This document shows positions 1 to 64,000 of a DNA stretch of 64,000 bases, in pieces. Position numbers and translations under genes: made by a program. The notes under the pieces were generated by a model. The model saw only the letters and a program-made list of their open reading frames with translations, did not search any database and was not told the origin of the DNA. Each line of letters begins with the position of its first letter. Within the stretch, counting starts at the first letter, position 1. Source of the DNA: Oceanicola sp. 22II-s10i (GTDB taxonomy: Bacteria > Pseudomonadota > Alphaproteobacteria > Rhodobacterales > Rhodobacteraceae); assembly GCF_002210105.1 (NCBI RefSeq), contig NZ_AQQU01000006.1, positions 62,001 to 126,000 of the forward strand, written 5' to 3'.

Positions 1-778
1 TGCCCTCCTCGAGGATCAGCGCCTTGCCTTCGGCTTCTCCGCCCTGGCGATAGTCGTCGAGACTGGATCGCAGGAACTCAAGCCCTTCCTTGCCGAGCTT
101 GTTGGGATGCCTCAGCACGATGCTCGGTCGGGCGCTGTTCTTGAAGGTCGTGGCGCCGTGTCGCTCCTGCGCGAGGCTCAGGCCGATGGTCTCGCGGGCA
201 TAGGTGATGACCGAGACCCCCTTCACTCCGTCGAGCGTCAGGCCAACCAGGTGAAACACTTCTTTCGCATCGAGCCGGACCTTGCGGCCGTCGCGCCGCA
301 GGTAGGTATAGGCGAGCTCCAGGTCGTCGCCCTGCTTGACCTCCATCCGGTCCGGGTGCAGCGGGTTCAGAGCGATCACCCTGCCGCGCGACCGGACGAT
401 CTGCGCATAGGCGTTCCCGCGAAGCAGCAGGTGCGCCTGCATCATCCGCCGGAACTGCGATGGCGTCTGCCATCCGTTCGGGGACCGCCGAAGCACCGAC
501 CACAACGCGTGATCCGGCCGGTCCTCGCGTGTCAGGCTGTCAACCCGCTCCTTCACGTGAAGGGGCAGGTTGGCGACGGTGCCGGACAGCAGGCGGACAC
601 AGGCGTAGACCGCAGCGGTTCGCATCGCCGTGTCGGCTGTCACCGAAACGCCGGACAGCGTGCCCATGCCGGCGGTGCGGATCACCCGCTCCAGATCGTC
701 TGGCCCCGAGATTATTTCTCCGCCTCCGCTCGGTTGAGCGGCGGACCTGACCCCGAAGAGCCGATTCCAGAACCCCAT
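1..778 (-). CDS. HK97-type phage portal protein (3' part outside window)
   Basis: The frame opens at an ATG three bases after the terminase stop and stays open to the window edge, giving about 259 residues. The protein starts MGFWNRLFGV. Residues about 48-75 (T-A-x-x-A-M-R-T-A-A-V-Y-A-C-V-R-L-L-S) and the later stretches SPNGWQTPSQFRRMM and LLLRGNAYAQIVR are typical of the HK97/lambda-like portal family. Portals form the ring through which DNA enters the prohead and dock the terminase. Position directly downstream of the large terminase in the leftward late operon fits. The C-terminal part and the following protease and capsid genes lie outside the window. Confidence 0.88.
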   Translation of the reverse strand, partial: MGFWNRLFGVRSAAQPSGGGEIISGPDDLERVIRTAGMGTLSGVSVTADTAMRTAAVYACVRLLSGTVANLPLHVKERVDSLTREDRPDHALWSVLRRSPNGWQTPSQFRRMMQAHLLLRGNAYAQIVRSRGRVIALNPLHPDRMEVKQGDDLELAYTYLRRDGRKVRLDAKEVFHLVGLTLDGVKGVSVITYARETIGLSLAQERHGATTFKNSARPSIVLRHPNKLGKEGLEFLRSSLDDYRQGGEAEGKALILEEG

Positions 779-781
779 GTG

Positions 782-2491
782 TCAGACCACCAGAAGCCCG
801 CGCGTCCCGTACACCGATGGACCGTTCGCAACCGGGTTTCGGCTCATCAGGGTGAACGCGTTCATGCCAGCGATCAGCGGGTCGATTTTTGCGCGGCCCG
901 CCGCTTCCTTCGTCATCCGCACCGCAGACCCTCTCTGTTCGACTTTCACGTTGCCCAGGACCCAGTCCATCATCGGCTGATCGCCGTGCAGTAGGGTCCC
1001 GTCCTTCAGCTTCCGCTCCATCCCCCAGATCGCGGGGGAGAGCCGCCAGTCCTGCCCGATGTAACGCATCTGCTCTTCCGCCACGCCGCGCCCGATCGCT
1101 TCGTCGATGATCGCTGACACCTGCGCAGTATCGAGGCCAATCGCATCCTTCTCCGGCAGCAAGCCTGCCGTGAGCAGCTGCTCGATCACGTCGGCGGCGC
1201 CCTCGACATCTCCGGTGGGTTCATCTTCACCGAGGAGGGTGAGGTCTCCTGAGGCAGCAAAGTCGCGCAGCCTCGGAGCGATCTCCTTCCGCGCCTTCAG
1301 CACCTCGGGATGCGCCCAGGCGTGATACCATTGCAGCCAGTTCCGCGTATCCCGTTCGCGCCCAGTGACACAGAGCCCGAAGAGGTCATCGAGGCCGCCG
1401 CCGTCGAGGCCGACCGTTGCCACTTCGCAGCGAGCGATAAGCTCGTCCAGAGTCAGGCCTGGCCGGGCCGCCCGCGACCAGAGCGTGGCGCCCGTCCAGC
1501 CACCACCCAGGCCGACGCCGATCTCGACGTTGAAGTGCTGTGAGGCCAGCAACGCAAGCGCCGCTGGTCCCTTCTCGTTCGCCTTGACCAGCTCGTCCGC
1601 TAGGAAGTGCGGATCGACCGACACGCCGAGGTTCGGGTTGACCAGTCCCCAAGTCTTCGGGTCCTGCCATCGCTTGGCCATCTTCTGCGGCAGCTCGTAG
1701 AGCACCGCGAGGATGGGCAGCTGCAGGCGCCCGTCCCGAACCGATCTGGCCTGGTCGAGCTCCGCCTTGAACACCCCGGCCGGCTGTTCCTTCGACTGGG
1801 TCGTGATCTGCATCAGGAACCCCTCGGGCCGCGAGGCGAGCGCGCCGCGCAGCTCCAGGAACACCCCGTCCGCCCGGCTCTTCCGGGCGAATTCGTGCGT
1901 CTCGTCGATCAGCGTATAGGCTGCCTTGCCGCCAGTGATAACGTCGCTGTCGGCCGCCTTGATCGCGATCTCGGCCCGGCTCACCCGGTGGGTGATCGTT
2001 CGCAGGTGCTCGCGGACGTGGAACCGCTTGTCGAGCTCGGGGTCGAGCCGGATCATCCCCCACATCTGCTTGAAGGCGATCTTGGCGATGTTGATCGTCG
2101 GCGCGATCAGCAGCAGCTCGGCCTCAGGCCGCTCGTTCATGATGCAGGCGGTCAGGATGATCGCCGCGGCGATCGCCGACTTGCCGTTCTTCTTCGGGAT
2201 CAGCAGGAAGAATTCCCGCAGCATCCTGCGTTTCGTCTCGGGGTCGTAGCTCCCGAAGATGGCACGGACCAAACCGAAAACCCAAGGCTCGCAGACCTCG
2301 CCGTATGTCGGCGTGCCGATCAGGTCCGGGACCCGCAGACGCTTGAAGATCCGGAGCGCCTTATCAGCCGGCTCATCGAAGAGCGGCAGGTCCGGGATCA
2401 GCGGGCGGCCATCGCGGATGCGGTCTTCCCAGTCCGGAACCGCCGTGCACCACTCGGCGCGGAACTGGTCGGACCCGAACGGCGCGGACAT
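782..2491 (-). CDS. terL: Phage terminase large subunit
   Basis: 569 residues, a normal length for a TerL motor. An N-terminal ATPase domain carries a P-loop-like PKKNGKS (about residues 99-105) and a Walker B region YTLIDETHEF (about 191-200). The C-terminal half has the acidic cluster VGLDGGGLDDLFGL expected of the RNase H-like nuclease domain. It would cut concatemeric DNA and pump it through the portal. It starts three bases after the stop of the putative small subunit and ends three bases before the portal start, so the three genes form one packaging unit. Assignment is strong by family hallmarks and neighbours. Confidence 0.92.
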   Translation of the reverse strand: MSAPFGSDQFRAEWCTAVPDWEDRIRDGRPLIPDLPLFDEPADKALRIFKRLRVPDLIGTPTYGEVCEPWVFGLVRAIFGSYDPETKRRMLREFFLLIPKKNGKSAIAAAIILTACIMNERPEAELLLIAPTINIAKIAFKQMWGMIRLDPELDKRFHVREHLRTITHRVSRAEIAIKAADSDVITGGKAAYTLIDETHEFARKSRADGVFLELRGALASRPEGFLMQITTQSKEQPAGVFKAELDQARSVRDGRLQLPILAVLYELPQKMAKRWQDPKTWGLVNPNLGVSVDPHFLADELVKANEKGPAALALLASQHFNVEIGVGLGGGWTGATLWSRAARPGLTLDELIARCEVATVGLDGGGLDDLFGLCVTGRERDTRNWLQWYHAWAHPEVLKARKEIAPRLRDFAASGDLTLLGEDEPTGDVEGAADVIEQLLTAGLLPEKDAIGLDTAQVSAIIDEAIGRGVAEEQMRYIGQDWRLSPAIWGMERKLKDGTLLHGDQPMMDWVLGNVKVEQRGSAVRMTKEAAGRAKIDPLIAGMNAFTLMSRNPVANGPSVYGTRGLLVV

Positions 2492-2494
2492 CGT

Positions 2495-3016
2495 TTAGTT
2501 AGCCAGTCCAGGAAACTCGAGGTCTTCGCCCCAGCCACTGTCGTCGGCCGCAGGCGCCTCGGCGGCGCGCTGTGCCGCCTCCTTCTTTCCCAGGGCAATG
2601 GCCTCGTCCGCCCCGTCCTTCTGCACCTTCTCGTGCCGGCGCTTGACGCCCATCAGGTCATTCCGCTCCAGCATCTTGCCCAGTTCCTTCAGAGCCGAGA
2701 CGTTGCCTTCGTCAGCCAGCGCCTTGGTCTGCATGAAGCGCCAGGCCTCAAGCTGGTCGCGTGCGACGGCGCGAACCTGCAGCTCGGATCTAAAATGCCG
2801 CTTCAGGGTCGGCTCCGAGATCGACTTGCCGGTCCGGGGATCGATGATGCAGCCAGCTATCCGCGCATTCGACCATCCGAGCGCCAGCAACATGCTGACC
2901 TTGTTCGCATTTTCCGGCGTCCGCTCAAACGGGGGCCGCCCGCGCTTGCCGGGGCGCACATAGACGGGGTCGCCCCAGAAGGAAAACTGGATCAGATCAG
3001 CTTCGGAATCTTCCAT
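2495..3016 (-). CDS. Putative terminase small subunit (HTH DNA-binding)
   Basis: 173 residues from the ATG at 3016; the same frame is open further upstream but that part reads as arginine/serine-rich noncoding sequence. The start is MEDSEADLIQFSFWGDP, followed by a basic region (RGRPPFERTPENANKV, about 30-45) and a likely helix-turn-helix (about 45-80, including WSNARIAGCI and SEPTLKRHF). The C-terminal half is charged and helical. Small terminase subunits recognise the packaging site through such a HTH. Function is inferred mainly from position directly ahead of terL and from the HTH-like segment. Confidence 0.65.
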   Translation of the reverse strand: MEDSEADLIQFSFWGDPVYVRPGKRGRPPFERTPENANKVSMLLALGWSNARIAGCIIDPRTGKSISEPTLKRHFRSELQVRAVARDQLEAWRFMQTKALADEGNVSALKELGKMLERNDLMGVKRRHEKVQKDGADEAIALGKKEAAQRAAEAPAADDSGWGEDLEFPGLAN

Positions 3017-3110
3017 GGCCCAAAAAAATTCTCCGCGTGAGGGAGGGTGCCGGTCTAGCGCCGGCGGGGTCCCAGAGATTGGACCGCCCCCCCTGCCTCT
3101 GGTGGTTGGT

Positions 3111-3455
3111 TCAGCGCCGCCCGCCCCGCTCCTCGCGCTGCTTCTCGCTGTCGTGACAGGGCTTGCAGAGGCACTGCAGGTTGCCTTCATCCCAGAACAG
3201 CGCTGGATCGCCACGGTGCGGTTCGATGTGGTCCGCAACGAGCTGCGATGTCTGGCCCTCGACCCTGCCGCACTTCGCGCAGGTGAACAGATCGCGGACA
3301 AGCACGGCCCACCGGAGGCGCTGCCATCTAGCGGTGCCGTACCAGGCACGTCCGGGATTGCGCGCCTTGCGCTCGAGGTCGTGATCGCGCGGCAGGTAGC
3401 GGACACGGGAACTCAGGCGGTCGATCTGACCGCCGAGCGACTTCAGTCGTCCCAT
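3111..3455 (-). CDS. HNH endonuclease
   Basis: 114 residues. It contains two Cys-x-x-Cys pairs, CAKC and CKPC, and the HNH core LVADHIEPHRGDPALFWDEG followed by NLQCLCKPCHDSEKQ. HNH proteins next to terminases are common in HK97-type phages and are needed for cos cleavage in some of them. It lies about 95 bases upstream of the putative small terminase on the same strand. The two zinc-knuckle pairs and the D-H-I / N-L-Q / H-D pattern make the family call firm; the packaging role is inferred from context. Confidence 0.85.
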   Translation of the reverse strand: MGRLKSLGGQIDRLSSRVRYLPRDHDLERKARNPGRAWYGTARWQRLRWAVLVRDLFTCAKCGRVEGQTSQLVADHIEPHRGDPALFWDEGNLQCLCKPCHDSEKQREERGGRR

Positions 3456-3481
3456 CGTCCTGTCCGTGGCTGGAATTGAAA

Positions 3482-3512
3482 GCGCCCGGCAGCTGGTGTC
3501 AGCTCCGGGCGC
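3482..3512 (-). terminator. Long hairpin between early and packaging genes of the prophage
   Basis: An 8-bp perfect arm (GCGCCCGG at 3482-3489 with CCGGGCGC at 3505-3512) encloses a further AGCT/AGCT pairing. Read leftward, the hairpin is followed by TTTC. It lies between the 265-residue gene (ends 3558) and the HNH gene (starts 3455), so it could end early transcription before the packaging genes unless antitermination occurs. Confidence 0.5.
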
Positions 3513-3557
3513 ACGTGTGATCTTGGCGGTATGTCTAGACCCCTTTCTGATTCGCGG

Positions 3558-4355
3558 TCAAGCAGGATCTTGCCAAGGCTGCATCGGAGGCATGGCGTCA
3601 GTGATCTCAGTCCACCGCAGCTCTACCGACCTGAGCGCCGTTCGGACAGTCAGGAGATCGCCCCACCAGTCGAGATGATCACGGCGCCGTCTGGCCACTT
3701 GCTGTGGCGTCACAGCCCAGGTGATCGGCGTGTACTTCACCGCCTCTCGGATGTGGCGGCCCAGCCTGTTCACCCGCTCAGCCGGCATCCATCCCTCGGA
3801 ACCCAAGCGACGAGCGTCAGCCGTCCGGCCGCGCCAACCGCCGCGGCCACACACCCAGTCCGCCGGCTCCACCTTCGGAACCACCGGCGAGGACCATGGC
3901 ATGGACATGGACCGCGCCATGTCCTGCACCCTCAGCGCCGCCGAACGAGGCAAAGCCCACTGGACAGCATCCGCGATCAGGTCTGCGTCGACGTCGATCG
4001 GAGACCGGCCACCGCCATCGATCTTGGCCCGAAGGCGTCCACGCTGCATCAGCACGTACTCGATCCCGATGCGGCCGCCGAACCCGTCGCTGTCTTCGTC
4101 AAATCGAAGTTGGGCCCGCTCCACACCGAACGCCCATTCCAGCGCGCCGGCAATCCCGAGCCTGCGTCTCGTTCTGGGTTCCGGTCCCACCCGTTTTTCC
4201 CGCGCCGCTCCCTCCGCAGGCTGTGAGGATGAACAGATCGAGCGAAGGACAGGCATGGCCGGCGGGCAGATCGTTACCTTCCCGGCCGCGATCGCAGCAT
4301 CGATCAGCTGCCGATCGGTATCATCCGCATGGCGCACTGCGATCCGGCCACTCAT
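3558..4355 (-). CDS. Phage protein of unknown function
   Basis: 265 residues from the ATG at 4355, which overlaps the stop of the upstream gene as ATGA; the coupling decides the start. I do not recognise the family. The N-terminal part (MSGRIAVRHADDTDRQLIDA) is followed by an arginine-rich stretch (REKRVGPEPRTRRRLGIAG, about 55-75), a segment ALEWAFGVERAQLRFDED, and a C-terminal basic/tryptophan-rich region (RRRRDHLDWWGDLLTVR). It is the last gene before a strong hairpin and before the packaging genes. In several temperate phages that slot holds the late-gene regulator or antiterminator, but nothing in the sequence proves this. Confidence 0.7.
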   Translation of the reverse strand: MSGRIAVRHADDTDRQLIDAAIAAGKVTICPPAMPVLRSICSSSQPAEGAAREKRVGPEPRTRRRLGIAGALEWAFGVERAQLRFDEDSDGFGGRIGIEYVLMQRGRLRAKIDGGGRSPIDVDADLIADAVQWALPRSAALRVQDMARSMSMPWSSPVVPKVEPADWVCGRGGWRGRTADARRLGSEGWMPAERVNRLGRHIREAVKYTPITWAVTPQQVARRRRDHLDWWGDLLTVRTALRSVELRWTEITDAMPPMQPWQDPA

Positions 4356-4969
4356 GCCGCTTCCCCCTGCCCGTCCCGCTTGGCGCGACCCGCTTCGACC
4401 AATGCCATCGCCCGCGCCTCGACACCCTCGAACCACTCGACCTGCCGTCGTTCGCCTGCGTTCGGGGTGAAGCCCCGCGCCGCGCGATCCCGCGTCAGGA
4501 TCACCTCGCGCCGCACCTCGGCGATCCGGCCGCGCAGCAGGTCCCATGCCGGATCGGGTCCATCCTTGCGCGGCGGGCGCAGGTGCTTTTCGAGGTAGAG
4601 GAAGACCTCAACCAGATCGCCCCGAGCGACCGCGTCCTCCCCGGCCCGCGACTGGAGATACCCACCCAACGAGGTCTCCTCGAGGAGGCGCGGCTGATAC
4701 CGATGGGCGGTCCCGAGGATCCCAGCCCTTGCCGGCCAGAAGCAGCGGGCGGAGCCGTCGCCGTTTCGGGTGATCCAGTCGGCGACCTGCGTCAGGTGCT
4801 GATCGGTCAGGTAGTCCAGCTCGTCGCAAAGCCGGGCGAGGAACGCCCGGTTCTTCGCCTCGTCGGTCCGGGCCGGAAAGCGGATGCCCGCCTCCTGGCA
4901 GGGATGGATCACCAGCCGGCGCACGCGGCCCCGCTTGGTTTCTGCGGTCGTGGTCTGCTCTTCGGTCAT
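4352..4969 (-). CDS. Phage protein of unknown function downstream of replication initiator
   Basis: 205 residues, overlapping the replication initiator gene upstream by four bases and the next gene by four bases, so all three are probably translationally coupled. The sequence is charged and tryptophan-containing (HPCQEAGIRFPARTDEAKNR; LTQVADWITRNGDGSARCFW) with no signal peptide or membrane segment. I do not recognise a domain. Its position immediately after an initiator is where helicase loaders or replication accessory proteins are often found; this is inference only. Confidence 0.72.
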   Translation of the reverse strand: MTEEQTTTAETKRGRVRRLVIHPCQEAGIRFPARTDEAKNRAFLARLCDELDYLTDQHLTQVADWITRNGDGSARCFWPARAGILGTAHRYQPRLLEETSLGGYLQSRAGEDAVARGDLVEVFLYLEKHLRPPRKDGPDPAWDLLRGRIAEVRREVILTRDRAARGFTPNAGERRQVEWFEGVEARAMALVEAGRAKRDGQGEAA

Positions 4970-5757
4970 GGCCTGTCCCCTTTCTCGGCAAGGCCCGCCG
5001 CCTGCCGCTCTTCGGCGGTCAGGAGGTCAGCGGCGAGGATGTGGTTCAGCACCCAGGGCTTCAGCCCGTCCAGCGCCGACAGCCGACCGGAGCGCAGCGA
5101 TCGGACGGCCGCCTCGGCTTCAGACCGGACCATCGGGTTATCCGAGGGGGTGCCATTTCGGACCGCGTCTGCGGCGCGGGCGTTATGGGAAAGATCTGGG
5201 TAATCTCCTATATATGGAGAAAAGGGTGCACCGGTGCACCGTGGGGGGGGCATCTGCGCCCCCTTTTCAGATCCCGAAAAGGGGGCACCAGCGCCCCCTT
5301 TCGACGGGGCACCCACGCCCCCTTTTAGCGGCACGATCCGGGCGCGGATCAGGAAGCCGTAGACGTTGCTTTTGCCCCGCCCGGCCCCGCTGCGCTTGAC
5401 GATCAGAGAGGCGTTCTCGAGTTCCTTCAGGGCCCGCTTCACGCTGTCAACGGATGTCCCGCACGCGCTCGCCAGCTCCGGCTTGGTCGCATGACAGCGC
5501 GCGACATCGCGGTTCGCCAGACGGCCAAGCGCCATTGCATGTGCCACGACCTTCGTCATCGCGTTCAGGTCAGGATCCCTGCGGATGCCCTCCAGCCACG
5601 AATGGCGCTCGACCTTCCAGTCCCGATCGGCGATCAGACTGCGCCCTTCCGGCGCCGTCACATCGTCCGTGCGGACCTCCGATCGAGCGGTCTCAGCCGC
5701 TTTCTGCACCTGCTCTGCCTCCATGCCTGTAGCGCCGGCGAAATCGCCGAGCGCCAA
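4966..5757 (-). CDS. Phage replication initiator with winged HTH and internal iterons
   Basis: 263 residues from a TTG at 5757 preceded by AAGG; an in-frame ATG at 5724 is an alternative start. The N-terminal half (about 40-135) looks like a replication-protein winged helix: LNAMTKVVAHAMALGRLANR, then ATKPELASACGTSVDSVKRA and LIVKRSGAGRGKSNVYGFLI. It is followed by a low-complexity linker with repeated GGxGAP units (about 140-175) and a C-terminal tail. The DNA coding for the linker holds GC-rich iterons and a perfect palindrome, as in phages whose origin lies inside the initiator gene. The role is inferred from the domain and the iterons. Confidence 0.75.
   Translation of the reverse strand: MALGDFAGATGMEAEQVQKAAETARSEVRTDDVTAPEGRSLIADRDWKVERHSWLEGIRRDPDLNAMTKVVAHAMALGRLANRDVARCHATKPELASACGTSVDSVKRALKELENASLIVKRSGAGRGKSNVYGFLIRARIVPLKGGVGAPSKGGAGAPFSGSEKGAQMPPPRCTGAPFSPYIGDYPDLSHNARAADAVRNGTPSDNPMVRSEAEAAVRSLRSGRLSALDGLKPWVLNHILAADLLTAEERQAAGLAEKGDRP
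5204..5220. repeat. AT-rich inverted repeat beside the iterons
   Basis: TCTCC and GGAGA flank a TATATAT core. It is the most AT-rich spot in the replication gene and lies next to the GGTGCACC palindrome and the iterons, so it is a candidate DNA-unwinding element. Confidence 0.4.
5225..5326. other. Candidate phage replication origin (iterons and palindrome)
   Basis: Three direct repeats of the form GGGGCAYCnrCGCCCCCTTT occur at 5247-5267, 5282-5301 and 5306-5326, each itself partly palindromic. A perfect 16-bp palindrome GGTGCACCGGTGCACC lies at 5225-5240, joined to an AAAAGGG in inverse orientation. All are inside the coding region for the linker of the replication initiator, which explains its GGxGAP repeats. 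Iterons within initiator genes mark origins in lambdoid and many other temperate phages; the origin call is inference from that pattern. Confidence 0.55.
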
Positions 5758-5880
5758 GTTGCCTTGAATGGCGCGGCCCCGCCTCGGAACCGCTTGCGGC
5801 CTTTGCGCCGCCTCGTGTTGGCCACCCAGACGTCTGTCGCGCCCGTGGTGGCAAGGATCAGTGACCGGCCAACTGACCGA

Positions 5881-6609
5881 TCATATCAGCGCGCCCTCGG
5901 GCGCTCGCAGGTGCTCAGGCACAGGCGGATAGTCACCCGGCCTGGTCAGCTCCTGGCGGCACGGGGGAACACGGTGCAGCTCCGGTGGCGCGTTCCGCCC
6001 CCGCAACCAGACGTGCCAGGCGTAGGCCGTGGCCGAGGTCGGCTTTTCCATCTTGCCGGGCTTGCCGTCCTTGCCCTCGCGCCAGATCCTCACATCCGGA
6101 TCGAGGAGGACGCCTTCCCACAGAACCACCCGCTCGACGAACGGCATGACCATGGCCTCGGGCCGGTCTCGGAACAGCGTGTCATACCGATCGAGACCCT
6201 CGGCGAAGGCCGAGCGGACGAATACGGCCACACCGACGCGCGCGTGACGCAGCGCCTCGTCGATGAAGTCGGCCGCCAATCGGAAGGGCGGGTTCGTGAT
6301 CACCCAGTCGACGTCCGGCACATCCTGCGCCCAGTCGATCAGGAAATCGGCCACACCGTCCTGCGCTGGATCGCCGTAGTCGTGCACGTCTGTGGCCAGA
6401 ACCTGGTCGAAGTACTCACGCAAAGGCCGGGCCATGAAGAGCCGGTTGCAGGCCGGTTCCCAGGCATGCTGCAGGTGTAGCGGATGCCCCTGCCCGATCA
6501 GCGCTTCGCAAAGCGCGCGCGTGGCCCAGGGTGGCGTCGGGAAGTCATCGAGTGCATCCATCGCGGTGTGACGCTGCTGCATGACGGCGGAGGATCGGTT
6601 CTGCGTCAA
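5881..6609 (-). CDS. Orphan phage DNA adenine methyltransferase-like protein
   Basis: 242 residues from a TTG at 6609 overlapping the upstream stop (TTGA); an ATG at 6582 is an alternative. It has the opening DDFPTPPWATRALCEALI, the segment WEPACNRLFMARPLREYF where the SAM-binding motif I should be, ASP-type motif ATDVHDYG, and the catalytic N6-adenine motif DWVITNPPFRLAADF. No restriction endonuclease lies beside it. Such solitary methylases in phages protect DNA or alter regulation. Motif I lacks the glycines expected in an A-C-G-x-G type loop, so activity is uncertain. Confidence 0.78.
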   Translation of the reverse strand: MTQNRSSAVMQQRHTAMDALDDFPTPPWATRALCEALIGQGHPLHLQHAWEPACNRLFMARPLREYFDQVLATDVHDYGDPAQDGVADFLIDWAQDVPDVDWVITNPPFRLAADFIDEALRHARVGVAVFVRSAFAEGLDRYDTLFRDRPEAMVMPFVERVVLWEGVLLDPDVRIWREGKDGKPGKMEKPTSATAYAWHVWLRGRNAPPELHRVPPCRQELTRPGDYPPVPEHLRAPEGALI

Positions 6610-6911
6610 CGAACCACCTCCGTTCCATCCCGCCCCGTTCCGGATCGCGCAAGAAGGTCGGACATATATTTGTGGCGGATGCCGAGCTCGCGGGCGACGG
6701 CAGAGGCCGACATGGCCTGCCCGAGTTTCTCGCGCGCCAAGCGAACGTAGCCCAACTCGATCTCCGTCAGCGGCTTCGGTGGCCTGATCTTTGCATGTTT
6801 CGCGCGATGCCCTTCCGCGCGCGCCGCCTTTGCCATAACTGCCGCCACCGCCACTTCGACATGGGCGGAGACCTTGGCGCGGGGATGAAAGACGGGGGCG
6901 ATCACGGTCAT
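6606..6911 (-). CDS. Small HTH DNA-binding phage protein
   Basis: 101 residues from the ATG at 6911. A basic N-terminal half (AKAARAEGHRAKHAKIRPPK) precedes a helix-turn-helix (LGQAMSASAVARELGIRHKYM, about residues 65-90). The stop overlaps the TTG start of the methyltransferase by four bases. It probably regulates early phage genes or acts with the replication genes; the target is unknown. Confidence 0.68.
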   Translation of the reverse strand: MTVIAPVFHPRAKVSAHVEVAVAAVMAKAARAEGHRAKHAKIRPPKPLTEIELGYVRLAREKLGQAMSASAVARELGIRHKYMSDLLARSGTGRDGTEVVR

Positions 6912-7264
6912 GCGCACGCCTCCGGTTGGGCGGGCCGCAACGATGGGAGGAGACCTATCTGCGACCCGCCAGGCATGGCGGGGCGACACTCACGAGACCG
7001 GCGGCCGCGCGCCCCTTGCGGTACGGCTGAAGGAAGGGCGAAGAACCCCTGCCGGTGCTGACCTGACCGAAAAAAGGGGCACGAGCTTGGGTGTCGCCCG
7101 CGCCCCAGTTTCAGGGAGGTGCCACGCGAAACCCGGCGCGACACGGGATGGATCGGGGCGCGACGCGGGCAGGCACCGCGCCCCTCGGGCACTGCATCCC
7201 CATGTGCAGACCCGGCAGTGCCGCACAGGCGCGCGGCGTTCGGTGAGTGGTGTATGCGGATCAA
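6908..7264 (-). CDS. Possible small coupled phage ORF, doubtful
   Basis: An open frame of 118 residues lies between the CII-like gene and the HTH gene. It begins with a TTG that overlaps the upstream stop (TTGA) and ends in an ATGA overlap with the next start, as coupled genes in this operon do. The product is rich in R, P, G, S and H and shows no domain, so it may instead be noncoding. Apart from this frame I see nothing in the roughly 350 bases. Confidence 0.3.
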   Translation of the reverse strand: MIRIHHSPNAARLCGTAGSAHGDAVPEGRGACPRRAPIHPVSRRVSRGTSLKLGRGRHPSSCPFFRSGQHRQGFFALPSAVPQGARGRRSRECRPAMPGGSQIGLLPSLRPAQPEACA

Positions 7265-7674
7265 TCCGATGCCCCCTCGGCCTGAAGATGCGCGAGGAAG
7301 CGCTGTTCCGCGGCGATCGCCTCGGTCAGCTCCTTGATCAGACCGGACCGATCCCCGGCCGTCAGGTGGCGCAGGACCGCATTCGCGACATCGCCGTTCT
7401 CAGCGATGACACGGGCCGCGAGCGCCTCGACTTCGCCCTGAGCCCCACGTCCCTCGCGACGCCCATGCAACAGGCCGGTGATCGGCCAGTGCTCAAGCTC
7501 ATCCTCCAGCGCCGCCCAATGCTCGACCGGGATCTGCATATGCCCGGCCATCTCTTTCGAGATCGTGCCCTTGGTGCAGCGAAGAAACGAAGCCGCCGCC
7601 TCCACCCCCCCGAAGTCTTCGACCAACTGGCGGAACAGGGCGCGGATGGCCGGACCATCATAGGGGCGCTTCAT
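7261..7674 (-). CDS. CII/Cro-like phage transcriptional regulator
   Basis: 137 residues from the ATG at 7674, preceded by GAGG; upstream in-frame sequence looks noncoding. Residues about 8-60 form a HTH domain (AIRALFRQLVEDFGGVEAAA, then LRCTKGTISKEMAGH), followed by IPVEHWAALEDELEHWPITG and a helical C-terminus. The layout matches the small regulators found just after cro in alphaproteobacterial prophages. It is the first lytic-operon gene left of the inserted cargo genes, so in the ancestral phage it was probably transcribed from the cro promoter. Confidence 0.68.
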   Translation of the reverse strand: MKRPYDGPAIRALFRQLVEDFGGVEAAASFLRCTKGTISKEMAGHMQIPVEHWAALEDELEHWPITGLLHGRREGRGAQGEVEALAARVIAENGDVANAVLRHLTAGDRSGLIKELTEAIAAEQRFLAHLQAEGASD

Positions 7675-7769
7675 GTGGAAACCTCGTTTCCTTTGCCGGA
7701 TCGGGGACCGATGGCATTGTGACGGCATGAGAGGGATGCCGCAGGCGAAAACAGGAGGCACGGAGACAT
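7674..7769 (-). CDS. Possible 31-residue leader ORF
   Basis: A frame from ATG 7769 to a TGA overlapping the start of the CII-like gene (ATGA). Its start overlaps, as TGATG, the stop of the antisense tail encoded by the 47-bp repeat. The product (MSPCLLFSPAASLSCRHNAI...) has no recognisable domain. It is listed because of the two overlaps, not because of the protein. Confidence 0.25.
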
Positions 7770-7811
7770 CACGCGGCACCCCTTTCATCTTGGCAGGTGA
7801 CGCGGAATCGC
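7765..7811. repeat. 47-bp direct repeat, copy 1, flanking prophage cargo gene
   Basis: Matches 8298-8344 at 43 of 47 positions (core GCAGGTGACGCGGAATCGC is identical). The copies are 533 bp apart and enclose the small exported-protein gene. Read leftward, each copy would encode the same tail, R-F-R-V-T-C-x-D-E-R-x-A-A followed by TGATG. Confidence 0.9.
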
Positions 7812-7843
7812 GGCAGGGTGGCGGTCTTTGAAGGGGGTGCGGA

Positions 7844-8299
7844 ATGCCACAGATCATGGGCATGCTTTTGATAGTCGTCTGTTCCGCAACGACCGCATGT
7901 GCACATCCCCAGGAGACTGTATGGGAGATGAATGCGTCCGGGTTCACAATTGGCGGACATCCGAACGGTCAGATGGTCTGCAAAGACGGTACCATGCACA
8001 CGCCTGTCCTCAGCGCCAGCTGTTTGCCATCCCGCGTAGTCAAGTTGATCAATACATGCGCCGAAGGGGAGTATCGCACCTACTTTGGCGATCACGGCCC
8101 ATTGACGAAGGAGCGCGCGCCGACGGTTGTTTTCGGAGACGCTGCAAACATGACATTCGATGCGTTGATGTCCCACCACCTCATGCTGGTCGAGTATTTG
8201 GGCCATCCGTCCTTTCGGCAGGCGCTGATCTTCGACCTCACCGACTTTCCTGTGACCGTTTACTCCAGACCAGACCGCTGCGGTCTCTGGCAGAACTGA
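7844..8299 (+). CDS. Small exported protein of unknown function, prophage cargo
   Basis: 151 residues from the ATG at 7844 with GAAGGGGG just upstream. The N-terminus MPQIMGMLLIVVCSATTACA is hydrophobic and looks like a signal peptide; LIVVC could also serve as a lipobox, so the protein may be a lipoprotein. The rest has four more cysteines (near 46, 60, 72 and 147), consistent with disulfides in the periplasm. I recognise no family. It is transcribed against the lytic operon and enclosed by 47-bp direct repeats, as expected for an acquired gene expressed in the lysogen. Confidence 0.62.
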   Translation: MPQIMGMLLIVVCSATTACAHPQETVWEMNASGFTIGGHPNGQMVCKDGTMHTPVLSASCLPSRVVKLINTCAEGEYRTYFGDHGPLTKERAPTVVFGDAANMTFDALMSHHLMLVEYLGHPSFRQALIFDLTDFPVTVYSRPDRCGLWQN

Positions 8300-8344
8300 C
8301 ATCAAGCGGCATCCCTTTCGTCTTTGCAGGTGACGCGGAATCGC
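8298..8344. repeat. 47-bp direct repeat, copy 2
   Basis: Begins at the stop codon of the exported-protein gene and ends 35 bases before the start of the WYL/TerB-like gene. Same sequence as 7765-7811 with four differences. Confidence 0.9.
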
Positions 8345-8379
8345 TTCATCCTCGATCCCACGCAGGGGGAGAGGTGACG

Positions 8380-9420
8380 ATGCGACTTCTGGACTGGCTG
8401 TATTCCAGGGCAAGCCACAGCGGCAGCACGGTACCGCCGCCTCCCGTCGTCACGACGCGCATCGATGTGCATCCTCCATCGGAAGGCAGTTTCGATGACG
8501 ACGAGCTGCTCGACGACGACGACCTTGACGAAGACATCTTCATCCCCGACCCGGACACTCTGACGAAGGAAGAGTTGCCGGCATGGCGGCATGCGGTTCT
8601 GAATAATGCCAATGCAGCACCGCGCACCCAACTGGCGGCAACGACAAGAACGGAAAAGGCACAGCCCTCCGCCGAGGTCATCGCGGATCTCGAGGATGTA
8701 TACGTGATGATCGACTACCTCGATGCGCGGGGTCAAGCGAGCCGCCGCCGGATCACGATGCGGAAGCTCGTGGCCGGAAGTCACGGCCCAATCGTCCGGG
8801 CGATCTGCCACGAACGAAAGGCACTGCGGTCTTTTCGATACGATCGCATCCAGTGCTTCATTGATTGCGCGGATGGCGAGGTGACCAGCCCCGATATTTT
8901 CTTGCGAGAGGTGCTGCTGATTAACCTTCTGGAGGTTACACCCTCTGATCGACCTCAGACACACATCGGCGATCACGCCGCCGGATCGGATAAGCTGACG
9001 CTCATCGGCGCTCGGGAAATGCGCGAGCGTCTGCGTGCGCCGCTTTCCATGCTGGTGCTCGCCGCGACTTCGGATGGACATTTCCACCCCGAGGAACTCG
9101 ACGTGATCTGCCGCTGGATCGAGGACGAGGTTGACGACATGGTTATGCAAGGCGCTGTGGGCTTGGCTGAGATCGACGCGATGACCAGCTTGGTCGCCAA
9201 GATGCACCCGACCCGCGCCAGCTTGACGACCCATCTCATGAACGTGCGGCGGATGGACAGCATCCGATTTCGTCGGCTTGCAAAGGCGCTGCGGGACGTC
9301 ATCGTAGCTGATGGCGCGCTGCACATTGACGAAGCCCGGTTCTATGCTGAGATCGGCGACCTTCAGACCGATAACATTGTCGATTTGATTGCTGAGGCCC
9401 GCATGAGGAACTTTCACTGA
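8380..9420 (+). CDS. WYL-like plus TerB-like domain protein, prophage cargo
   Basis: 346 residues from the ATG at 8380, behind GGGGGAGAGG. The order is: short N-terminus; a strongly acidic stretch (DDDELLDDDDLDEDIF, about 38-53); a WYL-like domain (about 104-180, VYVMIDYLDARGQASRRRIT through CHERKALRSFRYDRIQCFID); and a TerB-like helical domain (about 210-340) with two D-G-x(5)-E signatures, SDGHFHPEELDVI and ADGALHIDEARFY. WYL domains sense ligands or nucleic acid in many defence-associated regulators, and TerB domains occur in tellurite and phage-stress systems. There is no DNA-binding HTH. It converges on cro, ending 11 bases from its stop. The exact function is unknown. Confidence 0.72.
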   Translation: MRLLDWLYSRASHSGSTVPPPPVVTTRIDVHPPSEGSFDDDELLDDDDLDEDIFIPDPDTLTKEELPAWRHAVLNNANAAPRTQLAATTRTEKAQPSAEVIADLEDVYVMIDYLDARGQASRRRITMRKLVAGSHGPIVRAICHERKALRSFRYDRIQCFIDCADGEVTSPDIFLREVLLINLLEVTPSDRPQTHIGDHAAGSDKLTLIGAREMRERLRAPLSMLVLAATSDGHFHPEELDVICRWIEDEVDDMVMQGAVGLAEIDAMTSLVAKMHPTRASLTTHLMNVRRMDSIRFRRLAKALRDVIVADGALHIDEARFYAEIGDLQTDNIVDLIAEARMRNFH

Positions 9421-9431
9421 AAGTGTCTCGG

Positions 9432-9653
9432 TCATGCGGCAGCCTTCCCGGCTCGTGCCGCTGCGAGTTCACGTGCATCGAGCGAAATCCCACGCCGATT
9501 TGCCCCGTCCAGCAACGCAATGTCATGTCTCCCCGGGACGCGCCCGCGCTGAAACCAGCGATGAACCGCAAAGAGATCAACACAGCAGTCGTCTGCGATC
9601 GCTTGGCGCGAAGGCCAACGCTGAAGGAGAGCTATAACTGAAGAGTGATTCAT
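9432..9653 (-). CDS. Cro-like repressor
   Basis: 73 residues from the ATG at 9653. The sequence MNHSSVIALLQRWPSRQAIA, then DLFAVHRWFQRGRVPGRHDIAL and RGISLDARELAAARAG matches the short Cro/YdaS-type HTH proteins (W-P-S-R-x-x-x-A, V-x-x-W-x-x-R-x-x-x-P, R-G-I). It is divergent from the CI-like repressor, with operators between them. Very little sequence separates the candidate promoter from the start, so the mRNA may be nearly leaderless. It would be the first gene of the lytic operon. Confidence 0.75.
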   Translation of the reverse strand: MNHSSVIALLQRWPSRQAIADDCCVDLFAVHRWFQRGRVPGRHDIALLDGANRRGISLDARELAAARAGKAAA

Positions 9654-9659
9654 ACCTTC

Positions 9660-9688
9660 AATTAATGACCATTTCGGTCATCAGTCAA
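9660..9688 (-). promoter_or_regulatory. Candidate cro promoter overlapping operator O1
   Basis: Read leftward: TTGACT at 9688-9683, a 17-bp spacer that contains the whole operator TGACC-N5-GGTCA (9666-9680), and a weak -10 TTAATT at 9665-9660. The start codon follows at 9653. The -35 and operator are clear; the -10 is poor. Confidence 0.45.
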
Positions 9689-9723
9689 GAGGACCGAAAT
9701 GGCGATTGAGACCAAAATGGTCA
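9666..9723. promoter_or_regulatory. Repressor operators O1-O3 in the cro/cI region
   Basis: O1 at 9666-9680 is the perfect palindrome TGACCATTTCGGTCA apart from its centre. O2 at 9691-9705 is a degenerate copy (12 of 15) that covers the cI start codon. O3 at 9709-9723, AGACCAAAATGGTCA, lies in the first codons of cI. The CI-like or Cro-like protein is the likely ligand; O2/O3 would give autorepression. Confidence 0.65.
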
Positions 9724-10061
9724 CAGATCAGTATCCCCCCATGTCCGATGCACCAAAAAAGCTGGTCCCAGCCACACTCTCCTTTGAGATGCGCCCCGAT
9801 CGCATAGGGTATCGCCTTAGCTTGCTGAGGCGAGCAGTCGGCATGGAGAAGGCGGAGATCGCCGACACGCTGGGCATCGAACGGACATATTGGTCGCGTT
9901 TCGAAAACGGCAAGAGACCAGTCACTGAGGCTGTAGCCGCACTCCTGGTTGATCGGTTCGGTGTGACGCTGGACTTCCTCATCCTCAACAGGTGGGGTGG
10001 CCTGCCGTTAGATTTGGCGGAGAAAATGCGCTCAGTCGCCGCCGGAGACCAGAAAATCTAG
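9699..10061 (+). CDS. CI-like XRE-family prophage repressor
   Basis: 120 residues. Residues about 33-95 form a classical HTH-XRE domain: RIGYRLSLLRRAVGMEKAEI, then DTLGIERTYWSRFENGKRPV and EAVAALLVDRFGVTLDFLIL. There is no C-terminal peptidase domain, so induction would not use LexA-type autocleavage unless another factor is involved. It is divergent from the Cro-like gene, and its start codon lies within operator O2. Its 3' end overlaps a convergent small gene by 30 bases. Confidence 0.82.
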   Translation: MAIETKMVTDQYPPMSDAPKKLVPATLSFEMRPDRIGYRLSLLRRAVGMEKAEIADTLGIERTYWSRFENGKRPVTEAVAALLVDRFGVTLDFLILNRWGGLPLDLAEKMRSVAAGDQKI

Positions 10062-10244
10062 ACTCTCCCCGGTCAGAGCCGCCTCCACGACCAACTCCTT
10101 GAATGGTGCTCGCGGATCCACTTCGCACATCAAGCGGTCGAGGCTCTCGCCACTTTCAATCGCCTCCACTGCACGGCGATAAAGCCTTGTACGAAGCGGA
10201 CTTTTCCGGGCATCCGGATCGCTATTGATGCTCACTACGCGCAT
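10032..10244 (-). CDS. Small unknown protein convergent with cI
   Basis: 70 residues from the ATG at 10244 (GGGGGTGG upstream); a TTG at 10292 would add 16 residues. The sequence is balanced and helical (SPLRTRLYRRAVEAIESGES, then DPRAPFKELVVEAALTGESL) and reads like a real protein with no known domain. Its 3' end overlaps the 3' end of the cI gene by 30 bases, so its transcript would be antisense to cI. Confidence 0.45.
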   Translation of the reverse strand: MRVVSINSDPDARKSPLRTRLYRRAVEAIESGESLDRLMCEVDPRAPFKELVVEAALTGESLDFLVSGGD

Positions 10245-10319
10245 GGCCACCCCCGGAAACAGATAGTGAGACCGGTCCCTTGGGTTAATCAAGTATTAAT
10301 TGACGCCATACCGCGACAG

Positions 10320-10371
10320 TGACCAATCGGGTCATTCATTCAGTTGACAATGACCGTTTTGGTCACATACT
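10320..10371 (+). promoter_or_regulatory. Repressor-controlled rightward promoter with operators O4 and O5
   Basis: A sigma-70 type promoter: TTGACA at 10344-10349, 16-bp spacer, CATACT at 10366-10371. Operator O5 (TGACCGTTTTGGTCA, 10351-10365) fills the spacer, and O4 (TGACCAATCGGGTCA, 10320-10334) lies 31 bp upstream. Repressor bound at O5 would block RNA polymerase. It drives the small-gene operon that begins at 10402. Confidence 0.68.
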
Positions 10372-10401
10372 GCCACCATCGACACCCGATGGAGGCCGCA
10401 G

Positions 10402-10719
10402 ATGCACACAGCCCACATGATCGCCGCCGCGCGCCACGCGGTCACGCACCCCGAACGGTCCCGGCCGGTCGTCGTCGAGGACAGCTGGTTCCTGCTGAAG
10501 GAAGCTCAAGGCGCCCCGATCAGCCCTGATCGGCTGCGGACGCTGCAGCTGACCGCGGGCACCGCCCCTGCCGTCCGCGCCCGCGTCGCCGCCGTCACCG
10601 GTGCGAACGCCGCACCGCACGTCGGCCATCAGATCGCGCCGCACATCGCCCGCGCCCGCCAGGCGGTTCTCAGGATCCTCGCCAAGCGGAGTGCAGCGAC
10701 CGGAGGTGATGCGGCATGA
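10402..10719 (+). CDS. Phage protein of unknown function, first gene of rightward operon
   Basis: 105 residues, preceded by GGAGG. It is alanine- and arginine-rich and mostly helical (HTAHMIAAARHAVTHPERSR; HIARARQAVLRILAKRSAA). No domain is recognised. The next gene starts inside its stop (ATGA). As the first gene after the repressor-controlled promoter it would be an early gene. Confidence 0.65.
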   Translation: MHTAHMIAAARHAVTHPERSRPVVVEDSWFLLKEAQGAPISPDRLRTLQLTAGTAPAVRARVAAVTGANAAPHVGHQIAPHIARARQAVLRILAKRSAATGGDAA

Positions 10720-11000
10720 CCCTCCTCGCCTGCATCCGCGCCGAGCGCCTCGCCCTCGCCGCTGAGCTCGAAACCCTGTCGACCGAGAGCCGCCTCGACG
10801 CCGTCGAGATGGCCGCGATCGACAGCGGCGGCTCGGTCGTTCCGCCGTCCAAGAACGGATGGGGGCCGCACGATTTCACCGTCTCGCTCCTCGGCATCAC
10901 CCAAAGCGGCGACACCGCCGAGGCGGCGATCAAGCACTGGATCTGCAGCGTGATCCGCATGGAGCGCGCGATGCAGGAAGAGGAAGGGAAAGCCGCATGA
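10716..11000 (+). CDS. Phage protein of unknown function
   Basis: 94 residues. Starts with an ATGA overlap and ends with one. A helical N-terminus (MTLLACIRAERLALAAELET) is followed by NGWGPHDFTVSLLGITQSGD and IKHWICSVIRMERAMQEEEG. No domain is recognised. Coupling to both neighbours supports it as a real gene. Confidence 0.65.
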   Translation: MTLLACIRAERLALAAELETLSTESRLDAVEMAAIDSGGSVVPPSKNGWGPHDFTVSLLGITQSGDTAEAAIKHWICSVIRMERAMQEEEGKAA

Positions 11001-11131
11001 AACACGTCGCGATCGCCATCGGCTGGATGGCCGCAGGGTTCTTTGCCGTCGCCGTCGCCGGCGACACCGGGCGCCGTGTCGCGCAGGTCGAGGCGGATTT
11101 CCCCGCGACCGTCCGCGCCGCGAAATGGTGA
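10997..11131 (+). CDS. Tiny membrane-associated phage protein
   Basis: 44 residues, starting in an ATGA overlap with the previous gene. The N-terminal half (HVAIAIGWMAAGFFAVAVAG) is a single hydrophobic segment; the rest is charged. The gene is short, but the overlap and the clean membrane segment support it. Function unknown. Confidence 0.5.
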   Translation: MKHVAIAIGWMAAGFFAVAVAGDTGRRVAQVEADFPATVRAAKW

Positions 11132-11141
11132 GGCCGTACTG

Positions 11142-11360
11142 ATGGCCGCGCCCCTGCCAGAAGAGACGTTCTGGATGATCTGCCAGAAGCCGATGCACCC
11201 GAACGCGCAGCCTTCCCCGAAGAAACGCTACCTCAGCTACCTCGCCGCCAAGCGCGCAGCGATCGAGATGGCCAGCAACACCGGGCGGGACTTCGCGGTC
11301 CTGACCTGCACCGACGTGTTTCGCCCGACTGATCGGCTGAACGATCACGGGCTGTTCTGA
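11142..11360 (+). CDS. Small phage protein of unknown function
   Basis: 72 residues from the ATG at 11142; earlier in-frame sequence belongs to the overlapping upstream gene. Sequence MAAPLPEETFWMICQKPMHP, then KKRYLSYLAAKRAAIEMASN and FAVLTCTDVFRPTD. It is basic and mixed helix/strand with no known domain. It lies 10 bases after the tiny membrane gene and 21 bases before the next. Confidence 0.6.
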   Translation: MAAPLPEETFWMICQKPMHPNAQPSPKKRYLSYLAAKRAAIEMASNTGRDFAVLTCTDVFRPTDRLNDHGLF

Positions 11361-11381
11361 CCCCTACCGAAAGGATCGGCC

Positions 11382-11705
11382 ATGCAGCGCCACGAACTGA
11401 ACTTCCTCGAATTCCTGCAGAGCTTCCGCCGCGGCGAACTGCTGCGCCAGGCCGACGCCCACCTAACCAAGGTGGTCACCGCAATGCGAGAAACCGGCCA
11501 GGACGGCGAGATCACGATCAAGCTACCCCTGAAGTTCAACAAGGCGATGCAGATCGAGATCACGCCGAAGATCAGCTCCAAGGCGCCAGACCCGGCCATG
11601 GGGACCGGGATCTATTTCGCCGACGACGATGGCAACCTGACTCGCCGCGATCCGAACCAACTCGACATCGAAGATGAGATCGAGCGCCGGCGCGCGGCCG
11701 AGTAG
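11382..11705 (+). CDS. Phage protein of unknown function
   Basis: 107 residues. Helical N-terminus (RHELNFLEFLQSFRRGELLR; HLTKVVTAMRETGQDGEITI), then strand-like LPLKFNKAMQIEITPKISSK and an acidic end (DIEDEIERRRAAE). Similar small proteins occur beside DUF2303 genes in phage recombination or regulation clusters, which is only a positional hint. Confidence 0.62.
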   Translation: MQRHELNFLEFLQSFRRGELLRQADAHLTKVVTAMRETGQDGEITIKLPLKFNKAMQIEITPKISSKAPDPAMGTGIYFADDDGNLTRRDPNQLDIEDEIERRRAAE

Positions 11706-11715
11706 GAGACAGACG

Positions 11716-12048
11716 GTGCCGATCGCGGCGGAGAGAATGGCGCGTTACCCGGGCGGCTCGACCCGCTCGCCTGAATGGCGTGCCTTCCGTTCGTTCGTGC
11801 TCTTCCGCGCCGCTAATCGCTGCGAGGGCACACCCCAACACCCACTCTGCCGCGCCGCAAACGGCGCCCCGCATCCCGAAACCGGGGCGCGGGTGGTCCT
11901 GACGATCGCACACATGGACCACGACGAAACCCATGCGGACCCGGCACGGTGCCGGGCCCTCTGCCAGCGGTGCCACAATCACTGGGATGCCGAGCACCGC
12001 CGGGAAACCCGGCGCACCACACGCGCTCACAAAGCGAGGACAGAATGA
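11716..12048 (+). CDS. HNH nuclease-like phage protein
   Basis: 110 residues from a GTG at 11716 with AGGAG seven bases upstream; ATG 11737 is the alternative. After SPEWRAFRSFVLFRAANRCE comes an HNH-like core, VVLTIAHMDHDETHADPARC followed by RALCQRCHNHWDAEHRRETR, with paired cysteines. It resembles phage HNH or RecA-adjacent zinc nucleases and differs from the HNH protein at 3111-3455. Its stop overlaps the DUF2303 start (ATGA). Confidence 0.72.
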   Translation: MPIAAERMARYPGGSTRSPEWRAFRSFVLFRAANRCEGTPQHPLCRAANGAPHPETGARVVLTIAHMDHDETHADPARCRALCQRCHNHWDAEHRRETRRTTRAHKARTE

Positions 12049-12866
12049 CCGACGAACTTTTTGCGGACCCGCGCGGGTCCCTCGACGCGGCGATCGACGC
12101 CGCCCGGCTGGCGCAGCCGGTGATCAAAACGGACGACGGCCGTGAGTTTCATTTCGTGCCGGCGGGGCATCAGCTGATCGATCACTCCGACCCGTTCCGC
12201 ATGCCGCCCTACATCCACCAGCAGGTGGTGGTCGACGATCGCGCGTCGCTGGTCGCCTACGCGAACCGGTTCAGCGACGATCGCTCGATCATTCTCGCCG
12301 ACATCAACGCCGGCACGATCAAGGCCTGCCTGGACTGGCACACCGCGAACCAGGGCGACACGCCGAACGCCGCGCAGCCCGGCAAGCACTCGGTCACCCT
12401 CAAGCTTCAGGACAGTGAGGAATACGCCCGTTGGGACAAGATGGAAGGCGGGATGCACGCTCAGGCGGATTTCGCGATGTTCATCGAGGAAAATGTCGCC
12501 GACGTGGAAGACCCCGATCACAGCACCCTGCTCGAGATTTGCCGGGACCTCGAGGCGACGCAGGGGACCGTGTTCCGCAGCGGGGTTCGCCTCGAGAACG
12601 GCGACCGCAGCTTCACCTATGAAACCGAGACCAAGGTGAAGGGCACACTCTCGGTGCCGACCGAGATCACGCTCGCCATCCCGCTCTATCACGGCGAGGA
12701 TCCGGTAACGATCCGCGCCAAGTTCCGCTTCAAGGTGAGCGGCGACGGCCTGCTCCTCGGGTTCCGCTGGCATCGGGTCGAGTATCAGCGCCAGGCGACC
12801 TTCCGGGCGATGGCCTTCCAGGCTGCCGAGGAAACCGGCCTACTGGTGATGTTCGGACGCGCCTGA
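12045..12866 (+). CDS. DUF2303 (YfdQ-like) phage protein
   Basis: 273 residues from the ATG at 12045, coupled to the HNH gene. The layout matches DUF2303: GREFHFVPAGHQLIDHSDPF, then IHQQVVVDDRASLVAYANRF, TIKACLDWHTANQG, a middle ending in FAMFIEENVADVEDPD, and a C-terminal beta-rich part (TLSVPTEITLAIPLYHGEDP). The family is widespread in prophages (YfdQ in E. coli) and lies near recombination and regulation genes, but its biochemical role is not established. A hairpin follows the gene. Confidence 0.8.
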   Translation: MTDELFADPRGSLDAAIDAARLAQPVIKTDDGREFHFVPAGHQLIDHSDPFRMPPYIHQQVVVDDRASLVAYANRFSDDRSIILADINAGTIKACLDWHTANQGDTPNAAQPGKHSVTLKLQDSEEYARWDKMEGGMHAQADFAMFIEENVADVEDPDHSTLLEICRDLEATQGTVFRSGVRLENGDRSFTYETETKVKGTLSVPTEITLAIPLYHGEDPVTIRAKFRFKVSGDGLLLGFRWHRVEYQRQATFRAMAFQAAEETGLLVMFGRA

Positions 12867-12881
12867 CCTGCGGTCTCTTTC

Positions 12882-12904
12882 TGCCCCCGGGACCTCCGGG
12901 GGCA
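12882..12904 (+). terminator. GC hairpin after DUF2303 gene
   Basis: TGCCCCCGG and CCGGGGGCA form a perfect 9-bp stem with loop GACCT. There is no T run after it, so it may attenuate or protect the message rather than end transcription. Confidence 0.45.
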
Positions 12905-12927
12905 GCGACGGACAGCAGGAGAAGCCA

Positions 12928-13308
12928 ATGATCGAGATCATCGCCCACACAGTGACGCGTTGCACCGTCTGCGCGCCGGCCGAGTTGACCGCCGCCGAGG
13001 TCGCAGCGCAGCTGCAGGCCATTCAGCCTCCCGAAGCCGGCCACACCTGGTCGGTGATCGAGGGCGAACGCTTTCGGACCGGCGAGGCCAACGGCGCCAT
13101 GGTGGACTGCCACAACGGCATGACCCGCCACTGGATGCTGCGCTGGACGCCGGCCGACCCGGGAACATTTGCTCCCCGCGAAGTGATCGAGGTGGTCATT
13201 GCCGGGGCGCCAGACCCGATACAGGCCGCAGACAGGATCATCGACCCGTGTGTCGGACCGTCGCCGGATTTCCACCGGGCCCTGCAACGGCAAGGACGAT
13301 CCGTATGA
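12928..13308 (+). CDS. Phage protein of unknown function
   Basis: 126 residues, preceded by AGGAGA. The N-terminus (MIEIIAHTVTRCTVC) has a Cys-x-x-Cys, and the body (HTWSVIEGERFRTGEANGAM; VDCHNGMTRHWMLRWTPADP) is soluble and beta-like. No domain is recognised. Ends in an ATGA overlap with the next gene. Confidence 0.62.
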   Translation: MIEIIAHTVTRCTVCAPAELTAAEVAAQLQAIQPPEAGHTWSVIEGERFRTGEANGAMVDCHNGMTRHWMLRWTPADPGTFAPREVIEVVIAGAPDPIQAADRIIDPCVGPSPDFHRALQRQGRSV

Positions 13309-13541
13309 ACAAGAACTGCCGCGCCCCCGACTGCAGCCGAATGGTTCACGGGAACAGCCTGGCGGGCGTCTGCCGCGCGCACCTACACGACCCGGAGCAC
13401 TGCGCCTGCCGCCGCTGTGGCGCAGCGCGCACCGCCCGGCGCCAGCCCTCGGTGATGACCATCCATGTTCCCTACAGCGGCACCGACACGACGAGCCTTA
13501 CCCGCGCGGCCGTGTCCGTGCCGCGGAACCCGTGGAGCTGA
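13305..13541 (+). CDS. Small cysteine-rich, probably zinc-binding phage protein
   Basis: 78 residues, starting in an ATGA overlap. Six cysteines and two histidines in the first 40 residues (CRAPDC, VCRAHLHDPEHCACRRC) suggest one or two zinc knuckles of the type seen in short phage DNA-binding proteins. The C-terminal half is serine/threonine-rich. Role unknown. Confidence 0.55.
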   Translation: MNKNCRAPDCSRMVHGNSLAGVCRAHLHDPEHCACRRCGAARTARRQPSVMTIHVPYSGTDTTSLTRAAVSVPRNPWS

Positions 13542-13544
13542 TAC

Positions 13545-13757
13545 ATGGCAATGACCTGTGATCACCCCGGCTGCAGTCAACCGGCGATGCGCGTTCACCT
13601 CTTGGTCCACACTCGGCTCGACCGGGCGATCCGACACGACGACATCGAGCACGTGGAGTTCGTCGACCTGGCCGGAGATCTCTGCGAACGGCACCGCGGC
13701 GACCTCCTAGCCGTGCTGCACACCACCCTGAAAGAGGAGAAGACCGGCGATGTGTAA
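13545..13757 (+). CDS. Small cysteine/histidine-rich phage protein
   Basis: 70 residues, starting three bases after the previous stop. C-D-H-P-G-C near the start and C-E-R-H-R-G-D near residue 47, with H-L-L-V-H between, look like a zinc site. The tail is charged (HTTLKEEKTGDV). Overlaps the next gene by eight bases. Probably related in type to the preceding cysteine-rich protein. Confidence 0.55.
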   Translation: MAMTCDHPGCSQPAMRVHLLVHTRLDRAIRHDDIEHVEFVDLAGDLCERHRGDLLAVLHTTLKEEKTGDV

Positions 13758-13998
13758 TGTGTCGTCGCTCCTGATGGCCGCCGCGGGCTCAGCCGCAGCC
13801 GCGACCGCGTCGATGATCGAGATCGCGCGCGACGGGAAGATCGTGCCGGCCGACAACATCGCGTCTGGAGAAACCACGGCGCTCTTGGCGGACGCGCTTC
13901 GCCTGGTCCTCGACGCGCAAGCCGAAGGCAGCGCCCTCGACGACGAGGAGTACCAACTGCACGGTGCGCTTGTCCGGTATCTGGAGAGCAGCCTGTGA
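13750..13998 (+). CDS. Small phage protein of unknown function
   Basis: 82 residues, overlapping both neighbours. MCNVSSLLMAAAGSAAAATA is a weakly hydrophobic, alanine-rich N-terminus, followed by an acidic helical body (TALLADALRLVLDAQAEGSA; DEEYQLHGALVRYLESSL). No domain is recognised. Confidence 0.5.
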   Translation: MCNVSSLLMAAAGSAAAATASMIEIARDGKIVPADNIASGETTALLADALRLVLDAQAEGSALDDEEYQLHGALVRYLESSL

Positions 13999-14345
13999 CC
14001 CGCCCCCGCCGCATTCAACTTAGCCGTCGCAAGGGTTGGCGGAAGCCGGAGGGCGCCGTCGTGGTCGCTCGGCCGACTGCGTTCGGAAACCCGTTCACGG
14101 TCGCAGCCGCGCGCGATGCTGGCTGGGGAGGGACTGACGCGGACCTTCAGCGCCAGTGCGTCGAGGCCTTCCGGCAATGGCTGAACGGGTCCGAGGCCGA
14201 CTGGCAGGGCCCCGAGAGTGATGCAGCGCGCGTCGAACTGCTGCGCCGCCTTCGCGAGCTGCGTGGCCATGACCTTGCCTGCTGGTGCGCACCTGGTGCG
14301 CCGTGCCATGCGGACGTGCTGATCGAGATGGCGAACCGGAGTTAA
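13995..14345 (+). CDS. DUF4326 domain protein
   Basis: 116 residues, coupled to the previous gene (ATGA-type overlap). It has the family hallmarks: P-R-R-I-Q-L-S-R-R-K-G-W-R near the N-terminus, VVVARPTAFGNPF (about 31-43), a run of helices with REL, and the closing LACWCAPGAPCHADVLIEM. The G-N-P-F and C-W-C-x-P-x-x-C-H-A-D motifs are diagnostic. DUF4326 is frequent in phages and bacterial genomes, and its function is not established here. Confidence 0.8.
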   Translation: MTRPRRIQLSRRKGWRKPEGAVVVARPTAFGNPFTVAAARDAGWGGTDADLQRQCVEAFRQWLNGSEADWQGPESDAARVELLRRLRELRGHDLACWCAPGAPCHADVLIEMANRS

Positions 14346-14348
14346 GGA

Positions 14349-14522
14349 ATGGGCGCGCCGAGGCTGACGCAGGCCAAGATCACAAGGGCAGTGAAGGCGG
14401 CGGAGGCCTGCGGGCTCGTCGTCGCCGGCCTCAGGATCGGACCCGATGGCAGCATCGAAATCCGCTGCCAAGTAGACAAGCCAGCTGAATCGCCGCAACC
14501 TCGGGAGCCTAAGCAATGGTGA
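14349..14522 (+). CDS. Small protein upstream of integrase, possible excisionase partner
   Basis: 57 residues from the ATG at 14349 with AAGG just upstream. The sequence is MGAPRLTQAKITRAVKAAEA, then CGLVVAGLRIGPDGSIEIRC and a proline-rich tail. The N-terminal 25 residues could be a short HTH. The stop overlaps the integrase start by seven bases. Its place directly before the integrase suggests a role in recombination directionality, but the sequence alone does not show it. Confidence 0.55.
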   Translation: MGAPRLTQAKITRAVKAAEACGLVVAGLRIGPDGSIEIRCQVDKPAESPQPREPKQW

Positions 14523-15607
14523 CCGACATGCGGAAGAACTTCCCAGGCCTGACCGTCGAGACCCTACCATCGGGCGCAAAGCGCATCCGCGTCCGGGTTG
14601 AGGGAAACCCGAACCGCAAGATCGTCTTGTCGATCGGGCTCGATCATCCGCATTTCTCTGAGCACTACTACGCCGCCAGGGCAGGCCAAAAGATCAATCC
14701 GAAAGCCGAGACGGCTGCAGTGCCCCGGTCGCTGGATTGGCTCAAAGACAAGTACCTCGCCCACCTTGAGCGCATGGTTGCTGCCGGTCAGGCGTCCCCG
14801 TCCACGCTACGCCAGCGCAGGAGCCTTCTCACGCGCTTATGCGCCCACAAGACAGACGTCGGTGACCGGTACGGGGAGAAGACGCTGGAAGCCCCTCAGA
14901 GCGCCTTCGTGCGGGTCCGGGACGCAATGGCCGCGACGCCGGCCGAGGCCGACAATATGATGAAGGCGGCGAAGTCCATGTACGCGTGGGCCGACAGCAG
15001 CGGATATGCCGACGCGAACCCTGTCGTCGGAATATCGAGGATCCACAAGAGCAGGGGCGGCGCGAAACCGTGGACCGGTGCGGACCTATTGAAGTTCAGG
15101 AAGGCGCACCCGCCCGGTACGATGGCCCACCTCGCACTGACCCTGCACATGTTCACGGCCTGCCGGTCAAGCGATGCTATATGGCTTGGCCGAGATCAGG
15201 AGTTCATCAAAGACGGCGTGCGCTGGCTCGAATTCCAACCGCGGAAGAAAGGGTCGGCCTTCGTTCAGATACCGATGATGCCGCAGCTCCGGGCGTCAAT
15301 CGCGGCGGCCGGAAGAATCGGTCCGTCCTACGTCCTGAGCGAGCACGGCCGGCCCTACCGGAACCCCGAGAGCTACCGGATGCGCTTTCGGCGCTGGTGC
15401 GACGAAGCCGGGCTTGTGGACCGGTCCAGCCACGGCATCAGGAAAGCAATGTCAGAGCTCCTTGCCGAGGCCGGATGCTCCGAACACCAGATCATGGCGG
15501 TGACGAGCCACACACAGCCCAGCACGTCCGCGATCTATACGAGGCGCGCCGATCGGGCGCGGATGGCGGCGCAGGCAATGGCTGCCGCCGAGGGCCTGGA
15601 ATGGTGA
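14516..15607 (+). CDS. int: Tyrosine-family prophage integrase
   Basis: 363 residues from ATG 14516 (ATG 14528 also possible). The N-terminal part resembles arm-type and core-binding domains (SLDWLKDKYLAHLERMVAAG). The catalytic domain shows R217 in FTACRSSDAIWL, H306-x-x-R309 in SHGIRKAMSELLAEAG, H332 in VTSHTQPSTS and the nucleophile Y341 in AIYTRRAD, a complete R-H-R-H-Y set. It lies 75 bases from the 3' end of tRNA-Leu(CAA), the expected attachment site. Confidence 0.93.
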   Translation: MVTDMRKNFPGLTVETLPSGAKRIRVRVEGNPNRKIVLSIGLDHPHFSEHYYAARAGQKINPKAETAAVPRSLDWLKDKYLAHLERMVAAGQASPSTLRQRRSLLTRLCAHKTDVGDRYGEKTLEAPQSAFVRVRDAMAATPAEADNMMKAAKSMYAWADSSGYADANPVVGISRIHKSRGGAKPWTGADLLKFRKAHPPGTMAHLALTLHMFTACRSSDAIWLGRDQEFIKDGVRWLEFQPRKKGSAFVQIPMMPQLRASIAAAGRIGPSYVLSEHGRPYRNPESYRMRFRRWCDEAGLVDRSSHGIRKAMSELLAEAGCSEHQIMAVTSHTQPSTSAIYTRRADRARMAAQAMAAAEGLEW

Positions 15608-15682
15608 AAGTGGACCACGGCCCGTTTGGCATGGTCCATAAACGCCAAATAAAATAAGAATTTCAACTATATAGATTTGCGT

Positions 15683-15768
15683 TGGTACCCAAGGTCGGAC
15701 TCGAACCGACAAGACCGTTAGGCCGGGGGATTTTGAATCCCCTGCGTCTACCATTCCGCCACTTGGGC
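15683..15768 (-). tRNA. tRNA-Leu (anticodon CAA), prophage attachment target
   Basis: Reads as a class II tRNA on the minus strand: acceptor GCCCAAG pairing with CTTGGGT, D-arm GTGGCGGAATGG, anticodon stem GGGGA/TCCCC with loop TTCAAAA (anticodon CAA), a variable arm, the T-loop GGTTCGAGTCC and encoded CCA. The 3' end faces the prophage, so the att core is probably within the T-arm/acceptor half. Confidence 0.95.
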
Positions 15769-15907
15769 AACCGGTGCAGAGCAATAGCCAATTCGGTGAG
15801 GCCGGGAAAGGGCAAAACTACGTGCCGCGCCGGAGGATGGGCAAATGTCGCCTTGACCTTCGCACCCGCAGGCCGAACTAAGGGCTGAGGCAGGACGAGG
15901 CGGAACA

Positions 15908-16486
15908 ATGCTCCAGAGGCTCTACGGCTGGACTATCGGCATGGCGGCGCATCCGCGCGCTCTGTGGGTGCTGGCGTTCGTCGCTTTCCTGGAAAGCTCG
16001 GTCTTCCCAATCCCGCCCGACGTCATGATGATACCGATGATCCTCGCCCGCCCCTCGCGCGCCTGGCTGATCGCGGCGGTCGCCACGCTGGCATCCGTCG
16101 TCGGCGGCGTCGCGGGATACGGCATCGGGATGTTCGCGTTCGACACCCTCGGCCAGCCGATCCTAGAAGCGCTCGGCAAGGCGGATGCCATGGCCGAGTT
16201 CGGAACCCGGTTCAACGATGTCGGCTTCTGGGCCGTGCTCGGCGCCGGGATCACGCCGTTTCCGTTCAAGGTCATCACCATCATGTCCGGCTGGACGGCG
16301 ATGCCCTTCGCCACGTTCATCGTCACGGCGATCATCGCCCGTGCGATCCGCTTCTTCCTCGTCGCCGCCCTGCTGTGGAAATTCGGCGCACCAATTCGTG
16401 ACTTCATCGAGCGGCGTCTGGCTCTTGTCACCACCGTCTTCTTCGTGCTTCTCGTCGGCGGCTTCTACCTTGTGAGGTTCCTGTGA
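15908..16486 (+). CDS. YqaA-type DedA/SNARE-associated membrane protein
   Basis: 192 residues with about five membrane segments. The stretches FVAFLESSVFPIPPDVMMIP (about 24-43) and GAGITPFPFKVITIMSGW (about 117-134) are the family hallmarks (F/L-E-S-x-x-x-P-I-P and T-P-x-P-x-K). DedA-superfamily proteins act as lipid carriers or scramblases in the inner membrane. Its stop overlaps the dsbB start by four bases, so both are co-transcribed. It is the first chromosomal gene beyond the prophage att site. Confidence 0.8.
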   Translation: MLQRLYGWTIGMAAHPRALWVLAFVAFLESSVFPIPPDVMMIPMILARPSRAWLIAAVATLASVVGGVAGYGIGMFAFDTLGQPILEALGKADAMAEFGTRFNDVGFWAVLGAGITPFPFKVITIMSGWTAMPFATFIVTAIIARAIRFFLVAALLWKFGAPIRDFIERRLALVTTVFFVLLVGGFYLVRFL

Positions 16487-16947
16487 CGTATCGCGGTTAT
16501 GTCGCCGCCGCCGCCGGCGGTTCCGCCCTCCTCCTGCTGGGGGCGCTGGCGTTCCAGTTCCTGGGCGGGATCGCGCCCTGCAAGATGTGCTACTGGCAGC
16601 GCTACCCGCATGTCGCGGCGGTGGTGATCGGATTGATCGCCCTCGCCCTGCCCTCACGCCTGCTTGCGTGGCTCGGGGCCGCCGCGGCGGCGGCGACGGC
16701 GGTCATCGGCGTCTACCACGCGGGTGTGGAGATGAAGCTGTGGCAGGGCCCGACCTCCTGCACCGGCAACGGCAGCCTCGGCGGGCTGAGCGGTTCGGAC
16801 CTTCTGTCCACCGACGGCCCGCTTGATATCGTCATGTGCGATGTAGTGGCGTGGTCGCTGGCGGGTATCTCCATGGCGGGCTGGAACGCGATCCTGTCCT
16901 TCGGACTGGCGGCGATCTGGGTGATGGCCGCGACGCGCCGCGTCTGA
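16483..16947 (+). CDS. dsbB: Disulfide bond formation protein DsbB
   Basis: 154 residues, GTG start coupled to the YqaA-type gene. Four membrane segments. The first periplasmic redox pair is in PCKMCYWQRYPH (about 31-42) and the second pair is TSC...IVMC (about 86 and 112). DsbB reoxidises DsbA and passes electrons to quinone. Length and motif order are normal. The opposite strand over its 3' 294 bases is also open as the extended end of the Hint-domain gene. Confidence 0.9.
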   Translation: MTYRGYVAAAAGGSALLLLGALAFQFLGGIAPCKMCYWQRYPHVAAVVIGLIALALPSRLLAWLGAAAAAATAVIGVYHAGVEMKLWQGPTSCTGNGSLGGLSGSDLLSTDGPLDIVMCDVVAWSLAGISMAGWNAILSFGLAAIWVMAATRRV

Positions 16948-17940
16948 CGGGACGCGCGGGCCGAACATCGCGACGCGCAGCAGTCGGCCCTCGGTCACGG
17001 TCAGCACCGGGGCGGCGGACCGCATCGGCCCGGTGAACGCGGCCAGCAGTTCGGGCGGGGGCGCGTTTTCGCATTTCTGCGCCGCCACGCACGCGGCGAG
17101 GCCGCCGCGTGACAGGCGCAGGCTTTCCGCCGGGACATTGTCCGCCGTCAGCACGACATGCCGGTCGCAGAGAATGTGGAAATATTCCACGCTGCGCATT
17201 TCGCAATCCAGCTGAATGACATTGTCGATCAGCGCACGGGCGGGCACCAATGCCTCGGGCACGCCGAAGTATAGCTGGACCAGCGGATGGCGTATCAGGA
17301 CGCAGTGCTGCTGCGACAGCCTGAGCGGTCGCGCCGGCCGGTTCAGACCCAGGGCATGAGCAGGTATGACCACCGGCCGCAGCTTCTGCCGGGCAGCCAG
17401 CCCGCCGTCCGTCAGCGCAACCCTGCGGCGAGCGACCCAGCGGATCCTGTGGCTGGTGCCGTCACGGTCCAGCACCTTTGCACCGGGCTTCAGCGTCTCG
17501 ACCGGACGGGGTCCCGCAGGGGTGTCGATCATCGTGCCACGCACGAAACAGACGGGCGCGATCACCTCGTAGGGGGCGGTGGTCAGATCGACCACCAAGG
17601 CGATCTGGCCCAGTTCATTCGGCATCCCGGCGGGATAGTGGAAATAGACCTGCCCCCCCGCCTCGAACACCACGACATCATAGGCGGGACCGAGGGGCAC
17701 GGTCACGCCGAGGGCATCGACACCGGCCCGCGCCGTGCCCGAGCCGATATAGGTAAGTGGTTGTCCGTCAAGGGTAGAAACCCCGTTGTCGGATACCCCG
17801 AGGGTGCCGTCCGAGTCGATCAGCTGCTGGTTTTCTGCCGGCCCGAAGGCCGACAGAACCAGCGTCTGTGTCCCGGACAGCAAATCGAGCGCCGCCAAAG
17901 ATCCATTGTACGGTATGACATCAATGTCGGAGCTCGACAT
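16654..17940 (-). CDS. Hint-domain protein with unusual C-terminal extension
   Basis: 428 residues from the ATG at 17940, behind a strong AGGAGG. The first 140 residues are a beta-rich, acidic region; the Hint (hedgehog/intein) domain follows, from VCFVRGTMIDTPAGPRPVET (about 145) through LRLSQQHCVLIRHPLVQLYF and NVIQLDCEMRSVEYFHILCD. The invariant cysteine opens C-F-x-x-G-T. Such proteins are abundant in Rhodobacteraceae and probably self-process. The family normally ends soon after a segment like EGRLLRVAMF (near residue 330); here the frame continues about 100 arginine-rich residues antisense through dsbB. The natural stop has probably been lost or the assembly has a base error. Confidence 0.8.
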   Translation of the reverse strand: MSSSDIDVIPYNGSLAALDLLSGTQTLVLSAFGPAENQQLIDSDGTLGVSDNGVSTLDGQPLTYIGSGTARAGVDALGVTVPLGPAYDVVVFEAGGQVYFHYPAGMPNELGQIALVVDLTTAPYEVIAPVCFVRGTMIDTPAGPRPVETLKPGAKVLDRDGTSHRIRWVARRRVALTDGGLAARQKLRPVVIPAHALGLNRPARPLRLSQQHCVLIRHPLVQLYFGVPEALVPARALIDNVIQLDCEMRSVEYFHILCDRHVVLTADNVPAESLRLSRGGLAACVAAQKCENAPPPELLAAFTGPMRSAAPVLTVTEGRLLRVAMFGPRVPSDAARRGHHPDRRQSEGQDRVPARHGDTRQRPRHYIAHDDIKRAVGGQKVRTAQPAEAAVAGAGGRALPQLHLHTRVVDADDRRRRRRGGPEPRKQA

Positions 17941-18468
17941 CGTAACCCTCCTACTCGTTAACACGGGTCGCACACAGTCCTGAGTACATGGGGCGGACCT
18001 GACCCGGCATCCGTTCCTCTTCGGATACCCCATCAGGAAGCCGTCCAAATGTGGCAGGAATTGGGCACATTTCCGGGCCCGACTGTTTCTGCTTTTCCGG
18101 GAAAACCGCTGGCCCGCGACCCGCACTCAGGCACCGGAACGGAAACCAGCGAACAGGAGCAGCCCTCAAAGTTCAAAGAGAGGGAAACCCAACTTACCGA
18201 ATGTTCAAATAATATATTCCCATCGGAAATGCGCCATGTTTTTATGGCATTTGCCGCCGCCATAAATGGGGATAATCGTGTTTTTCGAATTCAAGGCACG
18301 GAAAGCTCTGCAATATATCTAATTATCTGCAAGCAAACTTGCGCGCCCCACGCGTGCGGGTTAGGTAGATCATAATTGACATTTGCAATTTTTTTTCTGT
18401 GTCCAAACGAGCACGTTCACAGAAATATTTCCTCGCCGGGTGATCCAGACCGCATCCCCAGAATTGGC
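17941..18468. other. AT-rich intergenic stretch upstream of Hint gene
   Basis: The stretch has no gene I can support. From about 18180 to 18420 it is much richer in A/T than its surroundings, and holds GCCAT-GTTTTT-ATGGC near 18230 and a run of T at about 18393. It probably carries the promoter of the leftward Hint gene. Two frames of 76 and 108 codons exist but show no coding character. Confidence 0.5.
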
Positions 18469-18470
18469 AA

Positions 18471-18494
18471 AAAAAGGGGCGCACGTGGCGCCCC
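18471..18494 (-). terminator. Intrinsic terminator downstream of nrdJ
   Basis: GGGGCGC (18476-18482) and GCGCCCC (18488-18494) form a 7-bp stem with a 5-base loop; read leftward it is followed by seven T. A second hairpin, GGGCGG-AACCA-CCGCCC, lies closer to the gene at 18568-18584. Confidence 0.75.
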
Positions 18495-18596
18495 TTGAGT
18501 GTCGAACCGAACCCGTAGTTCCGTACCGCCCGAGTTTCTGCCTGCGGTTCGGTCCGTGTCTTTCGGAGGGCGGAACCACCGCCCCCCGGAATTCGC

Positions 18597-21500
18597 TCAG
18601 CTACAGCCGCTCGTGCCGCCGCAGGTGTTGCACTTCATGCAGGTGCCGTTGCGCACCAGCGTGTAGTTGCCGCATTCGCCGCAGGCTTCACCTTCGTAGC
18701 CCTGCATCTTGGCCTTGGTCCGCGCGTCCAGCGACACGGTGCCCGATGCCATCGCGGTGCTGCCGCCCGCAGACGCCATCGGCGAAATCGCCGTTTCAGG
18801 CACCAGCGTCCGGAGCGCGGCGACCGGGTCCGTCCCGGTCAGGGCCGTGGCCCCCATCGACGCGCCGCCCTGCAGGACGACCAGTTCCTGCGGCAGCCGC
18901 TTGCGCAGGTAGCCGGTGGAGCTGATCTGCTTGAGCACGTCGAGCGATGCCCGCGCCGCGTTCTCGCTGATCTCGGAGACGTTCGACACGCCTTCCTCGG
19001 CCTGACCGCCGCCGAGGCTGTCGAAGGACGCCCCTTCCGGCTTCACATGCGCCAGGTCGGTGCGGTCGAGGTAGCTGACTGCCAGTTCCCGGAAGATGTA
19101 GTCGAGGATCGAGGTCGCGTTCTTGATGCTGTCGTTGCCCTGCACCATGCCCGCGGGTTCGAACTTGGTGAAGGTGAAGGCGTCGACGAACTCCTCCAGC
19201 GGCACCCCGTATTGCAGACCGACCGAGACCGCGATGGCGAAGTTGTTCATCATCGCCCGGAAGCCAGCGCCTTCCTTGTGCATGTCGATGAAGATCTCGC
19301 CCAGCGTCCCGTCGGCATACTCGCCGGTCCGCAGGTAGACCTTGTGCCCGCCGACGACCGCCTTCTGGGTGTAGCCCTTGCGGCGCTCCGGCATCTTCTC
19401 GCGGTGGCTGCGGATCATCTCCTTGACGACGATCTTCTCGACGATCTTCTCGGCCAGAACGGTGGCCTTTTCCTGCGGGGTGCCGGTTTCCAGCACTTCC
19501 GCCGCTTCTTCGTCATCCTCAACCAGCGCGGCCGCCAGCGGCTGCGACAGCTTGGAGCCGTCGCGGTAGAGCGCATTGGCCTTGACGCCGAGGGACCAGG
19601 ACAGCTCATACGCCTTCTGGCAATCCTCGATGGTCGCGTTGTTGGGCATGTTGATCGTCTTGGAGATCGCGCCCGAGATGAAGCTCTGCGCCGCGGCCAT
19701 CATGTAGATATGCGCGTCGGTCGACAGGAACCGCTTGCCCTTCTTGCCGCAGGGGTTGGCGCAGTCGAAGACCTTGTAGTGCTCGGTCTTCAGATGCGGC
19801 GCGCCTTCCAGCGTCATCGTCCCGCAGACGTAGTCGTTCGCGGCGTCGATGTCGCGGCGGGAGAAGCCGAGGTGACGCAGCAGGTCGAAGGTCGGGTCGT
19901 TCAGCTTGGCCGCCGGGATGCCCAGCGTCTTGGTGCAGAACGCCTCGCCCAGGGTCCACTGGTTGAAGACGAAGCGGATGTCGAAGGCCGAAGCCAGCGC
20001 GCCCTCGATCTTCTCCAGTTCCGCCGCGCCGAAGCCGTGGCCGACCAGTGCGGTGTGGTTCACGCCCGGTGCGTCCGACAGGGTGCCGCGGCCGACGGCG
20101 TAGGCGATGATGTCGTCGATCTGGGTCGAGGTGTAGCCCAGCCCCTCAAGCGCCGTCGGGACGGAGCGGTTGATGATCTTCCAGTAGCCGCCACCGGCGA
20201 GCTTCTTGAACTTCACCAGTGCGAAGTCCGGTTCGATCCCCGTGGTGTCGCAGTCCATCACCAGCCCGATCGTGCCGGTCGGCGCGATCACGGTGGCCTG
20301 TGCGTTGCGGTAGCCATAGGCCTCGCCCAGCTTCAGGGCGTTGTCCCATGCCGACATCGCGAGGTCGATCAGCGAGGAGTCGGGGCAGCGGGCGTGGTCC
20401 AGCGGCACCGGCTTGACGGCCAGCCCTTCGTACCCTTCCGTCGCGCCGTAGGCGGCGTTGCGGTGGTTGCGGATGACCCGCAGCATGTGGTCCGCGTTCC
20501 GCTCGTAGCCCGAGAAGGCGCCCAGCTCGCCCGCCATCTCGGCGGAGGTGGCGTAGGAGGTGCCGGTCATGATCGCGGTCAGCGCGCCGCAGAGGGCACG
20601 GCCCTCGTCGGAGTCATAGCCGTAGCCCATGTTCATCAGCAGGCCGCCGATGTTCGCATAACCCAGGCCCAGCGTCCGGAAGTCATAGCTGAGCTGCGCG
20701 ATTTCCTTGGACGGGAACTGCGCCATCAGGACGGAGATTTCCAGCGTGACGGTCCACAGACGCGAGGCGTGGATATAGTCCTCGGCCTGGAACTTGCCGT
20801 CCTTGAGGAAGGTCAGCAGGTTCATCGAGGCGAGGTTGCACGCCGTGTCGTCGAGGAACATGTATTCCGAGCACGGGTTCGAGCCGCGGATCGCCCCGTC
20901 CTCGGGGCAGGTGTGCCATGCGTTGACGGTGTCGTGGTACTGGATGCCCGGATCGGCGCAGGCCCATGCGGCGTGGCCGATCTGTTCCCACAGTTCGCGC
21001 GCCTTGATGGTCTTGGCGACCTTGCCGTCGGTGCGGCGGATCAGTTCCCACGGTTCATCGTTCTCGACGGCCTTGAGGAAGGCGTCGGTCACGCGGACCG
21101 AGTTGTTGGAGTTCTGGCCGGAAACGGTGGCGTAGGCCTCGGAGTCCCAGTCGGTGTCGTAGGTCGGGAATTCGATGCTGGCATAGCCCTGCTTGGCGTA
21201 GTCGAGGACCCGCTTGATATAGGTCTCGGGGATCGCGCAGGACTTGGCCGCGCGGATCGCCTTTTTCAGTGCCGGGTTCTCGGCGGGATCGTAGGCGCCC
21301 GCTTCGGAGCCGTCGAAGGTGCGGATGGCAGCGAAGATCTCGTTCAGCTGCTTTTCGTGCATCTTGGAGCCGGCGACGATCGAAGCGACCTTCTGCTCCT
21401 CCTTCACCTTCCAGTTGATGTACTCTTCGATATCGGGGTGGTCGGCGTCCACGATCACCATCTTAGCGGCCCGCCGGGTCGTCCCGCCCGACTTGATCGC

Positions 21501-22277
21501 GCCCGCCGCCCTGTCGCCGATCTTCAGGAAGCCCATCAGACCAGACGACTTGCCGCCGCCCGACAGCTTCTCACCCTCCGCACGGAGCGAGGAGAAGTTC
21601 GTGCCGGTGCCCGAGCCATACTTGAAGAGCCGCGCCTCGCGCACCCACAGGTCCATGATGCCGCCGTCGCCCACCAGGTCGTCCGCGACGGACTGGATGA
21701 AGCAGGCGTGGGGCTGGGGGTGTTCGTAGGCCGAGGCCGACTTGGTCAGCTCACCGGTCTTGTAATCCACGTAGTAGTGACCCTGCGACGGGCCGTCGAT
21801 GCCGTAGGCCCAGTGCAGGCCGGTGTTGAACCACTGCGGGCTGTTCGGGGCCGCGATCTGGGCCGCCAGCATGTAGCGCATTTCGTCGTAATAGGCGCGC
21901 GCGTCTTCTTCGGTGGTGAAGTAGCCGCCCTTCCAGCCCCAGTAGGCCCAAGCGCCGGCAAGGCGATCAAAGACCTGCTTGGACGAGGTTTCGCCGCCCA
22001 TTTCCGTCTTGGCCGAAGCCGGGACCGAGCGCCACAGGAACTCGGGCACGCCCTCTTCCTTCACGCGCTTCAGCTCGGCCGGAACGCCCGCCTTGCGGAA
22101 GTATTTCTGTGCGATCACATCGGATGCGACCTGGCTCCACTTGGCGGGAACCTCGACGGCCTCGTTGCGGAACACGATGGTCCCGTCCGGATTGCGGATT
22201 TCCGAGGTGGTGGTGACAAAGTCCAGCGCCGCGTAAGCATCCTGCCCGGCTTTGGTGAATTTGCGTTCGATCTTCAT
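18597..22277 (-). CDS. nrdJ: Vitamin B12-dependent ribonucleotide reductase (class II)
   Basis: 1226 residues, the length of the large alphaproteobacterial NrdJ. It converts ribonucleotides to deoxyribonucleotides with adenosylcobalamin and does not need oxygen. Visible hallmarks: [17 protein letters not shown] (about 190-206), [20 protein letters not shown] (about 462-481), [20 protein letters not shown] (about 665-685), and two zinc-ribbon-like cysteine pairs at the C-terminus ([21 protein letters not shown]). It is a single gene with its own terminator. Candidate NrdR boxes lie about 250 bases upstream. Confidence 0.95.
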
Positions 22278-22828
22278 TGAAACGGCCCCATGATCTTGTC
22301 GCTCTCCCGGTCCGCGCCTGTTCCGGCGTTTTGCCGGACCGGAGTGTTTCGTGCCGACGCGAGGGCGTGCAAGGTCTGTCCCCCGGCGGTGGTGGTCGCC
22401 GAAGCCCGGTGAAACCGGTCCGAAGTGGTGAGTTTCGTTACTGTCCCCTGCCGCTCTCTTGGGCCACTAGATTTGGTGGTAGCCCCCGTCGACCATCACA
22501 ATCTGAGGTAAATCACCGGTGAGGGTCAACAACATTTTGTAGCAAAATCTTCTTGACGCGCTGCCTGTTGTAGACCCCCGCCCGAGTCCGGTCAGGCGTC
22601 CGCGCGAAACCGTTTGTTTTGTCATCGTTTTCTGCGAACCAGCGATTCCTGCAACGCCGTTCCCGCATTCCGGCAGACCCTTTGCATGCCTCCTCCGGAG
22701 GCGCTTTCCAGCACCCGAAGAACGCCGATTGCCTGCTTTTTGACCCCACAATGTGTGTTACGCGAAGGTTAACGCCCTAGATGTAGTGGCTCAGGATTCG
22801 TCCACAGGCATCGGATAGCGCCCGGGGA
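22278..22828. other. nrdJ upstream region
   Basis: 550 bases without a gene I can support. It holds the candidate NrdR boxes (22527-22573) and GC-rich sequence on either side. I looked for a cobalamin riboswitch because of the B12 enzyme and saw no B12 box. Confidence 0.5.
22527..22573 (-). promoter_or_regulatory. Candidate tandem NrdR boxes
   Basis: On the nrdJ strand, CTACAAAATGTTGTTG (22542-22527) fits the NrdR pattern A-C-A-A-n-A-T-n-T-T-G-T. A second site beginning CTACAA (22573-22558) lies exactly 31 bases away, the spacing typical of NrdR box pairs, though its second half is poor. NrdR would repress nrdJ when dATP is high. Confidence 0.5.
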
Positions 22829-23641
22829 TCACTCGATCCAATACCGCAGCATGCAGCGCCCGCTGGTCCAGCCACCCGGAATTGTCCCGTCGATGAAGCT
22901 GGTGCGCCCGTGGAACACACGCGTGTCATCCGCGATCAGCAGGTCCCCCTGCTCGAGCGTCACCCGGTGCTGCAGCTCGGACAGCTCCAGGTGCGCGTCG
23001 AGCACGTCAAAGGCATAGGTCTGCTCCGGCGTGACCGGTTGGCCCGCCCGGCGATGTGCGCTCTCTATATATGGACGCAGGTAGCGAAAGGACGGCCCAT
23101 CGGTGGTCTCGCTCAGGACCGGCATGCGGAACAGCTCCGGCTCCGCTGTCATGCCGCGCCCTTCGAAGAAGAAGGGCTGTGAAAGTGTTTCCAACACGCC
23201 GGGGATGCGCCGCATGGCCGCCAGTATCTCGTCGCCGCGGATCAGGATCGACTCGCCGCCCAGAAAGGCGGGCGAGGCACAGGCGAGAATCAGGAAGCGC
23301 ATCGGCTCGGGCCGGTTGACGCTGTCGGTGTGGATGTCGCCACCCTGCCGCGTCTGGTGATACCGCGCGCCATCCTCGATCCGGCCGACGTTGCGGTCGT
23401 AGACCTCGATCACGCGATCCCCCGCCTCGTTCTGGACCATCGGCTGGCCAAGACTTTCGGCGATGGCCATGCAGGCCGCCTTGAAGCTCTCGTATCCATC
23501 ACAATGCCGGGCCAGTGGCAGGACGAAGAAATCATCTGCAGCGATCCGTGCCGTCACGTCCTGCGCGAACCGCGCCCGGTCTTCGGCATCTCCGGCCAGA
23601 ACCCCGTTCAAAAGGGCTGTATCGAGATCAAATTGAGACAT
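22829..23641 (-). CDS. TauD/TfdA-family Fe(II)/2-oxoglutarate dioxygenase
   Basis: 270 residues from the ATG at 23641 (GGAG nine bases upstream). The iron-binding triad appears as H-T-D in GGDIHTDSVNR (about 105) and a distal H in TRVFHGRTSF (about 245), with a following arginine in RCMLRYWIE for 2-oxoglutarate. Family members hydroxylate diverse small substrates; the substrate here cannot be read from sequence. It stands alone between nrdJ and tRNA-Pro. Confidence 0.8.
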   Translation of the reverse strand: MSQFDLDTALLNGVLAGDAEDRARFAQDVTARIAADDFFVLPLARHCDGYESFKAACMAIAESLGQPMVQNEAGDRVIEVYDRNVGRIEDGARYHQTRQGGDIHTDSVNRPEPMRFLILACASPAFLGGESILIRGDEILAAMRRIPGVLETLSQPFFFEGRGMTAEPELFRMPVLSETTDGPSFRYLRPYIESAHRRAGQPVTPEQTYAFDVLDAHLELSELQHRVTLEQGDLLIADDTRVFHGRTSFIDGTIPGGWTSGRCMLRYWIE

Positions 23642-23762
23642 GAAAACCGTCTCCACATCAGAACTATACTGAACAGTCTAGATCACGGATCGCGTTGAGG
23701 GAACCGCAAATATCACGGCGACGTGATCGCGCGTGATGAATGGGTGCAAATGGAAAGGAGGA

Positions 23763-23839
23763 TGGTCGGGGCGGCGAGATTCGAACTCACGACCCCCTGT
23801 ACCCAAAACAGGTGCGCTACCAGACTGCGCCACGCCCCG
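23763..23839 (-). tRNA. tRNA-Pro (anticodon TGG)
   Basis: Minus-strand cloverleaf: acceptor CGGGGCG with CGCCCCG, anticodon stem CCTGT/ACAGG enclosing TTTGGGT (anticodon TGG), T-loop GTTCGAATC, encoded CCA. Confidence 0.96.
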
Positions 23840-23882
23840 GACCGAGGCGGTGCTTACCGCCAGTGCGCCCGGTTGAAAAGGC

Positions 23883-24350
23883 CTAACATGCCCAGGCGGC
23901 GGACTCGGCGGGAATGGAGGGGCTGCGCAACAGGCTGCCGACCGTAATGCCCAGATCGCGGGCGACGCCGCCGTTGATCTCGAGCACGTACTGGATGTCC
24001 GTCCCGCCATCTATCATGGTCTCGTCACCGGGAACGGCGTTGACATGGATTTTCTGCAGGGTGCCGGTGGCGTCAAAGAAAAGCATGTCCAGCGGGATCA
24101 GCGTGTTGCGCATCCAGAACGCGATCCGGGCCTGCGGCGCGGGATAGACGAACAGCATGCCCGCCCCCATGGCCATCTCTTCGCGGTACATCAGGCCCTG
24201 CGACCGTTCCCCCGCCGTTTCAGCCAGTTCCACACGGAAACGGGCGTTGCCCCAGTCGCCGCGCAGCTCAACCACGTCAGGGCGACAGGCGGCTGCGGTG
24301 GCGGAAACCAGCCCGAACAGGAACAGCACCGAGGCAAACAGGGTCCGCAT
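23883..24350 (-). CDS. DUF192 exported protein
   Basis: 155 residues with a signal peptide (MRTLFASVLFLFGLVSATAA, cleavage after about 20). DUF192 hallmarks are present: ERSQGLMYREEMAMGAGMLF, FWMRNTLIPLDMLFFDATG and VLEINGGVARDLGI. The family is common in periplasms but its activity is not established. It lies six bases after the cold-shock gene on the same strand, so it is probably co-transcribed. Confidence 0.85.
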   Translation of the reverse strand: MRTLFASVLFLFGLVSATAAACRPDVVELRGDWGNARFRVELAETAGERSQGLMYREEMAMGAGMLFVYPAPQARIAFWMRNTLIPLDMLFFDATGTLQKIHVNAVPGDETMIDGGTDIQYVLEINGGVARDLGITVGSLLRSPSIPAESAAWAC

Positions 24351-24356
24351 CGCGCC

Positions 24357-24893
24357 TCAAACCTCCGGCTCGGGTTCGAGCGCGGCTTCCCACTGGCGGA
24401 CTTCCATCGCCATCTTGCCCCGGCGACCGTCCATCTGGCGGATCGCGATCGCCTCGCCCGGCGACAGGTCGGCAAGGCCGGAGGCCCTCAGAACCTCGAT
24501 ATGCAGAAACACGTCGTCCGAACTCCCGAACACATTGGCAAAGCCGAAGCCCTTGCCCTTGTCGAACCATTTAACGCGCGCGGGCTCCAGTGGAAGCGCG
24601 CGGAGCTGAGACTCGTCGATTTCCTGAAAATCCGCCAGCGTCGCGGGCCCGGCGGGACGCGGCGCGTCGATCGCGTGGATCTCGAGCGCCTGCACACCGC
24701 GGTCGGTGCGCTGCGCGGTAATGTCCACCTTTGCGCCGTCGGCGATCGAACTCTGCCCGAAGTTCCGGAGCACGTTGATGTGCAACAGGATATCAGGCCC
24801 GCCATCATCACCGACGACGAACCCAAACCCACGGCCCACATCAAACCATTTCACAACACCCCTGACCCTCGTAACGCCCTTCTTGTCGAACAC
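24357..24893 (-). CDS. Double cold-shock domain protein
   Basis: 178 residues from a GTG. Two cold-shock domains: the first (about 10-70) with VVKWFDVGRGFGFV and DILLHINVL, the second (about 105-170) with RVKWFDKGKGFGFA and DVFLHIEVLR. Both RNP-type motifs are intact apart from the first, where K-G-F-G-F is R-G-F-G-F. Such two-domain proteins are usual in Rhodobacteraceae and bind single-stranded RNA or DNA. It lies 48 bases after pdxH. Confidence 0.88.
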   Translation of the reverse strand: MFDKKGVTRVRGVVKWFDVGRGFGFVVGDDGGPDILLHINVLRNFGQSSIADGAKVDITAQRTDRGVQALEIHAIDAPRPAGPATLADFQEIDESQLRALPLEPARVKWFDKGKGFGFANVFGSSDDVFLHIEVLRASGLADLSPGEAIAIRQMDGRRGKMAMEVRQWEAALEPEPEV

Positions 24894-24941
24894 GTATTCA
24901 CCCAGCCCTGTGTTATCGACCGGTCTAATGAAAGAGCCACA

Positions 24942-25547
24942 TTACGGGTAGAGCCTTTCCACGTCCCAACCCATTGTTTCCTCCCGCTTTACCCAACGGA
25001 ACCTGTCGTGCAACCGGAATGCACCGTCGGCCCAGAACTCAATTTCAACCGGCGACAGCCGGAACCCGCCCCAGAACGGGGGACGCGCAGGATCGGGCCC
25101 ATGGGCCGCGGTCACCTTTGCGACCTCGGCCATAAGTGCCCCCCGCGAAGAAAGCGGTCGGGACTGCTTCGATGCCCAGGCTCCGAGCCGCGACTTGAGC
25201 GATCTCGAAGAATAATAGTCATCTGCCTGGGTACCTTCCTCGCGCGTGATCGTGCCACGCACCCGGATCTGCCTGCGCAAACTTTTCCAGTGCATCACGA
25301 AAGCGGCCATCCCCGTGCCTTCGATCTCCTGCGCCTTTACGCTAGCGTAATTCGTATAGAAAACGAAAGCCTCAGCTTCAATTTCTTTCAACAAAACCAT
25401 ACGGACATTGGGCAAACCCGCCTTGTCTACTGTTGCAAGAGCAATGGCATTGGGGTCATTCACCTCTGTCTTCTCGGCCTCTGCCAGCCACCGGCGGGCG
25501 ATCGCGAACGGATCCTCCCCGGCGAATATCCCGTCCCTGTCTGCCAT
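24942..25547 (-). CDS. pdxH: Pyridoxamine/pyridoxine 5'-phosphate oxidase
   Basis: 201 residues, slightly shorter at the N-terminus than E. coli PdxH (218). FMN- and substrate-binding segments are clear: [78 protein letters not shown] and the closing RLYP. It makes pyridoxal 5'-phosphate in the cytosol. It is divergent from fabI, with a 98-base shared promoter region. Confidence 0.93.
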
Positions 25548-25645
25548 GTGACCTCCGTGCCGCCGGGACCAGCCCGGCCTTGATGACCTGATGCCAATCG
25601 CCTAAAGGATTTGCACGAAAGCAAAGATCAGGCGGGGTGCGTCCG

Positions 25646-26464
25646 ATGTCAAACAACCTGATGGCAGGAAAGCGCGGGCTGATCATGGGCCTGGCCAATG
25701 ACAAGTCCATCGCCTGGGGCATTGCGCAGGCCTGCGCCGATGCCGGGGCAGAACTGGCGTTCTCCTATATGGGCGACGCGTTCCGCAAACGGGTCGAACC
25801 GCTTGCGGCGCAACTGGGCGTCACGCAGCTGTTCGACTGCGACGTCTCGGACGAAGAGTCGATCGACGCCTGCTTCCGCGGGATCGACGAGGCATGGGGC
25901 GGGCTCGACTTCCTCGTTCATGCCATCGGCTTCTCGGACAAGAACGAACTGCGCGGCCGCTATGTCGACACCAGCCGCGCCAATTTCGTCATGACGATGG
26001 ACGTTTCGGTCTACAGCTTCACCGCCGTCGCGGCGCGGGCGGAAAAGCTCATGAAGCCGGGTGGTTCCATGGTGACGCTGACCTATTACGGCGCCGAACA
26101 GGTGATGCCGCATTACAACGTCATGGGCGTCGCCAAGGCCGCGCTCGAGGCGTCGGTCAAGTATCTGGCCGAGGATCTGGGCAAGGACGGCATCCGCGTC
26201 AACGCGATCTCGGCCGGACCGATCAAGACGCTCGCGGCCTCGGGCATCGGCGACTTCCGCTATATCCTGAAGTGGAACGAGCTGAACTCGCCCCTGCGCC
26301 GCAACGTCACGCAGGAAGAGGTCGGCAAGGCCGCGCTCTACCTGCTGTCGGACCTCGGCTCGGGCACCACGGGCGAGAACCTGCATGTCGACGCGGGCTA
26401 TCACGTCGTCGGCATGAAGGCCGTCGACGCTCCCGACATCCACAAGGGCGGCCAGGGGGACTGA
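25646..26464 (+). CDS. fabI: Enoyl-[acyl-carrier-protein] reductase (NADH)
   Basis: 272 residues from the ATG at 25646 (a GTG at 25637 is less likely). It is a divergent short-chain dehydrogenase: GLANDKSIAWGIAQACADAG at the NADH site, LVHAIGFSDKNELRG, and the catalytic Y-x6-K in YNVMGVAKAALE (about 152-163), followed by RVNAISAGPIKTLA. FabI completes each fatty acid elongation round. The LysE-type gene begins five bases after its stop. Confidence 0.94.
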   Translation: MSNNLMAGKRGLIMGLANDKSIAWGIAQACADAGAELAFSYMGDAFRKRVEPLAAQLGVTQLFDCDVSDEESIDACFRGIDEAWGGLDFLVHAIGFSDKNELRGRYVDTSRANFVMTMDVSVYSFTAVAARAEKLMKPGGSMVTLTYYGAEQVMPHYNVMGVAKAALEASVKYLAEDLGKDGIRVNAISAGPIKTLAASGIGDFRYILKWNELNSPLRRNVTQEEVGKAALYLLSDLGSGTTGENLHVDAGYHVVGMKAVDAPDIHKGGQGD

Positions 26465-26468
26465 CCTC

Positions 26469-27068
26469 TTGGACGCGGCGCACCTGATCGCGTTCAACCT
26501 CACCCTGCTGGCGGCCATAGCCAGCCCCGGCCCTTCGCTGCTCTACTCGATCCGCACCACGCTGGTGCATGGCCGCCGCACCGGCCTTGCCACCGCCATG
26601 GGCCTCGTCGTCATGGCGGTGCTCTGGACGGTGGCCGCGCTTCTCGGCCTTGACGCGCTGTTCCGCCTGTTCCCCGCCCTCTTCCTCGCGCTTAAGCTCT
26701 TCGGCGCGGCCTACCTGATCCGTCTCGCCTGGCAGACATGGAAACACGCCGCCGATCCGGTCAGCCCCGCCGGCGGCCCCTCCACCCGCAGCGCCTTCCT
26801 CAACGGGCTGCTGGTCAATCTCGGCAATCCGAAGTCGGTCCTTTTCGCCGCCGCCGTGATCGTGGTCATCTTCCCGCCCGACCTCTCCGCCGCGGACAAG
26901 GCGCTCATCGCGCTGAACCAGTTCGTGGTCGAGCTGGTTGTCCAGCCCGCCATCGTGCTGGTGATGAGTTCGGGCGCCGTCGCCCGCCGTTACCTCGCGC
27001 TCAAGCCGCGGATCGACCGGATTACGGCCGGGGTCCTGGGCCTCCTTGCCGTCAAGGTCGCCGCATGA
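26469..27068 (+). CDS. LysE-family exporter
   Basis: 199 residues from a TTG five bases after fabI. Six hydrophobic segments; the family motif is in IASPGPSLLYSIRTTLVHGR (about 17-36, A-x-P-G-P) and LVNLGNPKSVLFAAAVIVVI (about 115-134, N-P-K). LysE/RhtB exporters release amino acids or homoserine lactones from the cytosol. The substrate is unknown. Confidence 0.85.
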   Translation: MDAAHLIAFNLTLLAAIASPGPSLLYSIRTTLVHGRRTGLATAMGLVVMAVLWTVAALLGLDALFRLFPALFLALKLFGAAYLIRLAWQTWKHAADPVSPAGGPSTRSAFLNGLLVNLGNPKSVLFAAAVIVVIFPPDLSAADKALIALNQFVVELVVQPAIVLVMSSGAVARRYLALKPRIDRITAGVLGLLAVKVAA

Positions 27069-27173
27069 GGCACGCATTCACTCGACAGGACCGCCCCGCA
27101 CGGGCTATCAGACCCGCCATCCGCCGGACCGTACCCGGCGCAAGCACTGCATAGGGACAGGAGAGACAGACCC

Positions 27174-27680
27174 ATGCCCGAGACCCTACTGCCGCACGAA
27201 AAGGGCTTTCACGTCAGCTGGGACCAGATCCACCGCGACAGCCGCGCGCTGGCATGGCGGCTGGACGGGCACGGCCCCGACGACGGCGCATGGCGGGCAG
27301 TGGTCGCCGTAACGCGCGGCGGCATGGCCCCCGCGATGATCGTGGCCCGCGAACTCGACATCCGCATCGTCGACACGATCTCGGTGAAAAGCTACAACCA
27401 CCAGGCCCAGATGGACGCCAAGGTCCTCAAGGCGCCGGACGCGGAAATGATGGGCGACGGCACCGGCATCCTGATCGTCGACGACCTCGTCGACAGCGGC
27501 AAGACGCTGGAACTGATCCGCCGCCTCTACCCCAAGGCGCATTTCGCGACAGTCTACGCCAAGCCGCAGGGCCGTCCGCAGGTCGACACCTTCATCACCG
27601 AGGTCAGCCAGGACACGTGGATCTTCTTCCCCTGGGACATGGCGATGCAATACGTCAAACCCTATCGCGGATCCGACTGA
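27174..27680 (+). CDS. gpt: Xanthine-guanine phosphoribosyltransferase
   Basis: 168 residues, preceded by AGGAGAG. Type I PRTase motif [16 protein letters not shown] (about 98-113), the flexible hood [30 protein letters not shown] and the closing [20 protein letters not shown] with the purine-contacting W-I-F-F-P-W. It salvages xanthine, guanine and hypoxanthine with PRPP. No purine riboswitch is visible upstream. Confidence 0.92.
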
Positions 27681-27720
27681 CCCCCGCCTCACCCGCCCGG
27701 CCTAAGTCATTTCGCGCAGG

Positions 27721-27800
27721 TCCCCTGCTTCTTCTGGTCTGAAATACTTTCGGGGGGAATCGGCCCGGCACGGGCCGATGGGGGGCAGACAGCCCCCCTC
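27721..27800 (+). repeat. Intergenic double-hairpin element of Rhodobacteraceae type
   Basis: After CTTCTTCTGGTCTGAAATAC comes ATCGGCCC-GGCAC-GGGCCGAT (27759-27779) and directly after it GGGGGGC-AGACA-GCCCCCC (27780-27798). I recall the C-T-T-C-T-T-C-T-G-G-T-C leader followed by G-rich hairpins as a recurrent intergenic element in this family. It is only 41 bases beyond gpt and may act as its terminator. Confidence 0.5.
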
Positions 27801-27823
27801 CCCGCTGACCGCGATCACGGGCG

Positions 27824-28270
27824 TCAGCCGCCCGTCTCCGCCTCCCACCGACGCTGCATCTCCTCCGGCGGCAGGTCCTCGACCACCTGCCCGAGGAACC
27901 ACCGGTGACCGAACGGATCCTGCACCACCGCGTTGCGATCCCCGAAACTCTGCGTCTTGGGCCGCCTCAGCACCAGTGCCCCGGCCGCCTCGGCCCGCGC
28001 CGTCGCCGCGTCGCAATCCCCGACCCGCAGATGCAACGACACCGCCGTCCCGCCCAGCGTGTCCGGGGCGATCGCGCCGAAATCGGGGTATTCGTCGGCA
28101 AGATAGAAGACCGATCCGCCGATTTCCACCTCCGCATGGCCGATCCGCCCGTCGCCGGGATCGGTCATCCGGAACAGCTCCCGCGCGCCGAAGGCGGCAA
28201 CGTAGAAACCGATCGCCTCCGCCGCGCCGCGCGCGACAAGATACGGGGTAAGGGTCTGGTCACGGTCCAT
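27824..28270 (-). CDS. VOC-family (PhnB-like glyoxalase fold) protein
   Basis: 148 residues: LTPYLVARGAAEAIGFYVAA, AFGARELFRMTDPGDGRIGH, a second beta-alpha repeat with GGTAVSLHLRVGDCDAATAR, and NAVVQDPFGHRWFLGQVVED. The D-P-F-G-H-R-W motif is typical of PhnB-like proteins. VOC proteins include dioxygenases, fosfomycin and bleomycin resistance proteins, so the substrate is open. Divergent from a TetR regulator across a 51-base gap. Confidence 0.85.
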   Translation of the reverse strand: MDRDQTLTPYLVARGAAEAIGFYVAAFGARELFRMTDPGDGRIGHAEVEIGGSVFYLADEYPDFGAIAPDTLGGTAVSLHLRVGDCDAATARAEAAGALVLRRPKTQSFGDRNAVVQDPFGHRWFLGQVVEDLPPEEMQRRWEAETGG

Positions 28271-28291
28271 GCCGATCCTCCTTGCCGGTGA

Positions 28292-28323
28292 ATTTTATTT
28301 ACGTTACGATCAGTAAAGAAAAT
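28292..28323. promoter_or_regulatory. Candidate TetR operator
   Basis: A long inverted repeat ATTTT-A-TTTAC-N10-GTAAA-G-AAAAT covers the whole gap up to the tetR start codon (28322). Ten of eleven positions per arm match. It is very likely the site of autoregulation by the adjacent TetR protein and may also control the divergent VOC gene. Confidence 0.6.
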
Positions 28324-28903
28324 GAGTCAAGACCCGGAGAAACCCCGTCGCGGCCGCCCGCCCTCGGCCGCTGCCCGCCGCAAGGCGCTTTCCGCCGCGC
28401 GCGCCATCCTGCTGCAGGACGGCTTTGGCCGCCTGACCATGGAAAAGGTCGCTCAGGCCTCGGGGGTCGGCAAACCCACCATCTACCGCAACTGGGCCAA
28501 CGCGCAGGACCTCGCACTCGCCGCCCTGATCGACGAGGCCCCGGATCCCGCGCCCGAACCGGACCTGCCCCCGGACCGCGCCCTGACCGATCAGCTGACC
28601 CGGATCTGCGCGGCCTTCGCCTCGACCCGCGGTCGCCAGATCGCGCAGGCCCTCGCCGCCGCCGATCCCGACAGCGAATTCACCCGCGCCTTCCGCAACC
28701 GCGTGATCTTCGAAAGCCGCGAGGCCGGCCGCGCCATCCTGACCCGCGCCATCGCCACCGGCCTCCTGCCGCCGCAGGACGACATGGAGACGCTGCTCGA
28801 CATGATCTACGGCCCGGTCTTCTTCCGCCTGCTCGCCGGACACCAGCCGCTCGACGCGACGCTGGCCGAGACGGTCACCGCGCGCATCTTCCCGTCGCGC
28901 TGA
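28322..28903 (+). CDS. TetR/AcrR-family transcriptional regulator
   Basis: 193 residues. HTH in the N-terminal 60 residues: ARAILLQDGFGRLTMEKVAQ, ASGVGKPTIYRNWANAQDLA. The C-terminal ligand domain (about 75-190) is specific and not recognisable. It is divergent from the VOC-family gene, and a strong palindrome overlaps its start, so it probably controls that gene and itself. Confidence 0.88.
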   Translation: MSQDPEKPRRGRPPSAAARRKALSAARAILLQDGFGRLTMEKVAQASGVGKPTIYRNWANAQDLALAALIDEAPDPAPEPDLPPDRALTDQLTRICAAFASTRGRQIAQALAAADPDSEFTRAFRNRVIFESREAGRAILTRAIATGLLPPQDDMETLLDMIYGPVFFRLLAGHQPLDATLAETVTARIFPSR

Positions 28904-29079
28904 CCCCACCCGCTTCATCTGGCCGGGAAAACTCCCGCCGGAGGCCGCCGCGTTCGGGCTCGATGCCCGAAAGCGGCGCAACCCGCGCGACGGGCCCCGC
29001 CCGTCGCAACACCGACATTGGCACCGCCATGATACCGACGTAAGACCGACGCAGGACCGATGCCCATCCGGAGACGCCG

Positions 29080-30252
29080 ATGACCGCCCGCACCGCCACC
29101 ACCTTCCCGCCCCCGGTGATGGAGGCGCGCCGCTGGCTCGAGGGCGTGACCTTCACGAACGACCGCCCGCTCATCAACGTGAGCCAGGCCGCCCCGGTGG
29201 AAGTCCCCCCCGAACCGCTCCGCCGCGAAATGGCGCGGCTGGTGATGGAGGAACCGCAGGCGCACCTTTATGGCCCCGTCCTGGGACTGCCGGAGTTGCG
29301 CAGCGAAATCGCGTCGCAATGGTCCGACGCATATGGCGGCGCGGTCACGCCGGGACAGGTGGCCATCACCTCGGGCTGCAACGAAGCGTTCTGCGCGACA
29401 ATCGAGACGCTGACCGCCGAAGGGGACGAGGTCATTCTCCCAACCCCATGGTATTTCAACCACAAGATGTGGCTCGACATGGCCGGCGCCGTGGCCGTCG
29501 CGCTGCCCACGGACGACAGCCTGATCCCCGATCCGGCCGCCGCCCGCGCACTGATCACGCCCCGCACCCGCGCCATCGCGCTGGTCAGCCCCAACAACCC
29601 CGGCGGAGTCGAATACCCGCCCGCGGTGCTGCGCGGATTCTACGACCTCTGCCGCGATGCGGGCATCGCGCTGATCCTCGACGAGACCTACCGCGACTTC
29701 CACTCCTCGCCGCAGGCCCCGCACGACCTGTTCACCGACCCCGACTGGTCGGACACGCTGATCCAGCTCTATTCATTCTCCAAGGCCTACCGCCTGACCG
29801 GCCACCGCGTCGGCGCGATGGTGACATCCGCCGAGCGGCTGGCCGAGGTCGAGAAATTCCTCGACACCGTCACCATCTGCCCCGCCCAGATCGGCCAGTT
29901 CGCGGCGCTCTGGGGGATGCGCAACCTCTCGCAATGGCTGGCAGGCGAACGGCAAGAGACCCTCTCCCGCCGCGCCGCTGTCGAATCCGGTTTCGCCCCT
30001 CTCGCGGCACAAGGCTGGCGCCTGCTCGGTTGCGGCGCCTATTTCGCCTATGTCGAGCATCCGTTCGACCTCCCCTCGGACGTCTTGGCCAAGCGGCTGG
30101 TGGCCGAGGCGGGCGTGCTGCTGCTGCCCGGCACCATGTTCACGCCGCCCGGCGATCCGGCAGGCGCAAGGCAACTGCGCATCGCCTTCGCCAACGTCGA
30201 CGTCGCGGGGATCGGGCGGCTGATCGACCGGCTGGCGGGTTTCGCCCCCTGA
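29080..30252 (+). CDS. PLP-dependent class I/II aminotransferase
   Basis: 390 residues. Fold-type I hallmarks: YGPVLGLPELRSEIA (about 64-78), ITSGCNEAFCATIETLTAEG, LVSPNNPGGVEYPP, ILDETYRDF and the PLP-binding lysine in SFSKAYRLTGHRVGAMV (about 230-246). It transaminates an amino acid or amino-sugar precursor in the cytosol; the substrate cannot be read. It stands alone between the TetR gene and the foldase gene. Confidence 0.85.
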   Translation: MTARTATTFPPPVMEARRWLEGVTFTNDRPLINVSQAAPVEVPPEPLRREMARLVMEEPQAHLYGPVLGLPELRSEIASQWSDAYGGAVTPGQVAITSGCNEAFCATIETLTAEGDEVILPTPWYFNHKMWLDMAGAVAVALPTDDSLIPDPAAARALITPRTRAIALVSPNNPGGVEYPPAVLRGFYDLCRDAGIALILDETYRDFHSSPQAPHDLFTDPDWSDTLIQLYSFSKAYRLTGHRVGAMVTSAERLAEVEKFLDTVTICPAQIGQFAALWGMRNLSQWLAGERQETLSRRAAVESGFAPLAAQGWRLLGCGAYFAYVEHPFDLPSDVLAKRLVAEAGVLLLPGTMFTPPGDPAGARQLRIAFANVDVAGIGRLIDRLAGFAP

Positions 30253-30370
30253 TCGCGCGGAATTGACCACCGTCAACTTCGGGCCCGGCGGCGACGCAGG
30301 CTTGTGACACGGGCCCGCGCGCATTAGACATCGCCAACCGGAACAGGCAGGACAGCAAGGGGAGCACGCA

Positions 30371-32209
30371 ATGGCGGCGAAGAAGGCGGGACAGGCAGCG
30401 CTGTGGATAGTCATTGCGCTACTCATCGTCGGGCTGGGAGGCTTCGGCGTGACCAACTTCTCGGGCCAGATCACCTCGATCGGTTCGGTCGGCGGCAAGG
30501 ACATCGACGTCGATGCCTATGCCCGCGCCCTGCAGGAGGAACTGCGCGCGATCGAGGCGCAGACCGGCCAGCGGCTGTCCTTCGAGGATGCCGAACAGAT
30601 GGGTCTGGTCGAGGCGACGCTGTCGCAGGTCATCACCAACCGCGCCTTCGATGCGGAGAACGAACGCCTCGGCATTTCGGTGGGCGACGCTACGCTGGCC
30701 GAACAGCTGCGCCAGATCCCCGCGTTCCAGGGGCTGGACGGCAATTTCGACCGTGACGCCTATGCCGCCGCGCTGGACCGGATCGGCATGTCCGACGGCA
30801 AGTTCGAGGACCGCCTGCGCGAGGAAACCGCGCGCACCATCCTGCAGAGCGCCGTCGTTTCCGGTATCCAGATGCCCGCCGCCTATTCCGCGACGATCCT
30901 GAACTACGTGACGGAAAAGCGCAAAGTCAGCTGGGTCAAACTGGATCAGGACAGCCTCGACGCGCCGCTGCCCGAACCGACCGAGGAAGAGCTGCGCGCC
31001 TTCTACGACGAAAACCTCGACCGCTACATGATCCCCGAACGCAAACAGATCACCTATGCGCTGCTCTCGCCCGAAATGGTGCTGGACGCGGTCGAGATCG
31101 ACGAGGACACGCTGCGCCGCGCCTACGAGGACCGGCGCGCCGAATTCGAACGTCCGGCGCGGCGTCTGGTCGAACGGCTGATCTTTTCCGACGAGGCCAC
31201 CGCGCAGGCCGCGCGCGACCGGCTGGACTCGGGCGAGGTGGATTTCGACACGCTGGTCGAGGAACGCGGCCTGTCGCTGTCGGATGTCGACCTTGGCGAT
31301 GTGACGGAACCCGAACTCGGTTCCGCCGGGGCCGAAATCTTTGCCGCCGAAAGCGGTCAGGTCGTGGGCCCGCTGCCCAGCGACCTCGGGCCCGCGCTGT
31401 TCCGCATCAACGGCATCTTCCCGGCCCAGACCACCGCCCATGAGGACGCCATCGCCATCGTGCGCGACGATCTGGTCGCCGACCGGGCCCGCCGTCAGGT
31501 GGACAGCCAGCGCGAGGCGATCGAGGACCTGCTGGCCGGTGGCGCGACGCTGGAGGACCTGGCGCAGGAATCCGGCATGCAGCTCGGCACCATCGACTGG
31601 TACGAAGGGCTTGGCGAAGGCGTCGCGGCCTATGACGGCTTCGACACCGCTGCCGCCGCACTCGAGGACGGCGCCTATCCCGAACTGCAGCAGCTTGATG
31701 ATGGCAGCCTCGTCGCCATGCGGCTGGACGGCACGCTGGATGCCGAACCTTCGCCCTACGAGGAAGAAGCCAGCCGCGTCCGCGCGGGGTGGGAGAACCG
31801 TGAAACCATGGCCCGGCTGCGGACCAGGGCGGAAACCCTGCGTGCACAGCTGCAGGAGGCCGCCACCTTCGAATCCCTTGGGCTGGAGCCGCAGACCGAG
31901 GAGCTGACCCGCGCGGGTTCCGCGCTCGGCGCGCCACGGGCCATGGTGGAACAGCTCTTCACCATGCAACCGGGCGAGGTTGCCACGACCGAGGGCTTCG
32001 GCGGGGTGCAGCTGTTCCGTCTGGACGAAATCCTGCCGCCCTCCGAGGACGACCCGCAGGTCGCGGAGCTGACCGGCGGTATCACCGACGCGGCCTCGCA
32101 GAGCGTCGGGCAGGACCTGTTCCGCGCCGTCGCATCCGATATCCGCACCCGGCTGGGCGTGAACATCGACCAGTCGGCGCTCAACGCGGTCCACGCGAAC
32201 TTCCGCTGA
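30371..32209 (+). CDS. PpiD-like periplasmic foldase (SurA-N and PPIC-type domains)
   Basis: 612 residues. One N-terminal membrane anchor (ALWIVIALLIVGLGGFGVTN, about 14-33) places the rest in the periplasm. A SurA-N-like helical region follows (about 35-180), then a parvulin-like PPIC domain (about 240-370) containing GDVTEPELGSAGAEIF and GPLPSDLGPALFRINGI, and a long helical tail. It assists folding of outer membrane and exported proteins. In related genomes it neighbours the trp genes, as it does here, but trpE is not present. Confidence 0.85.
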   Translation: MAAKKAGQAALWIVIALLIVGLGGFGVTNFSGQITSIGSVGGKDIDVDAYARALQEELRAIEAQTGQRLSFEDAEQMGLVEATLSQVITNRAFDAENERLGISVGDATLAEQLRQIPAFQGLDGNFDRDAYAAALDRIGMSDGKFEDRLREETARTILQSAVVSGIQMPAAYSATILNYVTEKRKVSWVKLDQDSLDAPLPEPTEEELRAFYDENLDRYMIPERKQITYALLSPEMVLDAVEIDEDTLRRAYEDRRAEFERPARRLVERLIFSDEATAQAARDRLDSGEVDFDTLVEERGLSLSDVDLGDVTEPELGSAGAEIFAAESGQVVGPLPSDLGPALFRINGIFPAQTTAHEDAIAIVRDDLVADRARRQVDSQREAIEDLLAGGATLEDLAQESGMQLGTIDWYEGLGEGVAAYDGFDTAAAALEDGAYPELQQLDDGSLVAMRLDGTLDAEPSPYEEEASRVRAGWENRETMARLRTRAETLRAQLQEAATFESLGLEPQTEELTRAGSALGAPRAMVEQLFTMQPGEVATTEGFGGVQLFRLDEILPPSEDDPQVAELTGGITDAASQSVGQDLFRAVASDIRTRLGVNIDQSALNAVHANFR

Positions 32210-32236
32210 CATCGGCACGGACACCGGCAGAACGAG

Positions 32237-32273
32237 AAAACGGCGGAGGGGATCACCCTTCCGCCGTTTTTCT
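32237..32273 (+). terminator. Intrinsic terminator after the PpiD-like gene
   Basis: AAAACGGCGGA (32237-32247) pairs with TCCGCCGTTTT (32260-32270), with further pairing inside, then TTC. A run of A on the other side would let it work in both directions. Confidence 0.78.
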
Positions 32274-32484
32274 TTGCCTGCCGCCCTGCCCTCACGATCC
32301 CCGAACCGCGTTGTGCCTGAGTAGCGGGTCAGCTTCCGATACGGGGAAGGCACGCCAACGGCCGCCGCAGCGTTCGCGGCAAGGACACGCCTCGCGCGGT
32401 CCTGCCGTGTTCATCGAAGGCACAAAAAGAAACGGCGGACAGGTCCCCCTCTCCGCCGCCTGTCTCACAACCACCTCCGGGCGC

Positions 32485-34248
32485 TCAGCCGTCGCCGCCG
32501 TCCGCCCCGGCCCCGTCCAGCAGCAGCGCCGAGATCGGCGCGAGCGCGACCCGGCTGGCCCGGTCCTGAAGCCCCCAGACCAGCAGCGCCTGGATCGTTT
32601 CGGGGCGCAGGCGGCCGATCATGATGACGCCCCCCTCCTGCCCCGCGCGGAACGCGGCATGGTCGAGGAAACGGCGGATCACGTCGGCGTCCTGCCCGTC
32701 CGAATCGAAATCCCGGAACACGGTCGCGGCGGGCACGCCCACCTTCACGGCCAGCTTGCGCGCCGTGTCAAACCCGTTGGGAAACAGCACCAGCCCCCGG
32801 CCCGACTGCATCAGCGCCGAGGCGAGCTGCGTCGACACCGAGGTCGATTTCTGCAGGCCCAGACCGGGTTTCTCGACCACCGCGGTCACTTCGGGCAGCG
32901 CGCTGAACCACGATTCCAGCGAGGTCTCCACGTCCCGTGGCTGCGCGCCCTCAGGCAGCGATCCGAGCAGAGCGGTTTCGAACCCGGCGGCCCGGTAGGC
33001 GGCGAGCGCCTCGGGCGCGCCGTCCCATGCCGCGTCGACGGCGATGGTCAGGGGATAGGGAAAGCCCGACAGCACCGTCGCATCGGTCGCCGATGTGCCG
33101 TCGTCCATCAGGACGATCGACATCAGCGGCTTGTCCTCGGGATTGCTGAACGCGGCGGCATAGCGCCGGATCGGCGGCAGGCTCGGGTCGTCTGCCGCGG
33201 GCATCGCTTCGGCAGGTGCGGCCGTCTCGGTTCCGGCGGGCTGGTCTTGCCCGATCGACGGCAGCGATCCGCGCCGGGTGTCGCCGCCCCGTTCGGTCAG
33301 GCGCCCGGCAGGACGGCCGGGGATCGCGCCCTGGGCCGACGCATCGCCCTGCGTGGCCTCCGCCGCGGCGGTATCGACCGGCGCACTGTCCTGTTCCGCG
33401 GCGTCCTGCCCGTCGGCGGGCGCCTCGGCCACTGCGGCAGGTTCGGGGGCGGGCGCGGCCTCCGGCGCAGGGCTGGCGTCGGGCGTGGCCTCGGGCCGCG
33501 GCGCTTCCGGCGCGGTTTCGACGGCGGCGCGGGCCTCCTCGGCGACCGGCGTTTCGACCGTGGCGGGCACGTCGGGCGCGGCTTCGGCCGTCACTTCGCC
33601 CGGCATCGCGGGCATGTCCTGCCCCGCGGCGGGCGGCTGCGGCGTGCCATCGGTTCCCGGCACGGCCAGCGGCGCTTCGGCGGCGGCGACCAGGTCGCCC
33701 ATCGGGAAGCCGGCGGAGGGATCCTCGGCGGTTGGGACCGCCTGTGCGACCGGCGCTTCGGCGCTTGCGGCGGGCGGGGACGGCGGCGCGGCGGATTCGG
33801 TGACAAGCACCGGTTCCGTCTCGCCCGCGGGCGCGTCCGGTGCGCCATCGGCCGGCACGGCCTGAACCGGCGCCTCGGCCACTGCAGGCGCTTCGGGCGC
33901 ACCACTGTCACCGGCGGCGGGCGGAGTAGCAGTCAGGGTGCTCTCGGGGGCCCCGGTCTCGGGCCGGACGCCGGGGGCCTTGGCGGCGCTGCCGACCGCT
34001 TCGGTGCCGTCCGGCTCGGGCGCGGCGGGGCTTGCGGCCTCGGGCGGCTTGCTGACAGCCTGCGCGCCGGGAAGGGCCGCCGGCGCGTCCTCGCGCGACT
34101 GGTGGAACTGGGATCCCGGCGGGACATCCGCCTGCCCGGTCGCGGGGGGCGCGTCGCCCGGCAGCGTTCCGTTCAGCGACACCACCGCCAGCAGGAGGAA
34201 GGAGATGATGACTCCCCAGAATAGTCCCGAAATGAATCCCCGGTTCAC
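32485..34248 (-). CDS. Divergent polysaccharide deacetylase (YibQ-like)
   Basis: 587 residues from a GTG at 34248 with AAGAGG ten bases upstream; the frame also continues upstream. The N-terminus holds one membrane segment ([20 protein letters not shown]). A proline/alanine/glutamate-rich low-complexity linker runs from about 30 to 330. The last 250 residues are the divergent polysaccharide deacetylase domain ([58 protein letters not shown]). It probably acts on periplasmic glycan. A YibQ gene lies between trpE and trpG in Rhodobacter sphaeroides; here it diverges from trpD. Confidence 0.82.
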
Positions 34249-34497
34249 GTGCGCTGCGCCTCTTGCTCTGCGGGCGTTCCGCCGCCCGGCGATATTCCCC
34301 AGCACCACCCCGGTCCGGCCTTGACGGCCCGCACGGGGTCGGAGCATGTATGTCCCGCCCCGCACCTGCCGCACCCGCGACAGGCTGCTCACCGGGGCTT
34401 GCGTATTCGGCGCAGCTTACCACAAGATGGGCGACTGCACAGTGCCCACGGCCAATCAAAAGACCGGCATTTTACCGGCCAGGGGACCAGACCGCAC

Positions 34498-35517
34498 ATG
34501 AGTGACGCCATCAAGCCGATGATCGCCGCCGCCGCCGAACGCTCGCTGACCCGGAAAGAGGCCCGCGCCGCGTTCGACATCCTGTTCGCAGGCGAAGCGA
34601 CACCCAGCCAGATCGGCGGCCTGCTGATGGCGCTCAGGACGCGGGGCGAGACCGTGGACGAGATCGCCGCCGCCGCCGCCGCGATGCGCGCGAAGTGCAA
34701 CGCCGTGACCGCGCCCGAAGGCGCGATGGACATCGTCGGCACCGGCGGCGACGGCAAGGGCACGCTGAACATCTCGACCGCCGCCGCCTTCGTCGTGGCG
34801 GGCGCGGGCGTGCCGGTTGCCAAGCACGGCAACCGCAACCTGTCGTCGAAATCCGGCGCGGCGGACGCCCTGACCCAGATGGGAATCGACGTGATGGTCG
34901 GCCCGAATGTCGTTGAAAGGGCGCTGAAAGAGGTCGGTATCGCCTTCATGATGGCGCCCATGCACCACCCGGCCATGGGCCATGTCATGCCCACCCGGAC
35001 CGAGCTGGCAACCCGGACGATCTTCAACATCCTCGGCCCGCTGACCAACCCCGCGGGCGTCAAGCGCCAGCTGACCGGCGCGTTCTCCCGCGCGATCATC
35101 CGGCCAATGGCCGAGACGCTGGGCGCGCTCGGGTCCGAACACGCGTGGCTTGTCCACGGCTCGGACGGGACGGACGAGTTGACTATCACCGGCATCAGCT
35201 GGGTCGCCGCGCTGGAACGCGACGGCTCGGTCCGCGAGGTCGAACTGCACCCCGAGGACGCGGGCCTGCCGGTGCATCCGTTCGAGGACATCGTCGGCGG
35301 CACGCCCGAACAGAACGGCCGCGCGTTCCGCGCCCTGCTGGACGGGGCGGCCTCCGCCTATCGCGACGCCGTGCTGCTCAATTCCGCGGCAGCACTGGTG
35401 GTCGCCGAGGCGGCAGCCGACCTGCGCGAGGGCGTCGCGATGGCGCGCGAGAGCATCGACAGCGGTCGCGCCCGCGAAAAGGTCGAGGGGCTGGCGCGGG
35501 TCACCTCGGGCAAATAG
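34498..35517 (+). CDS. trpD: Anthranilate phosphoribosyltransferase
   Basis: 339 residues from the ATG at 34498. PRPP motif [18 protein letters not shown] (about 76-93), [20 protein letters not shown], and [17 protein letters not shown], then [20 protein letters not shown]. It makes phosphoribosyl-anthranilate in tryptophan synthesis. It ends three bases before ung. No trpE or trpG is found at this locus. Confidence 0.95.
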
Positions 35518-35520
35518 GCC

Positions 35521-36186
35521 GTGCCGGACCTGCCCCCGACCCTCGGCGCGTGGTCCGACCTGCCGTTCTTCGCCCGTGACTTGCCCGCGATCCGCGACCG
35601 CCTCGCCGCCGAGACGCGCGTCATCCTGCCGCCCGACCACCAGCGCTTTGCCGCGCTGGAGGCCGCGCAGCCCGACGCGGTGCGGGCCGTCATCCTCGGG
35701 CAGGATCCCTACCCCACGCCCGGCCATGCGCATGGCCTTGCCTTCTCCGCCGAACCGGACGTGCGCCCCCTGCCCCGGTCGCTTGGCAACATTTACCGCG
35801 AGATGCAGGACGATCTCGGCGCGGCCCCGCCGAACGGCGATCTCAGGTTCTGGGCAAGGCAGGGTGTGCTGTTGCTGAACACCGCCCTCTCCGTCCCTGC
35901 GGGCGAGGCCGGCGGCCATGCGAAGCTCGGCTGGGACCGGCTGACCCGGCAGGTCCTCCAGCGCCTGTCCGACCGCCCCCGCGCCTTCGTCCTGTGGGGC
36001 GGCCACGCGCAGAAGTTCCGGGATGCGATCACCGGCGACGATCACCTGATCCTCGCCAGCGCCCACCCCTCGCCGCTCTCCGCCCGGCGCGGCTTTTTCG
36101 GGTCGCGGCCATTTTCATCGGTGAACAAGTGGCTTACAGCAAGGGGCGAAAAAGACATCAACTGGACCGACCCCGACGGGGCGTGA
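35521..36186 (+). CDS. ung: Uracil-DNA glycosylase, family 1
   Basis: 221 residues from a GTG three bases after trpD. Hallmarks: VILGQDPYPTPGHAHGLAFS (about 58-77, with the water-activating D-P-Y), the WARQGVLLLNTALSVPAG segment and the minor-groove intercalation loop ASAHPSPLSARRGFFGSRPF. It removes uracil from DNA. It sits between trpD and trpC in one operon, six bases before trpC. Confidence 0.93.
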   Translation: MPDLPPTLGAWSDLPFFARDLPAIRDRLAAETRVILPPDHQRFAALEAAQPDAVRAVILGQDPYPTPGHAHGLAFSAEPDVRPLPRSLGNIYREMQDDLGAAPPNGDLRFWARQGVLLLNTALSVPAGEAGGHAKLGWDRLTRQVLQRLSDRPRAFVLWGGHAQKFRDAITGDDHLILASAHPSPLSARRGFFGSRPFSSVNKWLTARGEKDINWTDPDGA

Positions 36187-36192
36187 GGTATC

Positions 36193-37017
36193 ATGACCGA
36201 AACCGTGCTGGACCGGATCAAGGCCTACAAGCTGGACGAGATCGCGGCGGACAAGGCCGCCAAGCCGCTGGAAGCCGTCGAGGCCGAGGCGCGCGAGGCC
36301 TCGCCCGTGCGCGGCTTTGCCGACGCGCTGCACGAGGCGTCGCGGCAGGGCTATGGCCTGATCGCCGAGATCAAGAAGGCTTCGCCCTCCAAGGGCCTGA
36401 TCCGTCCCGATTTCGACCCGCCAGCCCTGGCCCGCGCCTATGCCGAGGGCGGCGCGGCCTGCCTGTCGGTGCTGACCGACACGCCCTCCTTCCAGGGCGA
36501 CAAGAGCTTCCTGACCGCCGCACGCGAAGCCTGCGACCTGCCGGCGCTGCGCAAGGATTTCATGTACGACACCTACCAGGTGGCCGAGGCGCGCGCGCTC
36601 GGGGCGGACTGCATCCTGATCATCATGGCCTCGGTCAGCGATGCGCAGGCGGCGGAGCTGGAGGCGGCGGCCTTCGCGTGGGACATGGACGTTCTGATCG
36701 AGGTCCATGACGACAAGGAACTCGAACGCGCGGCGCTGCTGAAGTCGCGCCTGATCGGCATCAACAACCGCGACCTGCGCACGTTCGAGACCACGCTCGA
36801 CACCACGCGGCGGCTGGCGCGGATGGTGCCCGAGGACCGGATCATCGTCGCCGAAAGCGGGCTCTCCACCCCCGCCGACCTCGCCGATCTCGCCCGCTAC
36901 GGCGCGCGCTGCTTCCTGATCGGAGAAAGCCTGATGCGGCAGGACGACGTGGCCACCGCCACCAAGGCGCTGCTCGACGTGCCCCCCGCCAATCCGGGGA
37001 TGGGAGGCGGTCTCTGA
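36193..37017 (+). CDS. trpC: Indole-3-glycerol phosphate synthase
   Basis: 274 residues, monofunctional. Hallmarks: [20 protein letters not shown] (about 56-75), [57 protein letters not shown] and [15 protein letters not shown]. It closes the indole ring from CdRP. Its stop and the moaC start share one base. Confidence 0.95.
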
Positions 37018-37493
37018 TGCCGCTGACCCATTTCGACGGCAAGGGCGACGCCCACATGGTCGACGTCACCGACAAGGCGGTAACGGACCGGGTCGCCGTC
37101 GCCGGTGGATGGATCAGGATGCTGCCCGAGACCTTTGAGATCATTGCTGAAGGCCGCGCCAAGAAGGGCGACGTCCTGTCCGTCGCGCGGCTGGCGGGGA
37201 TCATGGGGGCCAAGCGGACGGCGGACCTGATCCCGCTCTGCCATCCCCTGCCGATCACCAAGGTCGCGGTGGAACTGACACTCGACCCCGACCTGCCCGG
37301 CGTCCGCGCCGAGGCGACCGTCAAGACCACCGGCCAGACCGGGGTGGAGATGGAGGCGCTGACCTCGGTCTCGACGGCGCTGCTGACCGTCTACGACATG
37401 GCCAAGGCCGTGGACCGGGGGATGGAGATCGGCGGCATCCACGTCCTGCTGAAGGACGGCGGCAAGTCCGGCCGCTACGAGGCCGCACGGTGA
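37017..37493 (+). CDS. moaC: Cyclic pyranopterin monophosphate synthase
   Basis: 158 residues. Hallmarks: [78 protein letters not shown] and [13 protein letters not shown]. With MoaA it makes the cPMP precursor of molybdopterin. Its stop overlaps moeA by four bases. Confidence 0.95.
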
Positions 37494-38665
37494 TCTCGGT
37501 CGAGGAGGCGCTGGCCGGTCTCTTCGGCCTCGTCACCCCGCTGGGGTCCGAAACGGTGCCCCTCACCCGCGCCTCGGGCCGCGTTCTGGCCGAAGACATC
37601 GTCGCCCGCCGCGACCAGCCGCCCTTCGCCGCCTCCGCCATGGACGGATACGCCGTGATCGCCGCCGAGGCGGTGCCGGGCGCCACCTTCCGCGTGATCG
37701 GCGAGGCCGCCGCCGGCGCCCGCCACGCAGGCAAGGTCGGGCCGGGCGAGGCCGTCCGCATCTTCACCGGCGCGCCGATGCCCGAGGGCGCGGACCGCGT
37801 GGTGATCCAGGAGGATACGGAGCGCGACGGCGACACGATCCGCCTGACCGACGCGCTGGACGAAGGCCCCCATGTCCGCGCCGCAGGCGGCGACTTCCGC
37901 ATCGGCGACCGGATCGCCGCGCCCCGTCGCCTGACCCCCGCCGACATCGCGCTGGCCGCCGCGATGAACCACCCCGCCCTGACCGTGACCCGCCGCCCTG
38001 CGGTGGCCCTGATCGCCACCGGCGACGAGCTGGTCATGCCGGGCGAGGAACCGGGGCCGGACCAGATCGTCGCCTCGAACAGCTTCGGCCTGAAGGCGCT
38101 GCTGGAGACCGAGGGGGCCGAGGCGCGTCTGCTGCCCGCCGCCCGCGACAACGAACCCAGCCTGCGCCACGCTTTCGCGCTGGCCGAAAGCGCGGACCTG
38201 ATCGTCACCATCGGCGGCGCGTCGGTCGGCGATCACGACCTCGTCGGCAAGGTGGCGTCCGACATGGGCCTCGACCGGCAGTTCTGGAAAGTGGCGATGC
38301 GCCCGGGCAAGCCGCTGATGGCGGGACGGCTGAACGGCACGCCGATGATCGGTCTGCCCGGCAACCCGGTCTCGGCCATGCTCTGCGGCCATGTCTTCCT
38401 GCGCCCCGTCATCCGCGCGATGCTCGGACTGCCTGCCGCCGGCCTCGCGCCGGAGCACACCCGCCTCGCCGCCCCCGTCGCCGCGAACGGGCCGCGCACG
38501 CATTACATGCGGGCCGAGATGACCCCGGACGGCATCCGCGCCTTCGACCGTCAGGACAGCGCGCTGCTGTCCGTGCTGGCACGTGCCGACTGCTTCCTGA
38601 TCCGCGAACCGAACGCCCCGGCGCTCGAGGCGGGTGCGACGGTGCCCTACCTCCTGGCGCGCTAG
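37490..38665 (+). CDS. moeA: Molybdopterin molybdenumtransferase
   Basis: 391 residues from a GTG coupled to moaC. Domain order is normal: N-terminal [40 protein letters not shown], the MoaB-like domain with [34 protein letters not shown] and [19 protein letters not shown]. It inserts molybdate into adenylated molybdopterin. Last gene of the trpD-ung-trpC-moaC-moeA run; the next gene, trkH, is convergent. Confidence 0.95.
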
Positions 38666-38669
38666 GTGG

Positions 38670-38686
38670 TCGCCCGGTCCGGGCGA
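38670..38686. terminator. Symmetrical hairpin between convergent moeA and trkH
   Basis: TCGCCCGG-T-CCGGGCGA is a perfect palindrome. No T run follows on either strand, so it is a weak bidirectional terminator at best. Confidence 0.35.
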
Positions 38687-38691
38687 ACCCC

Positions 38692-40110
38692 TCAGAACAC
38701 CTCGCGCCAGAACGCGGGCATGAACAGCACGAAAACCGTCATCAGCTCCAGCCGCCCGGCATACATGCCCAGTGCCAGCGCCCATTTCGCACCGTCCGGC
38801 AGCGGCGCGTAGTTCCCCGCCGGCCCGATGACCCCGCCGACCCCCGGCCCCACGTTCGCCACGCTGGTCAGCGCCCCGCTGATCGCTGTGTCCATGTCCA
38901 GCCCGTAGAGCGCCAGCACCGCCGCCAGCGCCCCGATCGTCGCGGTGTAGAGCGTGAAGAACACCAGCACGCCCTGCACGACATCGGGCGCCACCGCCCG
39001 GCCCTCGTAGCGGATCGCGTCGACCCGGTGCGGCGCGCGGATCATGCGGACGTAGTGGCGCACCGACCGGGCGAGGATGATCCACCGCATCGCCTTGGCC
39101 CCGCCCGAGGTCGAGCCGGTGCAGCCGCCGAGCGCGGTGAGGAAGAAGAAGACGGCCACCGCGAACGGCCCCCAGAGCGTGTAGTCCGTCGTTGCGAAGC
39201 CCGTCGTGGTGACGACCGAGACGACGTTGAACGCCACCAGCCGCAGCGCCTCGAACGGCGGGATCCGGTGCGACAGGGACAGCCAGATCGACATCGACAG
39301 GATCACGACGGCAAAGAAGATCAGGATCGCCCGCACCTGTTCGCTGACCGCGCGGCGGCCATAGATCAGGCGGATGTACCACGCGAAGGGCAGCCCGCCC
39401 GCCAGCATGAAGACCACCGCCGACCACTGCAGGAACGCGCTGTCGAAATGCCCGAACGACGCGTCCGAGGTCGAATAGCCCCCCGTCGAAACCGTCGCCA
39501 GCGCATGGGCCGCCGCCTCGAACGGGGTCATCCCGCCCAGCTCGTAGGCAAAGGCGCAGGCCCCCGTCAGCCCGAGGTAGACCCAGACCGTCGCGCCCGC
39601 GAACCGCGCGGCGCTGGCCAGTTCCTTGTCCCCGGTTTCCGAGCTTTCGGTGCGGAACAGCTGCATCCCCCCGGCCCGCAGGATCGGCAGGAAGGCGATG
39701 CCGGTGACGATGAAGCCGATCCCCCCGATCCACTGCAGCAGGGCCCGCCAGATCAGCACCCCCGGCTCCATCGTGTCGAGGCCGGACAGGATCGTGGCCC
39801 CGGTGGTGGTGATGCCAGACATCGCCTCGAAGAACGCGTCGGTGGGGCTGAGATACCAGATCCACAGGGGAAACGCGCCCGCCGTCGCTCCGGTGATCCA
39901 GACGCTCGCGGTCAGCAGGAAGGCATGCACCCGGCGCGGTGGCCCAAGGCGGTTCACGACCGACAGGCAGATGGCCGCCCCGAGGAGACCGGCCAGCATG
40001 GCACCTTCCAGAAACTCCGGCCGGGTTTCCGGGAACAGCGCCGCGATCAGGGCCATGGCCAGCGCCATGACGCCCAGAAGGGCCCCGTTGATGAAAAGGA
40101 CGAATGGCAT
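38692..40110 (-). CDS. trkH: Trk-type potassium uptake membrane protein
   Basis: 472 residues from the ATG at 40110 (a TTG at 40152 would add 14). The four selectivity-filter loops are visible: ITTTGATILSGL, ATVSTGGYSTSDASF, VTTTGFATTDYT and VANVGPGVGGVIGPAG, separated by paired membrane helices. With the NAD-binding TrkA protein it imports K+. No trkA lies nearby. It is inserted between moeA and lexA, which are often adjacent in relatives. Confidence 0.92.
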   Translation of the reverse strand: MPFVLFINGALLGVMALAMALIAALFPETRPEFLEGAMLAGLLGAAICLSVVNRLGPPRRVHAFLLTASVWITGATAGAFPLWIWYLSPTDAFFEAMSGITTTGATILSGLDTMEPGVLIWRALLQWIGGIGFIVTGIAFLPILRAGGMQLFRTESSETGDKELASAARFAGATVWVYLGLTGACAFAYELGGMTPFEAAAHALATVSTGGYSTSDASFGHFDSAFLQWSAVVFMLAGGLPFAWYIRLIYGRRAVSEQVRAILIFFAVVILSMSIWLSLSHRIPPFEALRLVAFNVVSVVTTTGFATTDYTLWGPFAVAVFFFLTALGGCTGSTSGGAKAMRWIILARSVRHYVRMIRAPHRVDAIRYEGRAVAPDVVQGVLVFFTLYTATIGALAAVLALYGLDMDTAISGALTSVANVGPGVGGVIGPAGNYAPLPDGAKWALALGMYAGRLELMTVFVLFMPAFWREVF

Positions 40111-40253
40111 GTCCCGCCCGCCGTATTGGCTCAGGCGCACTACATGGCGCAACCCGGCGGGATTGGACAGGGGGGCGCGTCAAAATTACCGCGCCGCCGG
40201 ATTTCGCAGCCGAGTCAAAGCCCAAGGCGGAACAGCGCGTTGACACAAATAGT

Positions 40254-40268
40254 GAACAGGTGTAGAAC
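40254..40268 (+). promoter_or_regulatory. SOS box of lexA (GAAC-N7-GAAC)
   Basis: GAACAGGTGTAGAAC fits the alphaproteobacterial LexA site GAAC-N7-GAAC exactly. It lies 33 bases before the lexA start and overlaps a TTGACA at 40239-40244 by position only; LexA would repress itself here. Confidence 0.88.
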
Positions 40269-40301
40269 AAAGCAGATGAACAACCTCAAGGGGCGTGGGC
40301 C

Positions 40302-41000
40302 ATGTTGACCAAGAAGCAGCTCGACCTGCTTGAATTCATTCACAAAAGGATGCAGCGCGACGGCGTTCCGCCTTCGTTCGACGAGATGAAGGAGGCGCTC
40401 GACCTGCGCTCCAAGTCCGGCATCCACCGGCTCATCACCGCCCTCGAGGAACGCGGCTTTATCCGCCGCCTCGCGCACCGGGCCCGCGCGATCGAGATCG
40501 TGCGCCTGCCCGAAACGCTGGGGGGCGAGGCCAGGACCTTCACGCCCAAGGTGATCGAGGGCGGTGCGCCCGACCCGGCCGACCGTCCCTCTGCCGCGCA
40601 GGCCGTGGCCGTCGACGCGCTGGAACTGCCGGTCATGGGCCGTATCGCCGCCGGTGTCCCGATCGAGGCGATCAACCACGTGTCGCACCATGTCGCGGTG
40701 CCCGGCGCGATGATCTCGGGCCGGGGCGAGCATTACGCGCTTGAGGTGCGGGGCGACTCGATGATCGACGCGGGGATCAATGACGGCGACGTCGTGGTGA
40801 TCCGCGAACAGTCGACGGCAGACAACGGCGACATCGTCGTGGCGCTGGTGCAGGATCAGGAGGCGACGCTGAAGCGTTTCTTCCGCCGGGGCGACCAGAT
40901 CGAACTGGTGGCCGCGAACCCTGCCTACGAGACGCGGGTGCTGCCCTCGCACATGGTCAAGGTGCAGGGCCGTCTGGTCGGGCTGATCCGGACCTACTGA
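40302..41000 (+). CDS. lexA: SOS repressor LexA
   Basis: 232 residues. N-terminal winged HTH ([40 protein letters not shown]), a variable linker, the A-G cleavage site in [11 protein letters not shown], and the S24 peptidase domain with catalytic S in [20 protein letters not shown] and K in [17 protein letters not shown]. RecA-stimulated self-cleavage lifts repression after DNA damage. It has its own SOS box. Confidence 0.97.
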
Positions 41001-41018
41001 GCATCCGGCGGAGCGGTT

Positions 41019-43004
41019 TCAGGGGGGCGTCCAGGGGCGCCCCTTTTCGTTTGCGCGGGTAACGATCCAGCCGTCCGGGCTGCGGGTCAGAGCGGCCGAG
41101 GGCGTCGCGGCGTCGAAGATCAGACAGCCCTCCAGCGGCGGGGCCTTCGCGTTCGCCACGAGGATCCCGGCCCCGCACTCGGTGAGTTCCGACACCCGGA
41201 CACGCCCGGTGACATGCCGGGCCAGGCCCTCCGGCACCAGCCGCCAGCGTGCCGCCGCCTCCTCCTGCGGGACCGGGTCGCCGTCGTTCTCCAGCCACGT
41301 CCCCGCGACGAACCCGCCGCCCCGCGCCCGCGACAGCGCCCGCCCTTCCTCTGTCATCACGCCGACCAGCGCCCCGCCCTCGGCCACGAGGACCTCCGGC
41401 CGCTCCGTGCCCCACCAGAGCAACCCGGCCAGCGCCAGCGGCACCATCCCTGCGGCCCGCAGCCGCCCCTGCCACAGGCACAGCATCAGCAGGCCGAGCG
41501 CGAAGAGCGGCAGCACCGGCGCATCCGGCGTGGGCACATGGCTCAACGCGCCGGGCAGATCGGCGACGCGTGTCGCGACGGTCAGGATCCATCCGATCCC
41601 CTGCCCCATGATCCACAGCGCGGGACCCTCGGCCCCGACCGTCATCAGCAGGGCGGCCGTCACCCCGGCGGGCATCACCAGCACGCCCATGACCGGCACC
41701 GCCAGCAGGTTCGCCACCAGCCCGAACCGGGCAATCTGGTTGAAATGCGCCGCCGCGACCGGGGCCGTCGCCAGCCCCGCGACGAAGGACGACAGGAAGA
41801 CCGCCAGCACCGGCGCGATCCAGCGCGGCAGCCGCCCGCCACCCCGGTCGCGCAGCAATCCGAAGGCCGCGACCAGCGCGACGGTGGCGGAAAAGGACAT
41901 CTGGAAGCCCGGCCCCAGCAAAGCCTCGGGCCGGAGCGTCAACACGATGAGCGCCGCGACGGCCACCGCCCGCAGGCTCAATGCCCGTCGGTCGGCCATC
42001 AGCGCCGCCAGCGCGACGGCGACCATGACAAAGGCCCGTTCGGTGGCGACATTGCCGCCCGAAAGGATCAGGTAACCGCCCGATGCGGTCAGCGCCGCGA
42101 CGGCTGCGATCTTGTGCAGCGGCCAGCGCAGCGCGACCCACGGCACCGCCGCCAGCGCCAGCCGCACCGTGCCGAAGACGAACCCCGCCACCAGCCCCAT
42201 GTGCAGGCCCGAAATGGCCAGCAGATGCGCGAGGTTCGCCGCGCGGAGCGCCACCACCGTCTCTTCGCGCATCGCCGACCGGTCGCCCGCGATCAGCGCC
42301 GCTGCCACGGCGCCCCGTTCGCCCGGCAGCCCTTCGCGGATGCGGTCGGCCAGCGCCATGCGCCAGCGGAAAACGCGGTCTTCACCGGCGACGGCGGGTG
42401 CGTACTCCAGCACCGGCGTCCGGGTGTAGCCGACCGCCCCGAGCCGTTCGAACCATGCGTGACGGCGGAAATCGAAGCCGCCCGGCTCCACCGGCCCGCC
42501 CGGCGGCGACAGATGGGCCGTGGCGACGACCGTGATCCCCGGCGCGGGCACCAGCCACCGCTGGTCGCCATGGAGCGAGATGCGCACCCGGCGCGGCACC
42601 TCGTCCGCGCCGAAGTCCAGCAGCCGCACCCGGTCCAGCGTCAGCCGCAGCGCGTCCGAGGCCGAGCGGTCGATGTCCACCACGCGCCCCTCGACCGGGC
42701 CATAATAGCGGAAGCCCAGCACCGGCCCGGCGACGAACGCCGTGCGTCCCGCGCCGACCGCCACGCCCGCCAGCGCCAGCGCCGCGGCCCAGAGCACCGG
42801 CCCGCCCGCCGCCCCCGCGCGGAGGGCCAGCCATCCAAGGCACACCGCCCCGCAAACCAGCCCCGCCACGACAGCAGACCCCGGTTCGGACGGCAGCGCG
42901 AAATACCCGGCGATGCCCGCGCCATAGGCGACGGGCGCCCAGGGGAACAGGTGACCCCGCTGCGCCGTCAGCACGGCGCCCGGAACGCTGAGAAGGCCCG
43001 GCAC
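41019..43004 (-). CDS. comEC: ComEC/Rec2-family DNA uptake membrane protein
   Basis: 661 residues. An N-terminal OB-fold-containing region (about 90-190, GPVEGRVVDIDRSASDALRL) is followed by the competence domain (about 220-490), recognised from ALIAGDRSAMREETVVALRA, NLAHLLAISGLHMGLVAGFV and GGYLILSGGNVATERAFVMV. The beta-lactamase-like domain of larger ComEC proteins is reduced to a short soluble tail. It would translocate single-stranded DNA during uptake. Convergent with lexA. Confidence 0.88.
   Translation of the reverse strand: MPGLLSVPGAVLTAQRGHLFPWAPVAYGAGIAGYFALPSEPGSAVVAGLVCGAVCLGWLALRAGAAGGPVLWAAALALAGVAVGAGRTAFVAGPVLGFRYYGPVEGRVVDIDRSASDALRLTLDRVRLLDFGADEVPRRVRISLHGDQRWLVPAPGITVVATAHLSPPGGPVEPGGFDFRRHAWFERLGAVGYTRTPVLEYAPAVAGEDRVFRWRMALADRIREGLPGERGAVAAALIAGDRSAMREETVVALRAANLAHLLAISGLHMGLVAGFVFGTVRLALAAVPWVALRWPLHKIAAVAALTASGGYLILSGGNVATERAFVMVAVALAALMADRRALSLRAVAVAALIVLTLRPEALLGPGFQMSFSATVALVAAFGLLRDRGGGRLPRWIAPVLAVFLSSFVAGLATAPVAAAHFNQIARFGLVANLLAVPVMGVLVMPAGVTAALLMTVGAEGPALWIMGQGIGWILTVATRVADLPGALSHVPTPDAPVLPLFALGLLMLCLWQGRLRAAGMVPLALAGLLWWGTERPEVLVAEGGALVGVMTEEGRALSRARGGGFVAGTWLENDGDPVPQEEAAARWRLVPEGLARHVTGRVRVSELTECGAGILVANAKAPPLEGCLIFDAATPSAALTRSPDGWIVTRANEKGRPWTPP
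41024..41047 (+). terminator. Terminator of lexA inside the comEC 3' end
   Basis: GGGGCG (41024-41029) and CGCCCC (41038-41043) form a stem followed by TTTT. It lies within the last codons of the convergent comEC gene. Confidence 0.6.
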
Positions 43005-43104
43005 TTGTCTCCCCCCGGCGGCGTCGGTAGACAGACCCCGACGCTAGCCCGCTCACGGTTAGCAAGTGGTTAATCCGCCCGCCGAGGAGCCTCGATCCCC
43101 CCGC

Positions 43105-44505
43105 ATGACCGACCAGATCGTCACCCGTTTCGCCCCCTCTCCGACCGGCTACCTGCACATCGGCGGTGCCCGGACGGCGCTGTTCAACTGGCTCTATGCC
43201 CGTGGCCGGGGCGGGAAATTCCTGTTGCGGATCGAGGACACGGACCGCACCCGCTCGACCCCCGAGGCGACGCAGGCGATCCTCGACGGGCTGGCGTGGC
43301 TCGGCCTCGACCACGATGGTGAACCCGTCAGCCAGTTCGAACGCGCCGACCGCCACCGCGAGGTCGCGCTGCAGATGCTGGCCGGAGGACATGCCTACAA
43401 GTGCTTCGCCACGCAGGAGGAAATCCAGGCGTTCCGCGATCAGGCCAAGGCCGAGGGCAAGTCGACCCTCTACCGCAGCCCGTGGCGCGACGCCGATCCC
43501 GCCACCCATCCCGACCTGCCCCACGTGGTGCGCCTGAAGGCCCCGCAGGAGGGCGCGACGGTGATCGCGGACCGCGTGCAGGGCGACGTGACGATCCGCA
43601 ACGACCAGCTGGACGACATGATCCTGCTGCGGTCCGACGGCAATCCCGTCTACATGCTTGCGGTCGTGGTGGACGATCACGACATGGGGGTGACGCACGT
43701 GATACGGGGTGACGACCACCTCAACAACGCCGCGCGCCAGATGCAGATTTACCGCGCCATGGACTGGCCCCTGCCGGTCTATGCCCACATTCCCCTGATC
43801 CACGGGCCCGACGGCAAGAAGCTGTCCAAGCGGCATGGCGCGCTCGGCGTCGAGGAATACCGCGACATGGGCTATCCGGCCGCGGGAATGCGCAACTACC
43901 TCGCCCGCCTCGGCTGGAGCCACGGCGACGATGAATATTTCACCGATGCGCAGGCGATGGAGTGGTTCGATCTGGACGGCATCGGCAAGGGCGCAGCGCG
44001 GTTCGATTTCAAGAAGCTGGAGCATCTGTGCGGCCAGCACATCGCGGCGACCGAAGACGGTGCGCTGATGGACGAACTCGAGGCGTTTCTGGCCGTCACC
44101 GGCCAGCCCGCCCTGACCGGCGCGGCGCGCGACCGGGTGCGTGAAGCGATGCCCTTCCTCAAAGAACGGGCGAAGACCCTGCCGGAACTGCTTGAAAAGG
44201 CGCATTTCGCAACGACCGAGCGCCCGATAGAACCGGATGAAAAATCGGCAAGTGCATTGGATGTGCAGGCACGCACATGGCTCTCGGAATTGACGCCGCA
44301 CCTGCGAGATGCTAGCTGGTCGAAAGACAAGCTGGAGGACGTACTGAATGGGTTTGCCCAGGACAGGGAAACCAAATTCGGCAAACTGGCGGCCCCTCTG
44401 CGTGCCGCTCTGGCAGGACGTTCCGCCACCCCCAGCGTTTTCGACATGATGATTGTACTGGGCAAGGATGAAACCCTCGCCCGCATCTCCGACGCCGCCG
44501 CCTGA
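43105..44505 (+). CDS. gltX: Glutamyl-tRNA synthetase
   Basis: 466 residues from the ATG at 43105. Class I hallmarks: [20 protein letters not shown] (HIGH-like H-I-G-G), [30 protein letters not shown] and the KMSKS-like [12 protein letters not shown] (about 240). The C-terminal anticodon-binding part is complete. It charges tRNA-Glu and, in many alphaproteobacteria, also tRNA-Gln for amidation. Confidence 0.96.
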
Positions 44506-44589
44506 CATGGCAGCGCGGAATTAACCGACGCGCAAGGCGCGACAGATACGAGGCCGGGACACCCGGCAGGCAACAGAGGAAGGAAGAGA

Positions 44590-45885
44590 ATGGCGGATAC
44601 GAACAAGAAAGCAACGCTGACGATCGGCAACGAGAGCTACGATCTTCCGATCCTGTCCCCGACCGAGGGCCCGGACGTCATTGACGTGCGCAAGCTCTAC
44701 GGTCAGGCCGACGTGTTCACCTACGATCCCGGCTTCACCTCGACCGCGTCCTGCGACAGCGCGATCACCTTCATCGACGGCGACGAAGGCATCCTGCTGC
44801 ACCGCGGCTACTCGATCGACGAACTGGCCGAGAAATCGCATTTCCTCGAGGTCTGCTACCTCCTGCTCTACGGGGAACTGCCGACCGCCGCGCAGCTCGA
44901 GGATTTCGAGAGCCGGGTGACCAACCACACCATGGTGCATGAACAGATGCACCGGTTCTTCACCGGCTTCCGTCGTGACGCGCACCCGATGGCGATCATG
45001 ACCGGCGTGGTCGGCGCGATGTCCGCGTTCTACCACGACTCTCTGGACATCCACGATCCGTGGCACCGCGAGGTCGCCTCGATCCGCCTGATCGCCAAGA
45101 TGCCGACCATCGCGGCGATGGCCTACAAGTACTCGATCGGCCAGCCTTTCGTGTATCCGCGCAACGATCTGGACTTCGCGTCCAACTTCCTGCGCATGTG
45201 CTTTGCCGTTCCGGCGGCCGAATACCAGGTGAACCCGATCCTGAGCCGCGCGATGGACCGGATCTTCACCCTGCACGCGGATCACGAACAGAACGCCTCG
45301 ACCTCGACGGTGCGTCTGGCGTCCTCCTCTGGCGCGAACCCGTTCGCCTGCATCGCGGCCGGCATCGCCTGCCTCTGGGGCCCGGCACACGGCGGCGCGA
45401 ACCAGGCGGCGCTGGAAAGCCTCAAGGAAATCGGGACCGTCGACCGGATCGACGAATACCTCGCCCGCGCCAAGGACAAGGACGATCCGTTCCGTCTGAT
45501 GGGCTTCGGCCACCGGGTCTACAAGAACTTCGACCCGCGCGCCCGCGTGATGAAACAGTCCTGCGACGAAGTGCTGGACCTGCTGGGGGTCGAGAACAAC
45601 CCGATCCTCGCCGTCGCGAAGGAAGTCGAGAAGCGCGCGCTGGAAGATCAGTACTTCATCGACCGCAAGCTGTTCCCGAACGTCGATTTCTATTCGGGCA
45701 TCATTCTGGAGGCCATGGGCTTCCCGACCTCCATGTTCACGCCGATCTTCGCCGTGTCGCGGACCGTCGGCTGGATCACCCAGTGGAAGGAAATGATCGA
45801 GGATCCGGCAATGAAGATCGGCCGTCCGCGCCAGCTCTATACCGGCCCGTCGCAGCGGAAATACGTCGAAGTCGAAAACCGCTGA
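44590..45885 (+). CDS. gltA: Citrate synthase
   Basis: 431 residues, preceded by AGGAAGGAAG. Type II citrate synthase hallmarks: [39 protein letters not shown] with the catalytic [40 protein letters not shown] and the catalytic D in [10 protein letters not shown]. First step of the TCA cycle. It follows gltX by 84 bases and ends in a strong terminator. Confidence 0.97.
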
Positions 45886-45904
45886 TCGACGCCGATACGC
45901 AACG

Positions 45905-45931
45905 AAAAAGGCGCCTCAGGGCGCCTTTTTT
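45905..45931 (+). terminator. Intrinsic terminator of gltA
   Basis: AAAAAGGCGCC-TCAG-GGCGCCTTTTTT: a perfect 6-bp GC stem extended by A/T pairs, with a T run. Confidence 0.92.
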
Positions 45932-46031
45932 CATTCCTTCGGCACCAATTGCGCGTCCGGAAAATCACTGTCTCCTTAGACGCAACAATTCCATCACGAT
46001 GCTATTTGGCGGCGGATGAATTCATTTCTAA

Positions 46032-46871
46032 ATGGGCCAGGTTTTCCTTCTGGGTGGCACCATGATCATCGCCTTTCTCGCGCTTATCGGGCTGAGCGCA
46101 TTCATTTTCATCGGCAACGACAGCGGCGGTGACGACGATACCGAAGTCGCCGAAAAGGTCGAAGGCACCGAGGACAACGACATCCTCGTCGGCACCTCGG
46201 GGATCGACCTGCTGACCGGTCTCGGCGGCGACGACGTCCTGCTGGGTCTCGAAGGCGACGATCAGCTGGACGGCAATGCCGGTGGCGACGCCATCCTTGG
46301 CGGCAAGGGCGACGACCTGCTGCAGGGCGTCACTGGCGACGACGTTCTGGTCGGCGGCCGTGGCGAGGACACGCTGGACGGCGGTGCGGGGGACGACCTC
46401 CTGGTAGGGTCCGACGGGATCCGCGACATCGACCTGGCCAACGACATCATCGCGGCGCAGCAGACGCAGGACGTCAGCGACCTGCTGGATTCCGACAAAT
46501 ACGTCGTCGCAACCCGCGATTTCGGCGAGGCGGACCTGCTGCTCGGCGGTGCGGGCGAGGATGCGCTGATCCTTGGCGCCAACGACACCGGCACCAGCGG
46601 CGAGGGCGAGGATCTGGTCATCGTCGGCGACTGGATGAACACCGATGCGGGCCACGCGGTTGTGACCGATCTGCGCGACGCCACGACCTCGGGCGACATC
46701 CTGATGTTCGAATACGATGCCTCGGGCCCTGCCCCGATCCTGTCGCTGGAACATGACGACGCTGAGGGAGTTTCGAACCTCTTTGCCGACGGCCGGCTGA
46801 TCCTTCAGGTGCAGAACGCGCCCGGCGCGGCCAGGCTTCAGCTGAGCGAGATCGCGATGGCGGGCTACTGA
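46032..46871 (+). CDS. RTX-like calcium-binding protein with N-terminal membrane anchor
   Basis: 279 residues. Residues about 10-30 (TMIIAFLALIGLSAFIFIG) are one membrane segment. Calcium-binding nonapeptide-type repeats follow (about 48-135): TEDNDILVGTSGIDLLTGLG, GGDDVLLGLEGDDQLDGNAG, GGKGDDLLQGVTGDDVLVGG, GRGEDTLDGGAGDDLLVGSD. A second short repeat lies at LLGGAGEDALILGANDTG (about 172). The C-terminus lacks an obvious type I secretion tail. The anchor is unusual, since most RTX proteins are fully exported. Convergent with a Hint-domain gene 16 bases away. Confidence 0.82.
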   Translation: MGQVFLLGGTMIIAFLALIGLSAFIFIGNDSGGDDDTEVAEKVEGTEDNDILVGTSGIDLLTGLGGDDVLLGLEGDDQLDGNAGGDAILGGKGDDLLQGVTGDDVLVGGRGEDTLDGGAGDDLLVGSDGIRDIDLANDIIAAQQTQDVSDLLDSDKYVVATRDFGEADLLLGGAGEDALILGANDTGTSGEGEDLVIVGDWMNTDAGHAVVTDLRDATTSGDILMFEYDASGPAPILSLEHDDAEGVSNLFADGRLILQVQNAPGAARLQLSEIAMAGY

Positions 46872-46887
46872 CGCGGCCGCGGGCGGG

Positions 46888-48048
46888 TCAGGCCAGGATC
46901 AAGCTGGGGCTGGCCGCCTGCCCGCGCGCACCACGCCGTTCAAGGCGGCGGACGATCCCGCGCATGTCGCGGCCCGAGGCCAGCGGAACGGCCGGATGCA
47001 GGGACATGGCCCCCGGTGTGAGGTCCGGAAATATCATGGCGATCTCAGACTTCTGCCCGGCATCCATCGCCATGAACGCGCCGGGGCCGAGAAACAGGCT
47101 TTCCGTCGGCAGGCCGTTGGCAAAGATCACCTCGTGCCGGTCGAGCAGGACATGCCGGTATGTGATCGCACGGTTCATCCACAACCGCTCGATCCCCGGC
47201 AGAGGCAGGAAGTGCCTTACCGCCGCCAATGCCTCGCGCTGGCCGGTCTGACGTTCCACGATCTTGCCGGTGGTCAGCAGGCGGTGCTGCGGTGACAGGA
47301 CAAGATCCCGTGTCGGCAGGCCGGGTCCGAAGGTTCCCGATGCCACGCGATAGGGCCGCAGTGACGGGTGCCGCTGCAACCGGTCCAGTTCGACCGTCGC
47401 CGCGCCGATCCAGCGGATAGGCTGGGCCCCGTGATCCCGCGTCATCAGCAGGTCGCCGGCCTTCAGCTCCGTGATGGGCCGTTCACCATCGGGGGTCAGC
47501 AGGGCCGCATCGTCCGTGAAGCAGGCCACGAAGTGCAGATCGTTCCGGCTGGCCTGATCCAGACCGGTGTAGTCGTGCTTGACGACACTGGTGATCTGGA
47601 AACTGCGGACGGCCTTGTCGTCCAGCGTGGTCTGGCTGTCGCTGATGGCAAGGAACAGTTCGCCGTTGGTGTCCTGAAAGACCGCGAAGGTCGCGGTGTA
47701 GGTGGTGCCGTCCCAGAAGGTGATCGTCCCATTGACCGCCGCCATCGAGTCGATCCGGGTCGTCACGGTGCCCGCGCCGATGTCGTAGGTCAGCGTGTCC
47801 GGACTGCCCAGATCCGTGTTGTTGCTGGAGACCGACCCGTCATCGTCCTGATCACCGGCATCCCCCGGCCCGTCCCCGATCGGACTGTCCGTTTCGATAT
47901 AGGTCCGCTGTTTGTAAAGCGGGTCAGAGGCCGACCCGTAGGTGCCGATCAGCAGTCCGGGCGTCTCCATGGCCAGGGTGGATTCATTCGTATCCAGATC
48001 GGCCAGATTGCCCAGATAAAGGACGGAAATCGTTACATTAAGTGCCAC
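46888..48048 (-). CDS. Hint-domain protein
   Basis: 386 residues from a GTG at 48048, the start being V-A-L-N-V-T-I-S-V-L-Y-L-G-N-L-A-D-L-D. An N-terminal beta-rich region (about 1-185) has acidic, glycine-rich stretches (GDQDDDGSVSSNNTD). The Hint domain follows: VACFTDDAALLTPDGERPIT with the start cysteine, LKAGDLLMTRDHGAQPIRW, LVLSPQHRLLTTGKIVERQ and HVLLDRHEVIFANGLPTESL. It ends normally with an arginine-rich tail. Self-splicing or attachment by the Hint cysteine is inferred from the family. Confidence 0.85.
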   Translation of the reverse strand: MALNVTISVLYLGNLADLDTNESTLAMETPGLLIGTYGSASDPLYKQRTYIETDSPIGDGPGDAGDQDDDGSVSSNNTDLGSPDTLTYDIGAGTVTTRIDSMAAVNGTITFWDGTTYTATFAVFQDTNGELFLAISDSQTTLDDKAVRSFQITSVVKHDYTGLDQASRNDLHFVACFTDDAALLTPDGERPITELKAGDLLMTRDHGAQPIRWIGAATVELDRLQRHPSLRPYRVASGTFGPGLPTRDLVLSPQHRLLTTGKIVERQTGQREALAAVRHFLPLPGIERLWMNRAITYRHVLLDRHEVIFANGLPTESLFLGPGAFMAMDAGQKSEIAMIFPDLTPGAMSLHPAVPLASGRDMRGIVRRLERRGARGQAASPSLILA

Positions 48049-48175
48049 GGCACATACCCACACCTGCAAGCGGTTCGCTGTATGCGGCAGAATTGGGGCA
48101 AAAGTATGGAAATAGCGTTAAACGGCGCTGAATATCATCCGCGCCGCCAGATTGTCTTCAGTTCGGCGACAGCGA

Positions 48176-48952
48176 TCAGCGCCCCTCGAACCGCGCCGGG
48201 CGCTTCTCCATGAAGGCGACGACGCCCTCCTTGAAGTCGCGGGACTGGCCGCAGGCGCCCTGCGCCTTGCCCTCGGCGGTCAGCTGGGTTTCCAGATCGT
48301 TCTCGAACGAGGCGCGGATGATCGTCTTGACGTGGCGATAGGCCAGCGTCGGCCCCTTGGCGAGATGCGCGGCACGCGCCTTCCATGTCGCCTCGAACTC
48401 GGCATCCGGGGCGTGTTCCCAGATCAGGCCCCAGTCGTCGGCCTGTTTCGCGGTGATGCGATCGGCGAACAGCGCGGCGCCCATGGCCTTGGCCATTCCC
48501 ATCGTGCGCGGCAGCGTCCATGTGCCGCCCGCGTCCGGGATCAGGCCGATCCGGGTGAAGGCCTGCATGAAATAGGCGCTTTCCGTCGCGATCACCACGT
48601 CCGCCGCCAGCGCGAGGTTCGCCCCCGCCCCCGCCGCCGCGCCGTTCACGGCGCAGATCGTGGGCACCGGGCAGTTCACGATGGCCATCAGCATCGGCTG
48701 GTATTCGTCGCGCAGCGTCCGCTCCAGATCCGGGTTGGCGACCGAGGACCGGTCGCTCAGGTCCTGACCGGAGCAGAAGGCGCGCCCCTCGCCCGTCAGC
48801 ACCACGACGCGCGCAGTGCGGCCCGCTTCGCCGACGGCATGGGTGATCTCGGCCCGCATCTGCCCGTTGAGGGCGTTCATCACTTCGGCCCGGCTCAGCC
48901 GGATGACGGCGACGCCGTCGGTGATGTCGAGCGTGATGGTCTGGTAGTCCAT
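48176..48952 (-). CDS. paaG: PaaG-like enoyl-CoA hydratase/isomerase
   Basis: 258 residues from the ATG at 48952. Crotonase fold: ALNGQMRAEITHAVGEAGRT, VLTGEGRAFCSGQDLSDRSS (oxyanion hole), VNGAAAGAGANLALAADVVI and GLIPDAGGTWTLPRTMGM. The C-S-G-Q-D-L and I-P-D-A-G-G motifs match PaaG, which isomerises the ring-epoxide of phenylacetyl-CoA. No other paa gene lies nearby, so the pathway assignment is moderate. Confidence 0.78.
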   Translation of the reverse strand: MDYQTITLDITDGVAVIRLSRAEVMNALNGQMRAEITHAVGEAGRTARVVVLTGEGRAFCSGQDLSDRSSVANPDLERTLRDEYQPMLMAIVNCPVPTICAVNGAAAGAGANLALAADVVIATESAYFMQAFTRIGLIPDAGGTWTLPRTMGMAKAMGAALFADRITAKQADDWGLIWEHAPDAEFEATWKARAAHLAKGPTLAYRHVKTIIRASFENDLETQLTAEGKAQGACGQSRDFKEGVVAFMEKRPARFEGR

Positions 48953-49039
48953 GAAAGCCTCCCTGCCTCGGCGTGGTTGCCGCGCAGTGAAACCCAATTC
49001 CGCAGGATGTGGAAGAGCGACCGGGCGTCAGCCCGTCAT

Positions 49040-49552
49040 TCACTCGCCTAGTATCTCGTCCAGCCGCTTGCGCTCGGCTTCGGACAGATCGCCCTCGCCC
49101 GCCGCGCTGGCCGTGGCGCGGCGGCGGACATAGACCGCGCCGATCCCCAGCCCCGTCACCAGCAGCAAAGGCCCGGCCGCCCAGAGCAGCCAGTTCGCCC
49201 CGCCCATCGTCGGTTTCAGCAGGACGTATTCCCCGTAGCGGTCGGTGATGTAGTCGACGGCCTCTTGATCCGTATCCCCCGCCACCAGCCGTTCGCGCAC
49301 CAGCAGCCGCAGGTCGCGGGCCAGTTCGGCATTGCTGTCGTCGATATTCTCGTTCCGGCAGACGAGGCAGCGCAGGCCCTTGGAGATCTCCCGTGCCCGC
49401 GCCTCGAGCGCCGGGTCATCGAGTATCTCGTCCGGCTGCACGGCCCACGCCGGCGACCCGAGCACGGCCAGCGCAAGGCACAGCCCGCCGATCCATCCTG
49501 TAGGGTGCGTGCTCGCACGCACCGCCCGTCCGATCCGTCCCAGCCACATCAT
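49040..49552 (-). CDS. ccmH: Cytochrome c maturation protein CcmH
   Basis: 170 residues, overlapping ccmF by four bases. Signal peptide (about 1-37, ending in GSPAWA), the redox pair in LRCLVCRNENIDDSNAELAR (about 61-80) and a C-terminal membrane segment WAAGPLLLVTGLGIGAVYV. The L-R-C-x-x-C site reduces apocytochrome c for heme attachment together with CcmF. Confidence 0.93.
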   Translation of the reverse strand: MMWLGRIGRAVRASTHPTGWIGGLCLALAVLGSPAWAVQPDEILDDPALEARAREISKGLRCLVCRNENIDDSNAELARDLRLLVRERLVAGDTDQEAVDYITDRYGEYVLLKPTMGGANWLLWAAGPLLLVTGLGIGAVYVRRRATASAAGEGDLSEAERKRLDEILGE

Positions 49553-51519
49553 TCCGCCGGCACTCCGTCGCCCGCCGCGACCTTGCGCGCACCTGCGGCG
49601 ACGCGGAAGCGGCGGTCGGACAGCGACAGGAACCCGCCGAGCGCCATCAGGATCGCGCCCCCCCAGATCCAGTTGGCCAGCGGTTTGTAGTAGGTCCGCA
49701 TCGCCCAGCCACCGCCATCCTGCGGGTCACCGATCACGACGTAGATGTCGCGCCAGAAACCGATGTCGATCGCGGCTTCGGTCGTGGGCATCCGGGCGAC
49801 GGGATAGAAGCGTTTCTCGGGATGCAGACGCGCGATCTCGGCGCCCGCGCGCGACAGGGTCACGTCGCCGGTGGTCGAGATGTAGTTCGGCCCTTCGACC
49901 CGGCGCACCTGATCCAGCGAAATCCGGTAGCCCGCGATATCGACCGTGTCGCCCAGCTGGACGACGCGGATGTCCTCCGCCTGCCAGGCCAGCATCGCGG
50001 CCACACCAGCCATGGTGACCCCCAGCCCGGCATGGGCCACCGACTTGCCCCAGTCGGCGCGCGGCAGACGCGTCAGGCGGCCAAGGCGGTTGGCCCCGCG
50101 CCCGGTCCGCGACCACAGGTCGACGACCGCACCGGCGACCAGCCACGTGCCCAGCATCAGACCGACGGGTCCGAGCGCCGAACGCCCGGTCTGCATCGCC
50201 CAGCTCAGCGCCAGCACGGCGACGGCCAGCACGGCGGCGGGGACGAGGGCGCGCGTCACGCGGCCCAGCTTGGCGCGCTTCCACGGCAGCATCGACCCGA
50301 ACGGCAGGGTGAGGCCGATCAGGATCATGAAGGGTGTGAAGGCCATGTTGAAGAACGGCTCACCCACCGACAGCTTGCGGTCGAACAGCAGCTCGGCCAC
50401 TAGCGGCCAGATGGTGCCGATGAAGACGACGAAGGCGGCGACACCCAACAGGATGTTGTTCAGCACTAGCCCGCTTTCGCGGCTGACCAGCCCGAAAACC
50501 CCGCGCGACACCAGCGCCTCGGCCCGCCATGCGAAGAGCGTCAGCGCCCCGCCCATGAAGACCGCGAGAATCGCCAGCAGGAAGACCCCGCGTTCCGGGT
50601 CGTTGGCGAATGCGTGGACCGAGGTCAGGACGCCTGAGCGCGTGATGAACGCCCCGACCAGCGAAAAGCCGAAGGCGATGATCGCTAGCAGGATGGTCCA
50701 GGCTTTCAGGCTTTCGCGTTTCTCGACAACGATGGCCGAGTGCAGCAGTGCGGCGGCGATGAGCCAGGGCATGAAGCTGGCGTTTTCCACCGGGTCCCAG
50801 AACCAGAAGCCGCCCCAGCCAAGCTCGTAATATGCCCACCACGATCCGAGCGCGATGCCGATGGTCAGGAAGACCCAAGCGGCCAGCGTCCAAGGCCGCA
50901 CCCAGCGACCCCATGCGGCGTCCACACGCCCCTCGATCAGCGCCGCGACGGCGAAGGAGAAGGACATCGAGAGCCCGACATAACCGAGGTAGAGGAACGG
51001 CGGATGGAAGGCGAGGCCGGGGTCCTGCAGCAGCGGGTTCAGGTCGTGTCCGTCCATCGGCGGTACGGCCAGCCGCAGGAACGGGTTCGATGTGAAGATC
51101 AGGAAGGCGAGGAAGGCCGAGGCGATCATGCCCTGCACCCCCAGCACCCGCGCCTTGAGCGTCGCGGGCAGGTCGGCCCCGAACCACGACACCGCAGCCC
51201 CGAACAGCGCGAGGATCAGCGACCACAGCAGCATGGAGCCTTCGTGGTTCCCCCAGACACCCGTCACCTTGTAGAGCATCGGTTTCAGCGAATGACTGTT
51301 GTTCGTCACCAGCGACAGGGAAAAGTCCGAGGTGACAAAGGCATAGGTCAGCGCCGCGAAGGCGAACCCGACCAGCAGGAACTGCGCGTTCGCCGCCGGT
51401 TCGCCCATGGCCATCAGCCCGGCATTGCGCCGTGCGGCACCGTAAAGGGGAACCGTGGCCTGCACGAGCGCGCAGGCGAAGGCGAGGATCAGGGTGAAAT
51501 GACCGAGTTCAGCGAGCAT
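49549..51519 (-). CDS. ccmF: Heme lyase CcmF
   Basis: 656 residues with about 15 membrane segments. The tryptophan-rich heme-handling motif is WGGFWFWDPVENASFMPWLI (about 232-251), with conserved histidines elsewhere (NNSHSLKPMLYKVTGVWGNH). It ligates heme to apocytochrome c at the periplasmic face. Its stop overlaps ccmH. It is separated from ccmE by a holin/endolysin pair. Confidence 0.95.
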   Translation of the reverse strand: MLAELGHFTLILAFACALVQATVPLYGAARRNAGLMAMGEPAANAQFLLVGFAFAALTYAFVTSDFSLSLVTNNSHSLKPMLYKVTGVWGNHEGSMLLWSLILALFGAAVSWFGADLPATLKARVLGVQGMIASAFLAFLIFTSNPFLRLAVPPMDGHDLNPLLQDPGLAFHPPFLYLGYVGLSMSFSFAVAALIEGRVDAAWGRWVRPWTLAAWVFLTIGIALGSWWAYYELGWGGFWFWDPVENASFMPWLIAAALLHSAIVVEKRESLKAWTILLAIIAFGFSLVGAFITRSGVLTSVHAFANDPERGVFLLAILAVFMGGALTLFAWRAEALVSRGVFGLVSRESGLVLNNILLGVAAFVVFIGTIWPLVAELLFDRKLSVGEPFFNMAFTPFMILIGLTLPFGSMLPWKRAKLGRVTRALVPAAVLAVAVLALSWAMQTGRSALGPVGLMLGTWLVAGAVVDLWSRTGRGANRLGRLTRLPRADWGKSVAHAGLGVTMAGVAAMLAWQAEDIRVVQLGDTVDIAGYRISLDQVRRVEGPNYISTTGDVTLSRAGAEIARLHPEKRFYPVARMPTTEAAIDIGFWRDIYVVIGDPQDGGGWAMRTYYKPLANWIWGGAILMALGGFLSLSDRRFRVAAGARKVAAGDGVPAE

Positions 51520-51600
51520 GGCCTGCTTATATGCACTGGCCGCGATACGTCCAAACGGAATCCCCCGCGCCGCGCGATCACATTGTCGCGGCCCCCGCGC

Positions 51601-52107
51601 TCAGGGTCGCCCCTCGCGCCAGTCCTCGAGCGCGGGATTCAGGTCGGTGTCCGTCTCGGCTTTTGCGGTGTCTGGACCTGTGGCCGGCAACCGCGCGACA
51701 GTTGCCGCGATCTCCCGCTGGAACTCCTGCCCCTTCAACTGGTGCCGCGCGCCGAAGTAGAAGCTGACGATGGCCCCCATCAGCCACCATAACGGCTCAG
51801 GCACCAGTGCCAGCCCCTGCATCCGTTCGGCGAACCACGCGGGTTCCGTCATGGCCGAGATCATCAGCCCGATCGTCCCGAAGGCCAGCAGCGGGCGCGG
51901 CAGTCGGTTCAGCCCGTCGATCAGGATGTCGAACCGGCTGCGCGCCGGCCGGAACTCTGCCGCGAACTGCTCCAGCGCCGCGCCGTGGCTCTCGGCGGCG
52001 CGCTGCGCGCCCGCTTCGGCATTCTCGCGGAACACTTCGACCGTCTCGCGGACCACGTTGCGGCCACCGCCGAACACCGTGTTGAGCGTGCCCTCGATCA
52101 GTCCCAT
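51601..52107 (-). CDS. Holin-like membrane protein (GTA-type lysis gene)
   Basis: 168 residues from the ATG at 52107, which lies within the endolysin gene. Two hydrophobic segments: LLAFGTIGLMISAMTEPAWF (about 73-92) and LWWLMGAIVSFYFGARH (about 104-120). The flanking helices are amphipathic. It resembles the holin that, with a GH108 endolysin, releases gene transfer agent particles in Rhodobacter. Gene pairing with the endolysin supports this; the particle genes are not in the window. Confidence 0.65.
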   Translation of the reverse strand: MGLIEGTLNTVFGGGRNVVRETVEVFRENAEAGAQRAAESHGAALEQFAAEFRPARSRFDILIDGLNRLPRPLLAFGTIGLMISAMTEPAWFAERMQGLALVPEPLWWLMGAIVSFYFGARHQLKGQEFQREIAATVARLPATGPDTAKAETDTDLNPALEDWREGRP

Positions 52108-52712
52108 CCGGCTGTCCTTTCGCGGAAATCGGTCGGGCTCATGTGATAGCGCGGCGCGATGAACTCTTCCGCCCGCCGGATCCAGCCCCCTTTGCGACCT
52201 GCTCGCGTTCGGGCGTATTTCCGGCTGGCCGGGCGGCGGTCGGCGAGGCGGAAGTAATAATTCCGCCGCGCGATCCCGTAGATGTCCGCGAGTCGCCTGC
52301 CCGCCTGCCCCTCCGCCGCGCGCGCCGCGGCTACCGTCTGCTGCCCGATCACCCCATCCACGGCGACCGCTTGGCCCATGTCCCGCAGCACACGCTGGAG
52401 AATGCGGACCGCGTGCGCCCCTGCGTTGACCTGCATGTCGAAGACCGACGCCTGCAGGCACTCCGGCAAACGGTCGATCCCCGGCCTGCGGAAGTAATGA
52501 TCCAGAAAGATCTCCACCGCCCCGGCCCGGTCCAGCGCACGGACGTCAGCGGAATCGACCCGCCCGTCCCCGGTCAGGTCCAGCCCCAGCCGCCGCATGG
52601 TATGGATCGTGACCCCGTGGTTCGTCGCCCCGCCCGGATCGTCGGGATCGTTCACGTAGCCGCCTTCGCGACCCACGATCTCTTCGGCAATGTCCTGAAT
52701 GCTCAACGCCAC
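52098..52712 (-). CDS. GH108-family endolysin (GTA-type)
   Basis: 204 residues from a GTG at 52712 with GGAGG upstream. Lysozyme-like GH108 domain at the N-terminus, with the catalytic E in IVGREGGYVNDPDDPGGATN (about 11-30) and HGVTIHTMRRLGLDLTG. A peptidoglycan-binding-3 type region follows (AVDGVIGQQTVAAARAAEGQ). No signal peptide is visible, so release would need the holin. It overlaps the holin gene by 10 bases. It lies between ccmE and ccmF. Confidence 0.78.
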   Translation of the reverse strand: MALSIQDIAEEIVGREGGYVNDPDDPGGATNHGVTIHTMRRLGLDLTGDGRVDSADVRALDRAGAVEIFLDHYFRRPGIDRLPECLQASVFDMQVNAGAHAVRILQRVLRDMGQAVAVDGVIGQQTVAAARAAEGQAGRRLADIYGIARRNYYFRLADRRPASRKYARTRAGRKGGWIRRAEEFIAPRYHMSPTDFRERTAGWD

Positions 52713-52760
52713 GGCCAGCCCTCCACCTGATGCGGAAAGGCTGGTCAAAGATGGTTAACG

Positions 52761-53213
52761 TCAGCTGTCCTCTGCGCCCGGTTCCTTGTAGACGCCCTGT
52801 TCCTTCAGCGCGTCCACCACCTCTTTCGGCATGTAGCTTTCGTCATGCTTGGCAAGGATTTCAGAGGCTTCGAAGGTGCCGTTCACGTAGCGCCCGGTGC
52901 CGACCATGCCTTGCCCCTCGGCAAAGAGGTCCGGCAGCACGCCCCGGTAGGTCACCGGCACCACGCCGCCGCCATCGGTCACGTTGAAGCTTACGGTCTC
53001 ACCCTGCCCGCGCACGAGCGAACCTGCCTCGACCAGCCCGCCGATGCGGAAGGTCTCGTGTTCGGAGGGCGGTTCAGCCAGCACCTGCGAGGGCGAGCGG
53101 AAGAAGTTGATCCCGTCACGCATCGCATAGCCGATCAGGCCGGTGGAGATGATCAGCGCCACCGCGGCCAGCGCGATGATCTGTATGCGACGCTTCTTCT
53201 TCAAACCCTTCAT
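52761..53213 (-). CDS. ccmE: Heme chaperone CcmE
   Basis: 150 residues. N-terminal basic stretch and membrane anchor (MKGLKKKRRIQIIALAAVAL), an OB-fold (about 45-125) with FRIGGLVEAGSLVRGQGETV and VPVTYRGVLPDLFAEGQGMV, and the heme-binding histidine in ILAKHDESYMPKEV (about 122-135). It carries heme to CcmF. Only ccmE, ccmF and ccmH are present here; ccmABCD must lie elsewhere. Confidence 0.93.
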   Translation of the reverse strand: MKGLKKKRRIQIIALAAVALIISTGLIGYAMRDGINFFRSPSQVLAEPPSEHETFRIGGLVEAGSLVRGQGETVSFNVTDGGGVVPVTYRGVLPDLFAEGQGMVGTGRYVNGTFEASEILAKHDESYMPKEVVDALKEQGVYKEPGAEDS

Positions 53214-53283
53214 GCCGGCCCCCGGTATCCCTTACCGCCTCAGACTAGCAGGGTATGTAAGAGATACATTGATTTTACTCAAT

Positions 53284-54096
53284 TCACGCCGCCGCGAAGG
53301 TGATCTTTCGCCGCAGGAACTGCGTGGCCCGGTTCGACACTTTCATCGGGTCGCCGGTGGTCAGGAACATCGACTCGGTCCCCGGCCCGATCATCTCGGG
53401 CCGCCGCTTGAGGTAATCCTCCAGCGAGGCGGCGACGAGGTTCGCCTGGCTGTAGACCGCGACATCCGCCCCGAGCGCGTCCTGAAACACCTCGTCCATC
53501 AGCGGGTAATGCGTGCAGCCGAGGATCGCGGCCTCGGGCTTGGGCATCTTGCGCTTCAGCGCGTCGACATGCGACCGAACCAGTGCCTCGGCCAGGATCA
53601 TGTCCCCCTCCTCGATCGCGTCCACCACGCCGCCGCAGGCCTGCGCCTCGACATCCACGCCGATGGCGCGGAAGGCCAGTTCGCGCTGGAAGGCCCGGCT
53701 GGCGACGGTGGCAGGGGTGGCGAACAGCGCGACATGCTTTACCGCGACCTCGCGCGGGGGGGAGTTGTCGCCCCACTGGCGTTCGGTCAGCGCCTCGATC
53801 AACGGGACAAAGACACCCAGCACCCGCTTGTCGGTCGGCACCCAGTTTTCCTGCATCCGGCGCAGCGCGGCGGCGCTTGCGGTGTTGCAGGCGAGGATGA
53901 CCAGATCGCAGCCGGCCTCGAACATCCGGGCGCAGGCTTTCGTCGTCAGGTCGTAGATGTCATCGGCATCCCGCACGCCGTAGGGCGCATTCGCGTTGTC
54001 GCCGAAATAGACCAGCGGCACATCCGGCAGCCGCTTCGCCACCGCGTCGAGCACCGTCAGCCCGCCCAGCCCGCTGTCGAAGATACCAACTGCCAT
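53284..54096 (-). CDS. murI: Glutamate racemase
   Basis: 270 residues from the ATG at 54096. Hallmarks: [31 protein letters not shown], the first catalytic cysteine in [14 protein letters not shown] (about 75-88) and the second in [15 protein letters not shown] (about 190-204). It makes D-glutamate for peptidoglycan. The next gene leftward is ccmE on the same strand. Confidence 0.93.
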
Positions 54097-54119
54097 CTGC
54101 CTGCCCTCGCGACCGCCCC

Positions 54120-55025
54120 TCACATCGGGGGCGTGCGGTGCTTTTCTTCGAATTCGAAGCCGTAATCCAGCGATTTGAGCGGTTCGGTCGACAGGCTGTA
54201 GGTTTCGCGCCGCAGGTAATCCATCAACGCCTTGGAATCGCGGACCCGCGCCGCGATCTGGTCGGCGGGAATCGGCGTGCCGATGGCGCAGCGGACCGGG
54301 GTGCCGACGCGCGAGCGGAATTCCTTGAGCAGCAGGCCGAGGCGCAGGGTGTAGTGCACGTGGCTGGCCAGCTGGAACAGGCGCGAATTGCGGCCCTCGA
54401 AATAGATCGGGACCACCTGCGCGCCGGACTTGGCGATCATCCGCGCGGTGAAACTGCGCCAGCCGGGATCCATCGGTTGCGAGAACGGCTTGAGCGCGGT
54501 CGACACCGTGCCGCCGGGAAAGACGCCGATCGCCCCGCCCTGCGCGAGATAGCTCAGCGCGGTCTTGCGGGTCTCGATATTCGTCGCCAGCGCCTCTTTC
54601 GTCTCGTCGAAGTTGATCGGCAGGATGATCCGGTTCAGATCCTCGGACTTGCGGAAGACGTGGTTGGCGAGGATGCGGAAATCGCCGCGCGCCTCCTGCA
54701 GGATATGCCCCATCATCAGCCCGTCGAGGATGCCGTAGGGGTGGTTCGCGATCATCACCAGCGGCCCGGTCCGCGGGATGTTGTCGAGCGAGCCTGCGGT
54801 GATTTCCAGCTCCAGCCCGTAGCGTTCCATCATCACCGACCAGAAATCGCGGCCCGCCGCGACTTCATTCTCGTAACCGGCGGCGCGGCGGATGAGGCCG
54901 GGGCGTCCGGTGACGTTCTCCAGCGTGCGGATGAAGGCGCGCGAGAGCTTCGTCGCGCCGGAGTGGGAGTAGGAAAGTTCGCGCGCGATATGGCGCGGAG
55001 TGCTGTGCTGTGTCGTGGCGCTCAT
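54120..55025 (-). CDS. PlsC-type 1-acyl-glycerol-phosphate/lysolipid acyltransferase
   Basis: 301 residues from the ATG at 55025. The acyltransferase block is [20 protein letters not shown] (N-H-P-x4-D, about 95-115), followed by FPINFD-like [13 protein letters not shown] and [18 protein letters not shown]. It resembles hemolysin-like acyltransferases of Rhodobacteraceae, some of which act in ornithine-lipid synthesis. Substrate cannot be decided. It is 23 bases upstream of murI on the same strand. Confidence 0.78.
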
Positions 55026-55111
55026 CGTATTGCCTGCGCGGGCGGTGCCTGAGGCGGTGATTACCGCCGTCAGGTCATACGATCCAGTAAAGATGACAGG
55101 AGCGTGACGAT

Positions 55112-58100
55112 TTACTCCGCCGCCTGTGCCTGTTGCGGCCCGCCCGCACGGAATGTCGCCAGCAGCGCCTCGCGCGTCTTGGCGGCGCGTTCGGCATTGG
55201 CCTGTTTCACCGGGCCGAAGCCCCGGATCGACAGCGGCAGTTCCGCCAGCGAAATCGCGGTTTCCAGCGTCATGTCGGACACATGGGGCAGGACCTCGGC
55301 CATGTCGGCCTCGTACTGCGCGATCAGCGCGCGTTCCATCTTGCGCTCGTCGCTGCGCCCGAACGGGTCGAAGGCCGTGCCGCGCAGGAACTTGAACCGG
55401 GACATGAGCGACATCGCCCCGCCCATCCATGCGCCGAACTGACGTTTCACCGGGCGCCCGTCGCTGCCGGTCCTCTCGATCACCGGCGGGGCGAGGTGGT
55501 AGGTGATCTTGAAATCACCGCCGAACTCCGCCTGCGCCCGCGCTCGCGTCTCGCGATGCAGGCGGCCGACCTCGTATTCGTCCTTGTAGGTCAGCAGCTT
55601 GTGATAGCCCTTGGTCACCGCCTCCTTCAGGCGCGGGTCGGTGACGCTGTCGACCAGCTTGAGATAGCGCTTCGACAGGCGCTTGTTCTGGTAGGCCTTC
55701 AGGTGATCGACGCGGAAGGCGATCTTTTCATCGAGGCTCTTGGGCTTGTCGACGACCTTGGTCTCGGACATGCCCGCCGCCTCGCGCGGGTGCAGCACCG
55801 CCCAGCGACCGATCTCGAACGCACGCTGGTTCTTGTCCACCGCCGCGCCGTTCAGCTCGATGGCCTGCATGATCGACTGCTTCGACAGCGGGACAAGCCC
55901 CCGCTGCCACGCCGCGCCGAAGATCATGATGTTGGAGAAGATGCTGTCGCCCATCGTCACCCGCGCCAGTTCCGACGCGTCGAAGAGGTCGACCTTCTCG
56001 CCCATGCGAGCCTGAAGTTGCAGCGCCAAACGGTCGGATGGCAACGAGAATTCGGTGTTGCGGGTGAAGTCGCCGGTGATGATCTCGTGGCTGTTCACCA
56101 CCGCGCCGGTGCGGCCCGTGCGGGTCAGGCCCAGCGTCTTTGACCCTGCGCTGACGACGAGGTCGCCGCCGATCAGCGCGTCGGCCTCGCCGGTGGCGAC
56201 GCGGATCGCGTTGATGTCCTCGGGGCTTTCGGCCAGCCGGACGTGGATGTGGACCGCGCCGCCCTTCTGGGCGAGGCCCGCCATTTCCATCATGCCCGCG
56301 CCCTTGCCGTCGATCTGCGCGGCCTGCGCCAGCACCGCGCCGATGGTCACGACCCCGGTGCCGCCGACGCCGGTGATCACGGTGTTCCAGGTCCCGTCGA
56401 TGCGCGGCAGCTCGGGCTCCGGCATGTCCGGCAGGTCGAGCGTCACGGCGGCGGTCACATCACGTTTGACCTGCGCGCCCTCCAGCGTGACGAAGGACGG
56501 GCAAAACCCTTTCAGGCAAGAGAAATCCTTGTTGCAGCTCGACTGGTCGATGGCCCGTTTCCGGCCCAGTTCCGTCTCGACCGGCACGATGGAGACGCAG
56601 TTCGACTGCACCCCGCAATCGCCGCAGCCCTCGCAGACGGCGGTGTTGATGAACACCCGCTTGTCCGGATCCGGGAACTGGCCCCGCTTGCGGCGGCGGC
56701 GCTTTTCGGCGGCGCAGGTCTGGACGTAGATGATCGCGCTGACGCCCTCGACCTCGCGCATCTCCTTCTGCACCGCGTCCATCTCGGCCCGCTCATGCCA
56801 GCCGACGGATTTCGGGAAATCCTCGCGCCGGGGCTCTTCCTTCTGGTCAAAGACGACCGCGATCTTGCCGACCCCCATGGCCGCCAGTTCGCGCGCGATC
56901 CGGTCGGGGGTCAGCCCGCCCTCGTTCTTTTGCCCGCCGGTCATCGCGACCGCGTCGTTGAAGAGGATCTTGTAGGTGATGTTCGCATCCGACGCCAACG
57001 CGGCCCGGATCGCCTGGACGCCCGAATGGTTGTAGGTGCCGTCGCCGAGGTTCTGGAACACATGCTCGCGCTTGGAGAACGGCGACTCGCCGATCCAGTT
57101 CGCGCCCTCGGCCCCCATGTGCGTGAAGCCGAGCGTGTTCCGGTCCATCCACTGCACCATGTAGTGACAGCCGATCCCCGCATAGGCGCGCGAGCCCTCA
57201 GGCACCTTGGTCGAGGTATTGTGCGGGCAGCCCGAGCAGTAATAGGGCAGCCGCGTCGCGATTTCCTCGACATTGTCGTTGCGCCGCGCCTCGTTCAGCG
57301 CGGACAGGCCCGCCTTGATGCGGTCGGTGTCGCGGCCCTCCTCGATCAGGATGCCGCCCAGCTTTTCCGCGATCCAGACTGGGTCGAGCGCCCCGCGCGT
57401 CGGGAACAGCTCTTCGCGGTGCAACCCGCCTGCCCCGCCCTTGTACCATCCGTAGACGCGGTAGCGGTTGTCGTCGAACAGCGCCTCCTTGATCTGGATC
57501 TCGATCAGCTTGCGCTTTTCCTCGACCACGACGATCAGGTCCAGCCCCTCGGCCCAGTCGTGGAAGCCCTGCATGTCCAGCGGGAACACCTGTCCGACCT
57601 TGTAGGTGGTGATGCCCAGCCGTTCCGCCTCGGCCTCGTCGATGCCGAGCAGGCTCATCGCGTGCATCAGGTCCAGCCAGTTCTTGCCCGCCGAGACGAA
57701 ACCGATCTTGGCCCCGGGCTTGCCCCAGCCCCGCTTGTCGATCCTGTTGGCATGGCTGAACGCCTCGGCCGCGAAGCGCTTGTAGTCGATCATCCGCGTT
57801 TCCTGATCGTGCGGACTGTCCAGCAGGCGGATGTTCAGCCCGCCCTGCGGCATGTGAAACTCGGGCCGGACAAGCTGCATCCGCTGCGGATCGCCGTCGA
57901 TGACCGATGTCGCCTCGACGGTGTCCTTCATCGTCTTCAGACCGACCCAGAGGCCCGAGAATCGCGACAGGGCATAGCCGTAGATGCCGTAGTCGATGAT
58001 CTCCTGCACACCGGCCGGGCTGACGATGGGCATATAGGCATCGACCAGCGCCCATTCGGACTGGTGCAGCACGGTGGAGCTTTCGCCGGTGTGGTCGTCA

Positions 58101-58534
58101 CCCATTGCGACCAGAACACCGCCGTTCTTCGACGTGCCCGCCATGTTGGCGTGCCGGAACACGTCGCCCGACCGGTCGACGCCCGGCCCCTTGCCGTACC
58201 AGAGGCCGAAGACGCCGTCGAACTTGCCCTCGCCCCTCAGTTCCGCCTGCTGGCTGCCCCACAACGCGGTGGCGGCGAGGTCCTCGTTCAGCCCTTCGTG
58301 GAACTTGACGTCCGCCGCCGTCAGCCACTTGGCGGCGCGGTTCATCTGCATGTCGACGGCGCCCAGGGGCGAACCCCGGTAGCCCGTCACGTAACCCGCC
58401 GTGTTCAGCCCGGCCCGACGATCCCGCTCCTTCTGGGTCAGCATCAGCCGCACCAGCGCCTGTGTGCCATTCAGCAGGATGGGTGACTTTTCCAGATCGA
58501 AACGATCGTCGAGAGAGATACGGGGGGCTGTCAT
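55112..58534 (-). CDS. Indolepyruvate ferredoxin oxidoreductase, fused alpha/beta
   Basis: 1140 residues combining both subunits. N-terminal pyruvate-oxidoreductase and thiamine-binding regions (GYRGSPLGAVDMQMNRAAK; YAGIGCHYMVQWMDRNTLGF, HMGAEGANWIGESPF), a 4Fe-4S cluster site CEGCGDCGVQSNCVSI (about 640-655), and a C-terminal gamma-like domain with ITGVGGTGVVTIGAVLAQAA. It oxidises indolepyruvate and other aryl-pyruvates to acyl-CoA. A LysR regulator is divergent from it across a 166-base gap. Confidence 0.9.
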   Translation of the reverse strand: MTAPRISLDDRFDLEKSPILLNGTQALVRLMLTQKERDRRAGLNTAGYVTGYRGSPLGAVDMQMNRAAKWLTAADVKFHEGLNEDLAATALWGSQQAELRGEGKFDGVFGLWYGKGPGVDRSGDVFRHANMAGTSKNGGVLVAMGDDHTGESSTVLHQSEWALVDAYMPIVSPAGVQEIIDYGIYGYALSRFSGLWVGLKTMKDTVEATSVIDGDPQRMQLVRPEFHMPQGGLNIRLLDSPHDQETRMIDYKRFAAEAFSHANRIDKRGWGKPGAKIGFVSAGKNWLDLMHAMSLLGIDEAEAERLGITTYKVGQVFPLDMQGFHDWAEGLDLIVVVEEKRKLIEIQIKEALFDDNRYRVYGWYKGGAGGLHREELFPTRGALDPVWIAEKLGGILIEEGRDTDRIKAGLSALNEARRNDNVEEIATRLPYYCSGCPHNTSTKVPEGSRAYAGIGCHYMVQWMDRNTLGFTHMGAEGANWIGESPFSKREHVFQNLGDGTYNHSGVQAIRAALASDANITYKILFNDAVAMTGGQKNEGGLTPDRIARELAAMGVGKIAVVFDQKEEPRREDFPKSVGWHERAEMDAVQKEMREVEGVSAIIYVQTCAAEKRRRRKRGQFPDPDKRVFINTAVCEGCGDCGVQSNCVSIVPVETELGRKRAIDQSSCNKDFSCLKGFCPSFVTLEGAQVKRDVTAAVTLDLPDMPEPELPRIDGTWNTVITGVGGTGVVTIGAVLAQAAQIDGKGAGMMEMAGLAQKGGAVHIHVRLAESPEDINAIRVATGEADALIGGDLVVSAGSKTLGLTRTGRTGAVVNSHEIITGDFTRNTEFSLPSDRLALQLQARMGEKVDLFDASELARVTMGDSIFSNIMIFGAAWQRGLVPLSKQSIMQAIELNGAAVDKNQRAFEIGRWAVLHPREAAGMSETKVVDKPKSLDEKIAFRVDHLKAYQNKRLSKRYLKLVDSVTDPRLKEAVTKGYHKLLTYKDEYEVGRLHRETRARAQAEFGGDFKITYHLAPPVIERTGSDGRPVKRQFGAWMGGAMSLMSRFKFLRGTAFDPFGRSDERKMERALIAQYEADMAEVLPHVSDMTLETAISLAELPLSIRGFGPVKQANAERAAKTREALLATFRAGGPQQAQAAE

Positions 58535-58700
58535 GGGCGGTCCTCCTCAGTCGTCCTGCCTCAACATAGCGCAGAACTAGGTCACAAGTCATGACCTATG
58601 CAGGAAAAAGAAATCCGTCCTTTACACCGGCGGGTCTTATTTGGTTACAGGGCATAACTATGTTGCACGCCGTGCATGACTGTTCCCGAAAGTTGCGGAT

Positions 58701-59621
58701 ATGGATTGGGACAAACTCAGAATATTTCACGCTGTCGCTGATGCCGGCAGCCTGACCCATGCGGGCGATGCGCTGCACCTGTCGCAATCGGCGGTGTCGC
58801 GGCAGATCCGTTCGCTCGAGGAATCGCTGAACACGACCCTGTTCCACCGTCACGCACGGGGACTGATTCTCACCGAACAGGGGGAACTGCTGTTCGACGC
58901 CACCCGCGCGATGGCCAAGCGGCTGGACACCGCCACCGCCCGGATCCGCGACAGCGAGGAAGAGGTGTTCGGCGAGTTGCGCGTCACGACGACGATCGGG
59001 TTCGGCTCCCTCTGGCTCGCGCCGCGGCTTTTCAAGCTCTACGAACGCTACCCGGACCTCAAGATCGACCTGATGCTTGAGGAACGGGTTCTGGACCTGC
59101 CGATGCGCGAGGCCGATGTCGCGATAAGGATGAAGGAGCCGAGCCAGGCCGACCTCATCCGCCGCCGCCTGATGTCGGTCCGGATGCGCTGCTATGCCAG
59201 CCCGGAATATCTGGCCGCCAATGGCAAGCCCGAACAGGTCGAGGAGATCGGCGCGCACCGGCTGATCTGCCAGAACCCGAACGCCGCGCAGGTTGCGGCC
59301 GGGGCCGGGCTGGTCGCACGGCTGCTGCAGCACGACGTCCGGTCGACGCTGACGGTGAACAACTACTTCGGCGTGCTGCAGGGCGTGATCTCGAACCTCG
59401 GGATCGGCGTGCTCCCGGACTACCTGATCGAGGATTTCCCGCAGCTGGAACGCGTCCTGCCGGACGTCGAATCGGTCGAGGTTCCGGTCTTCCTCGCCTT
59501 CCCCGAGGAACTGCGGCACTCAAAGCGGATCGCCGCATTCCGCGACTTCGTGCAGGAAGAAGTCATCGCGCACAGACGCCGGGTGAAGGAACGGGATCCG
59601 GACGGAACGGATTCGCCGTAA
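58701..59621 (+). CDS. LysR-family transcriptional regulator
   Basis: 306 residues. N-terminal winged HTH (MDWDKLRIFHAVADAGSLTH; ALHLSQSAVSRQIRSLEESL), then the periplasmic-binding-protein-like effector domain (about 90-295) including GSLWLAPRLFKLYERYPDL and GIGVLPDYLIEDFPQLERVL. Divergent from the indolepyruvate oxidoreductase, so that gene is its likely target, though divergent LysR pairing is only circumstantial. Confidence 0.88.
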   Translation: MDWDKLRIFHAVADAGSLTHAGDALHLSQSAVSRQIRSLEESLNTTLFHRHARGLILTEQGELLFDATRAMAKRLDTATARIRDSEEEVFGELRVTTTIGFGSLWLAPRLFKLYERYPDLKIDLMLEERVLDLPMREADVAIRMKEPSQADLIRRRLMSVRMRCYASPEYLAANGKPEQVEEIGAHRLICQNPNAAQVAAGAGLVARLLQHDVRSTLTVNNYFGVLQGVISNLGIGVLPDYLIEDFPQLERVLPDVESVEVPVFLAFPEELRHSKRIAAFRDFVQEEVIAHRRRVKERDPDGTDSP

Positions 59622-59715
59622 AGTAGTGACATGCGCGCAATGCATGACGGGCATGTTGCAACTGCGGCGAAAAGTTCCTTGATCGATTCCAGATCGGCGC
59701 TTATTTCGGCCAGTG

Positions 59716-59793
59716 ACGGTGATGTCGCCTAACGGCTCATCATCTTCATACCTCCCTGTTGGACTAGGCCGGGTTCGCCCCGGCCTTTTTTTT
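59716..59793 (+). ncRNA. Candidate mmgR/suhB-type small RNA
   Basis: A stretch AACGGCTCATCATCTTCATA followed by CCTCCCTGTTGGACT and a strong terminator (AGGCCGGG-TTCGC-CCCGGCC then eight T). From memory, the CATCAT...CATACCTCCCTGTTG core is the signature of the alphaproteobacterial mmgR (alpha-r8, suhB) RNA, which is about 77 nucleotides and ends in such a hairpin. The CCTCCC is an anti-Shine-Dalgarno seed. I could not verify the family match. Start position is estimated from that length. Confidence 0.6.
59766..59793 (+). terminator. Strong intrinsic terminator of the candidate sRNA
   Basis: GGCCGGG (59767-59773) and CCCGGCC (59779-59785) stem, short loop, then eight T. Confidence 0.9.
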
Positions 59794-59968
59794 GTTTTCG
59801 GGCGATGGCTACGGTCTCCCCGCGTAGCGCGCGCTACGTGCAAACCACCGACGCGGATCAGATTTCTTTCTGACAAATGTGTGACGCCCAAACCGGAACA
59901 AACCGGGCGTCACAGGCATTGTCCATCCGAAGCCGCAAGCGCGGCGCCGGAAAGAAAGGAAGATTACA

Positions 59969-60499
59969 ATGACCTTCACCAAGTTCCTCGCCACCGTGTC
60001 CACCGCAGCCCTTCTCGCGACGCCGATCGCCGCGCAGAATGCACCGGACACCAACCCCGCGCCGGACACAGGCGCATCCGCTCCGAGCGCCGGCAGTCAG
60101 ACGGCCGAGAACGACGCCGTTCAGTCGGGTGACCAGGACCCGATGCCCACGACCTTCGAGACGCAGGTCTTTGAAACGGCCGACTCGATGAATGCCGTTC
60201 TGGCAGGTCAGACGATGGACGCCGCCAACCCGTGGGTCGGCAAAATGGTCAAGCTGAATGACGGCAACGACGCCGGCACCATCAGCGAAGTCTATGTCGA
60301 TGGCGCAGGGTCCGCGACCGCCAAGGTCGAGATCAACGAAGCTCTCGGCGTGAACGCGCAGGAAATGCTGCTGAGCCTCGGCGCAGGCAACATCGAAGGC
60401 GACGAGATCGAGCTGGCCATGAACAAGGAGCAGTTCATCGAGCAAGCCGCCATGACCGTGGGTGTCGAGCCCGGCGCAGAGAAGTCGGTCGATAACTGA
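59969..60499 (+). CDS. Exported PRC-barrel-like protein
   Basis: 176 residues with a signal peptide ([20 protein letters not shown], cleavage after IAA-Q). A disordered, acidic N-terminal segment (about 25-60) is followed by a domain like a PRC-barrel: [20 protein letters not shown] and [20 protein letters not shown] good AAAGGAAG site precedes the ATG. Such periplasmic PRC-like proteins are common in Rhodobacteraceae, with no assigned role. A GGGCCGGAGC hairpin follows at 60527-60550. Confidence 0.72.
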
Positions 60500-60526
60500 T
60501 ACAGGTCGCCTCTCAGGCGCTAGTCC

Positions 60527-60550
60527 GGGCCGGAGCACACGCTCCGGCCC
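60527..60550 (+). terminator. GC hairpin after the PRC-barrel-like gene
   Basis: GGGCCGGAGC-ACAC-GCTCCGGCCC is a perfect 10-bp stem. No T run follows, so termination may be partial. Confidence 0.55.
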
Positions 60551-60629
60551 GTTGCGCTTTGTCCGCCCCCCTTCCCTCGCGGGGTCCGTTGTCGTAAAGC
60601 CCTCGCGACAGCCAGCCCGGGGGAAGACC

Positions 60630-62789
<2,160 letters not shown>

Positions 62790-62855
62790 CCCCCGGCTTG
62801 CGCGACCGTCCGGGGCGAATTACATCTATCGTGAAGTAACCAAGGGGACCCGAGC

Positions 62856-63089
62856 ATGTCATTGATGGCGCACGACATCGAGGAAATGATCCGTTCGAGC
62901 TTTCCGAACGCGAAGATCGAGGTTCAGGGCGACGACGGACGGCACTTCTCGGCGATGGTCGAGGACGAAAGCTTTCGCGGCATGAACCGGGTCCAGCAAC
63001 AGCGCGCGGTCTATGCCGCGCTCAAGGGCAAGATGGACGGCTCCAACGGCGAACTGCACGCACTGGCCCTGACGACACGGGCGCCCTGA
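62856..63089 (+). CDS. BolA-family protein
   Basis: 77 residues (ATG at 62856; M at residue 4 also possible). BolA fold: IEEMIRSSFPNAKIEVQGDD, GRHFSAMVEDESFRGMNRVQ, QQRAVYAALKGKM. The H-F-x-A-x-V/E and Q-R-x-V/A motifs are typical. BolA partners monothiol glutaredoxins in Fe-S cluster handling; that partner is encoded next. Confidence 0.9.
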   Translation: MSLMAHDIEEMIRSSFPNAKIEVQGDDGRHFSAMVEDESFRGMNRVQQQRAVYAALKGKMDGSNGELHALALTTRAP

Positions 63090-63142
63090 GCCCCGACAGA
63101 ATTCTGAAAGGCGCGGGATGCGCCGAGGAAAGGACTGAACGA

Positions 63143-63505
63143 ATGACCGACGTCAAGACTTCGATCGACGAAACCGTCAAGGCCAACGACGTGGTGCTTT
63201 TCATGAAGGGCACCAAGGAAATGCCGCAGTGCGGGTTCTCCAGCCGCGTGGCCGGTGTGCTGAACTACATGGGCGTGGAGTTCACCGACGTGAACGTCCT
63301 TGCCGATCAGGACATCCGTCAGGGGATCAAGGATTATTCCGACTGGCCGACCATCCCCCAGCTCTACGTGAAGGGCGAATTCGTCGGCGGCTGCGACATC
63401 ATCACCGAGATGACGCTCTCCGGCGAGCTGGACCAGCTGTTCGAGACGAACGGCATCACCTACTCCAAGGACGCAGCCGAGAAGATCCGCGCGGCCAACG
63501 CCTGA
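63143..63505 (+). CDS. grxD: Monothiol glutaredoxin (Grx4 family)
   Basis: 120 residues, preceded by GAGGAAAGG. Grx4 hallmarks: VVLFMKGTKEMPQCGFSSRV with the active-site C-G-F-S, DWPTIPQLYVKGEFVGGCDI and the C-terminal TYSKDAAEKIRA. It carries a 2Fe-2S cluster with BolA for iron-sulfur distribution. Forms the purL-bolA-grxD run; a bidirectional terminator follows. Confidence 0.94.
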   Translation: MTDVKTSIDETVKANDVVLFMKGTKEMPQCGFSSRVAGVLNYMGVEFTDVNVLADQDIRQGIKDYSDWPTIPQLYVKGEFVGGCDIITEMTLSGELDQLFETNGITYSKDAAEKIRAANA

Positions 63506-63527
63506 TCCTTCCGGCTTCCGACATGAA

Positions 63528-63553
63528 AAACGGGGCGCAACCGCGCCCCGTTT
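63528..63553. terminator. Bidirectional terminator between grxD and zapA
   Basis: AAACGGGGCGC-AACC-GCGCCCCGTTT: perfect 11-bp stem with A and T runs on the two sides, serving both convergent genes. Confidence 0.85.
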
Positions 63554-63580
63554 CTCGTTTTTCCAGCAGCGGTCAGACGA

Positions 63581-63976
63581 TCAGCCCGCCCGCGCCTTGT
63601 CCTCAAGCATCTCTGCCATGGCCTCGATCTGCGCGGCCAGATCGCCCAGGGTCTCGTTCATATGCGTCGGGATGACCGGCACCTCGACCTTTCTGGGTTC
63701 CTGCTTGCTGGCGCGGAGCTTTTCCATCTCGGCCCGCAGCCGCCCCAGTTCATCGTCCAGTTCGCGCAGCTTGTCCTCGACCCCCGCCGTGCGGTCGGCC
63801 AGCATCAGCCCGGCCATGAGCAGCATGCGCGGTTCCGGGATGCGGCCGATCTGTTCCGTCAGGACCGTCGCCTCGGCATCCAGCATCCGGGCGGCGGACA
63901 GCAGGTAATGCTCTTCGCCCTCGGCGCAGGCGACTTCGAACTGGCGGCCGCCGATGGTGATCTCGATCTCGGGCAT
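63581..63976 (-). CDS. zapA: Cell division protein ZapA
   Basis: 131 residues. The N-terminal ZapA fold (about 1-65): MPEIEITIGGRQFEVACAEG, AARMLDAEATVLTEQIGRIP, RMLLMAGLMLADR. A coiled coil follows (DKLRELDDELGRLRAEMEKL) with a short extension. ZapA bundles FtsZ filaments at the division ring. Its start overlaps, as TGATG, the stop of a gene that begins outside the window. Confidence 0.85.
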   Translation of the reverse strand: MPEIEITIGGRQFEVACAEGEEHYLLSAARMLDAEATVLTEQIGRIPEPRMLLMAGLMLADRTAGVEDKLRELDDELGRLRAEMEKLRASKQEPRKVEVPVIPTHMNETLGDLAAQIEAMAEMLEDKARAG

Positions 63977-64000
63977 CAGGCTTCTCCCGCGGCTGTGGAG
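63976..64000 (-). CDS. C-terminal end of an unidentified gene upstream of zapA
   Basis: Only the last seven codons (S-T-A-A-G-E-A) and the stop are visible; the stop overlaps the zapA start as TGATG. Too short to identify. Confidence 0.3.

Follow-up and report, generated by a model that had tools for sequence, protein, structure and literature searches.

The switch region of a prophage in Oceanicola sp. 22II-s10i holds two genes that run against its leftward early operon, each lying downstream of a copy of the same 47-bp direct repeat. This arrangement raises the question of what the interval between cro and the CII-like gene represents, and how it came to be filled. The original prediction, made on the window (the whole 64,000-nucleotide stretch analysed, part of a 5.1-Mb genome, G000:C36), took the repeats for the duplicated end of one lost early gene and an ATG at the cro stop for its beginning, with cargo placed between them by two successive insertions at a hotspot. 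The reading favoured here, with a probability of about 0.64, is that the interval is a moron slot lying where cI-cro modules are exchanged, and that lysogeny-side genes have entered it two or more times; on induction, the converging early transcript would silence them.

Layout of the locus and its direct repeats

In the direction of the early genes, the order is the cro-like gene, gene 2 (plus strand), repeat B, gene 1 (plus strand), repeat A, ORF2 and the CII-like gene (Table 1). ORF positions and strands bear out the predicted opposition between cargo and lytic operon. The names cro and CII-like are labels given by position, with no family match above cut-off; the CII-like protein has weak matches to Pfam Phage_CP76 (E=0.098) and to the PHROG CII-like family (E=0.043). 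GC content is 56% in gene 1, 60% in gene 2, 66% in the CII-like gene, 57% in CI and 60% in cro. ORF2 was considered as a conserved protein and rejected, as a codon signal is absent from it (5/10/9 differences at codon positions 1/2/3). Over 10.4 kb, the viral contig L018 is 100% identical to the window.

Table 1. Features of the switch region, in window coordinates
Feature	Position	Strand	Remarks
CII-like early gene, 137 aa	7261..7674	-	Name from position; anchor of the comparison
ORF2, 32-codon open frame	7671..7769	-	Chained by TGATG/ATGA between repeat A and the CII-like gene
Repeat A	7765..7811	-	Last 13 codons and stop of a candidate old cro-like frame, plus ORF2 start
Cargo gene 1, 151 aa	7844..8299	+	N-terminal signal-peptide-like stretch by eye; orphan
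Repeat B	8298..8344	-	Second copy; frame opens at ATG 8349
Open leftward frame MTETLSVKVP...	8302..9435	-	Register antisense of gene 2 over gene 2
Cargo gene 2 (WYL-TerB), 346 aa	8380..9420	+	Pfam WYL, fold model
Cro-like gene, current	9432..9653	-	Name from position; homologous cro in L106
CI-like repressor (HTH)	9699..10061	+	HTH match

Both repeats were recovered where they had been predicted. They agree at 43 of their 47 bp (91%), start 533 bp apart, and form the only plus-strand self-match of the 64-kb window listed at blastn E<=1e-4 (E=6.6e-11). With up to three mismatches allowed, the window contains two occurrences of the 19-bp repeat core where 0.06 would be expected, and 2 of 100 shuffles reached this count. 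A common dispersed repeat, an explanation that the original prediction had set against itself, was rejected: there are two copies in the host's own genome, two contigs with the repeat in viral_contigs (one being the prophage itself) and a single record in genome_contigs. When a 144-bp query was compared with the host genome, it recovered both copies and three short matches (E 1.8e-4, 0.18 and 0.18), the best of which sits in an unrelated chromosomal gene.

The copies are not equivalent in coding terms. Repeat B forms an entire mini-ORF of 15 codons that starts at an ATG (MKRFRVTCKDERDAA and stop, 8302-8349), and in repeat A (LPRFRVTCQDERGAA and stop) the upstream end lacks this start codon. 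The distance from the repeat end to the cargo ATG is 32 bp for gene 1 and 35 bp for gene 2, and the gene 1 stop shares two bases with repeat B.

The cro 3′ boundary and the slot beside it

The repeats were placed in context by comparing 30 loci with a CII-like gene (13 kept of 16 places, plus 9, plus 8, two of the last 10 being repeats). L014-L016 were left out as C-terminus-only matches within frames of more than 900 aa. Cro-like genes were chosen by position, as the first same-strand upstream ORF resembling a small regulator. In 23 of the 30 loci, cro is the immediate upstream neighbour of the CII-like gene; the gap between them is 10-246 bp (80-120 bp in 19 of the 23), and many gaps were taken up to the first residue matched instead of the ATG. 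One such empty locus, L106, has both a cro (37%, E=2.6e-9) and a CI (26%, E=2.8e-7) homologous to those of the window. The 246-bp gap, in L065 (G312), carries an 86-aa same-strand frame in place of ORF2.

Repeat A has its stop 94 bp away from the CII-like ATG, where the cro stop is located in the empty relatives. A boundary made of AA codons and a stop that overlaps the next start (TGATG or ATGA) is common to many unrelated cro genes: 19 of 30 cro genes end in AA-stop and 10 of 30 in [DE]AA-stop, compared with 35 and 9, respectively, among 340 coding-like ORFs from the loci retrieved. Binomial values for the AA-stop excess ignore kinship and hence overstate it; such ends are non-independent among related loci, the ATGA overlap may itself favour them, and 11 of the 30 cro genes end otherwise. 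The present cro-like gene ends in AAGGCTGCCGCATGAC, a version of the same boundary as the repeats, and the exact string GACGCCGCCTGATGTC is common to the cro ends of L104 and L106 and to the repeat of P. nanhaiensis DSM 18065. None of the relatives compared has a cro with the full C-terminus RFRVTCxDERxAA.

Because the boundary is common and the stop of repeat A lies where cro stops, the repeat most likely represents the last codons of an older cro, the identity of the parent gene being judged from position and boundary. The predicted early-gene end, kept and duplicated in the repeats, is supported.

The same boundary appears as a site of exchange. CII-like proteins of L061, L062 and L063 are nearly identical, and their cro genes are unrelated. 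Upstream of the CII-like ATG, L061 and L062 share 95% identity over 60 bp, 84% from -118 to -60 and 17-29% beyond, and blastn finds no match between their cro bodies. The crossover is placed at the cro 3′ end since identity falls off there; in pairs with L063 it lies nearer, inside ORF2. To judge from these alignments, related phages exchange whole cI-cro modules, with crossover at the cro 3′ end. The unrelated cro genes of L061, L062 and L063 resemble the mosaicism of lambdoid phages, in which cI-Cro modules with dissimilar Cro proteins are reported to be transferred together (PMC9836094). In contrast to that co-transfer, the breakpoint described here is at the cro 3′ end, and cargo enters there.

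Reversed cargo occupies this slot in seven of the 30 loci and is of six kinds, the filled slots measuring 460-1757 bp; the hotspot after cro that had been predicted is therefore supported. The window has its two genes, and L059 and L035 each have a WYL-TerB gene. L039 carries a 94-aa gene (PHROG 13590, E=2.4e-10), L045 a 161-aa gene with no family, L048 a 249-aa gene (DUF4145 below cut-off; PHROG 1305, E=1.6e-20) and L102 a 107-aa gene with no family and a signal-peptide-like start by eye. A resemblance of the L102 product to HdeA was considered and set aside, as Pfam gives no support for it. All eight cargo genes run against cro, a 1 in 256 outcome if orientations were random and independent, which the three WYL-TerB genes are not. 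Cargo genes were picked as the coding-like frame of each slot; the opposing frame is also coding-like in L039, L045 and L048, and the strand was settled by the PHROG matches for L039 and L048, and by composition and eye for L045 and L102.

Two loci outside the 30 bear on the slot. L037 (G267), which has no CII homologue, carries WYL-TerB reversed directly after cro. The Rhodobacter phage RcapNL (L122) is the sole named phage relative of the CII-like protein (two records, 31%), and its annotation has no reversed gene at the slot. Between the first rightward gene after its repressor and its CII-like gene, RcapNL has a gene of 95 aa on the same strand, together with a gap of 180 bp. In L038, WYL-TerB lies among what appear by eye to be chromosomal genes.

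Morons are characterized by an extra gene between the neighbours of relatives, variation at the site, a promoter and terminator of their own, distinct composition and prophage expression. At this locus the cargo separates cro from the CII-like gene, which are neighbours in 23 of 30 loci, and its kind varies at the same site (six kinds, 7 of 30). The two-gene moron-like insertion at a recurrent slot is real. The literature searched yielded no earlier report of a cro-CII cargo slot, and the portions of a Rhodobacteraceae prophage survey that were consulted mention neither Pseudooceanicola nor morons nor hotspots (PMC8224337).

The two cargo genes

Gene 2 joins a WYL part to a TerB-like part. Its WYL match (PF13280) scores 23.2 bits against a cut-off of 21.8, and its TerB match 21.6 bits, under the cut-off of 24.4. 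Among homologues, WYL scores are 21.7 in L035 and 21.5 in L036, just below the cut-off, and 18.6 in L059; TerB scores are 30.5 in L035 and 35.0 in L036, above the cut-off, and 16.1 in L059. The structure model (pLDDT 67.8) contains a five-strand part at about residues 100-161, the predicted WYL barrel, and an all-helical, TerB-like part at about 201-342, preceded by a disordered, acidic N-terminus in which residues 16-56 and 77-96 have pLDDT below 50. Gene 2 is matched in 11 other genomes out of 295, seven of these matches covering little beyond the WYL part. PADLOC returns generic WYL matches only. Among viral contigs, gene 2 matches its own prophage only, in a scan insensitive enough to miss P. 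nanhaiensis.

The combination itself has precedent, as gene 2 resembles reported WYL-TerB fusions (PMC4012209). WYL has been proposed as a sensor of nucleotides or nucleic-acid fragments in defence (PMC4012209); for TerB, a ligand-sensing role has been proposed in Ter systems with which jumbo phages might counter superinfecting phages (PMC7824862). With a WYL match above the Pfam cut-off and the WYL proteins PafBC, CapW and BrxR as its top-ranked fold matches (best E=3.6e-3; no Foldseek match under E=0.001), gene 2 is similar to the defence sensors BrxR and CapW. Unlike these, it shows no detected HTH or N-terminal winged helix of the BrxR/CapW type, its N-terminus is acidic and disordered, and it is a single gene in a prophage switch.

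Gene 1 is an orphan. Its frame has the best codon score of the six, narrowly ahead at -0.114 vs -0.176, its structure model is unusable (pLDDT 36), and Pfam, PHROG, PADLOC, NCBIfam and PDB give no matches. Credible relatives are absent from 295 family, 22 genus and 292 order genomes and from viral contigs, phages and plasmids. Weak hits fall in 11 places (E 3e-4 to 0.08), seven of which were inspected: six lie inside what we take to be phosphoglucosamine mutase, and the seventh (L114) is in an unrelated 171-aa frame. These hits were accordingly taken as chance rather than as relatives. The phage and plasmid collections likewise hold no match to the repeat or slot DNA, to gene 1 or to gene 2.

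Probable order of insertion and possible silencing of the cargo

The locus of P. nanhaiensis DSM 18065, the sole genome_contigs record with the repeat, carries a single repeat together with WYL-TerB and lacks gene 1. The flanks of its repeat resemble the surroundings of repeat B on the WYL-TerB side and those of repeat A on the ORF2 side; gene 1 accordingly lies within a repeat that was split and doubled. The claim of two successive insertions gains support here, as P. nanhaiensis displays the WYL-TerB step alone, although the order of the steps is inferred.

The same comparison would allow a reverse history that departs from the favoured reading in event order only, namely an ancestor with both genes and a later loss of gene 1 in P. 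nanhaiensis through recombination of one repeat with the other. Deletion between direct repeats would be precise and leave one copy, as in L059, and the three copies are about equally different (by 4, 4 and 3 of 47). However, a credible gene 1 is absent from the other 21 genus genomes, which give weak hits only, so that this order is possible yet clearly the less probable.

Rather than a scar, the 47-bp unit may be a selected element, either a 15-codon leader mini-gene or a common operator or promoter duplicated with each cargo gene. The ATG of repeat B and of the P. nanhaiensis copy, an AGGAG ribosome-binding-like site seen by eye in the latter, the 19 bp identical across all three copies and the similar spacing of the repeats 5′ of the two cargo ATGs are consistent with such an element; the ATG-led copies fit a selected mini-gene as well as they fit a scar. 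Set against this, the ATG is missing from repeat A, the 3′ half of the repeat resembles the cro-end boundary of relatives, and a sigma-70-like promoter was not found at the repeat. We consider a selected element rather unlikely.

Gene 1 with one repeat could also be a small mobile cassette that recombined into the scar and is able to leave it, as suggested by the repeat-gene-repeat structure and by the overlap of the gene 1 stop with repeat B. Yet this is a single example, the other genome_contigs record holds one repeat copy, and none of the four genes from CII-like to CI is recombinase-like. An integron-like cassette was weighed on structure alone, a second repeat-flanked gene not having been found, and the proposal is improbable.

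The weakest reading is the one from which the original prediction started, a single early gene that began MTETLSVKVP, ended RFRVTCxDERxAA and was interrupted by the cargo. Read leftward, MTETLSVKVP...RFRVTCKDERDAA is indeed an open frame of 377 aa, and the corresponding frame is also open in P. nanhaiensis (338 aa). However, MTETLSVKVP is read off the 15 bases past the gene 2 stop and from there along the antisense of gene 2, in codon register; the frame cannot close over gene 2 because gene 2 contains no TTA, CTA or TCA codons, and by codon usage (five training genes) about 16% of genes this size, or 1 in 6, would be antisense-open. Domain matches, homologues and the differences from P. nanhaiensis at codon positions 1/2/3 (108/72/157 over 295 aligned codons) establish that the WYL-TerB strand is the coding strand of gene 2. 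In the 23 relatives with an empty slot, cro directly adjoins the CII-like gene, and in P. nanhaiensis, the only genome_contigs record to carry the RFRVTC end, WYL-TerB once more intervenes. The prediction was to fall if no relative had an intact gene with both ends; a search found none. Of the two proposed ends, the 'end' stands as phage sequence, kept and duplicated, and the 'start' is lost as antisense of gene 2, which makes one split gene extremely improbable.

Under the favoured reading of a recurrently filled moron slot, WYL-TerB would have entered reversed at the cro 3′ boundary, and the final codons of an older cro would have stayed behind as a scar beside ORF2 and the CII-like gene. 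Gene 1 would then have entered the scar and duplicated it, giving scar, gene 1, scar and WYL-TerB. From the orientation of the genes, CI in the lysogen would shut the cro promoter and the cargo would be transcribed rightward; upon induction, the leftward cro-CII transcript would run antisense through the cargo and turn it down. The scar may serve as a common 5′ region of both cargo genes and keep translation flowing into ORF2 and the CII-like gene. WYL-TerB might respond to nucleic acids or nucleotides as a signal, with a role in defence or in sensing superinfection, and the gene 1 product might be exported and act at the envelope.

A simple-consensus scan, untuned to the host, gave no rightward sigma-70-like promoter or terminator-like site at the cargo. 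Within 7200-9900, six terminator-like sites are present against 1.6 expected, all leftward, three of them within gene 2 and one at repeat A. These sites speak against simple read-through: if real, they would stop the silencing transcript before the CII-like gene unless it were antiterminated. More generally, the cro 3′ end could be a reusable docking boundary at which reversed units of gene plus boundary stack in tandem, with the early transcript silencing the cargo, a generalization that we regard as doubtful.

Known switch cargo offers partial parallels. In lambdoid phages, the switch morons rexAB and bstA lie between cI and N, at a hotspot of mosaic diversity, and bstA follows cI and uses its promoter (PMC8585504, PMC7067206). 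The present locus similarly has lysogeny-side cargo in an immunity region that is a hotspot of mosaic diversity, whereas its cargo is on the other side, within the cro-CII operon and opposed to it. In L036 (5669-7170), WYL-TerB lies directly downstream of a gene that by eye is a CI-type repressor, the usual bstA/rexAB position and thus closer to those loci. Antisense placement to lytic genes is described as characteristic of morons, for example STMMW_20121 of prophage ST64B (PMC7067206). The cargo here shares that placement with STMMW_20121, but it is located inside the regulatory switch, next to a cro-end boundary that is present in duplicate.

If this reading is true, the reversed cro-CII slot would offer a straightforward guide to unknown lysogeny genes with defence, exclusion or envelope functions across a large marine family, the Rhodobacteraceae. 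The locus would also be a concrete case of switch modules recombining at a common gene end.

Two minor features lie nearby. A palindrome-like GGAAACGAGGTTTCC at 7677-7691, just 5′ of the CII-like ATG, recurs in varied versions in most of the relatives inspected at this place; it could act as an operator or form an RNA hairpin that covers the ribosome site. At 5246-5325, within a replication-initiator-like gene, three copies of a 21-nt repeat are 81-90% alike and have the form GGGGGCA...GCGCCCCCTTT, with hairpin-forming arms.
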